A stretch of DNA of 50,573 bases from Phycisphaerae bacterium. Lineage in GTDB: Bacteria > Planctomycetota > Phycisphaerae > Phycisphaerales > SM1A02. Where the stretch lies: the NCBI GenBank assembly GCA_002709295.1, contig PAQL01000036.1, positions 1 to 50,573 of the forward strand, read 5' to 3'. Under the pieces are notes generated by a model that was not told where the DNA came from, made no database searches, and saw nothing but the letters and a program-made list of their open reading frames with translations. Position numbers and translations under genes: made by a program. Below, piece by piece: positions 1 through 50,573 of the stretch. Positions within the stretch are counted from its first letter, which is position 1; each line of letters begins with the position of its first letter.

Positions 1-1380
1 GCCGTGCCAGCAGCCCTCGGCGGCAGTGCCCTTCAGGACCTCTCTCCACGCCTCGTCGCCATGGATGCGGATCCGGAACCCCGCCTCGGCGAGGACCAGT
101 GCCGATCGAATGCGCCGGAGTCGCGTCGCCTCGTACGCCAGGGCGAGGGGAAGCCTCGGGCGGATTGCATCGGGAGCGGGGATCATCTCCGATTCAAGGA
201 GCTCCATCGCGGTCGTGGTCGGATGCTCCATCCATGTCTCCCCCAGTTCCCGAAGTCGATCGTGCACCTCCCGCGGAAGATCCCCGATCGCATGTCGTGC
301 ATCGGGAATGCTGCCCACGGCAAGCACGTCACAGGGGGGGGATTCGATCTCATCGAGTCCGGCGGGATCGGGAATGTCGGTGGCGAGGGGGCGCACCACC
401 GGATCCACACCCAGCTCGCGGTAGGTCGGTTCGAAGCTCGGATCGGCGAGCACGACCAGATCCCGATCCGACCATTCGAAGGTCCTGATCGGAAGCAGAT
501 CGGGGTTCGAGCTGACCAGCACGATGCCGGGCATGTCCCTTCGCCAGGGGGCGAGGGTCCGACCCGGCTTGAGGAAGGACAGGACGAGATCGGGGTCGAC
601 ATCGAACGCGCGACGGGAGAGTCCGCTGGAGGTGAAGGGAGCCTCGGAATCGGTCACGTCCACGATGCCCTCGTGTCCGGATCGTCCGGCCGCACCGAGG
701 ATCGAGGGGGCGAGGTGTTTCAGGGCCGAGGTTCCGGCCCCGACCGAGGACCAGATCCGCCATCGTCTCCCCGAGAGGGGGGTGTCGGCGGCATCCCGTT
801 TCGCGGTCTGTTCCCGGCAACGTGTTCTGAACCCCTCGGCATGGGCAAGGGCCTCGCGCCGGAAATCGTTCTCGATCTCGAGGGCATGGGGAAGTTCGTC
901 CGATCGAACGAGTCTGATCGCCGGGGAAAGCACCGGCTCGAGCAGGGGATCGCTCTCCTCGGGAAGGGCTTCCTGCAGGGACGCCGGGATGTCGGATCCC
1001 AGAGCGAATCGCGTCCGGTCCTCGGCGAGGACCGGGCTCCAGTCGTCGCGAAGCAGTGTCGCGAGCATTCGAAGCGGATCGGTCTCCACGATCACGCAGC
1101 GGGTGTCGAGGTCATGTTCCGCGATCAGGCGGGTCAGATCCCTGGCGACGCCTCCCCTCCCCGCCCCCATCACGAAGATCGGCAGCGTTCGTCCCCCCTG
1201 CACGGGGAGATCGCCGGGAGTCGGTGATCCCGGCTCGTCGGGAGGCAGGAGTCGGCCCAGGGTCTCCCCGACCTCCGAAGGTGACCGTTCACGAAGGGCG
1301 TCGATCGCCGGCATCAGCCCTCGGGCCAGCGACGGCTTCACCTGCCGGAGTCCGGACAGCAGTCGATCGAACTCGATCAA
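1..1380 (-). CDS. CgeB/DUF3880-like glycosyltransferase, C-terminus cut by window edge
   Basis: An open frame of 460 codons runs off the left edge, so the C-terminus is missing. The proposed start is TTG at 1380-1378, chosen because GGAGAGG lies seven bases upstream. An N-terminal segment around residues 70-120 has a Rossmann-like look (motif VMGAGRGGVARDL, then VIVETDPLRML). The middle matches the style of CgeB/DUF3880 proteins: DLVLSFLKPG, then MPGIVLVSSNPDLLPIRTF, DLVVLADPSF and CDVLAVGSI. The visible end, LAEAGFRIRIHGDEAW, is how the C-terminal glycosyltransferase-1-like domain begins in that family. The likely role is sugar transfer to a surface or flagellar structure. Family assignment is by motif memory only; another GT-B fold enzyme is possible. 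No partner genes are visible. Confidence 0.5.
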   Translation of the reverse strand, partial: MIEFDRLLSGLRQVKPSLARGLMPAIDALRERSPSEVGETLGRLLPPDEPGSPTPGDLPVQGGRTLPIFVMGAGRGGVARDLTRLIAEHDLDTRCVIVETDPLRMLATLLRDDWSPVLAEDRTRFALGSDIPASLQEALPEESDPLLEPVLSPAIRLVRSDELPHALEIENDFRREALAHAEGFRTRCREQTAKRDAADTPLSGRRWRIWSSVGAGTSALKHLAPSILGAAGRSGHEGIVDVTDSEAPFTSSGLSRRAFDVDPDLVLSFLKPGRTLAPWRRDMPGIVLVSSNPDLLPIRTFEWSDRDLVVLADPSFEPTYRELGVDPVVRPLATDIPDPAGLDEIESPPCDVLAVGSIPDARHAIGDLPREVHDRLRELGETWMEHPTTTAMELLESEMIPAPDAIRPRLPLALAYEATRLRRIRSALVLAEAGFRIRIHGDEAWREVLKGTAAEGCWHG

Positions 1381-1530
1381 GACCTGACCTCTCCGTCTCG
1401 GCGGCTGGTCGTGGCTCGGGGTGGATCTGGGATGACGTGCGGTTGCCGGATCACGGCCGCATCGTATGGTCACGACGTGGTGGGAGTTCGTTCCGCCGCA
1501 GGACTCAGTCGTCCTTCGGCGAGCCGGCTC

Positions 1531-1626
1531 TCAGAGCAGTCGCTCGCCCTCGTCCGCGGTCATCGAGCCCTCGGCCACTTGGGCGGCGACCTCCCGGCGG
1601 GTCCGCTCCTTCGACCGGCTCACCAT
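1531..1626 (-). pseudogene. Short C-terminal ORF, probably the frameshifted end of a small membrane protein
   Basis: A 31-residue ORF (ATG at 1626) overlaps the stop of the 51-residue ORF before it in a different frame (ATGGTGA). It is charged and helical, with the stretch RREVAAQVAEGSMTADEGER. That kind of segment normally follows a transmembrane helix in one small planctomycete protein. Two readings are possible: one gene broken by a -1 frameshift (mutation, sequencing error or programmed slippage), or two translationally coupled mini-genes. I favour the first because neither piece looks complete alone. Confidence 0.45.
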
Positions 1627-1775
1627 GATCGATCGAAGGGTCCCATGGCGATGGCGATGATCGGGATCCCGAAGATCAGGATCATGGTCACGGTGCCGGT
1701 TCCGGTGAGGTTTCCGATGACCTCGCTCCAGACGCTCGGCGGTGGAGATGTGGCACTCTGAGCGAGGATCCACAT
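1620..1775 (-). CDS. Small single-span membrane protein, N-terminal part
   Basis: A 51-residue ORF from ATG at 1775. After a Pro/Ser-rich start it has one strongly hydrophobic helix (about residues 27-44, ending ILIFGIPIIAIAMGPF) and then stops at TGA 1622-1620. The next ORF starts inside its last codons in another frame and supplies a charged tail that would fit a single cytoplasmic-tailed membrane protein. Function is unknown. It lies 134 bp downstream of the P-type ATPase gene on the same strand. Confidence 0.45.
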   Translation of the reverse strand: MWILAQSATSPPPSVWSEVIGNLTGTGTVTMILIFGIPIIAIAMGPFDRSW

Positions 1776-1909
1776 GATCTTGATTCCCTGGTGACGGACG
1801 TCGATCCCCGCATCCGGAGTCGATGCAGGATTCCCGGGAGGGCATCGCCGGAGATTTCAGCGATTCCCGTAATGGGGGGATGCGATTCGATCGGAGGGCG
1901 GAGGGTGGC

Positions 1910-3967
1910 TCAGTTTCTCGCGAGTCGCACCGACGCCTCCCGGGAACGATCGGCTCGACGGGCCCGCTCGGTCTCCAGGGCTCTTCTGGCCTGTTCATCC
2001 TCGGCGAAGTCCTCTCCGAAACGCACGAGTCGGAGGCTGTTGAGGATGACGAAGAGGTAGGCCACGGCCTGATAGAAGGGAGTCACCCAGATGTTGATGT
2101 TGCCGGTCGCGGCGAGGGCGAGTCCGACCACCGCGAGCAGGAGGCTGGCGGCGATGTTCTGGGTGATGATCGACCTGGTCTTCCGTGCGATCTCCAGCAG
2201 GAACGGCACGTGTCGCAGATCGTCCTGCATGAGGGCGACGCCCGCGGAGTTGGTCGCGATGTCCGACCCCGACAGGCCCATCGCGACTCCGACGTCGGCG
2301 CTGGCGAGGATCGGTCCGTCGTTGATGCCGTCACCCACCACCAGGGTGCGGTGACCATTCGCGATGAGGTGCTTGAGTTCCGAGTGCTTCTCCTCCGGAA
2401 GGCATTCCGCCTCGACCGAATCGACGCCGACGGTCATGCCCACCCGCTTGGCGACGTCGAGTCGGTCACCGGTGAAGATGCAGATGCGTCGGACGCCGAG
2501 CTTGCGGAGGTGCTGACAGACCTCGCCGGCGTTGCGGCGAAGCTTGTCCTCGAGCCCGACCGCTCCGAGGTAGCGGTCTCCCAGCATGACATGCACGCTG
2601 GACATGCCGGCGATCTTCTCCTCCACGGTCGTCATCTGGTCGTCGATCGAAGGGGAGATCTCCTTCAACCACGCTCCACGACCGGCGCGGATCAGCCCGT
2701 CCGGACGACGGGCGCTCACGCCCCGTCCGTGGGACTCCTGGTACTCCTCGATGGCGGCGGGCTTGATCCGGGCCTTCTCCGCGGTCTCGAGGATGGAGCG
2801 GGCGAGCGGGTGGTTCGAGCTCTGTTCCGCATCGGCGGCGGCCTGGAGCAGGGTCGCACCATCCACGCCGTCGGCCGGAGCCAGCCGTCCGACCGCGAAT
2901 CGTCCGGTGGTCAGGGTGCCGGTCTTGTCCATCACGACGGTGTCGACGGTGGCGGCGCTCTCGAGGGTGCGGGTCTGCTTGATCATGATGCCGAGGCGGG
3001 CGGCGCTGGCGAACGCCGCGACCATGGCGGTGGGATAGGCGATGAGCAGGGCGCCCGGGCAGGTCACCACGAGGACGGTGATGGCCCGGATCGCCGCGTC
3101 GTCACGGATCTCGTCGCTGCGCATCGTGAAGAAGTACACGAGGGCGGCGACCATGATCACCACCGGCACGTAGAAGCCGGCGAGTCGTTCAATGAGTTCC
3201 TGGCGGTCGCTTCGGGCGCTCTCCGCCTCGCGGATGAGCGACTCGACCTTGCCGATCGTCGTCTCGCCGGCGACCGCGGTCACCTCCACGTCGATCTGTC
3301 CGGTCAGGTTGGTGGTGCCCGCGTAGACCTCGACCCCGCTCGCGACCTCGATCGGAACCGCCTCGCCGGTCAGGGATGCCTGGTTCACGGAACTGGTGCC
3401 GTCGGCCACCCGACCATCGACCGGGAGGTTCTCGCCGGGGCGGACCCGGACGATGTCGCCGGGACGGAGCTGGGAGAGATGGACTTCGGTCTCGGAACCG
3501 GAATCGTCGATCCTTCGGGCCACGTCCGGCGTCAGCTCGACCAGTTCGCGGATCGCCCGCTGGGCGCCCCACGCGGTCCGGCTGAGGATCAGCTTGGACA
3601 ACCAGAGGAAGAGGGCGAGAAAACCCGCGGTGAGGAGCTGGTTGACCGCGATGGCGGAAAGGACGGCGAGGGCCGCGAGGGCGTCACCGGAGGGGGCGCC
3701 CCGGAGGATCTCCTTCGCCGCACCGCGCAGAAGCGGAAGCAGAAGAAGGATCGCACCCACGGCTGCGGGAATGTCGCTGACCACGTCCGACATCGAGATG
3801 AGCTTGGCGAGCCCGCCGACCAGCAGCAGGGTCCCGCCCAGAAGAGCGAGAAAGAGCTGGCGTTCGAGTTTGCGACCTCCGGAATCCGAACCGGGATCCG
3901 CCGTGGAGGGGGAGCCCTGGACGTTGGAATCGGCGGCGACCGGCTCGGTGGCGGTCAACTGGCTCAT
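1910..3967 (-). CDS. P1B-like heavy-metal P-type ATPase with a CPG membrane motif
   Basis: 685 residues from ATG 3967, where GGAG lies about eight bases upstream; a longer in-frame start would run into gpsA. Seen in order: N-terminal hydrophobic helices; the actuator motif TGEAVP; the membrane motif TCPGALLIAYP; the phosphorylation site DKTGTLT at residues 347-353; HPLA of the N-domain; the hinge GDGINDGPILASADVGVAMG; two terminal helices. This is the P1B transition-metal exporter architecture. Two oddities: the canonical CPC/SPC motif reads CPG, losing the second Cys, and there is no N-terminal CxxC metal-binding domain. Export of a divalent or soft metal from the cytoplasm is likely, but the specificity cannot be read from this motif. 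Divergent from gpsA. Confidence 0.88.
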   Translation of the reverse strand: MSQLTATEPVAADSNVQGSPSTADPGSDSGGRKLERQLFLALLGGTLLLVGGLAKLISMSDVVSDIPAAVGAILLLLPLLRGAAKEILRGAPSGDALAALAVLSAIAVNQLLTAGFLALFLWLSKLILSRTAWGAQRAIRELVELTPDVARRIDDSGSETEVHLSQLRPGDIVRVRPGENLPVDGRVADGTSSVNQASLTGEAVPIEVASGVEVYAGTTNLTGQIDVEVTAVAGETTIGKVESLIREAESARSDRQELIERLAGFYVPVVIMVAALVYFFTMRSDEIRDDAAIRAITVLVVTCPGALLIAYPTAMVAAFASAARLGIMIKQTRTLESAATVDTVVMDKTGTLTTGRFAVGRLAPADGVDGATLLQAAADAEQSSNHPLARSILETAEKARIKPAAIEEYQESHGRGVSARRPDGLIRAGRGAWLKEISPSIDDQMTTVEEKIAGMSSVHVMLGDRYLGAVGLEDKLRRNAGEVCQHLRKLGVRRICIFTGDRLDVAKRVGMTVGVDSVEAECLPEEKHSELKHLIANGHRTLVVGDGINDGPILASADVGVAMGLSGSDIATNSAGVALMQDDLRHVPFLLEIARKTRSIITQNIAASLLLAVVGLALAATGNINIWVTPFYQAVAYLFVILNSLRLVRFGEDFAEDEQARRALETERARRADRSREASVRLARN

Positions 3968-4045
3968 GTGGGACGCTCCGGATCGAAGTCGACGGTTCCG
4001 CTCGAGCTCCAAATGGATCGGGAGATCTGTTCGAGCGGGGAGGAG

Positions 4046-4074
4046 AGTGTATCCGTCCGGAATACCCCTGTCCT
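4046..4074 (-). promoter_or_regulatory. Candidate promoter of the P-type ATPase gene
   Basis: On the minus strand a -10-like TACACT (4051-4046) is preceded 17 bases upstream by AGGACA (4074-4069), which keeps the GACA half of the -35 consensus. The transcript would have a leader of about 70 bases. The same TACACT hexamer precedes three other genes here. Confidence 0.4.
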
Positions 4075-4131
4075 CCCCGTGGGGTTCGCCGAGATCGGCC
4101 CCTGATGACTCTCCGGGGCATCGGGAGGCCC

Positions 4132-4137
4132 TACACT
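4132..4137 (+). promoter_or_regulatory. Candidate -10 element giving a leaderless gpsA mRNA
   Basis: TACACT ends seven bases before the gpsA ATG, so transcription would start at or next to the start codon. No Shine-Dalgarno sits between. The -35 region is not recognisable. Confidence 0.4.
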
Positions 4138-4144
4138 CGGCGAC

Positions 4145-5143
4145 ATGGACCAGAGCGTCTTCATCATGGGGGCCGGTCAGATGGGGTTCGTCATGGCTGC
4201 GGCCGCGGTCGAGGCCGGCGCCGGGCGGGTGGTCGTCTGGGGTCCCTCCCGTGAATCCATGGACGAGCTGAGGAGCACGAGGGTGAGTCCGAGGCTGCCC
4301 GGATGGACGATTCCCGACGGGGTCGAGCTCACTCACGACGAATCGGTCGCGGGGGAGTGCACGCTGCTGGTCAACGCCGTTCCGACCCAGCACGTCCGCG
4401 AAGCCTGGCAGCGATTCGCCTCGGTCAACGGATCCGGTGATCCCGATGTCCCGGTGGTCTCGACCGCGAAGGGGCTGGAGATCGGATCGGGCCTGCTGCC
4501 CACCGTGGTGATTCACGAGGTCCTCCCGGATGCCTCGCTCGCGGTGTTGAGCGGACCGACGATCGCCAGCGAACTCGTTCGGCGACAGCCGGCGGTGGTC
4601 ATCGCGGCATCCGGGTGCCCCGGACTGCCGACCCGGGTGCGGAAGGCCTTCGGGACGGACTGGTTTCGGATCTACGAGAGCGAGGATCTCCTCGGGGTCG
4701 AGCTGGCGGGGGCCCTGAAGAACGTGATCGCGCTGGCGGCCGGCGTCTGCGACGGACTGGGACTGGGCTTCAACGCCAAGAGCGCCCTGCTCGCCCGGGG
4801 GCTTTCGGAGATGACCCGGCTGGGAGTCGCGATGGGGGCCGACCAGGCGACCTTCCAGGGGATCGCGGGAGTCGGGGACCTCGCGACCACGTGCTTCAGT
4901 CCCGACGGGCGCAACCGCGCATGCGGAGAGGCGATCGCCCGCGGATGTGATCTCGCCGAGTACGTGGAATCACAGCAGTGCGTGGTCGAGGGCGTGCCCA
5001 CCCTCCGGAGCGTTCTCGAGCGGTCGCAGACCCTCGACGTCGATCTGCCGATCATGAACGCGGTGGGAAGGGTGTTTCTCGAGGGCGCCGATCCGAGATC
5101 GGCGATCCACGACCTGATGACCCGACCGTCGGGTCACGAGTGA
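4145..5143 (+). CDS. gpsA: Glycerol-3-phosphate dehydrogenase [NAD(P)+]
   Basis: 332 residues, the usual length. GpsA reduces dihydroxyacetone phosphate to sn-glycerol 3-phosphate, the backbone for phospholipids, in the cytoplasm. Visible signatures: the dinucleotide-binding loop GAGQMG at residues 9-14, STAKGLE, the SGPT substrate loop, the catalytic-lysine segment ELAGALKNVIALAAG, then NAKSALLARGLSEM and GVGDLATTC with GRNRACGE. All conserved blocks are present and in order. It is monocistronic between the divergent ATPase gene and the convergent HPr gene, 36 bp away. The start is fixed by the N-terminal Rossmann strand beginning almost at Met1. Confidence 0.96.
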   Translation: MDQSVFIMGAGQMGFVMAAAAVEAGAGRVVVWGPSRESMDELRSTRVSPRLPGWTIPDGVELTHDESVAGECTLLVNAVPTQHVREAWQRFASVNGSGDPDVPVVSTAKGLEIGSGLLPTVVIHEVLPDASLAVLSGPTIASELVRRQPAVVIAASGCPGLPTRVRKAFGTDWFRIYESEDLLGVELAGALKNVIALAAGVCDGLGLGFNAKSALLARGLSEMTRLGVAMGADQATFQGIAGVGDLATTCFSPDGRNRACGEAIARGCDLAEYVESQQCVVEGVPTLRSVLERSQTLDVDLPIMNAVGRVFLEGADPRSAIHDLMTRPSGHE

Positions 5144-5179
5144 CCCCGCCGGTTCGACGTGCGTGAACCCCGGGTGGGC

Positions 5180-5452
5180 TCACTCGTCGTCGAAGCCGGA
5201 TTCGACCAGATCACCGATCGCCTTCAGGGCCGCCCCGGCATCGCCGCCCTCCGCCTTCACCTTGAGACGGGTTCCGCGGGTGCCCGCAAGCATCAGCAGC
5301 TGCATGATCGACTTCGCGTCGATCTCGTCGCCGCCGTCCTCGCGCCGGATGGTGACCTTGCTCTTGAATCCCCCCGCGCACTCGGCAAGCATCATCGCGG
5401 GTCTCGCGTGAAGTCCGAGCTTGTTCGAGATGGTGACGGTCCTGCTCGGCAT
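5180..5452 (-). CDS. ptsH: HPr phosphocarrier protein of the phosphotransferase system
   Basis: 90 residues. HPr relays phosphate from Enzyme I to IIA proteins through a histidine. The active site is intact: LGLHARPAM with His15. The regulatory-serine region reads IDAKSIMQLLML with Ser48, matching the Ser46 site of HPr in organisms with HPr kinase, though whether it is phosphorylated here is unknown. It lies 55 bp downstream of a PTS IIA gene on the same strand. No Enzyme I or sugar-specific IIB/IIC is in the window, so a regulatory rather than transport PTS is the better guess. Confidence 0.95.
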   Translation of the reverse strand: MPSRTVTISNKLGLHARPAMMLAECAGGFKSKVTIRREDGGDEIDAKSIMQLLMLAGTRGTRLKVKAEGGDAGAALKAIGDLVESGFDDE

Positions 5453-5507
5453 GGGCGGGAGGGTCGGGTCCGACGGAGGATCCCGTCGGTGACGGGGGGT
5501 CTCGGAT

Positions 5508-5981
5508 TCAGCCGGCCTGGACGGCGTCGGCCTCGTCGATCAGGGTGAGCACGTCCTGGGCGGATTCGGCCTGGCGGAGGAACCGGCGGAACTGGTCCCG
5601 ACCGAGGCAGGTGAAGATCGCCTCCATCGCGTCGATGTGCTCCTCGGGCCTCTCCTCCGGACTCACCAGAAGGAAGATCGAGTGGACGGGCTGCTTGTCG
5701 AAGGCCTTGAAGTCGATCCCCGACTCGCTGATTCCGATCGCGATCTTCAGGGAGTCCACGTCCGGCGTCTTCACGTGCGGCACGGCGACGCCGTGCCCGA
5801 ATCCCGTGGTGCCGCGTTTCTCACGCTTGATGGCCCCTTCGAGGAAGGTGTCACGATGGTCCGGAGAGACGGCACCCGCGTTGACGAGGGAGTCCATCAG
5901 TTCGGCGAGCACCTCGTTGCGCTTGCTGCCCTCGAGACGGGTGACGATGGCGTCGTCTACGACGATGTTGCGAAGTTTCAT
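5508..5981 (-). CDS. ptsN: PTS IIA component of the PtsN/fructose type
   Basis: 157 residues covering one PTS-EIIA type-2 domain and nothing else. The phosphorylated histidine is His69 in GFGHGVAVPHVKT. Other family features are the N-terminal helices with KRNEVLAELMD, and LLVSPEERPEEHIDAM, the usual P-x-x-x-H-x-x-x-L block. As a free-standing IIA beside HPr and the hibernation factor HPF, it fits the nitrogen-type regulatory PTS, where the IIA phosphorylation state signals to other proteins. A fructose-type IIA is possible but no permease is nearby. It starts 17 bp after the hpf stop. Confidence 0.9.
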   Translation of the reverse strand: MKLRNIVVDDAIVTRLEGSKRNEVLAELMDSLVNAGAVSPDHRDTFLEGAIKREKRGTTGFGHGVAVPHVKTPDVDSLKIAIGISESGIDFKAFDKQPVHSIFLLVSPEERPEEHIDAMEAIFTCLGRDQFRRFLRQAESAQDVLTLIDEADAVQAG

Positions 5982-5998
5982 GTGCTTGATCCCCGACC

Positions 5999-6298
5999 TC
6001 AGTGGGTCTTGTGGTCGGAGATCTTCTCCTTCCAGTCGTGGAGTTGCCTGACGAGCTTGTCGATCGCGGAATCGATTCCTGCATAGAGATCGTGATCCGT
6101 GCCGCGGGCCACGAATGCCGAGTGGTGTTCGACGTCGGCCATCACTTCCACCTCGAAATCGTCATGAACCTTGTCCAGGACGAAGGTGACCGACTGCAGG
6201 TGGCCGCGGAACTTCTCGAGGTGGTCGGCACGGGAGTGGCAGTATTCCTCGATCGGTGTGGTGAGTTCAACGTGCCGGCCAGAGACATTGATCTGCAT
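5999..6298 (-). CDS. hpf: Ribosome hibernation-promoting factor, short form
   Basis: 99 residues, the length of short HPF/YfiA. The protein binds the 30S decoding site of idle ribosomes. Start at ATG 6298, where the family motif MQINVSGRHVELT begins; GGAG lies about ten bases upstream. A longer in-frame start adds a non-conserved N-terminus. Family blocks: the first beta strand, EYCHSRADHLEKF, and EVEVMADVEHHSAFVARG followed by DLYAGIDSAIDKLVRQL. The long-form C-terminal dimerisation domain is absent. It sits in an hpf-ptsN-ptsH cluster resembling the rpoN-hpf-ptsN arrangement of proteobacteria, without rpoN. Confidence 0.92.
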   Translation of the reverse strand: MQINVSGRHVELTTPIEEYCHSRADHLEKFRGHLQSVTFVLDKVHDDFEVEVMADVEHHSAFVARGTDHDLYAGIDSAIDKLVRQLHDWKEKISDHKTH

Positions 6299-6332
6299 GA
6301 GGGAACGGCTCCATGTGCATGAATGAATCGAC

Positions 6333-7238
6333 TCACCCGGCGTCGTCTCCGTCATTCCTGCCGGAATCCGGACCGGGACCCTCAAGGATACGGTCCTGAT
6401 CGGGGACGGGTGCGGCGGTTTCGGAATCCGGTTCCGGGATGGCCTCCTTCGGGGGCACCAGCACCCCTCCGGAGATCGTGAATCGCAGGGCCTCGTCGAT
6501 CGAGATGGGCAGTTCCCGCACCTCGGACCGAGGCACCGTGATCGTGTAGCCGGTGAACGGGGTCGGGGAGCTGGGGATGAAGATGGTCACGGCGTCGCCG
6601 GAACTCTTCTCGATGCTCCGCATCGTGCTTCCGGTGACCAGTCCGACCGACCAGACACCCTTCCGCGGGTATTCGACCACGACCACCCGGTTGAACTTGA
6701 TCGGCTTGTCGTCCGAGAACAGGAAGTCGACCACCTGCTTCACGTAGGGGTAGACCTGCTTGAAGATCGGAACGCTGGTGATGACGTCCTCGATCCGTCT
6801 CTGCACCCGCCTGCCGAGGAAGCCTCCGAGCAGTCGGCCCGCGAAGTACACGGCGAGCACGGCGACCAGGATTCCGATCCAGTCCAGGGCGATCGACCAG
6901 CTGGTCCACCACTCGTCGACCTTCCGGGCTATGAGTTCGTCGCGGATCTTCCCGGGGGTCCGGTCCTCGGGCTTCGCGTCGGCCCTCAGGGCCGTCTCGG
7001 CCTCGATCTCCTCGGCCGACGGGGCGAAGAGATCGCCGGCCGGCTTCCAGTGCTCGGAGATCTGGACGATCCCGGTCCGCACCCCGGCATTGATCGGCTG
7101 GGCGATCGTCGAATCCACGAACTGATAGGCCTTGACCAGGATCCAGAGCGTGAGCACGGACGGGAGAAGCACGCCCAGTCCCTTGCCGAAGAACCGCTTG
7201 AAGTCGCTTCGGAACGTCCTCGTTGGTTCCTTGCCCAT
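6333..7238 (-). CDS. DUF502 family inner-membrane protein
   Basis: 301 residues. Two transmembrane helices are visible, about residues 21-40 and 116-136, separated by a roughly 75-residue acidic insertion rich in Glu/Ala. The following region carries DUF502 hallmarks: GRLLGGFLGRRV, VPIFKQVYPYVKQV, VVVVEYPRKGVWSVGLVTG, and FIPSSPTPFTGYTITVPRSE. The last 40 residues are a disordered Pro/Asp tail. The biochemical role is unknown. The insertion between the helices is longer than I expect for the family. It is the first gene of the hpf-ptsN-ptsH run, 34 bp before hpf. Confidence 0.85.
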   Translation of the reverse strand: MGKEPTRTFRSDFKRFFGKGLGVLLPSVLTLWILVKAYQFVDSTIAQPINAGVRTGIVQISEHWKPAGDLFAPSAEEIEAETALRADAKPEDRTPGKIRDELIARKVDEWWTSWSIALDWIGILVAVLAVYFAGRLLGGFLGRRVQRRIEDVITSVPIFKQVYPYVKQVVDFLFSDDKPIKFNRVVVVEYPRKGVWSVGLVTGSTMRSIEKSSGDAVTIFIPSSPTPFTGYTITVPRSEVRELPISIDEALRFTISGGVLVPPKEAIPEPDSETAAPVPDQDRILEGPGPDSGRNDGDDAG

Positions 7239-7247
7239 GGTGGACTG

Positions 7248-7253
7248 ATTCTA
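7248..7253 (-). promoter_or_regulatory. Candidate -10 element for the DUF502-hpf-ptsN-ptsH unit
   Basis: TAGAAT on the minus strand ends nine bases before the ATG at 7238. This is the same hexamer at the same distance as before uvrA, and would give an almost leaderless mRNA. No clear -35. Confidence 0.4.
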
Positions 7254-7303
7254 GCCTGACCTGGGGTTTCGAAGTTCGGGAGGGCCTTCCGGCGTCTGCC
7301 GCC

Positions 7304-8779
7304 TCAGTCCGAGGTGCGGTTCCGGAGTGCCTCCAGCCTCACTTCGACCATCCGGACGCTGCTGCCCCGTCGGACCTCCAGCCGGACGATGTCGCCAACC
7401 TCCCGTCCGGCGATCTCGACCACCAGTTCCGACTGGGAACGAACGCTCCGGCCATCCACCCTCATGATCACGTCCCCGCGACGAAGCCCGGCTCGACGGG
7501 CCTGGAGGCCGACCACGGACTGCACCCGGATGCCGTCACCGGCATCGACTCCGGTGATCCCGATCGAGGCATCGCCCGGTTCGATCCTGTCGTCGATGCC
7601 CCCCCGGTCCCGGACCCATCGCTGCCAGCGGTCGTTGACGTCCTCGATCGGCAGGCCGAAGACCTTCTCGAAGGCCTTGGCCCCGGACGGGTCCCGGTCG
7701 TGGAGCTCGCAGTAGGTGGAGTACCACTCCTGGAGGAGCCCCATGTCCGCGAGGAACTCGAAGATAGAACGAGCCTGGGGGTAGTAGCGGGCGTTGCCGG
7801 CCAGAAACGAATCCGAGTCCAGGAGGAAGAGCTTCTCGAAGGAAAGATCGATGCCGGCCTCGACCTGTCTGCGGGCGATGTTGTGCCGGATGTTGGGAAT
7901 GAAGCGGACCGAACCGTCCGGTCGCCACTCGTAGTCCTCGTACAGGCTCGCGAGGCCTTCCTGGATCCACATCGGATGCCGCTGCCTCCGGGTGTCCATG
8001 TCCGCCCAGTGCATGCGATGGGTGAACTCGTGCCGCATGCTCGCCCCGATGTCCCGCGAGACAAGGAGGCGTCGACCATGGAGATAGACGCCGGGGGTGC
8101 GGCGGGGATCGTCGATGTCCAGTTCCCGCCTGAACACCTCGGGGGCGTCCTTCTCGGTGGGCACGAGCACGAAACACCAGTCGAGGCGGGCTCCCGGGAA
8201 GAGATTCCTCGCCTGCTCGTCGGCCTGGCGGGAGATCATCTCCATCATCTCGGCGTGGGCACGACCGCCGAGCCCCGTCGCGATCACCAGCCTCCGGCTC
8301 TCGTCGCGCTCCTGGACGTAGCCCTCGTCGTACCGACCCCTGAAGGCCTCCATCCTCCGGTCGGTCGAATCGGCGACCACCCGCTCCCTGGCCTCGAGGA
8401 TCGCGGTGAAGGTCTCGTGATTCCGCATGGACGCGAGATCGGGATCGCGCTTCATCGTCTCGAAGTCCCGGAAGCCGTGCTTGACGGCCTCCAGCAGCGC
8501 CTCGCCCGCGGCATCCTTCCGCCCCATCAGTGCGAACGCGCAGGCACGGTTGTAGTGCATGTGAGGCGTCTCGGGCCACAGGGCGAGATATTCGTCGACG
8601 AGTCTGAGTGCCTTCTCGTAGCGGGCGGCCGAGAACGCCCTGACGATCATCCGCTCGCGGAGATCCTTGTCGTCGGCGACGACGGATGCCGCCTCGGCCG
8701 GGATCGACGCCGCGGGGGCGGGCGCCTCGACGGGGACCGACCAGAGGATGGCGGACAGGACGAGGGAGAGGACGGCCAT
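7304..8779 (-). CDS. Secreted zinc metallopeptidase (HExxH) with TPR-like N-terminus and C-terminal PDZ domain
   Basis: 491 residues from ATG 8779; this start gives a signal peptide (MAVLSLVLSAILWSVP...) and avoids overlap with purN, whereas the longer start at 8827 overlaps it by 38 bp. Residues 40-105 look like tetratricopeptide helices (YEKALRLVDEYL, HYNRACAFALMG). The catalytic site is RHEFTHRMHW with HEFTH at 250-254, and EGLASLYED with Glu274 as the likely third zinc ligand, the gluzincin layout. Residues about 395-485 form a PDZ domain (GLQARRAGLRRGDVIMRVDG). It probably cleaves or monitors envelope proteins; the substrate is unknown. Starts 10 bp after purN and is the last gene of the chain beginning with uvrA. 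Confidence 0.82.
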   Translation of the reverse strand: MAVLSLVLSAILWSVPVEAPAPAASIPAEAASVVADDKDLRERMIVRAFSAARYEKALRLVDEYLALWPETPHMHYNRACAFALMGRKDAAGEALLEAVKHGFRDFETMKRDPDLASMRNHETFTAILEARERVVADSTDRRMEAFRGRYDEGYVQERDESRRLVIATGLGGRAHAEMMEMISRQADEQARNLFPGARLDWCFVLVPTEKDAPEVFRRELDIDDPRRTPGVYLHGRRLLVSRDIGASMRHEFTHRMHWADMDTRRQRHPMWIQEGLASLYEDYEWRPDGSVRFIPNIRHNIARRQVEAGIDLSFEKLFLLDSDSFLAGNARYYPQARSIFEFLADMGLLQEWYSTYCELHDRDPSGAKAFEKVFGLPIEDVNDRWQRWVRDRGGIDDRIEPGDASIGITGVDAGDGIRVQSVVGLQARRAGLRRGDVIMRVDGRSVRSQSELVVEIAGREVGDIVRLEVRRGSSVRMVEVRLEALRNRTSD

Positions 8780-8789
8780 GTGGCTGATG

Positions 8790-9449
8790 CTAGCAGCGGG
8801 ATGTGACGGAGCCGCGGACCCGTCCACGATCGATGGAAACTTCCCCCCTCGAGATCGCGGAGATCACCTCGGGGAACGCCAGGCACTCCTCGGCGAAGAC
8901 TCGTGCCGCCAGCGAGTCGATGTCGTCGCCGGGAAGGACGGGACACTCCCGCTGATGGATCACCGCCCCGTGGTCGTAGATCTCGTCCACCGCGTGGACG
9001 GTGCATCCGGACACCGCGTCACCCGCTTCGATCACCGCCGCGTGCACCCGGGACCCGTACATGCCGGGACCACCGTGCCTGGGCAGGAGGGAGGGATGGA
9101 TGTTGATGACTCGATCCTGCCATCGCGACCCCACTCGGAAGTGTCGCAGGTAGCCCGCAAGGCAGACCATGTCGACGCCCGCCTTCTCGAGGGCCTGATC
9201 CACGCGGTCGGAGACGGCATCCGGGGACTCGTCCGATCCACCGAGGGGCACGATGGTCACGGGCAGACCTGCCTCACGACAGCGTCGGACACCGGCCACC
9301 GCTTCGCGATGGGCGATCACCACCCGGATGTCCGCGGGGATCGAATCCCGCTCCAACGCCTCCGCGAGGTTGAGCACCGTGCGTCCACCGCCCGAGATCA
9401 GACATCCCAGTCGCAGCGCGCCCTCGGTCGATGGAACCTCGGTGCTCAC
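8790..9449 (-). CDS. purN: Phosphoribosylglycinamide formyltransferase
   Basis: 219 residues from GTG 9449, whose GTG overlaps the stop of the thioesterase gene (GTGA). PurN transfers a formyl group from 10-formyl-THF to GAR in purine synthesis. Seen: the N-terminal LGCLISGGGRTVLN loop, the catalytic block INIHPSLLPRHGG (Asn116, His118), then HAAVIEAG, SGCTVHAVDEIYDHGAVIHQ with Asp159, the third catalytic residue, and the terminal LAARVFAEE helix. Length matches the family. A GGAGG lies almost against the GTG, so translation may depend on coupling to the upstream gene. No other purine genes are nearby. Confidence 0.93.
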   Translation of the reverse strand: MSTEVPSTEGALRLGCLISGGGRTVLNLAEALERDSIPADIRVVIAHREAVAGVRRCREAGLPVTIVPLGGSDESPDAVSDRVDQALEKAGVDMVCLAGYLRHFRVGSRWQDRVINIHPSLLPRHGGPGMYGSRVHAAVIEAGDAVSGCTVHAVDEIYDHGAVIHQRECPVLPGDDIDSLAARVFAEECLAFPEVISAISRGEVSIDRGRVRGSVTSRC

Positions 9450-9850
9450 CCCTCCGATTCCGATCCGGGGGCCTGGGCGAACGGGATGGATCGTCCCTCG
9501 GAATCCACCGACACCATGGTGAGGTTCGCCTCGGTCACCAGCACGATCTCGCCGCCCTGGTGGCGTTCGGCCTCGACCCGGACCTCCACCTTCACCGAGG
9601 AGGTCCCGGCGCGCACGGTCCGGGTCCGGAACGACACGACATCGCCGGTGTACACCGGCGCGATGAAGTGGACCTGATCCATCGAGGCGGTGACCCAGCG
9701 ATGTCGACCGTGACGTCGGGCCTCGAGGTAGCCGGCCTGGTCGACCCGGCTGAGCACGACACCACCGAACACCGTGCCCTGGTGGTTGGTGTCCGAGGGC
9801 ATCATCAGGGCCCGAAGGGCGGTCAGGTATCCGTCCGAGTCGCGGGTCAT
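9446..9850 (-). CDS. Acyl-CoA thioesterase, hotdog fold (YciA/ACOT type)
   Basis: 134 residues from ATG 9850, which overlaps the stop of the upstream HEAT-like gene (ATGA). The diagnostic segment MMPSDTNHQGTVFGGVVLSR is that of YciA/BACH-type acyl-CoA hydrolases, followed by DQAGYLEARRH and YTGDVVSFRTRTVRAGTSS, with SVKVEVRVEAE as the central strand. The enzyme hydrolyses acyl-CoA to free acid and CoA. Chain-length preference cannot be predicted. The longer in-frame start at 9982 would overlap the upstream gene deeply and adds low-complexity sequence. Confidence 0.88.
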   Translation of the reverse strand: MTRDSDGYLTALRALMMPSDTNHQGTVFGGVVLSRVDQAGYLEARRHGRHRWVTASMDQVHFIAPVYTGDVVSFRTRTVRAGTSSVKVEVRVEAERHQGGEIVLVTEANLTMVSVDSEGRSIPFAQAPGSESEG

Positions 9851-11420
9851 CTGGGGAGATCCTCGCCGCTGGAGGCCGGTTGGGCAAACCCGGCCGCGAG
9901 ACGTGCCGCCGCGAGCAGGTCCGTCCAGAGTCGGAGTGCCTTCTCGTCGCCCGGCACGGGTTCCCCGATGGAGTCGATCCATTCGGGGTGGAAGAGCCCG
10001 GCAAGGGCTCGTCGAGAGGCGATCTCCCGCGCGAAGGCGGCGGCATCGGGAGGCGGAGAGAGGGGCTGCGAGACCAGCAGCCGTTCGGCGACCGGGTCTC
10101 CGGTGATCAGACCGAGGAGCACGGCATCGGGATCGATGCGGCCGTCCTCGAGACGCCGGGTCCGGTCGGCGTAGACCTCGGCGTCGAGCTCATCCGCATC
10201 GAACGGCCAGTCGCCCGTGGCCCGGGCGGTGAGGCGGGCGGTCCGTCGGACTTCGGGTGGAGCCTCCGGATCGCGAGCCAGACGTTCGATCTCCAGGCGG
10301 GCGGGATCGTCCACGGCCAGCAAGCCCTCATGATGCCGAAGAGCGACGAGGAGAAGAGCCGCCCGGACCTCCGCGGGATCCTCGGAACGCCACCAGCGAT
10401 CCAGCAGACCTTCCCGGGCGCTGTCGGACAGTCCGCGCCACGCGATGCAGGCCGCGGCATGAACGTTGCCATCGGCGTCTCCGGGTCCGCTCAGAAGGAG
10501 ATTGATGATCGAGGCGTCACCCGGAGGTCGACCGTGTTCCAGGAGCCGGGTGGCGGCGATCGCCCGTCGATCGAAGGTCGTCGTTCGATCCGCAAGCACC
10601 GCGCCGGCACTCCCCAGAAATCGATCGCGATCCAGCACCGCGAGCACCCTGCCGGCGTCGGAATCGTCCCGCCGGGCTCTCTCTCGCAGTTCGGATTCGC
10701 CGTCCGAAGCGAGTCTCGGACCGGCGAGGACCCAGGCGGGAAGCAGGGCACGGGCATCCGGGTCGGCCGGCAGTTCACCGGAGGCGATGGACCCGGCCAG
10801 CGTGATGGCGGGACTGGTCGCGAAATCGTCGCTCGGCGTCGAACCCAGCAGGGCGAGAGCGAGCAGAGCACGGTCCCCGTCCGGAGAGCTCGTGCGTTCG
10901 TCGATCATCGCCTCCATGAGGAGCGGATGATCCCCGGGCGGAAGTCCTTTCAGACACGCCTCCATGATGCGATCGCCGGTTCGACGTCTCGAGTTCCGGA
11001 GTCCGGGGTCCCCGAGGGTCGCCGCCACGCCGCGCATGAGTTCCCGACGGGCTTCGAGGTGCTCGGTCTCCTCGGTTCGATCCAGGGCGCGAAGACATGC
11101 GATCAACGGTTCCGGATCACCGAGTCGGGCGGCGGCGACCACCAGGGTCGGATCCGCGGGCCATCCGAGTCGATCGAACTCGATGGCCGCCTCCGCGAGG
11201 ACCTCGGGTCGATCCCGGTGTCGATGAAGGCGTTCCAGCACCATCCTGCGATCGACTGCCGGTCCCCTCGAAGACCACGCCCGGGCCCTGATACCGGGGT
11301 CCGGATCGACGATGCCGTCGAGAATGGCGCCGTCTCTCATCGATCCGCGTTGGATGCTGACCAGGACGAGGGTGGCGGCGACGCCTGCGACCAGCACGGC
11401 GGCGAGCGTCACGGTCCGGC

Positions 11421-11424
<4 letters not shown>
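9847..11424 (-). CDS. Membrane-anchored HEAT-repeat-like protein
   Basis: 525 residues from ATG 11424, overlapping the uvrA stop by ATGA. The first 25 residues form a hydrophobic anchor or signal peptide (LAAVLVAGVAATLVLVSIQ). The rest is a long run of amphipathic Ala/Leu/Arg/Asp helices typical of HEAT or similar solenoids, for example VLAEAAIEFDRLG, DDPARLEIERLARDPEAPPE and ALLLVALRHHEGLL. No catalytic motif is visible. It is probably a periplasmic or membrane-bound scaffold; no specific function can be assigned. Translational coupling to uvrA is evident, but a role in DNA repair does not follow from that. Confidence 0.7.
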
Positions 11425-14492
<3,068 letters not shown>

Positions 14493-14501
14493 GAGGATTC
14501 G

Positions 14502-14507
14502 ATTCTA
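14502..14507 (-). promoter_or_regulatory. Candidate -10 element for uvrA
   Basis: TAGAAT on the minus strand, five of six bases of TATAAT, nine bases before the uvrA ATG. Same hexamer and distance as before the DUF502 gene. No LexA-like palindrome was noticed. No clear -35. Confidence 0.4.
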
Positions 14508-14729
14508 GGAGTTGCAGGCCCGGGGTCCGGTGACCGCCCGGGATTCGTCCGGGAACTCGCGCCGGAGCCGGCAAACTGGGTGGAACGGTGCGGACTTTGG
14601 GGTGAAGATCACGGAAAACCATGAATACGGTGGCACAAGGGGGCCCGTCTGCCGAACATTTGACTGTGGGGACGCCTGAAGCCGATTTTCAGGTCAGGTC
14701 CCGTTCGATCGATGAATCGGAGAATCCCG

Positions 14730-14915
14730 ATGCCCCGTCTGGTCCTCAATCCGAATCCGAAGACCCGCCTCCGCGGGACGGAGGTCGCGGACGGCCATGT
14801 TCGAGGCCATCGCGATCAGGGGATCCGCCTTGATGCAAGGCGAATCCTCTCGAAGGCCTCGACCGGTATCCGCCTCCGCGGCACCGCGATCAAGGCCCGC
14901 ACCAGGCACCACTGA
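14730..14915 (+). CDS. Possible small basic protein, 61 residues
   Basis: ATG at 14730 has GGAG eight bases upstream. The product is very basic with two similar Arg-rich pieces, KTRLRGTEVADGH and TGIRLRGTAIKART. Third codon positions are mostly G or C, as in real genes nearby. A hairpin followed by a T-run lies 27 bases after the stop on the same strand. No family recognised. High-GC sequence throws up chance ORFs, and a second 70-codon frame overlaps it, so this remains uncertain; the transcript might be a non-coding RNA instead. Confidence 0.3.
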   Translation: MPRLVLNPNPKTRLRGTEVADGHVRGHRDQGIRLDARRILSKASTGIRLRGTAIKARTRHH

Positions 14916-14941
14916 CAACCCGACTCCAGACGCCCTCCCGA

Positions 14942-14970
14942 CGCCGCATGATGCGGCGACTTCTGTTTTT
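14942..14970 (+). terminator. Terminator-like hairpin on the plus strand
   Basis: CGCCGCA and TGCGGCG form a 7-bp GC stem with a three-base loop, followed after seven bases by TTTTT. The T-run is on the plus strand only, so it does not serve uvrB. It implies plus-strand transcription across this gap. Confidence 0.4.
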
Positions 14971-14990
14971 GGCCCGACTCGATCCCCTGA

Positions 14991-17120
14991 TCAGGACCCG
15001 GCCCGGCCGCGTCGTCCCCGACTCCGACCCGCACCGGATCCGGCCTTGCCCGCCCGGGTCCGCGGCGCGCCCGCCTCGTCCATCGTGAGCTCGCCGCCCT
15101 CGGGAAGAGCCTTCAGTCGTTCGATCCGGTCTCGCAGCTCGGCCGCCTTCTCGAACTCCAGGTTCCGGGCCGCCTCGAGCATCGCCTCCTCGAACATGCT
15201 CACCAGATCGTCCCGACCGTAGGTCTCGCCCTGCTTGTCGCCGATCGCGGCCCGGGCGGTGCGCCTGGCGGCGAGTTCCTGCTCCATGCCTCGGCGAATG
15301 GCCTTCTGGATCGTGGACGGGGTGATGTCGTGTTCGCGGTTGTAGGCGAGCTGTCTCTCCCGTCGTCGATCGACCTCGTCGATCGCGGCCTGCATCTCCG
15401 GAGTCACCTTGTCCGCGTACATGATCGCGTTCGAGTTCGCGTTCCGGGCCGCCCGCCCCATGGTCTGGATGAGGGCCGAGGTCGAACGGAGGAAGCCCTG
15501 CTTGTCGGCGTCGAGAATGCAGACCAGGGAGACCTCGGGGAGGTCGAGGCCCTCCCGCAGCAGGTTCACGCCGACCAGCACGTCGAACTCGCCCTCCCGG
15601 AGCGCGGTCAGGATCTCCAGTCGTTCGAGGGTGTCGATCTCGGAGTGGAGGTACCGGACCCGGATCCCCTGGCGTTCGAGCCAGTCGGTGAGTTCCTCGC
15701 AGAGTCTCTTGGTGAGCGCGGTCACCAGGACCCGTTCGCCTCGTTCGGCCCTCTCCCGACAGAGATCGGTGAGGTCGTTGACCTGGCCGCGGGCGGGTCG
15801 GACCTCGATCGGCGGGTCCACGAGTCCGGTGGGACGGATGACCTGCTCGACCACCGCGCCCTCGGTCTGTTCCAGTTCGTAGGGGCCGGGGGTCGCGGAG
15901 ACGTACACCACCTGGGGGACGAGCTGCTCGAACTCCTCGAACTGGAGGGGGCGGTTGTCCAGAGCGCTGGGAAGCCGGAAGCCGTGCTCGACCAGGGTCT
16001 CCTTTCTCCTGCGGTCGCCGAAGTACATGCCGCGGATCTGGGGCAGGGTCACATGGCTCTCGTCGACGAGCACCAGCCAGTCGTCGGGGTCGCCCGACCC
16101 GTCCTCGGCATGGGATCCCGAGAAGCCGTGGCGGAAGTAGTCGAAGAGGCAGAAGGAGCGTGCACCGGGCTTGCGTCCGTCGAAGTGCCGGGCGTAGTTC
16201 TCCACCCCGGAGCAGTAGCCGACCTCCTCGATCATCTCGAGGTCGTATCTGGTTCTTCCGAGCAGCCGCTGCGCCTCGAGGAGCTTGCCCTCCTCCTTGA
16301 GATCCTCGACGCGGTCCGCGAGTTCCGTCCGGATCGCGGCGATCGCCGCGGCCTTGTGATCCTCGGGCATCACGTAGTGCACGGCCGGGAAGATGAAGAC
16401 CCGGGTCTCCTCGGCGAGCAGTTCCCCGGTCAGGGGATCGAAGAGCTGGAGTCCCTCGATCTCGTCGCCCCAGAGGTCGATCCTGATGCCGTGCTCCTCG
16501 TAGGCGGGGAAGACCTCGATGCAGTCCCCTCTGACCCGGTACTGGCCGCGGACCGGATCGACCTCGTTGCGGACGTACTGCATGTCGGCGAGGCCGAGCA
16601 GGAACCGGCGTCGGTCGAGGGAGCGTCCCTTCTCCAGCATGACCGTCTTGCGCGCGTATTCCGTCGGCGAGCCCAGTCCGTAGAGGCAGGACACGCTGGC
16701 GACCACGATCACGTCCCGGCGGCTGAGCAGACTGCTGGTGGCCGCAAGCCTCAGTCGATCGAGCTCGTCGTTCCGGCTCGCATCCTTCTCGATGTAGATG
16801 TCCCGGGCCGGTATGTACGCCTCCGGCTGGTAGTAGTCGTAGTAGGAGACGAAGTAGGAGACGGCGTTCTGCGGGAAGAGCTCCCGCAGCTCCTCGAAGA
16901 GCTGGGCGGCCAGGGTCTTGTTGTGGCTCACCACCAGGGTGGGACGTCCGACCTGCTGGATCACGTTGGCCATCGTGAAGGTCTTGCCGGTGCCGGTGGC
17001 GCCGAGCAGCACCTGGGACCGTCGATCCCCGCGAATCCCGTCGACCAGCTCCTTGATCGCCCGCGGCTGGTCGCCGGTCGGTGCGAAGTCGGAGGTGAGA
17101 CGGAAGGGCGATTCGGCCAT
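14991..17120 (-). CDS. uvrB: Excinuclease ABC subunit B
   Basis: 709 residues. UvrB is the damage-verifying helicase-like partner of UvrA. Seen: N-terminal PFRLTSDFAPTGDQPRAI, Walker A GATGTGKT (40-47), the damage-probing beta-hairpin region SYFVSYYDYYQPEAYIP, VVASVSCLYGLGSP, the DESHVTLPQIRGM box, LVTALTKRLCEELT, YLHSEIDTLER, LVGVNLLREGLDLPEVSLV, and QTMGRAARN. A UVR motif (ARNLEFEKAAELRDRIERLK) follows, then a short Arg/Gly/Ala-rich tail. All motifs are intact. Start at ATG 17120 matches the conserved N-terminus. It lies 32 bp after the exporter permease stop region on the same strand but appears to have its own -10. Confidence 0.98.
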   Translation of the reverse strand: MAESPFRLTSDFAPTGDQPRAIKELVDGIRGDRRSQVLLGATGTGKTFTMANVIQQVGRPTLVVSHNKTLAAQLFEELRELFPQNAVSYFVSYYDYYQPEAYIPARDIYIEKDASRNDELDRLRLAATSSLLSRRDVIVVASVSCLYGLGSPTEYARKTVMLEKGRSLDRRRFLLGLADMQYVRNEVDPVRGQYRVRGDCIEVFPAYEEHGIRIDLWGDEIEGLQLFDPLTGELLAEETRVFIFPAVHYVMPEDHKAAAIAAIRTELADRVEDLKEEGKLLEAQRLLGRTRYDLEMIEEVGYCSGVENYARHFDGRKPGARSFCLFDYFRHGFSGSHAEDGSGDPDDWLVLVDESHVTLPQIRGMYFGDRRRKETLVEHGFRLPSALDNRPLQFEEFEQLVPQVVYVSATPGPYELEQTEGAVVEQVIRPTGLVDPPIEVRPARGQVNDLTDLCRERAERGERVLVTALTKRLCEELTDWLERQGIRVRYLHSEIDTLERLEILTALREGEFDVLVGVNLLREGLDLPEVSLVCILDADKQGFLRSTSALIQTMGRAARNANSNAIMYADKVTPEMQAAIDEVDRRRERQLAYNREHDITPSTIQKAIRRGMEQELAARRTARAAIGDKQGETYGRDDLVSMFEEAMLEAARNLEFEKAAELRDRIERLKALPEGGELTMDEAGAPRTRAGKAGSGAGRSRGRRGRAGS

Positions 17121-17126
17121 GAGACG

Positions 17127-17132
17127 AGGGTA
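17127..17132 (-). promoter_or_regulatory. Candidate -10 element for uvrB
   Basis: TACCCT on the minus strand ends six bases before the uvrB ATG, again predicting a leaderless transcript. Weak by itself; it counts mainly with the similar elements at uvrA, gpsA and the DUF502 gene. Confidence 0.3.
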
Positions 17133-17152
17133 GCCGGTGAAACGGCCTCCGG

Positions 17153-19759
17153 TCAGCCCGCCCGACCCGTGGCCAGCAGGGCTCGCGGTGGTCTTCGGAG
17201 CAGGGACAGCGAGGCGGGGATGGAGGCGAGGAGGGCGGACACCACGACCACCACCGCTCCGATCGAGGTCGCGAGGATCGGGATGGTGAGGGCGAGGTCG
17301 ATGCCGGCGAGATCCTCGTACATCAGGACCCCGATCCAGGCCAGATGCACGCCGAGCGCGGTCCCGGTGATCGCGGCGGCGATCCCGGTGATCGTGATTT
17401 CAGCCAGCACGAGTCGTGGAGCGGTGCCGGGACTGCCGCCGACCGCTCGAAGCACGCCGAACTCGTAGCCGCGAGCCGTGATGCCGGCCGCCACCACGTT
17501 CCCCACGCCGAGGCATGCGAGAAGCAGGGCTGCGCTGGCGATCGTGGTGGTGACCGCGAGGATGCGTCCGCCGATCTCGTCGACGAGGGACTTGATGCTC
17601 CGTCCACTCGCGAAGATCGCGCCGGGGACCTCCTCCCGGACGATCTCGGTGATGGCGGCTTCGGCGGCATCCGCCTCCGTGGGATCCTCCGGAAGTTCGA
17701 GATCGAGCTGCATGATGAAGGCCTCGCGGGTCCCGAATCGTTCCGCGACGACGTCGAAGTCCATGAAGACGCAGCTCACCGCATGGTCGAGATAGATGCT
17801 TCGTATCCCGAAGATGCCGGTCGCCATGTCGAGGCCGGCGGCACCCACCACGCCGACGATCTCGAAGGGATGCTCGTCCCCCTCGGCCCCCAGACGGATG
17901 ATGTCGCCGACTCCGAGCCCTCGGGCGATCAGGAACTCGCTGGCGACCAGGACCGCATCGCCCTCCGAGAGCCGGGGGATGGCGACCTCCGGCGAACCCT
18001 CGATCCAGTCGACGCGATTGAAGGACAGGAACTCGTCCGGGATGAAACCGACGCAGACCACGTTCGGGGGGGCGAACTCCCCGGTGCCGAGTCGATCCTC
18101 CTCCGCGACCCGCAGGGGCAGGTAGCCGACCGGGCTCGCGGCCACCACGCCGGGGATCGTCTTGAGAAAGGCCTGTTCCTCCTCGCCGAGGCCGCCGGTC
18201 TTCATCACGAAGCCGTCCGCGAACCGGACGCGTTCACGGAAGTCGTCGACGAGTGCGAGTCCGTTGCTCCAGGTGGAGACGAGGACCGAGAGTCCGACCA
18301 TGAGGGCGCCCGCGGTCAGTCCGAGCCGGATGACCCCGTCGTGAAGATTGCCGCGGACCAGGGTGACGGGCAGACGGAAGCATGCCGCGACCGGACGTGC
18401 GAGCACCGGGACCAGCAGGGCGAAGACCGGAACCGCGAGTAGGAAGTACGCGATGTGCACGGCGGGGAGCCCCACGAATCCGTAGACGAGGAATCGAATC
18501 TCCGAGTCGGGGATGGCGAGCAGGCAGATCTGCAGACCGGCGAGCATCGCGCCGATGCCGGCCATCACGAGGATCGTGGATCGTCTCGGAGCCTTCGCCC
18601 GGTTCGCCAGCGCCTCCAGCGGCGTGGTGCTCGCCGCCCGCCAGGCGGGCCAGGCCGCACCCAGAAGTCCGGCCGCCACCGATCCGAAGACCGAGAGGAG
18701 CACCCCTTCCAGCGGCACGGAGAGACCTCCGGGCAGCAGATCGGCGTACCACCAGCGCAGAATCGCCGCGAGGCCGATGCCGATCGGGGCTCCGAGGAGA
18801 CCGCCGATCCCGCCGATGAGCAGTCCGACCATGGCCTGCGAACTCGCGAGCTGGCCCCGCGAGGCGCCCACGCAGCGAAGCATGGCGAGTTGGCGGACCT
18901 GTTCCCCGATGGCGGTGGTCATGCCGATCGCGACGATGAAAGCGCAGGCCAGGAACGAGACCATCACGCCGACTCTGAAGCCGACCCTCGAGGCTCGTAC
19001 CTGCCGGTCGTAGCCGGCGCGGGCCCGTTCCGCGGCCTCCAGCAGGAGCGGCGTGGAGATGCGTTCCTTGTTCGCCTCGACCCAGGCCGGGACATCGACG
19101 CCCTCGTCCAGGATGATCGAGATCAGGCTGGCCCGTCCCTCTCGACCGATCGCCTCCTCGATGATCGAGGTGTCGACCATGACCTTGGGTTTCTGGAGGG
19201 CTCCGAGGATCGGTCGGTCGCGGATGCCGACGATCTCCAGTTCGATCGGGGGACCGAATCGTTCCACCCGGAGGCGATCACCGACCCCGACCTCAAGGGA
19301 ATCCCCGGTGAGCGGGTCGATGAGAATCTCCTCCGGGCCGGTCGGAGCACGCCCTTCGAGGATGTCGTACTGCGAGAACGCCTCGTTGCGGGCGGTGTCC
19401 ACGCCCCGGGCCTGGGCGGTGATCCGGAGACGACGCCCGTCCCTGTCGCGACGGTCGTCCAGCCGGGCGAGGGTCAGGGCGCCTTCGGTTCGCGGGGCCG
19501 CCTCGTCGACGTCGGGCCAGGAGCGGACCTCCTCCGCGAGCCCGGCGTCGAAGGGGGAGCCGTAGCGGTGGATGATTCTCGCGTCCACGTTGCCGATCGA
19601 CCGCGTGATCCGGTACTCGACCGTCGCCTGGACGGTCCTGACTCCGGTGGAGACGGCCGTGACCAGAGCGGCTGCGAGGGTCACCGCCACCACCAGGAGA
19701 ATGGTTCGCGTCCTACGTCCCGAGAGGGCGTGTCGCGCGATGTGCCAGCCTGGCCGCAT
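17153..19759 (-). CDS. FtsX/LolC-type ABC transporter permease, double-domain
   Basis: 868 residues. An N-terminal helix (RTRTILLVVAVTLAAALVTAVS) is followed by a large MacB-like periplasmic domain, a first FtsX helical block near residues 260-400 (GVMVSFLACAFIVAIGMTTAIG, QLAMLRCVGASRGQL), further helices, a second periplasmic domain and a second FtsX block at the C-terminus (ACLGVGNVVAAGI, EFGVLRAVGGSPG). LRAVGAS-like loops appear twice, the mark of FtsX permeases. It should pair with the ATPase gene that overlaps its start by 47 bp, forming a type VII mechanotransmission system that moves lipoproteins, lipids or a small molecule across the envelope; the substrate is unknown. Confidence 0.88.
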   Translation of the reverse strand: MRPGWHIARHALSGRRTRTILLVVAVTLAAALVTAVSTGVRTVQATVEYRITRSIGNVDARIIHRYGSPFDAGLAEEVRSWPDVDEAAPRTEGALTLARLDDRRDRDGRRLRITAQARGVDTARNEAFSQYDILEGRAPTGPEEILIDPLTGDSLEVGVGDRLRVERFGPPIELEIVGIRDRPILGALQKPKVMVDTSIIEEAIGREGRASLISIILDEGVDVPAWVEANKERISTPLLLEAAERARAGYDRQVRASRVGFRVGVMVSFLACAFIVAIGMTTAIGEQVRQLAMLRCVGASRGQLASSQAMVGLLIGGIGGLLGAPIGIGLAAILRWWYADLLPGGLSVPLEGVLLSVFGSVAAGLLGAAWPAWRAASTTPLEALANRAKAPRRSTILVMAGIGAMLAGLQICLLAIPDSEIRFLVYGFVGLPAVHIAYFLLAVPVFALLVPVLARPVAACFRLPVTLVRGNLHDGVIRLGLTAGALMVGLSVLVSTWSNGLALVDDFRERVRFADGFVMKTGGLGEEEQAFLKTIPGVVAASPVGYLPLRVAEEDRLGTGEFAPPNVVCVGFIPDEFLSFNRVDWIEGSPEVAIPRLSEGDAVLVASEFLIARGLGVGDIIRLGAEGDEHPFEIVGVVGAAGLDMATGIFGIRSIYLDHAVSCVFMDFDVVAERFGTREAFIMQLDLELPEDPTEADAAEAAITEIVREEVPGAIFASGRSIKSLVDEIGGRILAVTTTIASAALLLACLGVGNVVAAGITARGYEFGVLRAVGGSPGTAPRLVLAEITITGIAAAITGTALGVHLAWIGVLMYEDLAGIDLALTIPILATSIGAVVVVVSALLASIPASLSLLRRPPRALLATGRAG

Positions 19760-20552
19760 CGAGACCCTCCGTGTCGAACTCGTCGGCCACCTTTCCGTCC
19801 CTCAGGATGAACAGTCGGCGACAGTGGGCGGCCGCCGCAGGCTCGTGGGTGACCATGAGCACGAGCACCTTCCGTTCGTTCGACAGTTCCTCGAGGAGTC
19901 GCCACAGGCGGTCGCTGGCGGCGCTGTCGAGGGCACCGGTCGGCTCGTCGGCGAGGACCACGGGAGGCTCGAAGAGCAGGGCCCGGGCGATCGCCACCCG
20001 CTGTTGTTCGCCACCGCTGAGCGCGTCGGGACGATGATGCATCCGCTCGCCGACGCCGAGATCCTCCAGCAGGGATCTCGCCCGGTCCTCGAGGGACTCC
20101 GATTCCGCGCCATCGAGGACGCCGGGGAGGAGGACGTTCTCGAGCGCGGTCATCGATGCCAGAAGATTGAACTGCTGGAAGATGATGCCGATGCCGTGGC
20201 GTCGGAACATGGTCAGGGCCGATTCGTCCATCCGATCGACCCGGGATCCACCCACGACGATCTCGCCGGAATCGGGGCGATCCAGGCCGCCGAGGAGATG
20301 CAGAAGCGTCGACTTGCCGCTCCCACTGGGCCCCATCACCCCGACCAGGCCGGGTTCGTGGATCTCGAGATCGAGATCACGGACCGCCTGAACGGATCTC
20401 GATCCGATCCGGTACGACTTGTTCGCCTTCCGGACGCTGATGCCGCGGAAGGTCGAGGTCGATCCGGGTTCGGAGTCGTTCGATTGAGTATGCAATGAAC
20501 TCACGGAATCGCAGTTCGTCGAATCGGGGCTTCGGATGCGAGCCTCGGTCAA
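19713..20552 (-). CDS. LolD/MacB-type ABC transporter ATP-binding protein
   Basis: 279 residues if translation starts at TTG 20552, whose bases overlap the gcvH stop (TTGA). Seen: Walker A GPSGSGKST (74-82), Q-loop FQQFNLLASMTALENVLLPG, signature LSGGEQQRVAIARAL, Walker B VVLADEPTGALD, and the H-loop VTHEP. These match LolD-type ATPases. The first 35 residues are Ser/Asp-rich and not conserved, so a downstream GTG near residue 17 is an alternative start. Its last 47 bp also encode the N-terminus of the permease in another frame. Confidence 0.9.
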   Translation of the reverse strand: MTEARIRSPDSTNCDSVSSLHTQSNDSEPGSTSTFRGISVRKANKSYRIGSRSVQAVRDLDLEIHEPGLVGVMGPSGSGKSTLLHLLGGLDRPDSGEIVVGGSRVDRMDESALTMFRRHGIGIIFQQFNLLASMTALENVLLPGVLDGAESESLEDRARSLLEDLGVGERMHHRPDALSGGEQQRVAIARALLFEPPVVLADEPTGALDSAASDRLWRLLEELSNERKVLVLMVTHEPAAAAHCRRLFILRDGKVADEFDTEGLDAARLAHRATRPLGT

Positions 20553-20926
20553 CCGTTCATCTGGTCGTAGGCGGCGGCCTCCATCAGGCCGTCGATGGGC
20601 CCGAGGTCCGAGGACTTGATCCTGACCAGCCAGCCTTCGCCGTAGGGGTCGCTGTTGACGAGCGAGGGATCATCCACGACCGCCTGGTTGGCCTCGTCGA
20701 CGTCACCGCCGATCACCGTGTAGACGTCACTGGTGGTCTTCACGGATTCGACCTCGCCCGCGGAATCGCCGGGGGAGAGGGTGGTGCCCGCGGACTTCAT
20801 CTCCACGTAGGTGATGTCCGTCAACGCCTCCGTGGCGTGGGAGGTGATCCCGATGGTGACCATGTCACCATCCACCTTGAACCACTCGTGCGACTCGGAG
20901 TAGCGACGATCTGCAGGGCTGGACAT
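20549..20926 (-). CDS. gcvH: Glycine cleavage system H protein
   Basis: 125 residues, the normal size. GcvH carries the lipoyl arm that shuttles the aminomethyl intermediate between the P and T proteins and the L protein. The lipoylated lysine is Lys63 in GEVESVKTTSDV. Other blocks are YSESHEWFKVDGD, VTIGITSHATEALTDI, the conserved PYGEGWLVRIK and the C-terminal LMEAAAYDQM. No gcvT or gcvP is in the window. It is instead coupled by TTGA to an ABC exporter gene, an unexpected partner. Confidence 0.96.
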   Translation of the reverse strand: MSSPADRRYSESHEWFKVDGDMVTIGITSHATEALTDITYVEMKSAGTTLSPGDSAGEVESVKTTSDVYTVIGGDVDEANQAVVDDPSLVNSDPYGEGWLVRIKSSDLGPIDGLMEAAAYDQMNG

Positions 20927-20961
20927 GGGGGGGTTCCGTCGAGGGGGGGAAGTGGGCGAGG

Positions 20962-20992
20962 ATCATACATCGGGCATCTGGAACCTCACCAA
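20962..20992 (-). promoter_or_regulatory. Candidate promoter of gcvH
   Basis: Minus-strand TATGAT (20967-20962) matches five of six -10 bases. TTGGTG (20992-20987) lies 19 bases upstream, slightly long for a -35. The leader would be about 30 bases. No glycine riboswitch could be recognised in so short a leader. Confidence 0.4.
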
Positions 20993-21076
20993 TCCGTTGT
21001 GCGAATGGTGGATCGGGGCGGGTGATGGATGACCCGGGGCGAATGCCCCATTCCCCCGTTCAAGTGGCTCTAAGCA

Positions 21077-21105
21077 TTGTAAAGCGATCGTTTGCGGGCT
21101 ATAGT
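21077..21105 (+). promoter_or_regulatory. Strong sigma-70-like promoter
   Basis: TTGTAA (21077-21082), a 17-base spacer, then TATAGT (21100-21105). This is the best promoter in the window and sits in an AT-rich island. The predicted start, six to seven bases on, is the G at 21112, exactly where the first hairpin of the candidate RNA begins. Confidence 0.65.
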
Positions 21106-21111
21106 TCGGTT

Positions 21112-21186
21112 GGCCGAAAGGCCCTTCACTTTGATCTTTCTCCCCTCCGGAATGCACCTTCCCTCACAGGTTGGTGCATTCTTTTT
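21112..21186 (+). ncRNA. Candidate 75-nt regulatory small RNA
   Basis: Between the promoter and the terminator lies a short transcript with three parts. First, a 5' hairpin GGCC-GAAA-GGCC (21112-21123) with a GNRA tetraloop. Second, an unpaired pyrimidine-rich stretch containing CTCCCCTCC (21140-21148), complementary to Shine-Dalgarno sequences. Third, an 8-bp terminator hairpin whose loop again carries TTCCCTC. This is the layout of C-rich trans-acting small RNAs in other bacteria. No ORF of note fits inside. The alternative is a terminated leader (attenuator) of the gene at 21450, but that gene has its own -10 candidate. Confidence 0.55.
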
Positions 21187-21187
21187 C
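21151..21187 (+). terminator. Intrinsic terminator of the candidate small RNA
   Basis: AATGCACC (21151-21158) pairs perfectly with GGTGCATT (21173-21180) around a 14-base loop and is followed at once by CTTTTTC. Textbook rho-independent form, and rare in this GC-rich window. Confidence 0.7.
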
Positions 21188-21220
21188 ACTGCCATTCCGA
21201 GACCCTCAGGGAGATCCTCG

Positions 21221-21241
21221 AACCCCGGAATCACCGGGGTT
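21221..21241. repeat. Perfect 8-bp inverted repeat
   Basis: AACCCCGG and CCGGGGTT surround a five-base spacer. There is no T-run after it on either strand, so it is not an obvious terminator. It could be an operator or RNA hairpin between the small-RNA locus and the next gene. Confidence 0.4.
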
Positions 21242-21396
21242 GACACCCTGCCGATGGCCCCCGCCAGCACCTTGTGACTCTGGGGGAGGCCTTCCTTTGA
21301 GTGCGGCATGGAGGGTCGGACGCCTGTTCAACGAACCCACCCGGGATCCGGAAAGCCTCTTCAGAGGTCCTGCGGGAGGAATCTGCCGGCCTGCCG

Positions 21397-21402
21397 TACA
21401 CT
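21397..21402 (+). promoter_or_regulatory. Candidate -10 element for the 21450-25112 operon
   Basis: TACACT, the hexamer also found before gpsA, the P-type ATPase gene and the dockerin-type gene. It would give a leader of about 40 bases before the TTG start at 21450. Confidence 0.3.
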
Positions 21403-21449
21403 CCGGCCCCGGACGGCACACCGTCGTTCCTGCATCGGAGACAGTTCCC

Positions 21450-22337
21450 TTGGCCCAGCAGCAGTTGCTCGTGACGGCATCCACCGCTCCGTTTCTTGAC
21501 CGAATCGAGTCCTCGGACGACCCGCTCGCCCTGGAGGACATGCCCGGTTTCGGGGCCGGGGAGCTCGGGGTCAGGGGCCTCTCGATACCCACATCGATGC
21601 TGGCTGGAGCCTCCGCCTCGACCCTGGAGGCCCTCCGGGACGCCGGGGACAAGGCCCGGTGTCCCATGCTGCTTCTGGTCGAGGACCAGCCGCTCGATCT
21701 TGCCAATCCGGATGCGAAGATCCGGGCCGCTTCGATCGAGCGGATCGGACGTCTCTCCAAGGCCGCAGGCATCCTGGGTTGTGCCCAGCTGGGGATCTCC
21801 ATCGAGGGTCAGGAGGACAGCGAGGAATCCTTCGAACTCACCGCCAGCACGATTCGTGATGCGATGCAGCGGATCGACCGGTTCGAGGTCAGCCTTCTGA
21901 TCCGGAGCGGTTCGGGGGTCACTGCCGATGCCGATCGGCTCACCGAACTCATCAAGAAGATCGGGGGGTTCCGGATCGGATCCCTTCCCGACTTCCGTCT
22001 TGCTCACGACACCGGCGACTTCGCCGGAGTCCTCCGCCGACTGGCTCCCTATGCCGGCACGATCCTCGCCACCGTCGGAAAGGCCGGCCCCGACGGCAAG
22101 CAGAACGCCGGGAGGACCGACCCCACTCCATACGGGCTCGAGGAGGGACTGGCCTCGGTGCTCGCCGTCGGATACCAGCATGCGATCTGCCTCGATCATG
22201 TCGGTGGCCCCAACGCGGCGAAGTCGATCATCGAGGCTCGAAGTCGGATCGAATCCGCGCTGGCTCCCGAGGTCCCCGAGGATGTGGCGGGGGAGGAGAC
22301 CGCGCAGGATGGCGAGGGCACCGGGGGGGGCGAATGA
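21450..22337 (+). CDS. TIM-barrel protein of the xylose-isomerase/sugar-phosphate epimerase superfamily
   Basis: 295 residues from TTG 21450, with GGAG nine bases upstream; a longer frame upstream is low-complexity and crosses the promoter region. The alternating strand-helix pattern suggests a TIM barrel: GVRGLSIPTSML, CPMLLLVEDQPLDLA, GCAQLGISIEG, RFEVSLLIRSGSG, GFRIGSLPDFRLAHD, TILATVGKAG, HAICLDHVGG. The LPDFRLAHD strand end resembles the metal-site region of AP-endonuclease-2-like enzymes. Activity unknown. The C-terminus is an acidic tail. Its stop overlaps the start of cmk (ATGA). Confidence 0.6.
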   Translation: MAQQQLLVTASTAPFLDRIESSDDPLALEDMPGFGAGELGVRGLSIPTSMLAGASASTLEALRDAGDKARCPMLLLVEDQPLDLANPDAKIRAASIERIGRLSKAAGILGCAQLGISIEGQEDSEESFELTASTIRDAMQRIDRFEVSLLIRSGSGVTADADRLTELIKKIGGFRIGSLPDFRLAHDTGDFAGVLRRLAPYAGTILATVGKAGPDGKQNAGRTDPTPYGLEEGLASVLAVGYQHAICLDHVGGPNAAKSIIEARSRIESALAPEVPEDVAGEETAQDGEGTGGGE

Positions 22338-23122
22338 ACCTCGCGGACGGCCGAACCGATCCATCGAGCGGTTCGAACCGCCCGTCTTCCGGTGATTCCG
22401 ACGGGACCGGGGATCGACTGGTGGTCACCATCGACGGTCCGGCGGGGACCGGAAAGTCCTCGGTCGCTCGCACCGTCGGGTCGCGCCTCGGCCTGTTCGT
22501 TCTCGACACCGGAGCGATGTATCGAGCCGTCGCCTGGCTGGCCGGCCGCGATGCCATCGACCCCGCGGACGAGAAGCGGCTGCTGGCCGCGATGGACGAG
22601 CATCCCGTGGTCTCGCAGCCCGACGGCGATCGAACGGTCGTCGAGGTCGGCGGCGTCGATCCGGGCGATTCGCTGCGCCGCCCGGATGTGGAGTCGATCG
22701 TGTCGATCGTCGCGGCGCTTCCGGGAGTGCGTGATCGCCTCGTCGATGCCCAGCGGGATTTCGCGAGAAGGCATCCCCGACTGGTCACCGAGGGGCGAGA
22801 CCAGGGTTCGGTGGTGTTTCCCGACGCGAGCGCGCGGTTCTTCCTCACCGCCTCGCCCGAGGTCCGGGCGCGTCGAAGAGCTGAACAGATCGTGGAGAAG
22901 GACGGCGGCAGTCCCGATGTCGGAGAGATCCTGCGCGGGATCGAGGTTCGGGATCGCCTTGACGCCACCCGTTCGGAGGGACCTCTGATCAAGCCGGAGG
23001 GCGCGATCGAGATCGACACGGACTCGCTCGATCTGGAGATGGTGGTGGAACGGATCGTCTCCATCGTCCGTGACTCGATGCCCGGAGGAAAGAGCGACCA
23101 TTCGGAGGGGACGGGGTGCTGA
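22334..23122 (+). CDS. cmk: Cytidylate kinase
   Basis: 262 residues. Cmk phosphorylates CMP and dCMP. P-loop GPAGTGKSS at 35-43, then LDTGAMYRAVAWLA (nucleotide-binding), the VSIVAALPGVRDRLVDAQRDFA helix, VTEGRDQGSVVFPDA (the GRDIGTVVFP block with Gln for Ile) and FFLTASPEVRARRRAEQ (lid arginines). A conserved DSLDLEMVVERI segment ends the domain. An extra 28-residue Ser/Asp-rich N-terminus precedes the usual start; an internal start is possible but none has a better ribosome site. Overlaps neighbours on both sides. Confidence 0.93.
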   Translation: MNLADGRTDPSSGSNRPSSGDSDGTGDRLVVTIDGPAGTGKSSVARTVGSRLGLFVLDTGAMYRAVAWLAGRDAIDPADEKRLLAAMDEHPVVSQPDGDRTVVEVGGVDPGDSLRRPDVESIVSIVAALPGVRDRLVDAQRDFARRHPRLVTEGRDQGSVVFPDASARFFLTASPEVRARRRAEQIVEKDGGSPDVGEILRGIEVRDRLDATRSEGPLIKPEGAIEIDTDSLDLEMVVERIVSIVRDSMPGGKSDHSEGTGC

Positions 23123-23886
23123 GCGGCTGGTTCCAGGCCTCCCGCAGGGCTCCGGGACGTTCGCGTCTCGCCGTGCTGTGGTGGGACGGGTGGCGATTCC
23201 TCATGGAGACGGTGGTCTCGCTGGCCTTCGGGCTGAGGATCACGGGTCGGGAGTTCATCCCCCGTACCGGCCCGGTTCTCTACCTCTCGAACCATCAGTC
23301 GTTCCTCGATCCGATTCTCAGCGCCTCGGTCGCACGGGACCGCCCGTTCCGACCATTCGCACGTGAGACGCTCTTCCGTCCCCCGCTCGGATGGCTGCTG
23401 AGTTCGCTCGGAGGCATGCCGGTGTCCGGCACCGGCAGCGACAAGTCCGTGATGCGATCCGCCCTCACCGAGCTGGCGGAGGGCCGCTGCGTCCTGATCT
23501 ACCCGGAGGGCAGTCGGACGCCCGATGGAGCCATGCATCCCTTCAAGTCCGGGATCGGACTGCTGCTGCGTCGCTCCGATGCCATCATCGTTCCGGTCGG
23601 CATGGACGGGTCGTTCGACGCGTGGCCCCGCCAGCGTTCGATCCCCTGCTGGAGAAGAGCGATCGAACTCGAGGTGGGGGAGCCCATCGATCGGGAGGAG
23701 CTGCTTTCCGACGGCATGCCTGCCGCTCTTCTGAAGCTCGAGGAACGCGTGGACGAACTTCGACTCCGCTGCCGGCATCGCCTCCGGGAGCGATTCGGTC
23801 CCGACTATCCCCCTCCGGGTCCCGGTGATGGCAGGACCCCGGTGCGGACCGAGACGGGCGAGGACCCCGGGGCGAACGTCGAATGA
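23116..23886 (+). CDS. plsC: 1-acyl-sn-glycerol-3-phosphate acyltransferase family protein
   Basis: 256 residues from GTG 23116, 7 bp inside the end of cmk, with CGGAGGGGA just upstream. PlsC makes phosphatidic acid from lysophosphatidic acid at the inner membrane. Motif I is SNHQSFLDP with His60 and Asp65; motif III is YPEGSRT; motif IV is IIVPVGMDGS. A hydrophobic patch near residues 30-40 may associate with the membrane. The cmk-plsC pair is a common bacterial arrangement. The last 40 residues are a Pro/Gly/Asp-rich tail. Confidence 0.9.
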   Translation: MLSGWFQASRRAPGRSRLAVLWWDGWRFLMETVVSLAFGLRITGREFIPRTGPVLYLSNHQSFLDPILSASVARDRPFRPFARETLFRPPLGWLLSSLGGMPVSGTGSDKSVMRSALTELAEGRCVLIYPEGSRTPDGAMHPFKSGIGLLLRRSDAIIVPVGMDGSFDAWPRQRSIPCWRRAIELEVGEPIDREELLSDGMPAALLKLEERVDELRLRCRHRLRERFGPDYPPPGPGDGRTPVRTETGEDPGANVE

Positions 23887-25112
23887 CGGATTCCCGACGG
23901 ATGCTGCCACCCGGGGACGCGGCCATGCATGTCGCGAAGGTCCTTCTCGAGTCCGGGCACGAGACCTACTTCGCCGGAGGCTGTGTCCGTGACCGGCTTC
24001 TCGGGCTGGAACCCACCGACCACGACATCGCCACGAGCGCCCGGCCGGAGACCGTCGCCTCGCTGTTTCCCCACGCCAGGGGGGTCGGGGCGCATTTCGG
24101 TGTGATGCTCGTTCCTTCCGGTGGTCACATGATCGAGGTCGCGACCTTCCGATCCGATGGTGCCTACGAGGATGGAAGGAGGCCCAGCGAGGTCTCGTTC
24201 GGTTCCGCCGAGGCGGATGCCCAGCGACGCGACTTCACGATCAACGGGCTCTTCGAACATCCCGGGACCGGCGAGGTGATCGATTTCGTGGGAGGACGCG
24301 ACGACCTCGATGCCGGCGTGCTTCGGGCGATCGGGGTCCCCGAGGATCGCATCGAGGAGGATCGCCTGAGGATGCTGCGGGCGGTGCGTTTCAGCGCCCG
24401 ATTCTCGCTCGAGATCGATCCGTCGACCCGCGAAGCGATCATCGCCCGATCGGATCGGCTCGGCGGGGTCAGTCGGGAGCGGGTCGGTCACGAGCTTCGT
24501 CGCATGCTCGGGCATCCCACGCGGGCGATCGCGGCCGCGATGGCGGAATCGCTGCGCCTCGACGTCTCGATTCTCGGGACCGGTCGGGTGGAAGGTGGCC
24601 TGAAGCGGCTCGAACTTCTCGATGATCAGGCGGACTGGATCGACGCCCTCACCGCCTGGGAACTCGACCGGGGAACGGCCGAGGCTGCAGGATCGCCCGC
24701 CAGGCTCACCGAGGCGCTCATCCTGTCCAACCGGGAACTGGTGGATCTCGAGGCTCTGCTCGGGATACGACAGGCCATCCTCGGACGATGGACGGAGTCG
24801 AGTCTGGCGCATCGAAAACGGCTGGCCGGGCGGCCCCAGTTTGCGAGATCACTGGCGATCGCCACAGTCGATGAGTCGGAGCTCTGCGAGCGCGTGGAGG
24901 CCGAATTCCATGGTTTCAGGGCGGAAGGGCTCTCTCCGCAACCACTTATCGGAGGTGACGATCTCCTGGATGCCGGACTGCAGGCGGGACCTCGATTCAA
25001 GGCCATCCTCGATGCCACCTACGACGCCCAGTTGGAGGGGCGGGTTCAGGATCGAGCTTCGGCCCTCGAGCACGCCCTTGGTCTGGCGGGCGAATCCGGG
25101 CCGGGGGAATGA
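23883..25112 (+). CDS. CCA tRNA nucleotidyltransferase / poly(A) polymerase family
   Basis: 409 residues, overlapping plsC by ATGA. Class II nucleotidyltransferase: AGGCVRDRLLG at 31-41, the metal-binding pair in TDHDIATSA (Asp46, Asp48), then RRDFTINGLF, VIDFVGGRDDLDAGVLRAIG and EDRLRMLRAVRFSARF, followed by RVGHELRRML. These are the conserved head and neck motifs of CCA-adding enzymes and poly(A) polymerases. The C-terminal half is weakly conserved and ends with a segment like GDDLLDAGLQAGPRFKAIL. Sequence cannot separate CCA addition from poly(A) or A-adding activity, though the encoded tRNA-Ser here lacks CCA, so the organism needs such an enzyme. Confidence 0.9.
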   Translation: MTDSRRMLPPGDAAMHVAKVLLESGHETYFAGGCVRDRLLGLEPTDHDIATSARPETVASLFPHARGVGAHFGVMLVPSGGHMIEVATFRSDGAYEDGRRPSEVSFGSAEADAQRRDFTINGLFEHPGTGEVIDFVGGRDDLDAGVLRAIGVPEDRIEEDRLRMLRAVRFSARFSLEIDPSTREAIIARSDRLGGVSRERVGHELRRMLGHPTRAIAAAMAESLRLDVSILGTGRVEGGLKRLELLDDQADWIDALTAWELDRGTAEAAGSPARLTEALILSNRELVDLEALLGIRQAILGRWTESSLAHRKRLAGRPQFARSLAIATVDESELCERVEAEFHGFRAEGLSPQPLIGGDDLLDAGLQAGPRFKAILDATYDAQLEGRVQDRASALEHALGLAGESGPGE

Positions 25113-25285
25113 CTCGGAGGGCCTCCTTGCGGGTCTGAGGCCCGATCCGGCCCCTTCTTGAGCCGGGATCGCGGGCGAATACTTGATATTCTCGACGAAG
25201 GTGGCTTCAGTGTCGCAAGGCATCACGAATCCCCCTGACCTGTCGGCGGCTCGCGTCGCTGGATGTTCGGCACCTGCTTTCAGCC

Positions 25286-25310
25286 TCACCTTCAAGGCAT
25301 CACCTTCAAG
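25286..25310. repeat. Short direct repeat before the 25324 gene
   Basis: TCACCTTCAAG occurs at 25286-25296 and 25300-25310, 14 bases apart, ending 13 bases before the ATG. It could be a binding site or chance. Confidence 0.3.
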
Positions 25311-25323
25311 CAAGGATCAGGCC

Positions 25324-26445
25324 ATGGCCAAGACCCTCTCTCTCGGCATCGCGACGACGCTTCTGGCAACCACTTCCGCAGCGGGCTCCGACACCTCGGA
25401 TCGAGCGCCGGTCGTCTATGTCATTCCGTTCTCCGGACAGATGGGCACCGACATCCATCCCGACATCTACGAGGATGTCATCAAGGATGCCAACGAGGTG
25501 AACCCCGATCTCGTCATCTTCAGACTTGACTCGGCCGACATCGACAACAACTTCCACATCGCCAACGACGACCGTCGCGAGGCCGGGCTCTGGCAGGAGC
25601 TCGAGGCCTACCGCGACATGATGATGGATCTGCAGAACAAGCTTCCCGTCGACCGGTCGAAGCAGATCATGTGGATCGAGGATTCGGTGGGAGCCTCCAG
25701 TCTGCTCGCCCTGTCGTGGCCCACGATCTACATGTCCGAGGGTGGCCGGCTGTGGGGCATCGACGCGATCCGCGGGTTCGCCGAAGGCTGGCAGGACCCC
25801 GACGTGCGGGCCAAGATGTATGCCGCCTGGGTCGGCATCGCCACGGGCTTCCCGCAGGCCGGCGGGTTCCCCATGGAGCTTTCCAACGCGATGATCGAGC
25901 CCCAGCACGATCTCGGAGTCAAGTTCAAGGGCCGCGAGGTCCAGTTCTCGAACGACCTCCAGGGAACCGTCTGGACGATCGACAGCAGTGACAAGTCGGT
26001 CGCCCGGTTCGACGCGGATTCGGCCGAGCAGGTGATGCTCTCCCGAGGCACGGTCCAGAACCTCGACGACCTGATGTTCCTTCTGGGCTACCGCGAGTAC
26101 GGCACCGCCGACTCCGGCGAGAAGCTCGTCGACGACTACAAGGAGACCTGGCGACGCACCTTCGAACGGTGCGCCTCCTGGCTCAAGGATGCCCGCGACC
26201 GTCAGAGCGGCGGGACGCTCGCCGACCTCGGGGCCGCGAAGAACGCCCTCGAGAAGGTGCTGAAGGCGGGACAGAGGTACCCCGCGGTCGCCGCCCGTCT
26301 GCGACAGGACTACGGCATCGACCTGTTCCAGCTCGAGACCCAGATCGAGGCCATGAAGCGCCAGATCGCCGAAGGCCGCAGGAGCGGACGCAATCGTCGC
26401 GGTGGTGGCGGAAGCGGTCGTGGCGGCGGCGGACTCGGCCCGTGA
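25324..26445 (+). CDS. Secreted ClpP/SppA-fold protein, paralogue of the next gene
   Basis: 373 residues from ATG 25324, with AAGGA upstream; an in-frame TTG at 25183 would bury the signal peptide. Residues 1-21 look like a signal peptide ending ATTSAAG. The core has the crotonase/ClpP pattern seen in SppA and NfeD-type proteases: VVYVIPFSGQMG, PDLVIFRLDSADID, then IMWIEDSVGASSLLALSWP and IYMSEGGRLWGIDAI. Ser125 or Ser126 would be the nucleophile by position. The tail is Gly/Arg-rich. The canonical SAGA motif is altered, so it may be inactive or bind rather than cleave. It is 117 bp upstream of a related gene. Confidence 0.6.
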   Translation: MAKTLSLGIATTLLATTSAAGSDTSDRAPVVYVIPFSGQMGTDIHPDIYEDVIKDANEVNPDLVIFRLDSADIDNNFHIANDDRREAGLWQELEAYRDMMMDLQNKLPVDRSKQIMWIEDSVGASSLLALSWPTIYMSEGGRLWGIDAIRGFAEGWQDPDVRAKMYAAWVGIATGFPQAGGFPMELSNAMIEPQHDLGVKFKGREVQFSNDLQGTVWTIDSSDKSVARFDADSAEQVMLSRGTVQNLDDLMFLLGYREYGTADSGEKLVDDYKETWRRTFERCASWLKDARDRQSGGTLADLGAAKNALEKVLKAGQRYPAVAARLRQDYGIDLFQLETQIEAMKRQIAEGRRSGRNRRGGGGSGRGGGGLGP

Positions 26446-26562
26446 TCGATCGTCGTCCGTCGGGACTCCCACCGAGGACCGACGACCGGCATCGCCGCTG
26501 ACGGGTCCCTCCACAGGAACGAAGTTCGAATCTCCAACCAGTCATTCAAGCAGAACGTCACC

Positions 26563-27879
26563 ATGATCATCGCCCGCTGCCTGTCCGTCCTCGTCCTCAT
26601 GCTTCTCGGCACCTTCGCCACGGACGCCGTCGCTGCCGAACACGAGTTCCAGTTCGCCAATGGTTCGAGCTGGCGGGGCGAGGAGGGTGCCGAGGTCGTG
26701 GTGGTCTTCGTCGAGAACGGCGTGGAGCAGACGATGACCGGCAACGTGGTGAAGGTCGACGGTCGCATGCCGTATCGACTGGTCGCGGTTCGTGGTGAGG
26801 TGGCGGGGTCCGTCGCGACCAAGGCCATCTTCGAGAGCGACATCGTGAGCATGAACAGCACCGGGGAGGCCGTCGTGATCGTCGACACCGCCGACTCCGG
26901 AGAGTCCTCGGACGGCGGAGGAGCCGCTGGAGGCGGACAGATCGTCCCCAGCACGACCCGGGGGGAGGACGGATTTCTCAAGGCCTCCAAGCCGGGAGTC
27001 TTCTTCCTTCCGTGGGAGGGCCAGGTCGGCACGCTGGCACGTCACGAGTCGATCGAGGAGATCGCCCGTGAGGCCGACAAGTACGGCCCCGGCCAGATCA
27101 TCGTCCTGCACATCAACTCGCCCGGCGGCCTGGTGCTCGAGGGCGACAACATCTCCGAGACCCTGCTGGAACTGAAGAAGCGGCATCGAGTGGTCGCCTG
27201 GATCAAGAAGGCGATCTCCGCGGGTGCGTTCACCGCACTCCACTGCGACGAGATCTACTTCGAGAAGGTCGGAGCCATGGGATCCGCCGTCATGTTCGCG
27301 GGGACCAAGTCCATCGAGGGTGCTCAGCTCGCCGCCTGGGTCAAGGACTTCGGGGATGTCGCCGAAAAGGGCGGTCGGAACCGGATCCCCGCCGAATGCA
27401 TGGTCACCCGCACGAAGATGGCCAGCTACGACAAGGATCCCGAGACCGGCAAGGTCACCTGGTATCCCGACATGCGTGGCGAGTTCGCGATCTCGGACAA
27501 CACCCAGGTCCTGACCCTCAACGCGGACAACGCGCTGGACAGCAAGTTCATCGACGGGATCGCCAACACCGAGGAGGAGCTCGCGGTGCTCCTCGATCTC
27601 GAGGAGTGGCACGAGATCACCAACCGTGGACGCAAGATCCACGAGAACTGGCACCGTCTCTGCGAGCGATGCGAAAAGGACGTGAAGCGGATCCTTCGGG
27701 ATCTCCAGCTTCGTCCCGAGCGCACGATCTCCCTGCTCGAGGAGCTGCTCGTATGGTGGGATCGATGCGAGCCGATGATGATGTGGGACCTCGGCCGTCC
27801 GGGCGGCAGCAAGGACGAGCTCCGTCGAACCATCGAGCGTGAACGTCGTCAGCGGGCCCGGAATCGGGATCGCAACTGA
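26563..27879 (+). CDS. Secreted SppA/NfeD-like (ClpP-fold) serine protease
   Basis: 438 residues. Signal peptide at 1-25 (ending TDAVAA). Residues 27-125 form a beta-rich N-domain and a Gly/Ser linker. The protease-like domain starts near 145: GVFFLPWEGQVGTLARHE, IIVLHINSPGGLVLEG with the SPGG oxyanion-type loop at 186-189, then VVAWIKKAISAGAFTALHCD with Ser219 as the presumed nucleophile, and IYFEKVGAMGSAVMF. This follows the S49/NfeD pattern of a Ser-Lys enzyme acting outside the cytoplasm. The C-terminus is a long charged helical region. Substrate unknown. It is the better preserved of the tandem pair. Confidence 0.75.
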   Translation: MIIARCLSVLVLMLLGTFATDAVAAEHEFQFANGSSWRGEEGAEVVVVFVENGVEQTMTGNVVKVDGRMPYRLVAVRGEVAGSVATKAIFESDIVSMNSTGEAVVIVDTADSGESSDGGGAAGGGQIVPSTTRGEDGFLKASKPGVFFLPWEGQVGTLARHESIEEIAREADKYGPGQIIVLHINSPGGLVLEGDNISETLLELKKRHRVVAWIKKAISAGAFTALHCDEIYFEKVGAMGSAVMFAGTKSIEGAQLAAWVKDFGDVAEKGGRNRIPAECMVTRTKMASYDKDPETGKVTWYPDMRGEFAISDNTQVLTLNADNALDSKFIDGIANTEEELAVLLDLEEWHEITNRGRKIHENWHRLCERCEKDVKRILRDLQLRPERTISLLEELLVWWDRCEPMMMWDLGRPGGSKDELRRTIERERRQRARNRDRN

Positions 27880-27936
27880 TCGGAATCGCCGGGCGTATCG
27901 CAGCCGGGTGTTTCACGATCACTGGAAGAGGCACTC

Positions 27937-28599
27937 ATGACCGACGAAGGATCGACTGGCGGATCCTCCAGGATCGACCTGCCTGAGGACGATCTCGAAT
28001 CGCGGCGCGTCACCTGGCCCACGGTGCTGGGTTGGATATCGATCATCTACGCGCTGCTGGGGTTCTTCTCCAACACCTGCGGCACCGCGAGCCTCTTTCT
28101 CGGCGACTTCGGCCTGAAGCTTGCCGGCATCGATGTGGAGGGTGGACTCGAGATGCCCGCCTGGATCACCGTGTCCACGGTGGTGACCGGGGCCATCGGG
28201 CTCATCCTGGCGGGAGTCCTCGCCGTCGGGGCGGTGGGGCTGATTCGTCGCCGGGCGGCTGCGGTGAGGCTGTTGAAGTTCTGGGTGGTGGCCACGATCT
28301 GTTCCGTCTTCATCCACATCGTGCTGGGTTTTCTCGCGATCGACAACAACGTCGATCTCCAGCTCCGCATCCAGGAAGCGTCAGTGAGGATGATCCGGGA
28401 GCGGAATCAGGAGATCTCCGGACAGGAACTCTCCCGGATGGGGATGGACAAGTCCGAGGACGAGATCCGATCCGCCAGCACCCGCAACATCCTGATCGTG
28501 GGTGGGCTCCCCATGATCTATCCCGTGGTGATCGGGTTCCTTCTGACCAATCGTCGCCGGGCGAGCCAGGTCGAGAGCTGGAACGACCGGGTCGTCTGA
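27937..28599 (+). CDS. Multispanning membrane protein of unknown function
   Basis: 220 residues. Four hydrophobic segments: about residues 29-51 (VLGWISIIYALLGFFSN), 72-105 (ITVSTVVTGAIGLILAGVLA), 119-137 (WVVATICSVFIHIVLGFLA) and 188-205 (VGGLPMIYPVVIGFLLT). A helical, charged loop separates the third and fourth. No catalytic motif. It starts 57 bp after the SppA-like gene and may be co-transcribed with it. Its stop lies six bases from the stop of the convergent ABC-2 permease gene. Confidence 0.65.
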   Translation: MTDEGSTGGSSRIDLPEDDLESRRVTWPTVLGWISIIYALLGFFSNTCGTASLFLGDFGLKLAGIDVEGGLEMPAWITVSTVVTGAIGLILAGVLAVGAVGLIRRRAAAVRLLKFWVVATICSVFIHIVLGFLAIDNNVDLQLRIQEASVRMIRERNQEISGQELSRMGMDKSEDEIRSASTRNILIVGGLPMIYPVVIGFLLTNRRRASQVESWNDRVV

Positions 28600-28605
28600 C
28601 CTCGT

Positions 28606-29643
28606 TCAGCCGACCTCGCGTCTCTGGAACAGGACCACGGCGACCGCGAGCGCGACCAGGATCATGGACAGGCCGTAGGGGATCGTGGTGGCGAGGTAGT
28701 CGACCGGGATCGATGCCTTCTGGGTGATGGCGTCGGCGAGCCAGAACACCTGGAAGTTCGGGACCACCGAATAGGCGATCTTGAGGATCAGTTGTTCCGC
28801 CTGCAGGGCGAAGTCGGGCGAACCGCCGGCGTCGATGATGCCGTTGGTGATCTCGTCCAGGCGAGCGAGGCGTCGACCGAAGATCCAGTCGGAGAGAAGG
28901 CCGAGGATGAAGAAGCCGACCGTGGTCACGAGGGTCAGGACCTGGCCGAGCCGGGTGCTGGCGGCCAGCGCGATCGCGGTCAGGACGTATTCCCCGATGA
29001 AGAGCACCAGGATGGCGACCCACAGGTCGCCCTGGAACGAGCGTGAGGCGGGCTGGGGGGTGAAGTCCGGACCCAGGATCAGGCAGAGCCCGTAGGCCAG
29101 CATCAGCAGGGGGGTGGTCAGCACGATGAAGGTGCTGGAGAAGACCCACCCGTAGAAGAAGTTGCACCAGACCCCGGCGGCGGCACCGAGGATCAACGCA
29201 CCGCTGGTCAGGAGGAGGACCGGCAGATGCCAGGGATCCGCGACCGCCTCCCGGACGCCGTGGATCTCCACGAGCATGAAGAGCACGGCCAGGAAGATCA
29301 TCACGATCGTCTGGGCTCCGGCGACCCCCAGGAACTTGCCGAGGACGAAGATCGGCCGTGGCATAGGCTTGGAGACCACCGTCAGCACGGTTCGATTGTC
29401 GATTTCGCGGGTCAGGACGTTCGTGGCCACGAAGGCCGCGAGGACCGCTCCTCCGATGAAGATCGTGGACATCCCGATGTCCACGAACATGCGCTGGTCG
29501 TCGGTGAGGGTGTAGGCGCTGAAGGGGTTGCTGAGGACCACCAGGATCCCGCAGGCCAGCAGGACCACCAGCAGGACCGGCTGCCGGATGCTCTCGAAGA
29601 GCGTGTTTCGTGCGATCGCGAGCAGCTGTTCGAGTATTGCCAT
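28606..29643 (-). CDS. ABC-2 type transporter permease
   Basis: 345 residues from ATG 29643; the in-frame extension further upstream is low-complexity and is rejected. Typical ABC-2 order: amphipathic start (LLAIARNTLFESIRQPVLLVVLLACG), a periplasmic loop, FIGGAVLAAFVATNVLTREIDNRTVLTVVSKPM (the cytoplasmic coupling segment), then about five more helices and a C-terminal helix ending FQRREVG. The segment EIDNRTVLTVVSKP is nearly matched by EIRDRQIWHLVTKP in the permease at 35854, so the two are related. No ATPase adjoins it on this strand; it may share the ATPase at 34598. Confidence 0.85.
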   Translation of the reverse strand: MAILEQLLAIARNTLFESIRQPVLLVVLLACGILVVLSNPFSAYTLTDDQRMFVDIGMSTIFIGGAVLAAFVATNVLTREIDNRTVLTVVSKPMPRPIFVLGKFLGVAGAQTIVMIFLAVLFMLVEIHGVREAVADPWHLPVLLLTSGALILGAAAGVWCNFFYGWVFSSTFIVLTTPLLMLAYGLCLILGPDFTPQPASRSFQGDLWVAILVLFIGEYVLTAIALAASTRLGQVLTLVTTVGFFILGLLSDWIFGRRLARLDEITNGIIDAGGSPDFALQAEQLILKIAYSVVPNFQVFWLADAITQKASIPVDYLATTIPYGLSMILVALAVAVVLFQRREVG

Positions 29644-29987
29644 CGTGGGTCGGACTTCCTGGCGGCCATTCCGGCCGGATCGGCCGGATTCTGCCCCTGT
29701 AGGGCTGGATTTCAGACGACGTTTCGGGCCCGCGGGTATCATCCCGACCCTGCGGAGCGAACCCGCCGACCTCGGCATCGTACCCCAGTGGAGCGAGCCG
29801 GTTCGATCTGGATCGGAAGTTGACGGTCCAGGGTTTGCAGGACGGCCTCGAGCCGATCTCGTGGCGAGCCCGGACCTCCGGGGTCTCGCATCACGAGGCG
29901 GTTCGCCCATCCGGGTCGTCTCGCGGAAGCCGAGTATCGGCGACACGTCGCCGTAGCCAGTCTGAGGCCCCAGCGGATCCCAATCGC
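29644..29987. other. Divergent intergenic region of the SPFH/ABC module
   Basis: 344 bases between the ABC-2 permease (minus) and the first SPFH gene (plus). A -10-like TATCAT is at 29737-29742 on the plus strand without a good -35. Frames open on both strands lack the codon bias of real genes and are not called. Nothing else was recognised. Confidence 0.4.
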
Positions 29988-32135
29988 ATGCGAACCGACC
30001 ATCTCGCCTACCAGCAGGCAACGCGAGTAGCAGGATTCGGCCTTCTTCTCCAGTTGGCGATCGGACTCGTCATGCTGGTGTACGGCGTCGTCTTCGCGGA
30101 CTCCACCTTCACGATCGCGAGCATGCCCGTCCTCTGCGGACTCATCGTCTGGGCCGCGCTGATCGTCGTCTTCCACCAGCATCGCCTCGAGCGGCTCGAG
30201 GCCCTCGAACGGGACGAGCTGGCCGCGGAGCGGGGAAGCGAAACCGGAATCTTCGACGAGGGCGACACCGATGTCGCGGCTCGTCGTCTGCGTCTCATGC
30301 ACACGTGGCTGATGCCGGGAGCGAGTCTCCTGCTGGCCACGCTGCTCGTGGTCATGGGCTGGTGGACCCTGGCCTGGTTCGCCTCCATCGACGATCCCGA
30401 GAAGCAGATCAAGCCGTTCACGGTCGGACCGAATCTCGGATGGCAGCTGGCGATCACACTCGGGCTGGCCCTCCTGGCGTTCATCTTCTCGAGGTTCGTC
30501 GCCGGGATGGCGGCTCGTTCGGTCTGGGCGATCCTGCGGGGTGGCGCCGGATACATGGTGGGGAACGCCCTGGTGCTCCTCGCGGTGTCCGTCGGAATCG
30601 CCTTCAGATTCTTCGACAACCCCGCGGTCCTCGAGGGAGTCGCCCACGGTCTCGGCTTCTTCATGCTGTTCGTGGCGGCGGAGATCGTCCTCAACTTCAT
30701 CCTGAACCTCTACCGTCCCCGAAGACCCGGAGAGGTTCCGCGGCCGGCATTCGATTCCCGGGTGCTCAGCCTCTTCGCGGCTCCGGACTCGTTCGTCCGT
30801 TCGATCAACGAGGCGGTCAACTACCAGTTCGGTTTCGACATCACCAGCTCCTGGGGCTACCAGCTGCTTCTTCGAAGCTTCGTCTGGCTCCTGGTGTTCG
30901 CCCTCGTCGTGCTGGTGGGGCTCAGCTCCATCGCGGTCGTGGAACCCGGTCAGCAGGCGGTCAGGCTTCGAGGCGGTCGGATCGTCGGCGACGTCCAGCA
31001 GGGCACGGTGTTCTTCAAGTGGCCGTGGCCCTTCGAGACCGTCGCCACGGTCGAGGCCTCGAAGATCCGCCAGATCCCCCTCAACGGTCCGCTTCGGGAG
31101 CGACGCGAGATCCTGGTCTGGGATCCGAACGAGGAATCGGACAACCCGCTGTTCCTCGTCGCATCGAATCCGCTTCCGGTCGAGATCACCAGGACCGTCG
31201 ATCGACTGGTGACCGCGCAGGAGCAGGTGGAGATCGACGAGGGCCCCGAACCCGGGGATTCCACCGGCGGCGGCACGGTGAGCAACCAGTTCGCCCTCGT
31301 CGACGCGGACGTGCTGCTGAGCTACCGCATCGCGAAGGACGGATTGATCGAGTACCTCGAGTTCTGCAACGACGATCGTGCCCGGCGCTCGACCCTCGAC
31401 ATGCGCGAGCAGGCACTGCGCGAGATCGCGCTCCGCATCGTGACCCAGACGCTCTCCACCCTCACGCTCGACGAGGTCCTCTCCCCACGGGGGGCGGCCC
31501 TGCCCTCCACCCTGAGACGTCGGGTCCAGGAGGCCTTCGACGAGGCGTCGACCGGCATCGAGGTGGTGTCGGTGGCGATTCCCGCCCTCCGGCCGCCGAG
31601 CCAGGCGGTGGCGATGTTCGAGGAGCTCTCGATCGACGCCCAGAACAGTCGGAAGACCCTGGAGGAGGCGAGGCGGACCGCCGACAGCTCGCTGGCCGCC
31701 CTCGTGGGCAACGCCGATCTCGCCCGCGACGTGGTCGGGCGGATCGAGGCCCTCTACGAACTCGAGAACGAGAAGGGACGCGGGGATTCGGAGGTGGTCG
31801 AGGCACGCCTCGCGATCCAGGCGATCCTCCGGGACAACCCCGGAATGATCGCGTCCTTCATCGCCGCCGCCCGCAGCCTTCGCTGGGAGATCCACATGGA
31901 GGCGCGACGAACGGCCTCCGAGGTGATCGGCGAGGCCGGGGCCTACGACGCCGCTCCGGAGCTGTACCGCCAGCGGCGGATCATGGAGATACTGAAGACG
32001 TCGCTCGCCGGCGTCCGTGCCAAGTACGTGCTGGGGGTCGATCCCCAGCGGACCGATCTCGACTTCGAGATGCAGGAGCCCTCGCAGGGGCTCGACCTGA
32101 GCGAATACATGGATAGTTCCGAGGACGGATCGTGA
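29988..32135 (+). CDS. Polytopic SPFH/prohibitin-domain protein
   Basis: 715 residues from ATG 29988. About six membrane spans fill the first 245 residues (near 14-36, 43-62, 106-131, 152-172, 189-207, 217-241), and a seventh at 293-316 leads straight into an SPFH domain (SIAVVEPGQQAVRLRGGRI). The SPFH part includes GTVFFKWPWPFETV, a split insertion with GPEPGDSTGGG, then ALVDADVLLSYRIAKDG. A long helical, coiled-coil-prone C-terminal region follows with AMFEELSIDAQNSRKTLEEA. SPFH proteins assemble into membrane cages or rafts. Fusing one to a multispanning N-domain is unusual. It leads an operon with two more SPFH genes and ABC genes. Confidence 0.75.
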   Translation: MRTDHLAYQQATRVAGFGLLLQLAIGLVMLVYGVVFADSTFTIASMPVLCGLIVWAALIVVFHQHRLERLEALERDELAAERGSETGIFDEGDTDVAARRLRLMHTWLMPGASLLLATLLVVMGWWTLAWFASIDDPEKQIKPFTVGPNLGWQLAITLGLALLAFIFSRFVAGMAARSVWAILRGGAGYMVGNALVLLAVSVGIAFRFFDNPAVLEGVAHGLGFFMLFVAAEIVLNFILNLYRPRRPGEVPRPAFDSRVLSLFAAPDSFVRSINEAVNYQFGFDITSSWGYQLLLRSFVWLLVFALVVLVGLSSIAVVEPGQQAVRLRGGRIVGDVQQGTVFFKWPWPFETVATVEASKIRQIPLNGPLRERREILVWDPNEESDNPLFLVASNPLPVEITRTVDRLVTAQEQVEIDEGPEPGDSTGGGTVSNQFALVDADVLLSYRIAKDGLIEYLEFCNDDRARRSTLDMREQALREIALRIVTQTLSTLTLDEVLSPRGAALPSTLRRRVQEAFDEASTGIEVVSVAIPALRPPSQAVAMFEELSIDAQNSRKTLEEARRTADSSLAALVGNADLARDVVGRIEALYELENEKGRGDSEVVEARLAIQAILRDNPGMIASFIAAARSLRWEIHMEARRTASEVIGEAGAYDAAPELYRQRRIMEILKTSLAGVRAKYVLGVDPQRTDLDFEMQEPSQGLDLSEYMDSSEDGS

Positions 32136-32184
32136 CCGCCTGTCGGCTGCTCCCGATCCTCATGAACCCGAGGCTGGATCCCAA

Positions 32185-33132
32185 ATGAATCGCACCATCA
32201 CCGCCGCCGTTGCCGGAATCATCGTGCTCGTGTTGATCCTCTTCAACACGACCTTCACGGTGAACTTCCATGAACTCGCGGTCACCACGAGACTCGGCCG
32301 GGAGGCCGGGATCGTTCGCGAGCCGGGGCTGCACTTCAAGCTGCCGTTCTTCATCGACAGCGTGGCCAAGCTCGACACCCGGAGCCAGCTGGTCCGTTCG
32401 CCGCTGGTGACCGTCCAGACCGCCGACGATCAGCAGGTGATGGTCCAGGCCTACATGCTGTGGAAGATCGGTGACGAGGACGAACAGGCCCAGACCTTCT
32501 ACAACAGCTACGGATCACTCTCCGGCGTGAAGGCCGAGCTGGAGACCCTCCTCCAGGGATCCATGAATCAGGTCGGCGGCTACCGGTTCGACGAGCTCAT
32601 CGGCAAGAACAGCAAGCTTCCCGAGGCGGAGGCCTCGATCCTCGCCGACATCAAGGACAACGCGAAGTCCGGCGTGGTCCCGCTCTCGGTCGGGATCAGT
32701 CGGGTGATCTTCCCCGCCAAGACCACGACCGCGGTCATGCGAAGGATGTCGGCGGTCCAGGAGACCCTCGCCAACCTCGAGACCGCTCGCGGTCAGTCCG
32801 AGGCCAACACCATCAAGCAGCAGGCGACCGCTCAGGCCCAGATCATCCGGGACTTCGCGGAGCAGTGGGCGGCCAGCATCGAGGCCCGGGGCAACGAGGA
32901 GGCGACCCGCTACTACGAGCAGATGCGCGACCATGCGGATCTGGCGATCTTCCTCTCCTGGCTCGAGACGCTCCGAGCGGGCCTTCGCGGCTCCACGACC
33001 TTCGTCACCGACATGACCAAGGCGCCGTTCCATCTCATCGATCTCGACGCACCCACCGACGAAGCCGGGATTCCCCGACCCGCCGCCGAATACGGCGGTG
33101 ACGACGCCGGCGGCACGGGAGGCGCACGATGA
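32185..33132 (+). CDS. HflC-like SPFH protein
   Basis: 315 residues. One N-terminal span (residues 5-21, TITAAVAGIIVLVLILF) followed by an SPFH domain: VNFHELAVTTRLGREAG, EPGLHFKLPFFIDSVAKLD, then VTVQTADDQQVMVQAYMLWK, and ISRVIFPAKTTTAVMRRM. A helical segment rich in Ala/Glu/Gln (QSEANTIKQQATAQAQIIR) precedes the C-terminus, as in HflC. In E. coli HflC with HflK cages the FtsH protease; no ftsH is in this window. It has the best-conserved SPFH sequence of the three. It overlaps the next gene by ATGA. Confidence 0.85.
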   Translation: MNRTITAAVAGIIVLVLILFNTTFTVNFHELAVTTRLGREAGIVREPGLHFKLPFFIDSVAKLDTRSQLVRSPLVTVQTADDQQVMVQAYMLWKIGDEDEQAQTFYNSYGSLSGVKAELETLLQGSMNQVGGYRFDELIGKNSKLPEAEASILADIKDNAKSGVVPLSVGISRVIFPAKTTTAVMRRMSAVQETLANLETARGQSEANTIKQQATAQAQIIRDFAEQWAASIEARGNEEATRYYEQMRDHADLAIFLSWLETLRAGLRGSTTFVTDMTKAPFHLIDLDAPTDEAGIPRPAAEYGGDDAGGTGGAR

Positions 33133-34601
33133 CCGAGGATCAGCGACCCGACGATCCCGAACTGGTCCCCGTCTCCGAGGAAGGAGACGAGCCTGCGGCT
33201 CCCCGACGCGAGAAGTCGGCGGAGTTCGAGGTGCGTGACGAGACCACGGACGTCGGTTTCCACGACGCCATGGATCCGGCGAACCAGAGCCTCGCGGATG
33301 CTCTTCGGCTGAGCTACCGCGTCCTGCAGCTCGCCATCCTCGGTCTCGCGGTGGTGTTCCTGTTCAGCGGTTTCCAGACCGTCCGCGACAATTCCACGGG
33401 CGTCCGCACGCTGTTCGGGCGGATCGTGGGCGAGGGCATCGATCGCCAGGTGAGCTCGGGACTCCAGGCGTTCTGGCCCTATCCGGTCGGAGAGATCGTC
33501 CAGGTTCCGATGCGGCGCACCGTGGTGATGAACAACGCGTTCTTCCCCTCGCTTCGAACCATGGGGCCGGGTGGCGCCACCGAGCAGTCGCTCGAGGACG
33601 CGATCGGTTTCGCCGCGACCTCCAAGCCGATCCGGCCGAACGGCGACGGGTCCCTCATCCTCAAGGGCGGTGACCTCGGTCACTGTCGGATCACCGCCGA
33701 CTATTCGGTCGACGACGCGGTCTCCTTCCTCGAGCAGTTCACTCCGATCGAGGCGGACCAGGTGGTCCAGCTCGCGATCGCGAGGGCCGCGGTCCACACC
33801 GCCGCGAATCTCGAGCTTCAGGAGTTCGTGGAGGATCGTGATCGCACGAACTCCGAGATCCGCGAGAACGCCCAGGGGACCCTCGACGAGTTGAATGCGG
33901 GCATCAGGATCTCCAGCCTGAGCTGCACGGACCGGATGCCGCCGTTCGCGGTCGCCAAGAGCGTCCAGGGCGTTCAGGAGGCGAGGGAACGAGCGAAGAC
34001 CGCGGTGACCACCGCTCGCCAGGACGGGACTCAGATCCTCGACGATGCCGCCGGTGCGGCCGCGTTCGAGGAGATCGTCACCCTGATCGCGGAATACGAG
34101 ACGGAGATCTCCCGAGGCGATGCCGCGGCCGCGGACGAGGTCCTTGCGAGGATCGGGGCCCGATTCGACCAGAGCGACATCTCCGGCGAGGCGGCCACGA
34201 CCCTGACCCGGGCCCGTGCCTATCGATCGATGATCGAATCCGGGCTCGGCACCTTTGCGAGAAGGGTCGACAGTCTCTCCGCGAGCTATCGCGAGAATCC
34301 CCGGCAGCTCGTCCGACAGCTGTGGCTCGATGCGTATCGAGACGTGCTCGAGGGCAGGGAGGTCGAGGTCATCTCGGCTCCTCCGGGACTCGGCAGTCTC
34401 GCCCTCAGGATGAAGAGCTCCAAGGAGGTCTCCAACGCCAGGCGGGACGGCTCGCTCCAGAGGCGGACCAACGCCGCGATGAAGGACACCGATCTTTCCG
34501 GATTCCAACTCGGGTCCCGGCAGATCTCCATCGACAAGGCGGGGCGAAGGCTCCAGCGTGACGCCAGCGGCGGATTCGGTCGTGAGGATTCCGAGGAATG
34601 A
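33129..34601 (+). CDS. HflK-like SPFH-family membrane protein
   Basis: 490 residues. An acidic 60-residue cytoplasmic lead, one span (about 65-82, VLQLAILGLAVVFLFSG), then a divergent SPFH domain: QTVRDNSTGVRTLFGRIV, SGLQAFWPYPVGEIVQVPMR, and HCRITADYSVDDAVSFLEQF. Long helices (VQGVQEARERAKTAVTTARQ) and a basic C-terminus follow. The hydrophilic lead before the span resembles HflK, and pairing with the HflC-like gene by ATGA overlap supports that, but sequence identity looks low. A tight link to the ABC ATPase gene (4-bp overlap) suggests the three SPFH proteins work with the transporter. Confidence 0.72.
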   Translation: MTEDQRPDDPELVPVSEEGDEPAAPRREKSAEFEVRDETTDVGFHDAMDPANQSLADALRLSYRVLQLAILGLAVVFLFSGFQTVRDNSTGVRTLFGRIVGEGIDRQVSSGLQAFWPYPVGEIVQVPMRRTVVMNNAFFPSLRTMGPGGATEQSLEDAIGFAATSKPIRPNGDGSLILKGGDLGHCRITADYSVDDAVSFLEQFTPIEADQVVQLAIARAAVHTAANLELQEFVEDRDRTNSEIRENAQGTLDELNAGIRISSLSCTDRMPPFAVAKSVQGVQEARERAKTAVTTARQDGTQILDDAAGAAAFEEIVTLIAEYETEISRGDAAAADEVLARIGARFDQSDISGEAATTLTRARAYRSMIESGLGTFARRVDSLSASYRENPRQLVRQLWLDAYRDVLEGREVEVISAPPGLGSLALRMKSSKEVSNARRDGSLQRRTNAAMKDTDLSGFQLGSRQISIDKAGRRLQRDASGGFGREDSEE

Positions 34602-35857
34602 GCGCAATGAAGTCCGAACCCGTGGTCACGATGGAGGGAAGACCGGCTTTCGGCGAGCCTGTCGTCGAGGCGGCCGGCCTCACCAAGGTCTTCACCGATT
34701 TCTGGATGCGTGCCAAGGCGCGGGCGGTGGACGGCATCGACTTCGAGATCCGTCGGCATGAGATCTTCGGTCTCCTCGGCCCCAACGGATCGGGCAAGAG
34801 CACCACGATCAAGATGATCCTCGGACTCCTTCACAAGAGTTCAGGGCGTCTGAGCGTCTTCGGCCGGGAGCCGTCCGACGTCTCCATCAAGTCCAGGATC
34901 GGATACCTCCCCGAGGAGTCGTATCTGTACCGGTATCTCGATGCCCGGGAGACCCTCGACTACTACGGACGGATCTTCGGGCTCGACCGAAGGACCCGGG
35001 TCCGACGCATCGACGAGCTTCTGGAGATGGTCGGCCTGTCGCAGGTCCGGCGCCGATCGGTCGGCGAGTTCTCCAAGGGCATGAGCCGACGACTCGGTCT
35101 CGCCCAGGCCCTGATCAACGATCCCGAGCTGCTCATCCTCGACGAACCCACCTCGGGTCTCGACCCGATCGGCACCCGGCAGGTCAAGGATCTCCTGCTC
35201 GATCTGGGGCGTCGAGGAACCACGATCCTCCTCAGTTCGCATCTGCTCGCGGACGTCGAGGACGTCTGCGATCGAATGGTGATCCTCTACGGCGGCCGGA
35301 TCCACGCCGAGGGTGCCACGACCGATCTGCTCGCCGACGAGCAGCGGACCGTGATCAACACCGCCTCCCTGGATGATGATGCGGTTCACGACGTCGAGGA
35401 GACGCTTCGACGCCGTGGACTGGCGATCGATTCCGTCGAGAGACCGCGGCAGCGTCTCGAGGATCTCTTCATGGGGATCGTCGAGAAGGCGCAGGCCGAG
35501 GCGGAGAAGACCTCCGGCGCCCTCCAGGGCGGGGCCACGGCCTCCTTCCTCAGTGGAGAGGGCGATGATGCCGTCGAAGGCAGCTCGTTGATCGAGGCTC
35601 TCGAGAGCGATGCCCCGAAGCCCGTGACCCGGGTCGTGGAGAAGGCCGCCGCTGCCAAGGCCGCCGCTGCCAAGGCTTCCGCAACCGAGTCCGCCGCCGC
35701 GGACGATGCGGTCCTCGACGATCTTCTCGAGGGCGGATCCGACGAGGAGCAGGGCGCCGAGATGCCGGCGACCGACCTGCCGGAAGCCCCAGAGGGGCAC
35801 GACGAGGGCATGATCGACGATCTCCTCGGCGGTGACTCGTCGGACCTCTTGCCGTGA
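34598..35857 (+). CDS. ABC-2 type transporter ATP-binding protein with long C-terminal tail
   Basis: 419 residues; a normal ATPase of this class ends near 300. Walker A GPNGSGKST at 61-69, Q-loop-region YLPEESYLYRYLDARETLDY, signature EFSKGMSRRLGLAQAL (an FSKGM variant), Walker B LLILDEPTSGLDP, H-loop ILLSSHLLADVED. The extra 120 residues are disordered: an Ala/Lys block (KAAAAKAAAAKAS) followed by acidic sequence with two similar motifs, AVLDDLLEGG and GMIDDLLGGD. These tail motifs may be docking sites. It overlaps both neighbours by 4 bp, so it should energise the 707-residue permease that follows. Confidence 0.92.
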   Translation: MSAMKSEPVVTMEGRPAFGEPVVEAAGLTKVFTDFWMRAKARAVDGIDFEIRRHEIFGLLGPNGSGKSTTIKMILGLLHKSSGRLSVFGREPSDVSIKSRIGYLPEESYLYRYLDARETLDYYGRIFGLDRRTRVRRIDELLEMVGLSQVRRRSVGEFSKGMSRRLGLAQALINDPELLILDEPTSGLDPIGTRQVKDLLLDLGRRGTTILLSSHLLADVEDVCDRMVILYGGRIHAEGATTDLLADEQRTVINTASLDDDAVHDVEETLRRRGLAIDSVERPRQRLEDLFMGIVEKAQAEAEKTSGALQGGATASFLSGEGDDAVEGSSLIEALESDAPKPVTRVVEKAAAAKAAAAKASATESAAADDAVLDDLLEGGSDEEQGAEMPATDLPEAPEGHDEGMIDDLLGGDSSDLLP

Positions 35858-37977
35858 CGCTTCTCCGCCGTACATGGCGGCTGCTGGACGACCTCCAGCA
35901 TCGTCCGATCGCGAAGGTGGTGTTGACCATCGTCGCCCTGATCGCCGTCGGTGCGACCTTCGGGCGCGTCTACATGGCGGCCGAGGATGCTAGAACCCGC
36001 TTCGACGAGGTGGTCGAGGTGCTTCGGGAGGCCAACAGCCTCGAACAGGACGCGGTGGCGGTCCGACTGCTGGAGACCGGCGAGGTCGAGGCCGGGGGCC
36101 GGGTCTACGGCGGCCCGCGCATCCAGGCGTCGATCGCCGACTATTTCGAAGAGACCTCGGGGGACCTCCTCGAGATCCCGAAGATCTCCGCGCTCCTCGT
36201 GAGCGAGACCATTCCCGACTGGCTGCGGCCCGCGCTCATCGACCGCCCCGAGTTCCTGTTGTGGGCGGCCCTCCTCGTCACGGCCTGGCTCTTGGTGGTC
36301 ATCTGGACGGGCGTGACGCTTCCCGTGGTGCTCGCCCTGGGGGGGACCATGCTCCCGGCGTTCCGGGCCTTAGCGAGGGGCTATACCGGACTGAGCATCT
36401 CCATCCTCGGCGCCGGCGTGCTCGTCACGACCTTCCAGATCCTGATCAGGTCGCTGGTGCTCCTGCTCGGTCTCATCGCCGAGCCAAGGACCATGCTCTC
36501 CCGTCACGGCCGCCCCGGCCGCATCGTGCAGGTGGCGGCGGTGGCTCAGACGGTCGTGCGCGAGAGCACCCGACTCCGGATCACCCTCGCCTTCATCGTG
36601 GCGATGCTGATCGCCCTGCCCCTGATCCCGCTGTGGATCGACCCGACGGAACCAGTCCGCTACCAGGTGCAGAACTTCCTGAGCGACTCGATGTCGCTGG
36701 TCTACGGAATCGCGGCGGTGATGACCCTCGTCCTCGCGTGCGCGACCGTGAGCTTCGAGATCCGGGACCGCCAGATCTGGCATCTCGTGACCAAGCCGCT
36801 CGGACGGGCGCAGTACCTCCTCGGCAAGTGGGTCGGCATCTGCCTGCTGAACCTCGTGCTGCTGCTGATCGGCGGCCTTTCGATCTTCGGTTTCACCGAG
36901 TATCTCGGGACCCGGGCCAACGACCCGCAGTCGGTCATCGAGGTCCACGACGAGATCCTCACCGCCCGTATCGGGATCCGACCGACCTACGACGAGCTGA
37001 CCGAGGTCCAGGTCCGCGAGCTCGCCTACACCGAGTATCAGAACGACAAGATCACCCGGGATCGCGTGGAGGCCGGCGAGGCCGACGAGTTCGACGTCAT
37101 TCGAGGGATCGTGCAGCGACTCCGACGCGAGCACCTCGACCGCCAGCGTGCGGTTCCACCCGGCGGGTTCAACGAGAACCGCGAGTACGACGCCCGGACC
37201 TACGTGTTCGAGGGGCTGGGTTCCGCGGCACGTTCCGGACGCAATCTGACCCTTCGCTATCGATGCCACATCGGCCGCTCGGAGAGCACCGATCGCTATC
37301 CGATCGTGTTCCGATTCCCGGAATTCGGCGACGAGATCCAGCGAGACGTCATTCCCGAGCAGTGGCAGAGGGTCATGCTTCCCTCCGAGCTGGTGGGCGA
37401 GGACGGCACCCTCAGGATCCAGATTCTCAACGGTGGATTCTCGGATTCCCCCAGCGAGGCGAGTCGCATGTTCTTCGCCAACGGCGCGACCCTGATGTTC
37501 GATGCCGACGAGTTCGAGATCCTCTGGCAGGCATCGAGCTTCGAGGCGAACTTCTTCCGGGCGATGATCATCAACTGGGTGAAGCTCGCGTTCCTCGGCA
37601 TGCTCGGCGTGGTCGCCTCGACCTTCCTGAGCTTCCCGGTGGCGATGCTGCTGGCCTTCACCGTGTTCATCGGCGGATCGATGACGCCGTTCATCTCGAC
37701 GAGCCTCTCCCAGTTCCGGCCCGATGAGGACGCGTGGTTCGTGATCAAGCTGGTCCAGATGGTGATCGCGGGGGTGGCGAGGGCCGCGGAGTGGCTCCTC
37801 AGTCCCTTCGGAGAGGCGAGTCCGAATCGAATGGTCGTCGAGGGAAGACTGGTCTCGATCGGAGGAGTGTTCCGGGACTTCGCGGTGATCGGGATCTTCT
37901 GGTGCGGCACCGTGCTGCTGATCGGATGGGCGGTCCTCCGACGTCGAGAACTCGCGACCTATTCCGGACATGGCTGA
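35854..37977 (+). CDS. Large ABC-2 type permease with a soluble insert
   Basis: 707 residues from GTG 35854 (GTGA overlap). Membrane spans: one N-terminal (about 22-42), then helices near 133-150 and 155-210, then a pair near 245-265 and 285-300 around the coupling segment EIRDRQIWHLVTKPLGRAQY, and ICLLNLVLLLIGGLSIFGF. Residues about 350-550 are a large hydrophilic insert with a beta-rich look (FEGLGSAARSGRNLTLRYRC). The C-terminal third returns to the membrane, ending VLRRREL. Standard ABC-2 permeases are about half this size, so the periplasmic insert is the distinctive part, probably a binding or partner domain. Related to the permease at 28606. Confidence 0.82.
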   Translation: MTLLRRTWRLLDDLQHRPIAKVVLTIVALIAVGATFGRVYMAAEDARTRFDEVVEVLREANSLEQDAVAVRLLETGEVEAGGRVYGGPRIQASIADYFEETSGDLLEIPKISALLVSETIPDWLRPALIDRPEFLLWAALLVTAWLLVVIWTGVTLPVVLALGGTMLPAFRALARGYTGLSISILGAGVLVTTFQILIRSLVLLLGLIAEPRTMLSRHGRPGRIVQVAAVAQTVVRESTRLRITLAFIVAMLIALPLIPLWIDPTEPVRYQVQNFLSDSMSLVYGIAAVMTLVLACATVSFEIRDRQIWHLVTKPLGRAQYLLGKWVGICLLNLVLLLIGGLSIFGFTEYLGTRANDPQSVIEVHDEILTARIGIRPTYDELTEVQVRELAYTEYQNDKITRDRVEAGEADEFDVIRGIVQRLRREHLDRQRAVPPGGFNENREYDARTYVFEGLGSAARSGRNLTLRYRCHIGRSESTDRYPIVFRFPEFGDEIQRDVIPEQWQRVMLPSELVGEDGTLRIQILNGGFSDSPSEASRMFFANGATLMFDADEFEILWQASSFEANFFRAMIINWVKLAFLGMLGVVASTFLSFPVAMLLAFTVFIGGSMTPFISTSLSQFRPDEDAWFVIKLVQMVIAGVARAAEWLLSPFGEASPNRMVVEGRLVSIGGVFRDFAVIGIFWCGTVLLIGWAVLRRRELATYSGHG

Positions 37978-38064
37978 TCGCCCGGCCCGGGCCGAACCGG
38001 GCCCTCCGACCGGGCGTATCCGGGGACGACGTCCCGATCGATCGCAGACTGGACCGACCGTCAC

Positions 38065-40272
38065 ATGAGAGACCGCATCGTCCAAATCGTCGCCATCCTT
38101 CTTGCCGGCACGTTCATCGTGCTGGGGGGGGGTCTTCTTCCGATCATCGTCGAGAAGGCCGGACAGGATCATCTGATGGTGACGGTGGTCGACCCCGAGA
38201 CCCGGGATCGGCTCCCTGACGTCGAGACCGAGAAGATCTTCACCAGCATGATCCGAAGGATGTCGACCGTGGAGAGGGTCTCCGGCGACGAGGACCTCGA
38301 GATCGACTACGACGCGGGCACCAGGACGTGGAAGGGTGCTCTGGGGGACATCGTGAAGGTCAGGTGGCGGGACGGCGGACGCACTCGGGAAGTGACCGGC
38401 ATCCTCGATTCCCGGGACGGATACGGCCTTCGCTACACCGATTCGTCGGTGGAGGGGGCGCCACCCATCGTGGCGCTCGGCACCGCGATCGGAGCCCTCC
38501 GGGGCGTGATCGTGGACTACCTCTGGCTGAAGGTCAACATGATGAAGGAGGACGGGGAGTTCTACGAGGTGATGAGCGATGCCGAGCTCATCACCAAGCT
38601 CCAGCCTCGCTTCGCCCAGGTGTGGGGTTTCCACGGCCACAACATGGCCTACAACATCTCCGTGATGACCAACACCGCCGAGGAACGGTGGGACTGGGTC
38701 ACCGCCGGAATCGACCTGGTCCGCAATCAGGGCCTCCGATACAACCCGAACGACGTGGTGCTCCACAAGGATCTGGCGTTCTGGTTCGCCCACAAGATCG
38801 ACGGAGTGAGCGACGACGCCCACTTCCACTACAAGAAGGAGTTCGCCGAGGAGTGGCACTATCTGCTCGGTCCGCCGCCCTTCGACCACGAGGATCGGAT
38901 CGCGTGGATCAAGGCGGTTGCGGACGCTCCGGAATCCCTCGAGGAGGCGGAAGCCCTCGTCCCCGGCACCCAGGCGATCGTCGACGAGCTGACGGAGGCT
39001 CTCGACGCCCAGGGGCCCCGGTTCCGGGTGACCCTCGATGCCGAGTTCCTCATCAACCTCGGGCGATGGCTCGCGGTCAAGAACTCGCCTTACGCCCGGA
39101 TCCTCGGACTCGACTCCGCCTTCAAGGCCAACGATCCGGTCTACGCGGCCTTCGACCGCGTGCTCAGCGACCCTCAGAAGCGGGCGCCGGTGCTGAATTT
39201 CCTCGCCTATCTGCGGGCCAGGGTCCTGCGCGAGGAATACAACATGAATCCCGGTGTGATGTACGAGTTCACCCGGGACATCGGACCTCTGGACTGGAGG
39301 CATCCGCAGGCTCACGCGCTCTACTGGGCGCGACTCGGCACCGAGCGGGGTTCGAAGCGGTACGAGGGCGTCGAGGACGTCCACAAGGTGATCAACAACG
39401 ACCGTATCTGGCTGCAGGCCATGCAGGCGCTGGCGCGAAGCGGATTGCTCAGCGTGGATCCGATGAGCGAGGAGAATCCCGGACGCCTCAGCGATCCGAG
39501 GTGGATCCGCGCGATCGACCGGTACTTCCGCGAGGTCTACGACAAGCACTACGACTCCCGGGGCGGAGGCGGCGATTCCTTCTCGAACTTCCACGAGAAC
39601 TTCATGAAGCAGGCGGTTCGTGAACTGTGGAGGGCGGGGGAATACAAGGATGCCGAGGAGATGTACGCCTATCTCGACTCCCTCTATGGAACCGGCGGGG
39701 TGATCCCCAACGCCGGGTACTCGGTGCCGATCGAGCAGTTCGTCAAGAACCAGGCGACCGGGGAATACGAGATGCAGCCCGAGGTGGCCCGGAGCGACGT
39801 CTACGCCTCGCTGCGAAGGGGATTCCGTGAAGGACTCCTGCTGAATCGACCCGAGGTCCTGGAGGACGCCATCCGTTTCGCCGGAGAGCTCACCGCCTAC
39901 TTCAAGGGCAACGAATCCAACAACTACGTCAACAAGTTCGGGGCCGGCCGGATCAAGGATCTCGTGGGAGATCTGGAGACCAGCGTTCGCGACGTGTTCC
40001 GCGCGGTGCTTCTGGATCGCTCCCTTCCGCTCATCGATCGTCTGACGATCTACAACAGCGCCGGTGACGATCAGAAGCGGATGGCCTACGACGCGGTCCG
40101 TCCCGAGATCGAGGCGGAGTTCATGAACACCCCCCTCGCCCAGGCCTATCGATTCGATCAGGCCTTCCCGGAGCCGTCCGGCATGGATGCGTATCGCAGG
40201 AGTCAGGCGATCGCGGCGGAGGCCGCGAAGGCCCGACAGGAGGCGGTCGACGTCGGAGCGGAGAAGAAGTGA
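38065..40272 (+). CDS. Large membrane-anchored protein with helical repeats, planctomycete-type
   Basis: 735 residues. A single N-terminal span (about 5-28, IVQIVAILLAGTFIVLGGGL) and then a large, mostly helical extracytoplasmic region. Highly organised block near 140-230: GAPPIVALGTAIGALRG, IVDYLWLKVNMMKEDGEFYE, ELITKLQPRFAQVWGFHGHN, AYNISVMTNTAEERWDWV, which reads like TPR-type helices. Further on, WRHPQAHALYWARLGTERG and FHENFMKQAVRELWRAGEYK. I recall similar proteins as conserved hypotheticals in planctomycetes beside ABC-2 genes. It is the last structural member of the SPFH/ABC operon, 87 bp after the permease. Function unknown. Confidence 0.7.
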   Translation: MRDRIVQIVAILLAGTFIVLGGGLLPIIVEKAGQDHLMVTVVDPETRDRLPDVETEKIFTSMIRRMSTVERVSGDEDLEIDYDAGTRTWKGALGDIVKVRWRDGGRTREVTGILDSRDGYGLRYTDSSVEGAPPIVALGTAIGALRGVIVDYLWLKVNMMKEDGEFYEVMSDAELITKLQPRFAQVWGFHGHNMAYNISVMTNTAEERWDWVTAGIDLVRNQGLRYNPNDVVLHKDLAFWFAHKIDGVSDDAHFHYKKEFAEEWHYLLGPPPFDHEDRIAWIKAVADAPESLEEAEALVPGTQAIVDELTEALDAQGPRFRVTLDAEFLINLGRWLAVKNSPYARILGLDSAFKANDPVYAAFDRVLSDPQKRAPVLNFLAYLRARVLREEYNMNPGVMYEFTRDIGPLDWRHPQAHALYWARLGTERGSKRYEGVEDVHKVINNDRIWLQAMQALARSGLLSVDPMSEENPGRLSDPRWIRAIDRYFREVYDKHYDSRGGGGDSFSNFHENFMKQAVRELWRAGEYKDAEEMYAYLDSLYGTGGVIPNAGYSVPIEQFVKNQATGEYEMQPEVARSDVYASLRRGFREGLLLNRPEVLEDAIRFAGELTAYFKGNESNNYVNKFGAGRIKDLVGDLETSVRDVFRAVLLDRSLPLIDRLTIYNSAGDDQKRMAYDAVRPEIEAEFMNTPLAQAYRFDQAFPEPSGMDAYRRSQAIAAEAAKARQEAVDVGAEKK

Positions 40273-40931
40273 GCCCGACTCCGCCTCCGGCGATCTGGTG
40301 TGTCGGTCGCAACTACGCCGACCATGCCCGCGAGCTTGGAAACGACGCCCCCACGCGTCCGATGGTCTTCTTCAAGAACCCCGCATCGGTGATCGGTCAC
40401 GAGGATCCGATCGTCATTCCCCCCGCCTGTCGCGAGAACGGGCCGGAGGTCGACTGGGAGGGCGAGCTGGCGGTGATCATCGGCCGGGACGCCAGAGACG
40501 TCCCTGCCGACGACGCCCTGTCATTCGTCTCCCATCTTGCGGTCGCCAACGACGTGACCGCCCGGTGGTGGCAGAAGCAGGGGAGCGGCGGCCAGTTCTG
40601 TCGTGGCAAGAGCTTCGACACCTTCTGCCCGATGAGCCCCCCGATCCCGCTCTCGGAGGCCGGGGATCCCCGGGACCTCCTCATCGAGACCCGATTGAAC
40701 GGAGATCTCGTCCAGTCGGGGAGGACCTCGAACATGATCTTCCCGGTCGAGGATCTCGTCGCCGAGCTGTCGCGAGGCACGACCCTGCTCGCGGGCACGG
40801 TTCTGCTCACCGGCACGCCCGCGGGCGTGGGTGCGGGGATGGATCCACCTCGGTTCCTCGGTCACGGGGACGTGGTGGAGATCGGGATCGAAGGCGTGGG
40901 ACGACTTCGAAATCCGGTCCGCGAGGGCTGA
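40269..40931 (+). CDS. Fumarylacetoacetate hydrolase family protein
   Basis: 220 residues from GTG 40269 (GTGA overlap with the previous gene). The FAH fold of acylpyruvate hydrolases: CVGRNYADHARELG, VDWEGELAVIIGRDARDV with the metal-binding Glu and Asp, GKSFDTFCPMSPPI, and LAGTVLLTGTPAGVGAGMDPP. These match small FAHD1/YcgM-like enzymes that hydrolyse acylpyruvates or decarboxylate oxaloacetate. Length is normal. Coupling to the SPFH/ABC operon is probably positional rather than functional. Confidence 0.93.
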   Translation: MSPTPPPAIWCVGRNYADHARELGNDAPTRPMVFFKNPASVIGHEDPIVIPPACRENGPEVDWEGELAVIIGRDARDVPADDALSFVSHLAVANDVTARWWQKQGSGGQFCRGKSFDTFCPMSPPIPLSEAGDPRDLLIETRLNGDLVQSGRTSNMIFPVEDLVAELSRGTTLLAGTVLLTGTPAGVGAGMDPPRFLGHGDVVEIGIEGVGRLRNPVREG

Positions 40932-41059
40932 TCGACTCACGGCGCGACCCACGGGATCATCGGCATCGATGCCGGGCCGATCACCGGAGTCGAGCGAGAG
41001 CAGGAAACGAACAGGTCACGGCGTGGAACGGCCGATGATGAGATGGACGGCCGAATCCC

Positions 41060-42094
41060 ATGAAGTCAGATCAGGACGACAAGGAATCCACGGTGAATGA
41101 TGGACCGGTGCCTTCGGTCTCCCGCACTCGACGCACGATCGAGGTCGCGGGATTCGTCGCCGGGCTCGGAATCCTGGCCTGGCTGGTGATGATCGCGATC
41201 CGGGAGGGCGACTGGCAACGGGTCGTGCAGGCGGATCGATCCCTCCTCGTCGGACTTCTGGGCTGCACGATTCTCAGCGCGTTCTTCAATGGAGCGGCGT
41301 TCTGGACCACGATCCGTCCGATCAAGCGGGTCGGCTTCCTCGAGCTGCAGGGGGTCAATCTCGTCGCGACCATGCTGAACTACGCACCGGTCAGGCTCGG
41401 GATGATCTCGCGCTTCGCGTGGCACATGAGGGTGGACGGCCTTCGATTCCTCGATGTGGTGGCATGGTTCGCCTCCCTGCTGGTCCTGATCCTCACCGCT
41501 CTCGGAGTGCTGGGCGTGGCGACGCTCATTGCGCCCGGGGTGGGGGCGGGCTGGTGGGTTCTGGTGGCCATCGGGATCATCGTCGCCGGTTCGGGCCTCT
41601 CGCTGATCGCCCGGATCGGATGGATCCGGCGGCATGGTCGCGGCACCGACCGCATTCTCAAGTCCCGCCTGGCCCGCTGGGTCGGCCTGCTGCTTCGTCT
41701 TCTCGACGTGGGGACCTATGCGGGCCGAATCGCCTTCTCGCTGGCGATCCTCGGGATCGAGATGACGCCCTCCCACATCATCCTCCTTGCGGTGGTCGCT
41801 CTCGTCACGAACCTCATGCCGGTGGGGCGTTTCGGTTTCCGCGAGCTGGCCGTGGCCTGGACGGCCGCCCGTCTCGGTTCCGACTCGGTGGTCGACGTTC
41901 CGTGGGAGCAGCTCGCCCTGCTGGAGTCCGGTGCGGAACTCCTGGTCTATCTTCCGCTGGGCATCCTGTGCGCCCCCTGGTTCGCACTCGGACTTCGACG
42001 GGGCGGCCTTCAACGAGTCGAACCGGATGGTGACGAGACGTCATCGTCCGGGCCGGACATCCCTTCCATTGATCCGGATCAGGACCGGGACTGA
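41060..42094 (+). CDS. Multispanning membrane protein, LPG-synthase-TM/UPF0104-like
   Basis: 344 residues with about eight hydrophobic segments, starting near residues 30-48 (VAGFVAGLGILAWLVMIAI). Features such as LNYAPVRLGMISRFAWHM, AVVALVTNLMPVGRFGFREL and LLESGAELLVYLPLGILC recall the lysylphosphatidylglycerol synthase transmembrane/UPF0104 family of flippase-like proteins, in which short loops with Pro-Gly/Phe-Arg-Glu motifs recur. The match is partial. The tail is acidic. Its last 16 bp overlap the end of yidD on the opposite strand. Confidence 0.6.
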   Translation: MKSDQDDKESTVNDGPVPSVSRTRRTIEVAGFVAGLGILAWLVMIAIREGDWQRVVQADRSLLVGLLGCTILSAFFNGAAFWTTIRPIKRVGFLELQGVNLVATMLNYAPVRLGMISRFAWHMRVDGLRFLDVVAWFASLLVLILTALGVLGVATLIAPGVGAGWWVLVAIGIIVAGSGLSLIARIGWIRRHGRGTDRILKSRLARWVGLLLRLLDVGTYAGRIAFSLAILGIEMTPSHIILLAVVALVTNLMPVGRFGFRELAVAWTAARLGSDSVVDVPWEQLALLESGAELLVYLPLGILCAPWFALGLRRGGLQRVEPDGDETSSSGPDIPSIDPDQDRD

Positions 42095-42375
42095 GAGGAC
42101 GCTCCGGAGGGCTCGTTCTCAAGACCGGGAACCGGATCGAAGCCGGCTCCGCCGCCCGGGCGGCATCTGGTGACCCGTCTGAATGCAAGCCATCCGCCCC
42201 GCATCGGGCCGTGCATCTCGATGGCCTCCTTCGCATAGCGGGAACAGCTTGGTTGGAAACGGCAATGTCCACCGAGGAAGGGTGACAGCAGGCGTTGATA
42301 GCCGGTGATCGCCAGCAGCATCAGCCGTGCGGTGATGCCCGTGGATCGTCGTGATCGGCTCGCCTTCTTCGCCAT
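42079..42375 (-). CDS. yidD: Membrane protein insertion efficiency factor YidD
   Basis: 98 residues from ATG 42375. YidD aids YidC-mediated membrane insertion. Signature: YQRLLSPFLGGHCRFQPSCS followed by RYAKEAI, then HGPMRGGWLAFRRVTRCRPG and GGAGFDPVPG. All family cysteines are present. The first 15 residues are basic and poorly conserved. The start codon lies 55 bp inside the end of rnpA in another frame, a larger overlap than the few bases usually seen, and is the nearest start upstream of the conserved region with normal length. Confidence 0.92.
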   Translation of the reverse strand: MAKKASRSRRSTGITARLMLLAITGYQRLLSPFLGGHCRFQPSCSRYAKEAIEMHGPMRGGWLAFRRVTRCRPGGGAGFDPVPGLENEPSGASSQSRS

Positions 42376-42722
42376 GACCTGTCGAGTCTCCCGATCGTGT
42401 GGCCGAGATCGTCCGCGTACGCGGACACCGAATCCGGTTCGTGGGGCCGCACGACGACCAGGAGATCGTAACCGGTCGGCCATTCGGATCGGTGGATTCG
42501 AAAGGCCTCGCGGATCCTCCGCTTGACCCGGTTGCGGACCACCGCGTTGCCCACCCGCCGGCCCACCGAGATCCCGATTCGAAGATGCCCCAGATCGTTG
42601 GGCAGACCGTAGACCAGGAGGGGCCCCGACTCGCTTCTGACCCGCGCAGCATGGATCGCGGCGAAGTCGCGTCGACTTCGAATTCTCCATCGGGTGCCGA
42701 AGCTTCGATCCCTCGGGTCCAT
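42321..42722 (-). CDS. rnpA: Ribonuclease P protein component
   Basis: 133 residues. RnpA helps the RNase P RNA mature tRNA 5' ends. The RNR signature is VGNAVVRNRVKRRIREAFR; before it are the N-terminal RIRSRRDFAAIHAARVRSES and IGISVGRRVG, after it GYDLLVVVRP. The extra C-terminal 20 residues (RRRADHDDPRASPHG) are encoded by the bases that also start yidD. rpmH, the usual upstream neighbour, is absent: a ClC channel gene ends three bases before the rnpA start. Confidence 0.94.
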   Translation of the reverse strand: MDPRDRSFGTRWRIRSRRDFAAIHAARVRSESGPLLVYGLPNDLGHLRIGISVGRRVGNAVVRNRVKRRIREAFRIHRSEWPTGYDLLVVVRPHEPDSVSAYADDLGHTIGRLDRSWRRRRADHDDPRASPHG

Positions 42723-42725
42723 GCG

Positions 42726-44579
42726 TCAGGACTCCGCAAGCGCGTGCTGATACTCGCGCATCAGACGGGTCCGGGTCAGGATGCCGATCACGCGAGCGGA
42801 GCCCTCGGGGCCCGAGACCACCGCGAGACTGGCGGCGTCATGCCCGCTGAACCTGTCGAGGGCGACGTCGAGGGTGTCGTCCAGTTCGATGCAGGGCAGA
42901 TCCTTGCGTTCGAGTTCTCCGACCTGCAGCAGGGGGATCGCCTCGCGGAAGACCAGGGCCGCCTGGAGATCCCCGGCGGTCACCATGCCGAGATAGAAGT
43001 CGGATTCGTCGACCACCACGAAGTCGGAGACCGAGAATCGTTCACTGAGCTCGAGGAGTCGTTGCCCGTTCTCCTCCGCCTTCACGGTGACCGGCGGGAT
43101 CAGCGGGACATCCCGGACCGTCAGGCGTCGGAGGATCGTGAGGTCGGTGGTGCCTCCGACCCGGACGCCTGCGGCGAGCAGTTCGGACGAGTACACGCTC
43201 TCACGAGCGAGAAGGCGGCCGATGATCACGCTCAGGACCGCACAGAGGAGCAGTGGAACGATCAGGGCGTAGGTCTGGGTCAGCTCGTAGACGAGCATGA
43301 CTCCGGTCATGGGCGCGTGAGTCGTCGCGGCCACCATCGCCGCCATGCCCACCAGCGCGAAGTGGGCGGGGCTGGCGTCGGGGAACCAGCCGGTGCCGAC
43401 CACCACCACGCCGAACAGGCTGCCCACCAGGGCACCGAGCACCAGGGACGGGGCGAACAGACCGCCGGCTCCGCCCGAACCGAGGGTGAGACTGGTGGCG
43501 ACGATCTTGAGCACCGCCCAGACGGCGAGCAGTCCGATGATGCTCGGCCACGCCTCGACGAGGGTGGATCCCGTCTCGGCGGCGTAGAAGTCGGGAGTCA
43601 GGACCCGCTGGATGACCATGTATCCGTTGGCCATGAAGGGTGGAATGGGTTCCGCCTCGAGTCCGAAGAGGTCGATCCGCGAGACGAGCATGTAGGCCAG
43701 GCCGAGCAGACCGAGCAGGCCCGCCCCGATCGCGGGACGAAGAGGCGTCGGAACCTTCCTGATGCCCTCGAACCGCTTCTCGGTGAACTGAAGGGAACGG
43801 GTGAAGAGGACCGCCATGATCCCGCAGGCGATTCCGAGCAGCACGAACGGAGGCGTCATGCCGACCGTGAAGGGGATCTCGTCCTGCTGGAAGAACGAGG
43901 GACCTACCCCGAAGAGAGGTTCGTTGGTTCCAAGAATGGTCTGGGTGGTGGCGGCGGAAAGAACCGCGGCCACCACGATGGGGGTGAAGGTCCGCAGCGA
44001 GAAGTCACGCAGCAGGACTTCCAGCACGAAGAAGATTCCTGCAAGGGGGGCGTTGAAGACGGATGCCAGGCCGGCGGCCGCCCCGCAGCCCAGGAGCGTC
44101 GTGCCGCTCTTGGCATCGAGCCGGAAGAGTCTCGCGAGGTTGGAACCCAGGACCGCGCCGATCGTCACGATCGGACCCTCCGGTCCGGCGGAGCCGCCCG
44201 ATGCGATGGTGAAAGTCGATCCGAGCCACTGTCGAGGCAGGAGCCTGAGTCGGAGGCGCGACTGGCGGCGTGAGACCGCGTAGATCACCGCGGAGACACC
44301 GTGGCCCTTGAAGTCCACCGGGATCACCCGATTCAGAAGGCCCGTGGCCAGGGCACCGACCACCGGCACGAGGGGGATCAGCCAGAGCATGAGCCCGGGC
44401 TTCTCGATGCCGATCGATTCGGCCATGTGCTCGAGGGCCTGAATCGGACCGATGAAGGCGAGGGCGGCGACACCCATGAAGAGACCGAAGGCCGCCGCAA
44501 GGGCGAGCAGCCACCATTCCCGGCCGAGGCCGAGCCGATCAGAGATCCTGAGAATCAGCTTCCAGGGAGCGGATGCCAT
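42726..44579 (-). CDS. ClC-family chloride channel/antiporter with C-terminal CBS domains
   Basis: 617 residues. Ten or more membrane helices. Selectivity-filter motifs: ASGGSAGPEGPIVTIG with the gating glutamate Glu134 in GPEGP, and TLGSGGAGGLFAPSLVLGA (the GGxFxP block). Further FNAPLAGIFFVLEVLLRDFS supports ClC. From about residue 465 two CBS domains follow (VRDVPLIPPVTVK ... YLGMVTAGDLQAAL; LPCIELDDTLDVALDRFSGH), which usually sense adenine nucleotides. The gating Glu fits an antiporter or channel; transport mode cannot be decided. Unusually, it is directly upstream of rnpA and yidD. Confidence 0.93.
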   Translation of the reverse strand: MASAPWKLILRISDRLGLGREWWLLALAAAFGLFMGVAALAFIGPIQALEHMAESIGIEKPGLMLWLIPLVPVVGALATGLLNRVIPVDFKGHGVSAVIYAVSRRQSRLRLRLLPRQWLGSTFTIASGGSAGPEGPIVTIGAVLGSNLARLFRLDAKSGTTLLGCGAAAGLASVFNAPLAGIFFVLEVLLRDFSLRTFTPIVVAAVLSAATTQTILGTNEPLFGVGPSFFQQDEIPFTVGMTPPFVLLGIACGIMAVLFTRSLQFTEKRFEGIRKVPTPLRPAIGAGLLGLLGLAYMLVSRIDLFGLEAEPIPPFMANGYMVIQRVLTPDFYAAETGSTLVEAWPSIIGLLAVWAVLKIVATSLTLGSGGAGGLFAPSLVLGALVGSLFGVVVVGTGWFPDASPAHFALVGMAAMVAATTHAPMTGVMLVYELTQTYALIVPLLLCAVLSVIIGRLLARESVYSSELLAAGVRVGGTTDLTILRRLTVRDVPLIPPVTVKAEENGQRLLELSERFSVSDFVVVDESDFYLGMVTAGDLQAALVFREAIPLLQVGELERKDLPCIELDDTLDVALDRFSGHDAASLAVVSGPEGSARVIGILTRTRLMREYQHALAES

Positions 44580-44700
44580 GGTGGTGATGCGGTTCCTGGC
44601 CTCTGAGGGCGGTTTCGGGCCGATTCCGACCCTTTCCGATGGGGATCTGACAAGGGTATCGGTCGGGGCGGGCCGGTGGCATCGGCCATGCTGGTGGGTG

Positions 44701-44706
44701 TATCAT
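44701..44706 (+). promoter_or_regulatory. Candidate -10 element of the rpoZ-coaC unit
   Basis: TATCAT, four to five matches to TATAAT, about 54 bases before the rpoZ ATG. No clear -35. Confidence 0.3.
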
Positions 44707-44759
44707 GTCCAATTCGGCTTGAATGCGGTCCAGTCTCCCTAGAAGAGGTCAATCCAGCC

Positions 44760-44972
44760 ATGATCGAGGCTCTGAAGAGCGATGAAATCGTGCAGAAGGT
44801 CGGCGGACGTTTCCGCCTCACCGCCCTGATCCAGCGACGGCTGGGGGAGATCATCGATGGGGCGCGACCGCTGGTCGAACGGAACGGCATGTCCGATCTC
44901 GAGGTGGTGATCCAGGAGATCATGCAGGACAAGATCTCGATCGACGAAGGCGCTTCAGAAGAAGAGGCCTGA
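44760..44972 (+). CDS. rpoZ: DNA-directed RNA polymerase omega subunit
   Basis: 70 residues from ATG 44760, with GAGG about eleven bases upstream. Omega assists RNA polymerase assembly by clamping beta-prime. The recognisable part is VGGRFRLTALIQRRLGEIID followed by GARPLVE, the conserved helix where family members read N-R-F-x-L-x-x-x-A-x-x-R-A. The typical KIALEEI segment is replaced by DLEVVIQEIMQDKI. It is short but within family range. It is followed by coaC, matching the rpoZ-coaBC order seen in many bacteria and supporting both calls. Confidence 0.85.
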   Translation: MIEALKSDEIVQKVGGRFRLTALIQRRLGEIIDGARPLVERNGMSDLEVVIQEIMQDKISIDEGASEEEA

Positions 44973-45006
44973 CGATCCCGTTCGAACTCCGCAGGGAGTC
45001 GACTTG

Positions 45007-45615
45007 ATGATGCGATCCGACCGGGACCCCGAACGCGAGGCAGCGGACGGCGAGGACGTCTCCTCGTTCGAGGGGCGTCGCATCGTCGTCGGGGTGTGCG
45101 GAGGCATCGCCGCCTACAAGACCTGTCACGTGGTCTCGGCTCTCGCCCAGCGAGGGGCGGAGGTGACCGTGGCGATGACCGAGGCCGCGACGCGGTTCGT
45201 CACCCCGCTGACCTTCCAGGCACTGAGTGGCAGACCGGTCTTCACCAGTCAGTGGGACCAGTTCGACGACGCGGATCCGCAGCACGTCAGACTGGCTCAC
45301 GAGCTCGACCTCGTGCTGGTGGCTCCCTGCACCATGAACACCGCCGCCCGCCTCGTCGCCGGTTTCGCCGACGATGCGGTCACCGCCATCCTCGCGGCGG
45401 TCGATCGGATCCGCGTGCCGGTGCTGCTCGCCCCGAGCATGAACGCGGAGATGTGGAATCAGCCAGCGACTCGTCGGAATCTCGAGGGGCTCGCCACGGA
45501 TGGATTCCGGGTGATCGAACCCGGAGAGGGGTGGCAGGCATGTCGGCGGTCCGGTCCCGGGCGACTTCCCGAGCCCGAGGAGCTGCTCCAGCACGTCACG
45601 CGGACTCTCGGCTGA
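45007..45615 (+). CDS. coaC: Phosphopantothenoylcysteine decarboxylase (CoaC), stand-alone flavoprotein
   Basis: 202 residues from ATG 45007, eight bases after GGGAG; TTG 45004 and ATG 45010 are alternatives. CoaC decarboxylates 4'-phosphopantothenoylcysteine in CoA synthesis. Seen: RRIVVGVCGGIAAYKTCHVV (FMN loop), VTVAMTEAATRFVTPLTFQA, the His segment QHVRLAHELDLVLVAPCTMN, and the PxMNxxMW block VLLAPSMNAEMWNQPA. Most bacteria fuse CoaC to CoaB; here the frame stops right after the CoaC domain and no CoaB-like sequence follows, so the synthetase must be elsewhere. The substrate-recognition loop reads GWQACRRSGPGRLPEP. Confidence 0.9.
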   Translation: MMRSDRDPEREAADGEDVSSFEGRRIVVGVCGGIAAYKTCHVVSALAQRGAEVTVAMTEAATRFVTPLTFQALSGRPVFTSQWDQFDDADPQHVRLAHELDLVLVAPCTMNTAARLVAGFADDAVTAILAAVDRIRVPVLLAPSMNAEMWNQPATRRNLEGLATDGFRVIEPGEGWQACRRSGPGRLPEPEELLQHVTRTLG

Positions 45616-45646
45616 GACACGGGATCTGGTCACCACGGCCCCCACA

Positions 45647-45693
45647 TCCGATAGGGAGGGAACCTGTCCCATATCGGACGATTCCTTCCTTGA
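45647..45693 (+). terminator. Possible terminator after coaC
   Basis: TCCGATAGGGA (45647-45657) and TCCCATATCGGA (45667-45678) form an imperfect hairpin with one bulge and a nine-base loop. The following bases are T-rich but not a clean T-run. An operator role is also possible. Confidence 0.4.
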
Positions 45694-45721
45694 TTCGATT
45701 CGCCTCCCGCGAGGAGCCATC

Positions 45722-45727
45722 TACACT
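45722..45727 (+). promoter_or_regulatory. Candidate -10 element of the dockerin-type gene
   Basis: TACACT, as before gpsA and two other genes. A leader of about 90 bases would follow. GGAG then lies six bases before the ATG at 45823. Confidence 0.3.
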
Positions 45728-45822
45728 CGTGAGAGGTCGTTCCTCGGGCTTGATGAGCCGACCTGCGACCAGCACCGCTCCTCGTCCAGGATCGGATTTC
45801 GAGAGCCGACCAGGAGATCCAG

Positions 45823-47310
45823 ATGATGCCCTTCAGAGATGCCCTCGCGTCCGCCGCGACCGTCGCAGTCCTTCTGGTCTCGTCCGGTCTGGAGGCGGCC
45901 GCGCCGCCGGCCCCGTACGAGGTCGCTCTGCGCCGGGTGTCGGATCGATCGAATGGGTTCGGCGGTCCGGGTGATGGTCAGGGCGGAATCGCCGGCACCT
46001 GTCAGCCGGTCGTCGTCGCGCACACCTCCAGCGACTTCGAACCGGGTCAGTACGTCGCACAGGGAGGGATCATCGAAGGCGAGATCCTGGCCACCTCCTA
46101 CGAGCTTCCCGCCGAGGCGTTTCCGGTCCGCATCGACCTGATCGAGACCCTCTTCGCCACGAGCGCCACCGCGGTGGAGACCACCACGGTCTGGGCCGTG
46201 CATGTCTGGGAGGGGCTGCCCACGGACGGACCGTCGATCTTCTCGGCGACCTCGGACGGAGATCTTCTCCCTCACATCGTCATGCCTCCCGGAACCACCG
46301 GCCTGAACCTGCAGTTCGCCGTCGATCCCTCGGATCCCGACCAGATCTGGGTGGCGGACAACGGCTCCCACACGGTGACCGTCGGGATCGAGATCATCGA
46401 GCACAACCAGCCCTCCAGCAACCAGTGTCTCACGCCACCGAACCCGCAGTTCAACGCCTTCCCCTGCACGGACACCGATGGACTCCAGGTCGCCAACGGG
46501 AACTGGATCTACATCGAGGACTGCGGGATCTTCGGCTGCCCGGCCGGGTGGAAGCGATTCTCCGATCTTCCATCGGTGTGTCGACCCTCGGGAGACTGGG
46601 TCCAGCGACTCACCTGGACCCCGAGCATCTGCGATGAACTCGGGGCCTGCTGCACCGGCGGAGGCACCTGTTCGATCCTCGACGAGACGACCTGCAACGA
46701 TGTCGGTGGCATCTGGCAGGGCGATGGCACCAACTGCGGCGAGGTCGACTGTTCCGGAACCGGCCCCTGCTGCTTCGAATCGACCGGAGGCTGCGTCCAG
46801 CTGACTCCAGGCGACTGCCTGCTTGCGGGGGGAATCCCCGGGCCGGCGGGCGAATCATGCGACGACTACCTCTGCTTCCCGGAGGGCGCGTGCTGCCTTC
46901 CGGACGGTTCCTGCCTCGACGGTCTGTCGCCGGAGGAGTGCGCCGCCGCAAACGGAGTGTTCCAGGGAGATGGCACCGACTGCGGGTCGACCGACTGTCC
47001 GGATCCCATCGGCGCATCCTGCTTCTCCAACGGGTTCTGTCTCGTCCTGACCGAGGAGGAGGCCGAGCAGGCCGGCGCGATCTGGCAGGGTCCCGGAACG
47101 ACCTGCGAGGATCTCGATGGAAACGGCTCCGCGGATGCCTGCGAATCCTCCGGGATCCCCGGAGACCTCGATGGGGACGGCAGTGTCAACGGCTCCGACC
47201 TCGGCCTGTTCCTGGTGGGCTGGGGCCAGCCCGGACCCACGGATCTCAACGGCAACGGCACCACCAACGGCGAGGATCTCGGGCTTCTGCTGATCAACTG
47301 GACGGGATGA
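45823..47310 (+). CDS. Secreted Cys-rich repeat protein with C-terminal dockerin-like domain
   Basis: 495 residues. Signal peptide at 1-26 (ending SSGLEAAA). Residues about 30-205 are a beta-rich N-domain without recognised family. From 274 there are four Cys-rich repeats of 35-38 residues (274-310, 314-351, 355-392, 397-431), each running G-A-C-C near the start, an E/D-x-C in the middle, G-x-W/F-Q-G-D-G-T-x-C, and ending in C. The fourth has lost several cysteines. The last 52 residues hold two calcium-loop motifs, GDLDGDGSVNG and DLNGNGTTNGEDLG, typical of dockerin-like tails on exported planctomycete proteins. Likely an extracellular or cell-surface protein stabilised by disulfides; ligand unknown. 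Confidence 0.75.
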   Translation: MMPFRDALASAATVAVLLVSSGLEAAAPPAPYEVALRRVSDRSNGFGGPGDGQGGIAGTCQPVVVAHTSSDFEPGQYVAQGGIIEGEILATSYELPAEAFPVRIDLIETLFATSATAVETTTVWAVHVWEGLPTDGPSIFSATSDGDLLPHIVMPPGTTGLNLQFAVDPSDPDQIWVADNGSHTVTVGIEIIEHNQPSSNQCLTPPNPQFNAFPCTDTDGLQVANGNWIYIEDCGIFGCPAGWKRFSDLPSVCRPSGDWVQRLTWTPSICDELGACCTGGGTCSILDETTCNDVGGIWQGDGTNCGEVDCSGTGPCCFESTGGCVQLTPGDCLLAGGIPGPAGESCDDYLCFPEGACCLPDGSCLDGLSPEECAAANGVFQGDGTDCGSTDCPDPIGASCFSNGFCLVLTEEEAEQAGAIWQGPGTTCEDLDGNGSADACESSGIPGDLDGDGSVNGSDLGLFLVGWGQPGPTDLNGNGTTNGEDLGLLLINWTG

Positions 47311-47339
47311 ACCGCTCGATCCCCTCCGAGGGAATCAGC

Positions 47340-47345
47340 TAGACT
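47340..47345 (+). promoter_or_regulatory. Candidate -10 element of the tRNA-Ser gene
   Basis: TAGACT ends 11 bases before the tRNA 5' end. No clear -35. Confidence 0.35.
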
Positions 47346-47356
47346 CTCCGATCCCG

Positions 47357-47443
47357 GGAGAGGTGGCGGAGCGGTTGAACGCGCCGGTCTCGAAAACCGG
47401 TATGGCCTTCGGGTCATCGTGGGTTCGAATCCCACCCTCTCCG
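47357..47443 (+). tRNA. tRNA-Ser (anticodon CGA)
   Basis: 87 bases. Acceptor arms GGAGAGG and CCTCTCC pair perfectly, discriminator base G. The anticodon arm is CCGGT-CTCGAAA-ACCGG with CGA at 47391-47393, reading UCG. A long class II variable arm follows, and the T arm is GTGGG-TTCGAAT-CCCAC. The CCA end is not encoded, so it must be added by an enzyme such as the one at 23883. Confidence 0.96.
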
Positions 47444-47511
47444 TTGGAAGAATCGGCCCCCTCGGCCTCGCCGGGGGGGTCGTCTTCGTTTCGAGGATGT
47501 CGACGGTCCGC

Positions 47512-48372
47512 TCAGCCCGGATCCACGGATTCCGCATCCACTTCGGAGATCCATCCGAGGGTTCCGTCCGGAAGACGTATTCGCCACCATCCGGGACGGT
47601 TCTCCAGGATCGCGAACTCCACGCCTTCACAGAGTGGTTCGGTGGTCACCGCCTCGAAACCATCACCGTTCCCGCTCCGAAGGGTCGCTTCCGTGGCGGT
47701 CACCACGCCGACCATGCGCCAGCCCGGAAGAAGCAGATCGCCCGCGATGGTCGCGCCGGAGACGACCGCGATCAACATGGTCGAAACGAGCCCGAATCGC
47801 CATGCGGCAGTGACCGATTCACGCTCGCCTCGTCTGGCGTCGGCACCCACTCCGGATCGAACGAAGAACAGCCCCCAGAACAGGAACCAGGCCGCGATGG
47901 AGACCACCAGGCGTGCCTTCGCGGGCATGGGATCCCACCAGGCGGAGAGGTCGGAGAAGGTCAGGTCGTTGGCATCGGCCTCGATCGGTCGGTCGACCCG
48001 GCGTCGGGCCTCGGCGAGGTTGGCGGCGATGTCGTCGGAGGAGGGGGAGAGTCGTTCCGCTCGACGATAGGCCACGATGGCCTCGCCCACCCGGCCCGCT
48101 CGAACCAGGGCGTTGCCCAGATTGAACCAGGAGGAGGCGCCATCGGCGCCGTCCGCGATCGCCTCTCTCCAGAGGCGGGCGCTGTCCTCGAAGGCGGCTC
48201 TGGCGGCGGCCGAACCGTTGACGTCATCCACTCCCCGGCGATAGGCCTCCTCGGCGGCGACCGCCGTGGCCCGGACATCCGTCGCGGGATCGACGCCGAG
48301 GGCGGATGTCGAACCGAGAATGCAGAGGATGCCGGCAAGGAGTCGGACGTGATGACGGGGGAGCTTCATCAT
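47512..48372 (-). CDS. BatE-like TPR protein with C-terminal SH3-like domain
   Basis: 286 residues. Signal-like N-terminus (LLAGILCILGSTSALG), TPR helices around 35-125 (SSWFNLGNALVRAGRVGEAI, VAYRRAERLSP), two membrane spans (about 153-172 and 194-214), and an SH3-like end, ATEATLRSGNGDGFEAV ... GWWRIRLPDGTLGWISE. TPR-plus-two-spans-plus-SH3 is the layout of BatE in the Bacteroides aerotolerance (Bat) cluster. Its ATG overlaps the BatD stop, which confirms the operon. The biochemical role of Bat proteins is not settled. Confidence 0.85.
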   Translation of the reverse strand: MMKLPRHHVRLLAGILCILGSTSALGVDPATDVRATAVAAEEAYRRGVDDVNGSAAARAAFEDSARLWREAIADGADGASSWFNLGNALVRAGRVGEAIVAYRRAERLSPSSDDIAANLAEARRRVDRPIEADANDLTFSDLSAWWDPMPAKARLVVSIAAWFLFWGLFFVRSGVGADARRGERESVTAAWRFGLVSTMLIAVVSGATIAGDLLLPGWRMVGVVTATEATLRSGNGDGFEAVTTEPLCEGVEFAILENRPGWWRIRLPDGTLGWISEVDAESVDPG

Positions 48373-50234
48373 CGATCCTCCCTCCGCTCGGTGGATTCCA
48401 CTTCGGGTCGGATGCGATCAAGCGGATTCACGAGAATCCGAGCCCGCTCCAGAAGCTCCGCATCACCGGAATCATCGCCGGCTCCGCCCGCGTATCGAGC
48501 ATTCTCGCAGGCCTTCAGAACGGCCTTGAGTTCCTTCCTCGATTCACCATCCAGTCCCGCATGTTCCACGGCCTCGAGCATCTCCCGGGGGGTCATCGCG
48601 ACATCCGCACGATGGAGGCGGGCCGCGACAAGCCCGGCGAGGGCGCGGTGAACCCGGTCCGCCGTGGTGCCGTCCCCGTCGAGGACGGCGAGGGCGTCCC
48701 GGCGGGCCTGCGATGCTCGGATCAGATGCGGGTTCAGGTGCCGGTGCCGGATCCTGGATCGAACCAGGGTGGCGACGGCGAAGGCGATCGGGGGCACCGC
48801 GATCAGAGAGCCGACCGACCAACCGATGCGGATCGTGGACTGTCCGAGCAGGGTCGCCTCGACCGGACGATTCGCACGAAGGGTCCCCCCGGCGATCGTC
48901 AGTCTGGTCGCCGCGGGTCCGAGAGCGGCCTCGGTTCCGATCACCGCGGCGCCGAGGTCGAGACGCTCGCTCGGGCTGACCGTGATCGGAATCGGCTGCG
49001 TGCGCTCGATGACGTATCGATCGAGTTCCGGATCGAAGGTTGGAAACGCGATGCCGGGGATCTCGGTCAGGTCGTCTCGCTCGGGTCGGAGCGTCTCGGT
49101 GAAGGTCTTCCGGCGCCCCTCCGCGACTCCCGTGGTCGGGGTGTCGGGGATCCGGAAGCCGTCAAGGGCCGGATCGGTCCGAAGGTCGGGGGGACGCAGG
49201 TTGGCGAGATCTATCGAGGATCCGTCTCCCAGATCGGTCACCTCGATGGTCAGGGTGATCGGATCTCCGACGGAGACCTCGCGGGGACTCGCACTGGCCC
49301 GGACCTGGAAGCGACCGACCGCCCCGGTGAAGCCGGGTGGACGTCCCTTCTCGGGAAGGGCCCTCACCACGACGGGAGCGCGATCCACGTCGACCATGAC
49401 CGGCCTGGAGCCGACCAGTTCGATCTGGGCACGGCCGAAGAAGTCGCGCTTCTTCCGAAGGCCGGTCGGATGCAGGTAGAGGATCCTGACGTCCCCGATC
49501 TCGACGTCTCCCGCCTTGATCGGATGTCGGACGATCGGAATCTCGTAGAGGAAGTAGGGGGTCCCGTCCCGATCGACCTGACGGCCTCGGGGGGGTCTTC
49601 GCTCACGAATGGACTGCTGGAGCGATTCATTGAAGATGCCCCATGACGATCCCGCCTCGTCGATCAGTTCCCACATCTGGTTGGCATCGAGCACCACCCC
49701 GAGATCCGAGTCCCGGTACTGCTTCACCCACAACTGGAGGGTGAGATCGACGGCTTCACCCACCCATGCCTCGTCGGGTGATGCGAGGACGTCCACGTAC
49801 ATGAGATCTCCGACCTCGCTCCGGGTCGCGATGATCCGCCATGGCTTGCTGGTGTAGGTCCTGCCGTCCGCCACCACCTCGATCGCCGGGATCTCGATGA
49901 CGCCCGCCACTCGTGGTGTGATCACGATGGTGTAGGTGACCGTGACCCTTCTTGACACCCGCCCGTTGACGATCTGGGTGAAGCTGCTCTCGTTGGTCTG
50001 ATCCAGCAGTTCGATCTCGGCGCCCTCGGTGGCCTCGATCACCGGAGGATCGTGGGCCTCCGCATTGACGACCTCGACCTGCAGAAGAAACGGCTGGTCG
50101 ACCCATGCCTCCCGACGATCGATCTTGAACTCCACGGTCGACTGGGCGAGAGCCGTCGAGGGGATCACCAGCGTCAGAAGGATGCCCAGGATCGCATGGA
50201 GGCCGAGCATCCGTGTTCGGGTCATGATCATCAC
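48369..50234 (-). CDS. BatD family protein (oxygen tolerance)
   Basis: 621 residues. Signal peptide within 1-30 (HAILGILLTLVIPSTALA); several nearby ATGs (50234, 50231, 50225) leave the exact start open. The body is a set of beta-sandwich domains with BatD sequences: STVEFKIDRREAWVDQPFLL, FTQIVNGRVSRRVTVTYTIV, YTSKPWRIIATRSEVGDLM, SPDEAWVGEAVDLTLQLWV, and a second copy near ASPREVSVGDPITLTIEV. One span near residue 470 (GSLIAVPPIAFAVATL) precedes a cytoplasmic helical domain with TPREMLEAVEHAGLD. It overlaps BatE and follows the partial BatB/C gene. Confidence 0.88.
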   Translation of the reverse strand: MMIMTRTRMLGLHAILGILLTLVIPSTALAQSTVEFKIDRREAWVDQPFLLQVEVVNAEAHDPPVIEATEGAEIELLDQTNESSFTQIVNGRVSRRVTVTYTIVITPRVAGVIEIPAIEVVADGRTYTSKPWRIIATRSEVGDLMYVDVLASPDEAWVGEAVDLTLQLWVKQYRDSDLGVVLDANQMWELIDEAGSSWGIFNESLQQSIRERRPPRGRQVDRDGTPYFLYEIPIVRHPIKAGDVEIGDVRILYLHPTGLRKKRDFFGRAQIELVGSRPVMVDVDRAPVVVRALPEKGRPPGFTGAVGRFQVRASASPREVSVGDPITLTIEVTDLGDGSSIDLANLRPPDLRTDPALDGFRIPDTPTTGVAEGRRKTFTETLRPERDDLTEIPGIAFPTFDPELDRYVIERTQPIPITVSPSERLDLGAAVIGTEAALGPAATRLTIAGGTLRANRPVEATLLGQSTIRIGWSVGSLIAVPPIAFAVATLVRSRIRHRHLNPHLIRASQARRDALAVLDGDGTTADRVHRALAGLVAARLHRADVAMTPREMLEAVEHAGLDGESRKELKAVLKACENARYAGGAGDDSGDAELLERARILVNPLDRIRPEVESTERREDR

Positions 50235-50573
50235 CAGTCCTTCCTCACCGGGGGTCGCCGGTCCTCGGACCTCGTTTCGGCCTCGGCCCTGGCCTTTCGT
50301 CGCTGCCGTTCCTTGTCCCGGACGGACTGAAGGAGCCTCTCGGCCTCTTCGCGACTCATGCGTCCCTCGCCGGCCTTCGCGGCCTCGGATGTCTCATCGT
50401 CGGACTTCTCGGCGGAGGCGCTTCCGTCCGTTTCCTGCTGCTGCTCCTGATCGCCCTGCTGCTGTTCCTGCTGCTCCTGATCACCCTGCTGCTGTTCCTG
50501 CTGCTCCTGATCACCCTGCTGCTGTTCCTGCTGCTCCTGATCACCCTGCTGCTGTTCCTGCTGCTCCTGATCA
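50231..50573 (-). CDS. C-terminus of a BatB/BatC-like protein, cut by window edge
   Basis: Open from the right edge to TGA at 50233-50231. The readable end is a Gln-rich 10-residue repeat, an acidic linker, and MSREEAERLLQSVRDKERQ followed by a basic end (PPVRKDW). The EEAERLLQ-x-x-x-x-x-E segment next to BatD is typical of the C-terminus of BatB/BatC proteins, which combine a VWA domain or TPRs with such a tail. The N-terminal domains lie outside the window. It overlaps the BatD start by four bases. Confidence 0.7.
   Translation of the reverse strand, partial: DQEQQEQQQGDQEQQEQQQGDQEQQEQQQGDQEQQEQQQGDQEQQQETDGSASAEKSDDETSEAAKAGEGRMSREEAERLLQSVRDKERQRRKARAEAETRSEDRRPPVRKDW
50446..50573 (-). 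repeat. 30-bp tandem repeat coding a Gln-rich decapeptide
   Basis: Four full 30-bp copies begin at 50446, 50476, 50506 and 50536, and a fifth is cut at 50573. On the minus strand each codes EQQEQQQGDQ. Copy one differs by one base (tcg for tca). The array probably continues beyond the window. Confidence 0.95.

Follow-up and report, generated by a model that had tools for sequence, protein, structure and literature searches.

The C-rich anti-Shine-Dalgarno sRNAs RoxS and RsaE of Firmicutes have an unpaired C-rich seed that is able to pair with Shine-Dalgarno sites. In cyanobacteria, Yfr1 is described as an RNA of 54–69 nt with two stem-loops, a conserved genomic place and an unpaired central stretch of 16–20 nt that contains an ultraconserved 11-mer; the 5' stem has 6–10 bp, and the neighbors are mostly guaB and trxA (PMC2190773). 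The Yfr1 motif is also reported at other loci, in the Yfr10 family (PMC6778093).

Here we analyze a locus within a 50,573-nucleotide stretch of DNA (hereinafter the window) from a Phycisphaerae bacterium of the order Phycisphaerales (contig PAQL01000036.1), for which a preliminary description, made from the sequence, proposed a compact small-RNA gene. Comparison with related genomes indicates that this locus belongs to a widespread sRNA family, undescribed as far as searched, of a known functional kind. Among the open-licence papers listed, judged by titles and the beginnings of abstracts, no published sRNAs of Phycisphaerae were found, and neither these records nor passages of PMC9029176 and PMC2864571 contain a description of the core string discussed below or of a planctomycete sRNA of this kind.

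Organization of the locus and comparison with Yfr1

The locus occupies the spacer between the divergent gcvH and TIM-barrel genes and consists of the following features.

20549..20926, minus strand: gcvH, glycine cleavage H protein (PF01597, E 1.7e-38), one edge of the divergent spacer
21077..21105, plus strand: sigma-70-like promoter TTGTAA-17-TATAGT (TTGTAA 21077-21082, 17-nt spacer, TATAGT 21100-21105)
21112..21187, plus strand: predicted type A sRNA of about 75 nt (fold and match to model R1)
21112..21123, plus strand: 5' hairpin GGCC-GAAA-GGCC (sequence and fold)
21136..21148, plus strand: core CTTTCTCCCCTCC (as RNA CUUUCUCCCCUCC), nearly invariant, predicted to be single-stranded, a putative anti-Shine-Dalgarno seed (conservation, predicted exposure); the C-rich string CTCCCCTCC lies inside it
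21149..21182, plus strand: intrinsic terminator stem-loop (sequence, fold, covariation in relatives), the outermost pair being a G-U wobble
21150-21158 and 21173-21181: terminator arms GAATGCACC and GGTGCATTC, 9 perfect pairs
21182..21187, plus strand: U-tract TTTTTC, 3' of the terminator stem
21450..22337, plus strand: TIM-barrel protein, weakly AP_endonuc_2 (PF01261, 28.7 bits, below the cut-off of 31.1), the other edge of the spacer; the start codon of these coordinates is provisional
22334..23122, plus strand: cmk, cytidylate kinase (PF02224, E 5.6e-59)

The promoter-like hexamers, the hairpin at the predicted start and the C-rich string are all present where the preliminary description placed them, and the terminator has the perfect stem and T-tract reported there, with a stem of 9 bp rather than 8 bp. 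A simple terminator scan missed this terminator, we think probably because the scan was limited to loops of 3–8. The hexamer pair is the sole one in 18000-25000 (shuffle mean 0.4) and by itself is not beyond chance; it is the conservation in relatives that places the window element beyond chance. Model R1 matches the window copy at G000:C36:21133-21187 (E 5.1e-17), a match that is not independent given that this copy is one of the 22 sequences used to build the model.

The stretch 21112-21187 is predicted to fold with -26.7 kcal/mol (z -4.3; equaled by 0 of 200 shuffles) into outer hairpins of 4 and 10 bp that flank 25 unpaired nucleotides. When folding begins at 21112, the core has a mean unpaired probability of 0.95, in agreement with the earlier suggestion that the C-rich stretch is unpaired. 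This prediction depends on the start site, because with a start 5 nt farther upstream the core is paired in the predicted fold. Among 27 type A transcripts (non-redundant loci with a promoter score of at least 6), the mean predicted core exposure is 0.77, compared to 0.73 with shuffled leaders, and it is higher in 20 of the 27; the modeled gain is small, and in one type A locus (L083) the predicted exposure is only 0.10.

The resemblance to Yfr1 (PMC2190773) extends to size (54–69 nt vs. about 75 nt), a near-invariant pyrimidine-rich motif that is unpaired between two stem-loops, a terminator with a U-tail as the 3' hairpin, a conserved location and little similarity beyond the motif. The differences are as follows: the core is CUUUCUCCCCUCC here and ACUCCUCACAC in Yfr1; there are 25 unpaired nucleotides and a 5' stem of 4 bp here, compared to 16–20 nt and 6–10 bp; and the host is a planctomycete, with gcvH and TIM-barrel/cmk as neighbors, instead of a cyanobacterium with guaB/trxA. 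Allowing up to 1 mismatch, a scan of the window for the Yfr1 motif gave 0 matches, so that Yfr1 itself was rejected. With the core, the phylum and the neighbors all different and the Yfr1 motif absent, the likeness is one of analogy: the window family is an analog of Yfr1/Yfr10, not a member. In the Yfr10 family (PMC6778093), a further sRNA repeats the core exactly at a different locus and has little else conserved, much as type B stands beside type A (see below); the differences are the core sequence and the lineage.

RoxS and RsaE come from a different phylum, and beyond the Rfam scan the comparison with them is one of general description. The Rfam search suggested in the preliminary description yielded no family. 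No Rfam 15 family reaches its gathering score at the site, and a known Rfam RNA was therefore rejected; the two sub-threshold matches have 11.8 and 10.6 bits, compared to cut-offs of 37.8 and 50.

Conservation of the core in two paralogous forms

To assess conservation of the C-rich core, as the preliminary description had advised, spacers were chosen through gcvH matches alone, so that the core itself played no part in the selection, oriented by gcvH and scanned on both strands toward the TIM gene, or over 450 nt where that gene was out of reach (1 of 28 loci in f1, the family of the window, and 5 of 29 in family f2). gcvH was matched in 28 of 30 f1 genomes and 29 of 30 f2 genomes (two f1 genomes and one f2 genome were unmatched). 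The exact 13-nt core is found in 17 of the 28 f1 spacers and a copy with one mismatch in another (18/28 at ≤1 mismatch), whereas the best match in the other 10 has 4–6 mismatches, i.e., no core. In f2, 7 of 29 spacers contain the exact core, 3 a copy with one mismatch (10/29 at ≤1) and 2 a copy with two mismatches, and all twelve continue into another hairpin, mostly GGACGG..CCGTC. Shuffled cores reach 0–1 mismatch in 1/560 cases in f1 spacers and 3/580 in f2 spacers. Accordingly, the sRNA gene is either present or absent in f1, and its occurrence in f2 is patchy.

Other searches point in the same direction. A DNA search of 61 genomes produced a match at E ≤ 1 in 45, with query positions 74-93 as the recurrent stretch. 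The exact core is present in 19 of 20 fetched R2 hits and in 8 of 20 fetched R1 hits, 7 more of the latter having one mismatch, counts that serve as support only because the models themselves favor the core. Upstream of the core, identity falls to 25–28%, the chance level, in the non-redundant type A and B subsets; the core identity of 98–100% from the same comparison is circular, the loci having been picked by a 12-nt core pattern, and only the upstream values are used here. The 20 R1 hits were fetched by score, and 16 of them, including L263, which coincides with L083 of the synteny set below, sit in the gcvH/TIM spacer. Among the four without this context, L258 and L269 are probably false. 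The other two, L251 and L252 (G440 and G445, family f6), carry the variant core CTTTCTCCTCCTACGG, followed by a terminator like that of type A, at another locus without gcvH/TIM and may represent a further paralog. In L265 (G662), the place and the terminator are kept and the core is degenerate.

Across Phycisphaerales, the core recurs in two paralogous forms, each with an intrinsic terminator immediately 3' of it. Type A, to which the window copy belongs, continues from the core into GGAAAACGTCGG or a variant of it, which in the window reads GGAATGCACC, and then into a terminator that ends with TTTC or a similar string, whereas type B consists of CATCTTTCTCCCCTCC followed by GCCCCGTTG..CAACGGGGTTTT; the two terminators differ in sequence, and both lie directly 3' of the same core. 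A tally of non-redundant core loci comprises 120 that were assigned to class A or B and in which a terminator was recognized, class B in this tally also containing L033, L050, L066 and the viral L185. The terminator stems of both forms covary. In type A, both partners have changed in 6 of 13 pairs, and 98.6% of cells are paired; in type B, the same holds for 5 of 8 pairs, with 97.0% of cells paired. Slid controls reach at most 57.0% (A) and 57.7% (B). Extra core-like sites are seen in G026, G051 and G055 (e.g., G026:C19:13161, G051:C2:17308 and G055:C6:3276), hinting at more than two paralogs.

The two forms appear to differ upstream of the core. Promoter, leader-fold and upstream-identity tests were performed on non-redundant subsets of 40 type A and 98 type B loci. 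The best sigma-70 score at -65 to -25 of the core is 7.2 +/- 0.6 (s.e.m.) in the 40 type A loci, compared to 4.0 and 2.8 in two upstream control windows, although 9 of the 40 score below 4.0, including the inverted L073 and L121. Type B has no sigma-70 signal in its 98 loci (3.8 vs. 3.8 and 2.9 upstream). Likewise, type A leaders fold better than shuffles (mean z -1.24 vs. -0.26 and 0.01 in the upstream windows), with a hairpin after the predicted start in most of the 40 loci and a sequence that differs between loci, whereas the type B signal is weaker (z -0.78). These differences suggest that forms A and B may be controlled differently. The hexamer GTCCGA is found upstream of type B in 20 of 98 loci vs. 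1 of 98 (e.g., L120, L133 and L141); it is the best of many 6-mers, so that its enrichment is only suggestive, and is perhaps a box of another sigma factor.

Distribution among planctomycetes

Type B is detected (model R2, E ≤ 1e-8) in 146 of the 301 genomes of the order, as counted from tables, and in all six sampled families, with only two genomes in f2. In the 117 f1 genomes, B is found in 85 and A (model R1, E ≤ 1e-8) in 35, with both in 27, A only in 8 and neither in 24; R1 and R2 were trained partly on the genomes counted here, and one of the 35 type A genomes is G662 with its degenerate core. By these models, the genome of the window (G000) has type A only, the single R2 match being the window locus itself. 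Retention in close relatives was the test by which the preliminary description proposed to judge the gene, and the gene survives it: it is found in the congener G002. Another congener, G001, has neither an sRNA nor a gcvH match, and the locus may be missing from that assembly.

Outside the order, evidence of the family is scarce. The exact 15-mer occurs in 11 of 31 genomes inside the order and in 8 of 361 genomes of the phylum outside it (reversed control 0/392), and in none of these 8 genomes is it followed by a strong terminator. Two occurrences inside the order that are without a strong terminator, L064 and L065, are probably due to chance. With R2 at E ≤ 1e-4 on 199 genomes of the phylum, there is 1 match among the 190 outside the order (G131), and it lacks the core. 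Among the matches listed, with at least 80 records containing the core, most are labelled Phycisphaerales or other planctomycetes and 14 are labelled as non-planctomycete; two of the latter, L082 and L144, do carry the terminator and may be misbinned contigs.

Two further observations concern the limits of the distribution. In genus g26, the models detect neither A nor B in 7 of 7 genomes of the order sample (G027, G519, G587, G622, G635, G640 and G644), which makes it a candidate for lineage-specific loss; in G027, gcvH and TIM are separated by a spacer of just 98 nt. Furthermore, one of six viral matches, on contig IMGVR_UViG_3300023199_000016 (L185, 1688-1741), has ATCTTTCTCCCCTCCG, then a GC-rich hairpin and a brief run of T; the site directly follows a stop codon and precedes the next start codon. 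It may be a copy or mimic of the sRNA core in a phage, or it may be due to chance.

Independence from neighboring genes, proposed mode of action and alternatives

Synteny was assessed with tblastn, using the proteins of the window and of two relatives, for 32 type A loci. The order gcvH(-) / sRNA(+) / TIM(+) is found in 28. In L073 and L121 of genus g29 it is reversed, such that the sRNA points at gcvH; in L018 of the same genus, gcvH is downstream of the sRNA and the other flank is out of view; L092 has TIM only. A further inversion within the gcvH/TIM spacer is found in G028 (L257 = L420), and the usual orientation in G589 of the same genus; inversion within the otherwise kept spacer seems to have occurred more than once. 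Type B adjoins several kinds of genes in both orientations (e.g., L103 vs. L093). The TIM-barrel gene, for which there is only a sub-threshold Pfam match, precedes cmk in most type A loci as it does in the window.

No flanking gene reads into the divergent spacer, and the terminator is therefore best explained as ending a transcript born inside it. Like trans-acting anti-Shine-Dalgarno sRNAs, the window locus has, by computational prediction, its own promoter and intrinsic terminator. Given the core-blind conservation, the covariation, the promoter signal, the divergent intergenic setting and the inversions, the free-standing gene proposed in the preliminary description holds up well, and on this sequence evidence we are nearly certain that the locus is a real, independent sRNA gene. 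Comparison of sequences supports the gene, the core, the terminator, the promoter and 5' hairpin of type A, the independence from neighboring genes and the lack of detectable Hfq.

We infer transcription, its exact start, the pairing, the targets and the direction of regulation along the following lines. A sigma-70-type promoter of its own would drive an RNA of about 75 nt that its own intrinsic terminator would end; the 5' hairpin and the terminator hairpin would hold the pyrimidine core CUUUCUCCCCUCC exposed between them; part of the core would pair in trans, without Hfq, with G-rich Shine-Dalgarno regions of several mRNAs and thereby block ribosome binding; and types A and B would form a two-paralog set with one common seed. 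Complementary to the core is GGAGGGGAGAAAG, which has the form of a Shine-Dalgarno site with its spacer; GGAGGGGAGAAAG-ATG is in turn exactly complementary to CATCTTTCTCCCCTCC, the form that type B usually takes. Hfq, the presence of which in the genome is expected for Hfq-dependent sRNAs, was sought with PF17209 and detected in 0 of 61 genomes, compared to 5 of 14 control genomes. The combination of this complementarity with undetected Hfq makes Hfq-free pairing with several mRNAs the most likely mode. We consider Shine-Dalgarno pairing, judged from sequence, somewhat more probable than all other modes taken together, and are fairly confident of the entire reading, namely a free-standing trans-acting sRNA of about 75 nt with Hfq-independent pairing and an A/B set.

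Masking of Shine-Dalgarno sites by a C-rich trans-acting RNA, as initially proposed, is thus the mechanism that we find most plausible, but no target was seen to recur. The full complement of the core has 70 sites in G000 at up to 2 mismatches (29 of which were inspected), compared to 69 for the reversed control, i.e., no enrichment. The pattern GAGGGGAGA-N1-8-ATG has a match in 55 of 61 genomes, many of the matches being the sRNA genes themselves, and among 40 of the listed sites no recurring gene family was seen by eye. Candidate targets in G000 include L331 and L333, which from the look of the sequences we take to be a FecCD-like permease and an HDOD-like protein, respectively.

The missing recurrent target would also fit a reading in which the core is a protein-binding site and the sRNA binds or titrates a pyrimidine-preferring single-strand RNA-binding protein, without pairing with mRNA. 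The core is a pure pyrimidine tract, its near-invariance is compatible with a protein ligand, and the Yfr1 description raises the same alternative for the 11-nt motif (PMC2190773). Against it stand a complement that amounts to a Shine-Dalgarno site plus spacer, with the start codon added in most type B copies, and the mRNA pairing reported for Yfr1 and Yfr10, whose motif is comparable (PMC6778093); we regard this explanation as unlikely, albeit the least unlikely of those considered here. PMC6778093 also provides, in Yfr1/Yfr2, a precedent for an sRNA that acts mainly with a partner sRNA bearing a complementary G-rich motif. We find such a partnership improbable in the present case: the only exact full complement in G000 is the other strand of the gene itself, and three sites, inspected in their immediate context, have 1 mismatch.

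Two explanations dispense with a trans-acting RNA altogether. The main alternative in the preliminary description, in which the element would be an attenuator, a terminated 5' leader belonging to the TIM-barrel/cmk operon that follows it, would fit the 28 of 32 type A loci that point toward the TIM gene, with the matched coding sequence starting a few hundred bases downstream. It fails on the copies located on the opposite strand of the same spacer (L073, L121, G028 and, as far as visible, L018) and on the paralogs elsewhere, since type B places this core next to other genes and in either orientation; we consider it very improbable and rejected it. Alternatively, the conserved string could serve a small protein encoded on the opposite strand as its ribosome-binding site, given that the type B core, read in reverse complement, forms a perfect ribosome-binding site plus start codon (GGAGGGGAGAAAG-ATG). 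However, the 12 peptides looked at, out of 78, appear unrelated, frames of 50 codons or more are near the control level (28/78 vs. 75/280 control frames), the ATG is missing at that position in most type A and most f6 copies read, and the upstream sequence is at chance identity; this minus-strand frame, to which we assign hardly any probability, was rejected as well.

For the Shine-Dalgarno-pairing sRNA that we favor, a 13-nt core that is kept while the upstream sequence drifts to chance identity, in genomes where Hfq is undetected, parallels Yfr1/Yfr10. We tentatively put forward, as a possibility that we rate below even, that Phycisphaerales, apparently without Hfq, independently reached the cyanobacterial solution: a widespread A/B pair built on a single ultraconserved anti-Shine-Dalgarno core of 13 nt, which in A is kept open by flanking hairpins, with a different promoter, 5' structure and locus for each form, as a global translation-control hub. 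Because type B spans all six sampled families, one probe and one model would annotate the regulator in many genomes, and the family makes it testable whether bacteria without Hfq converge on exposed-seed sRNAs.
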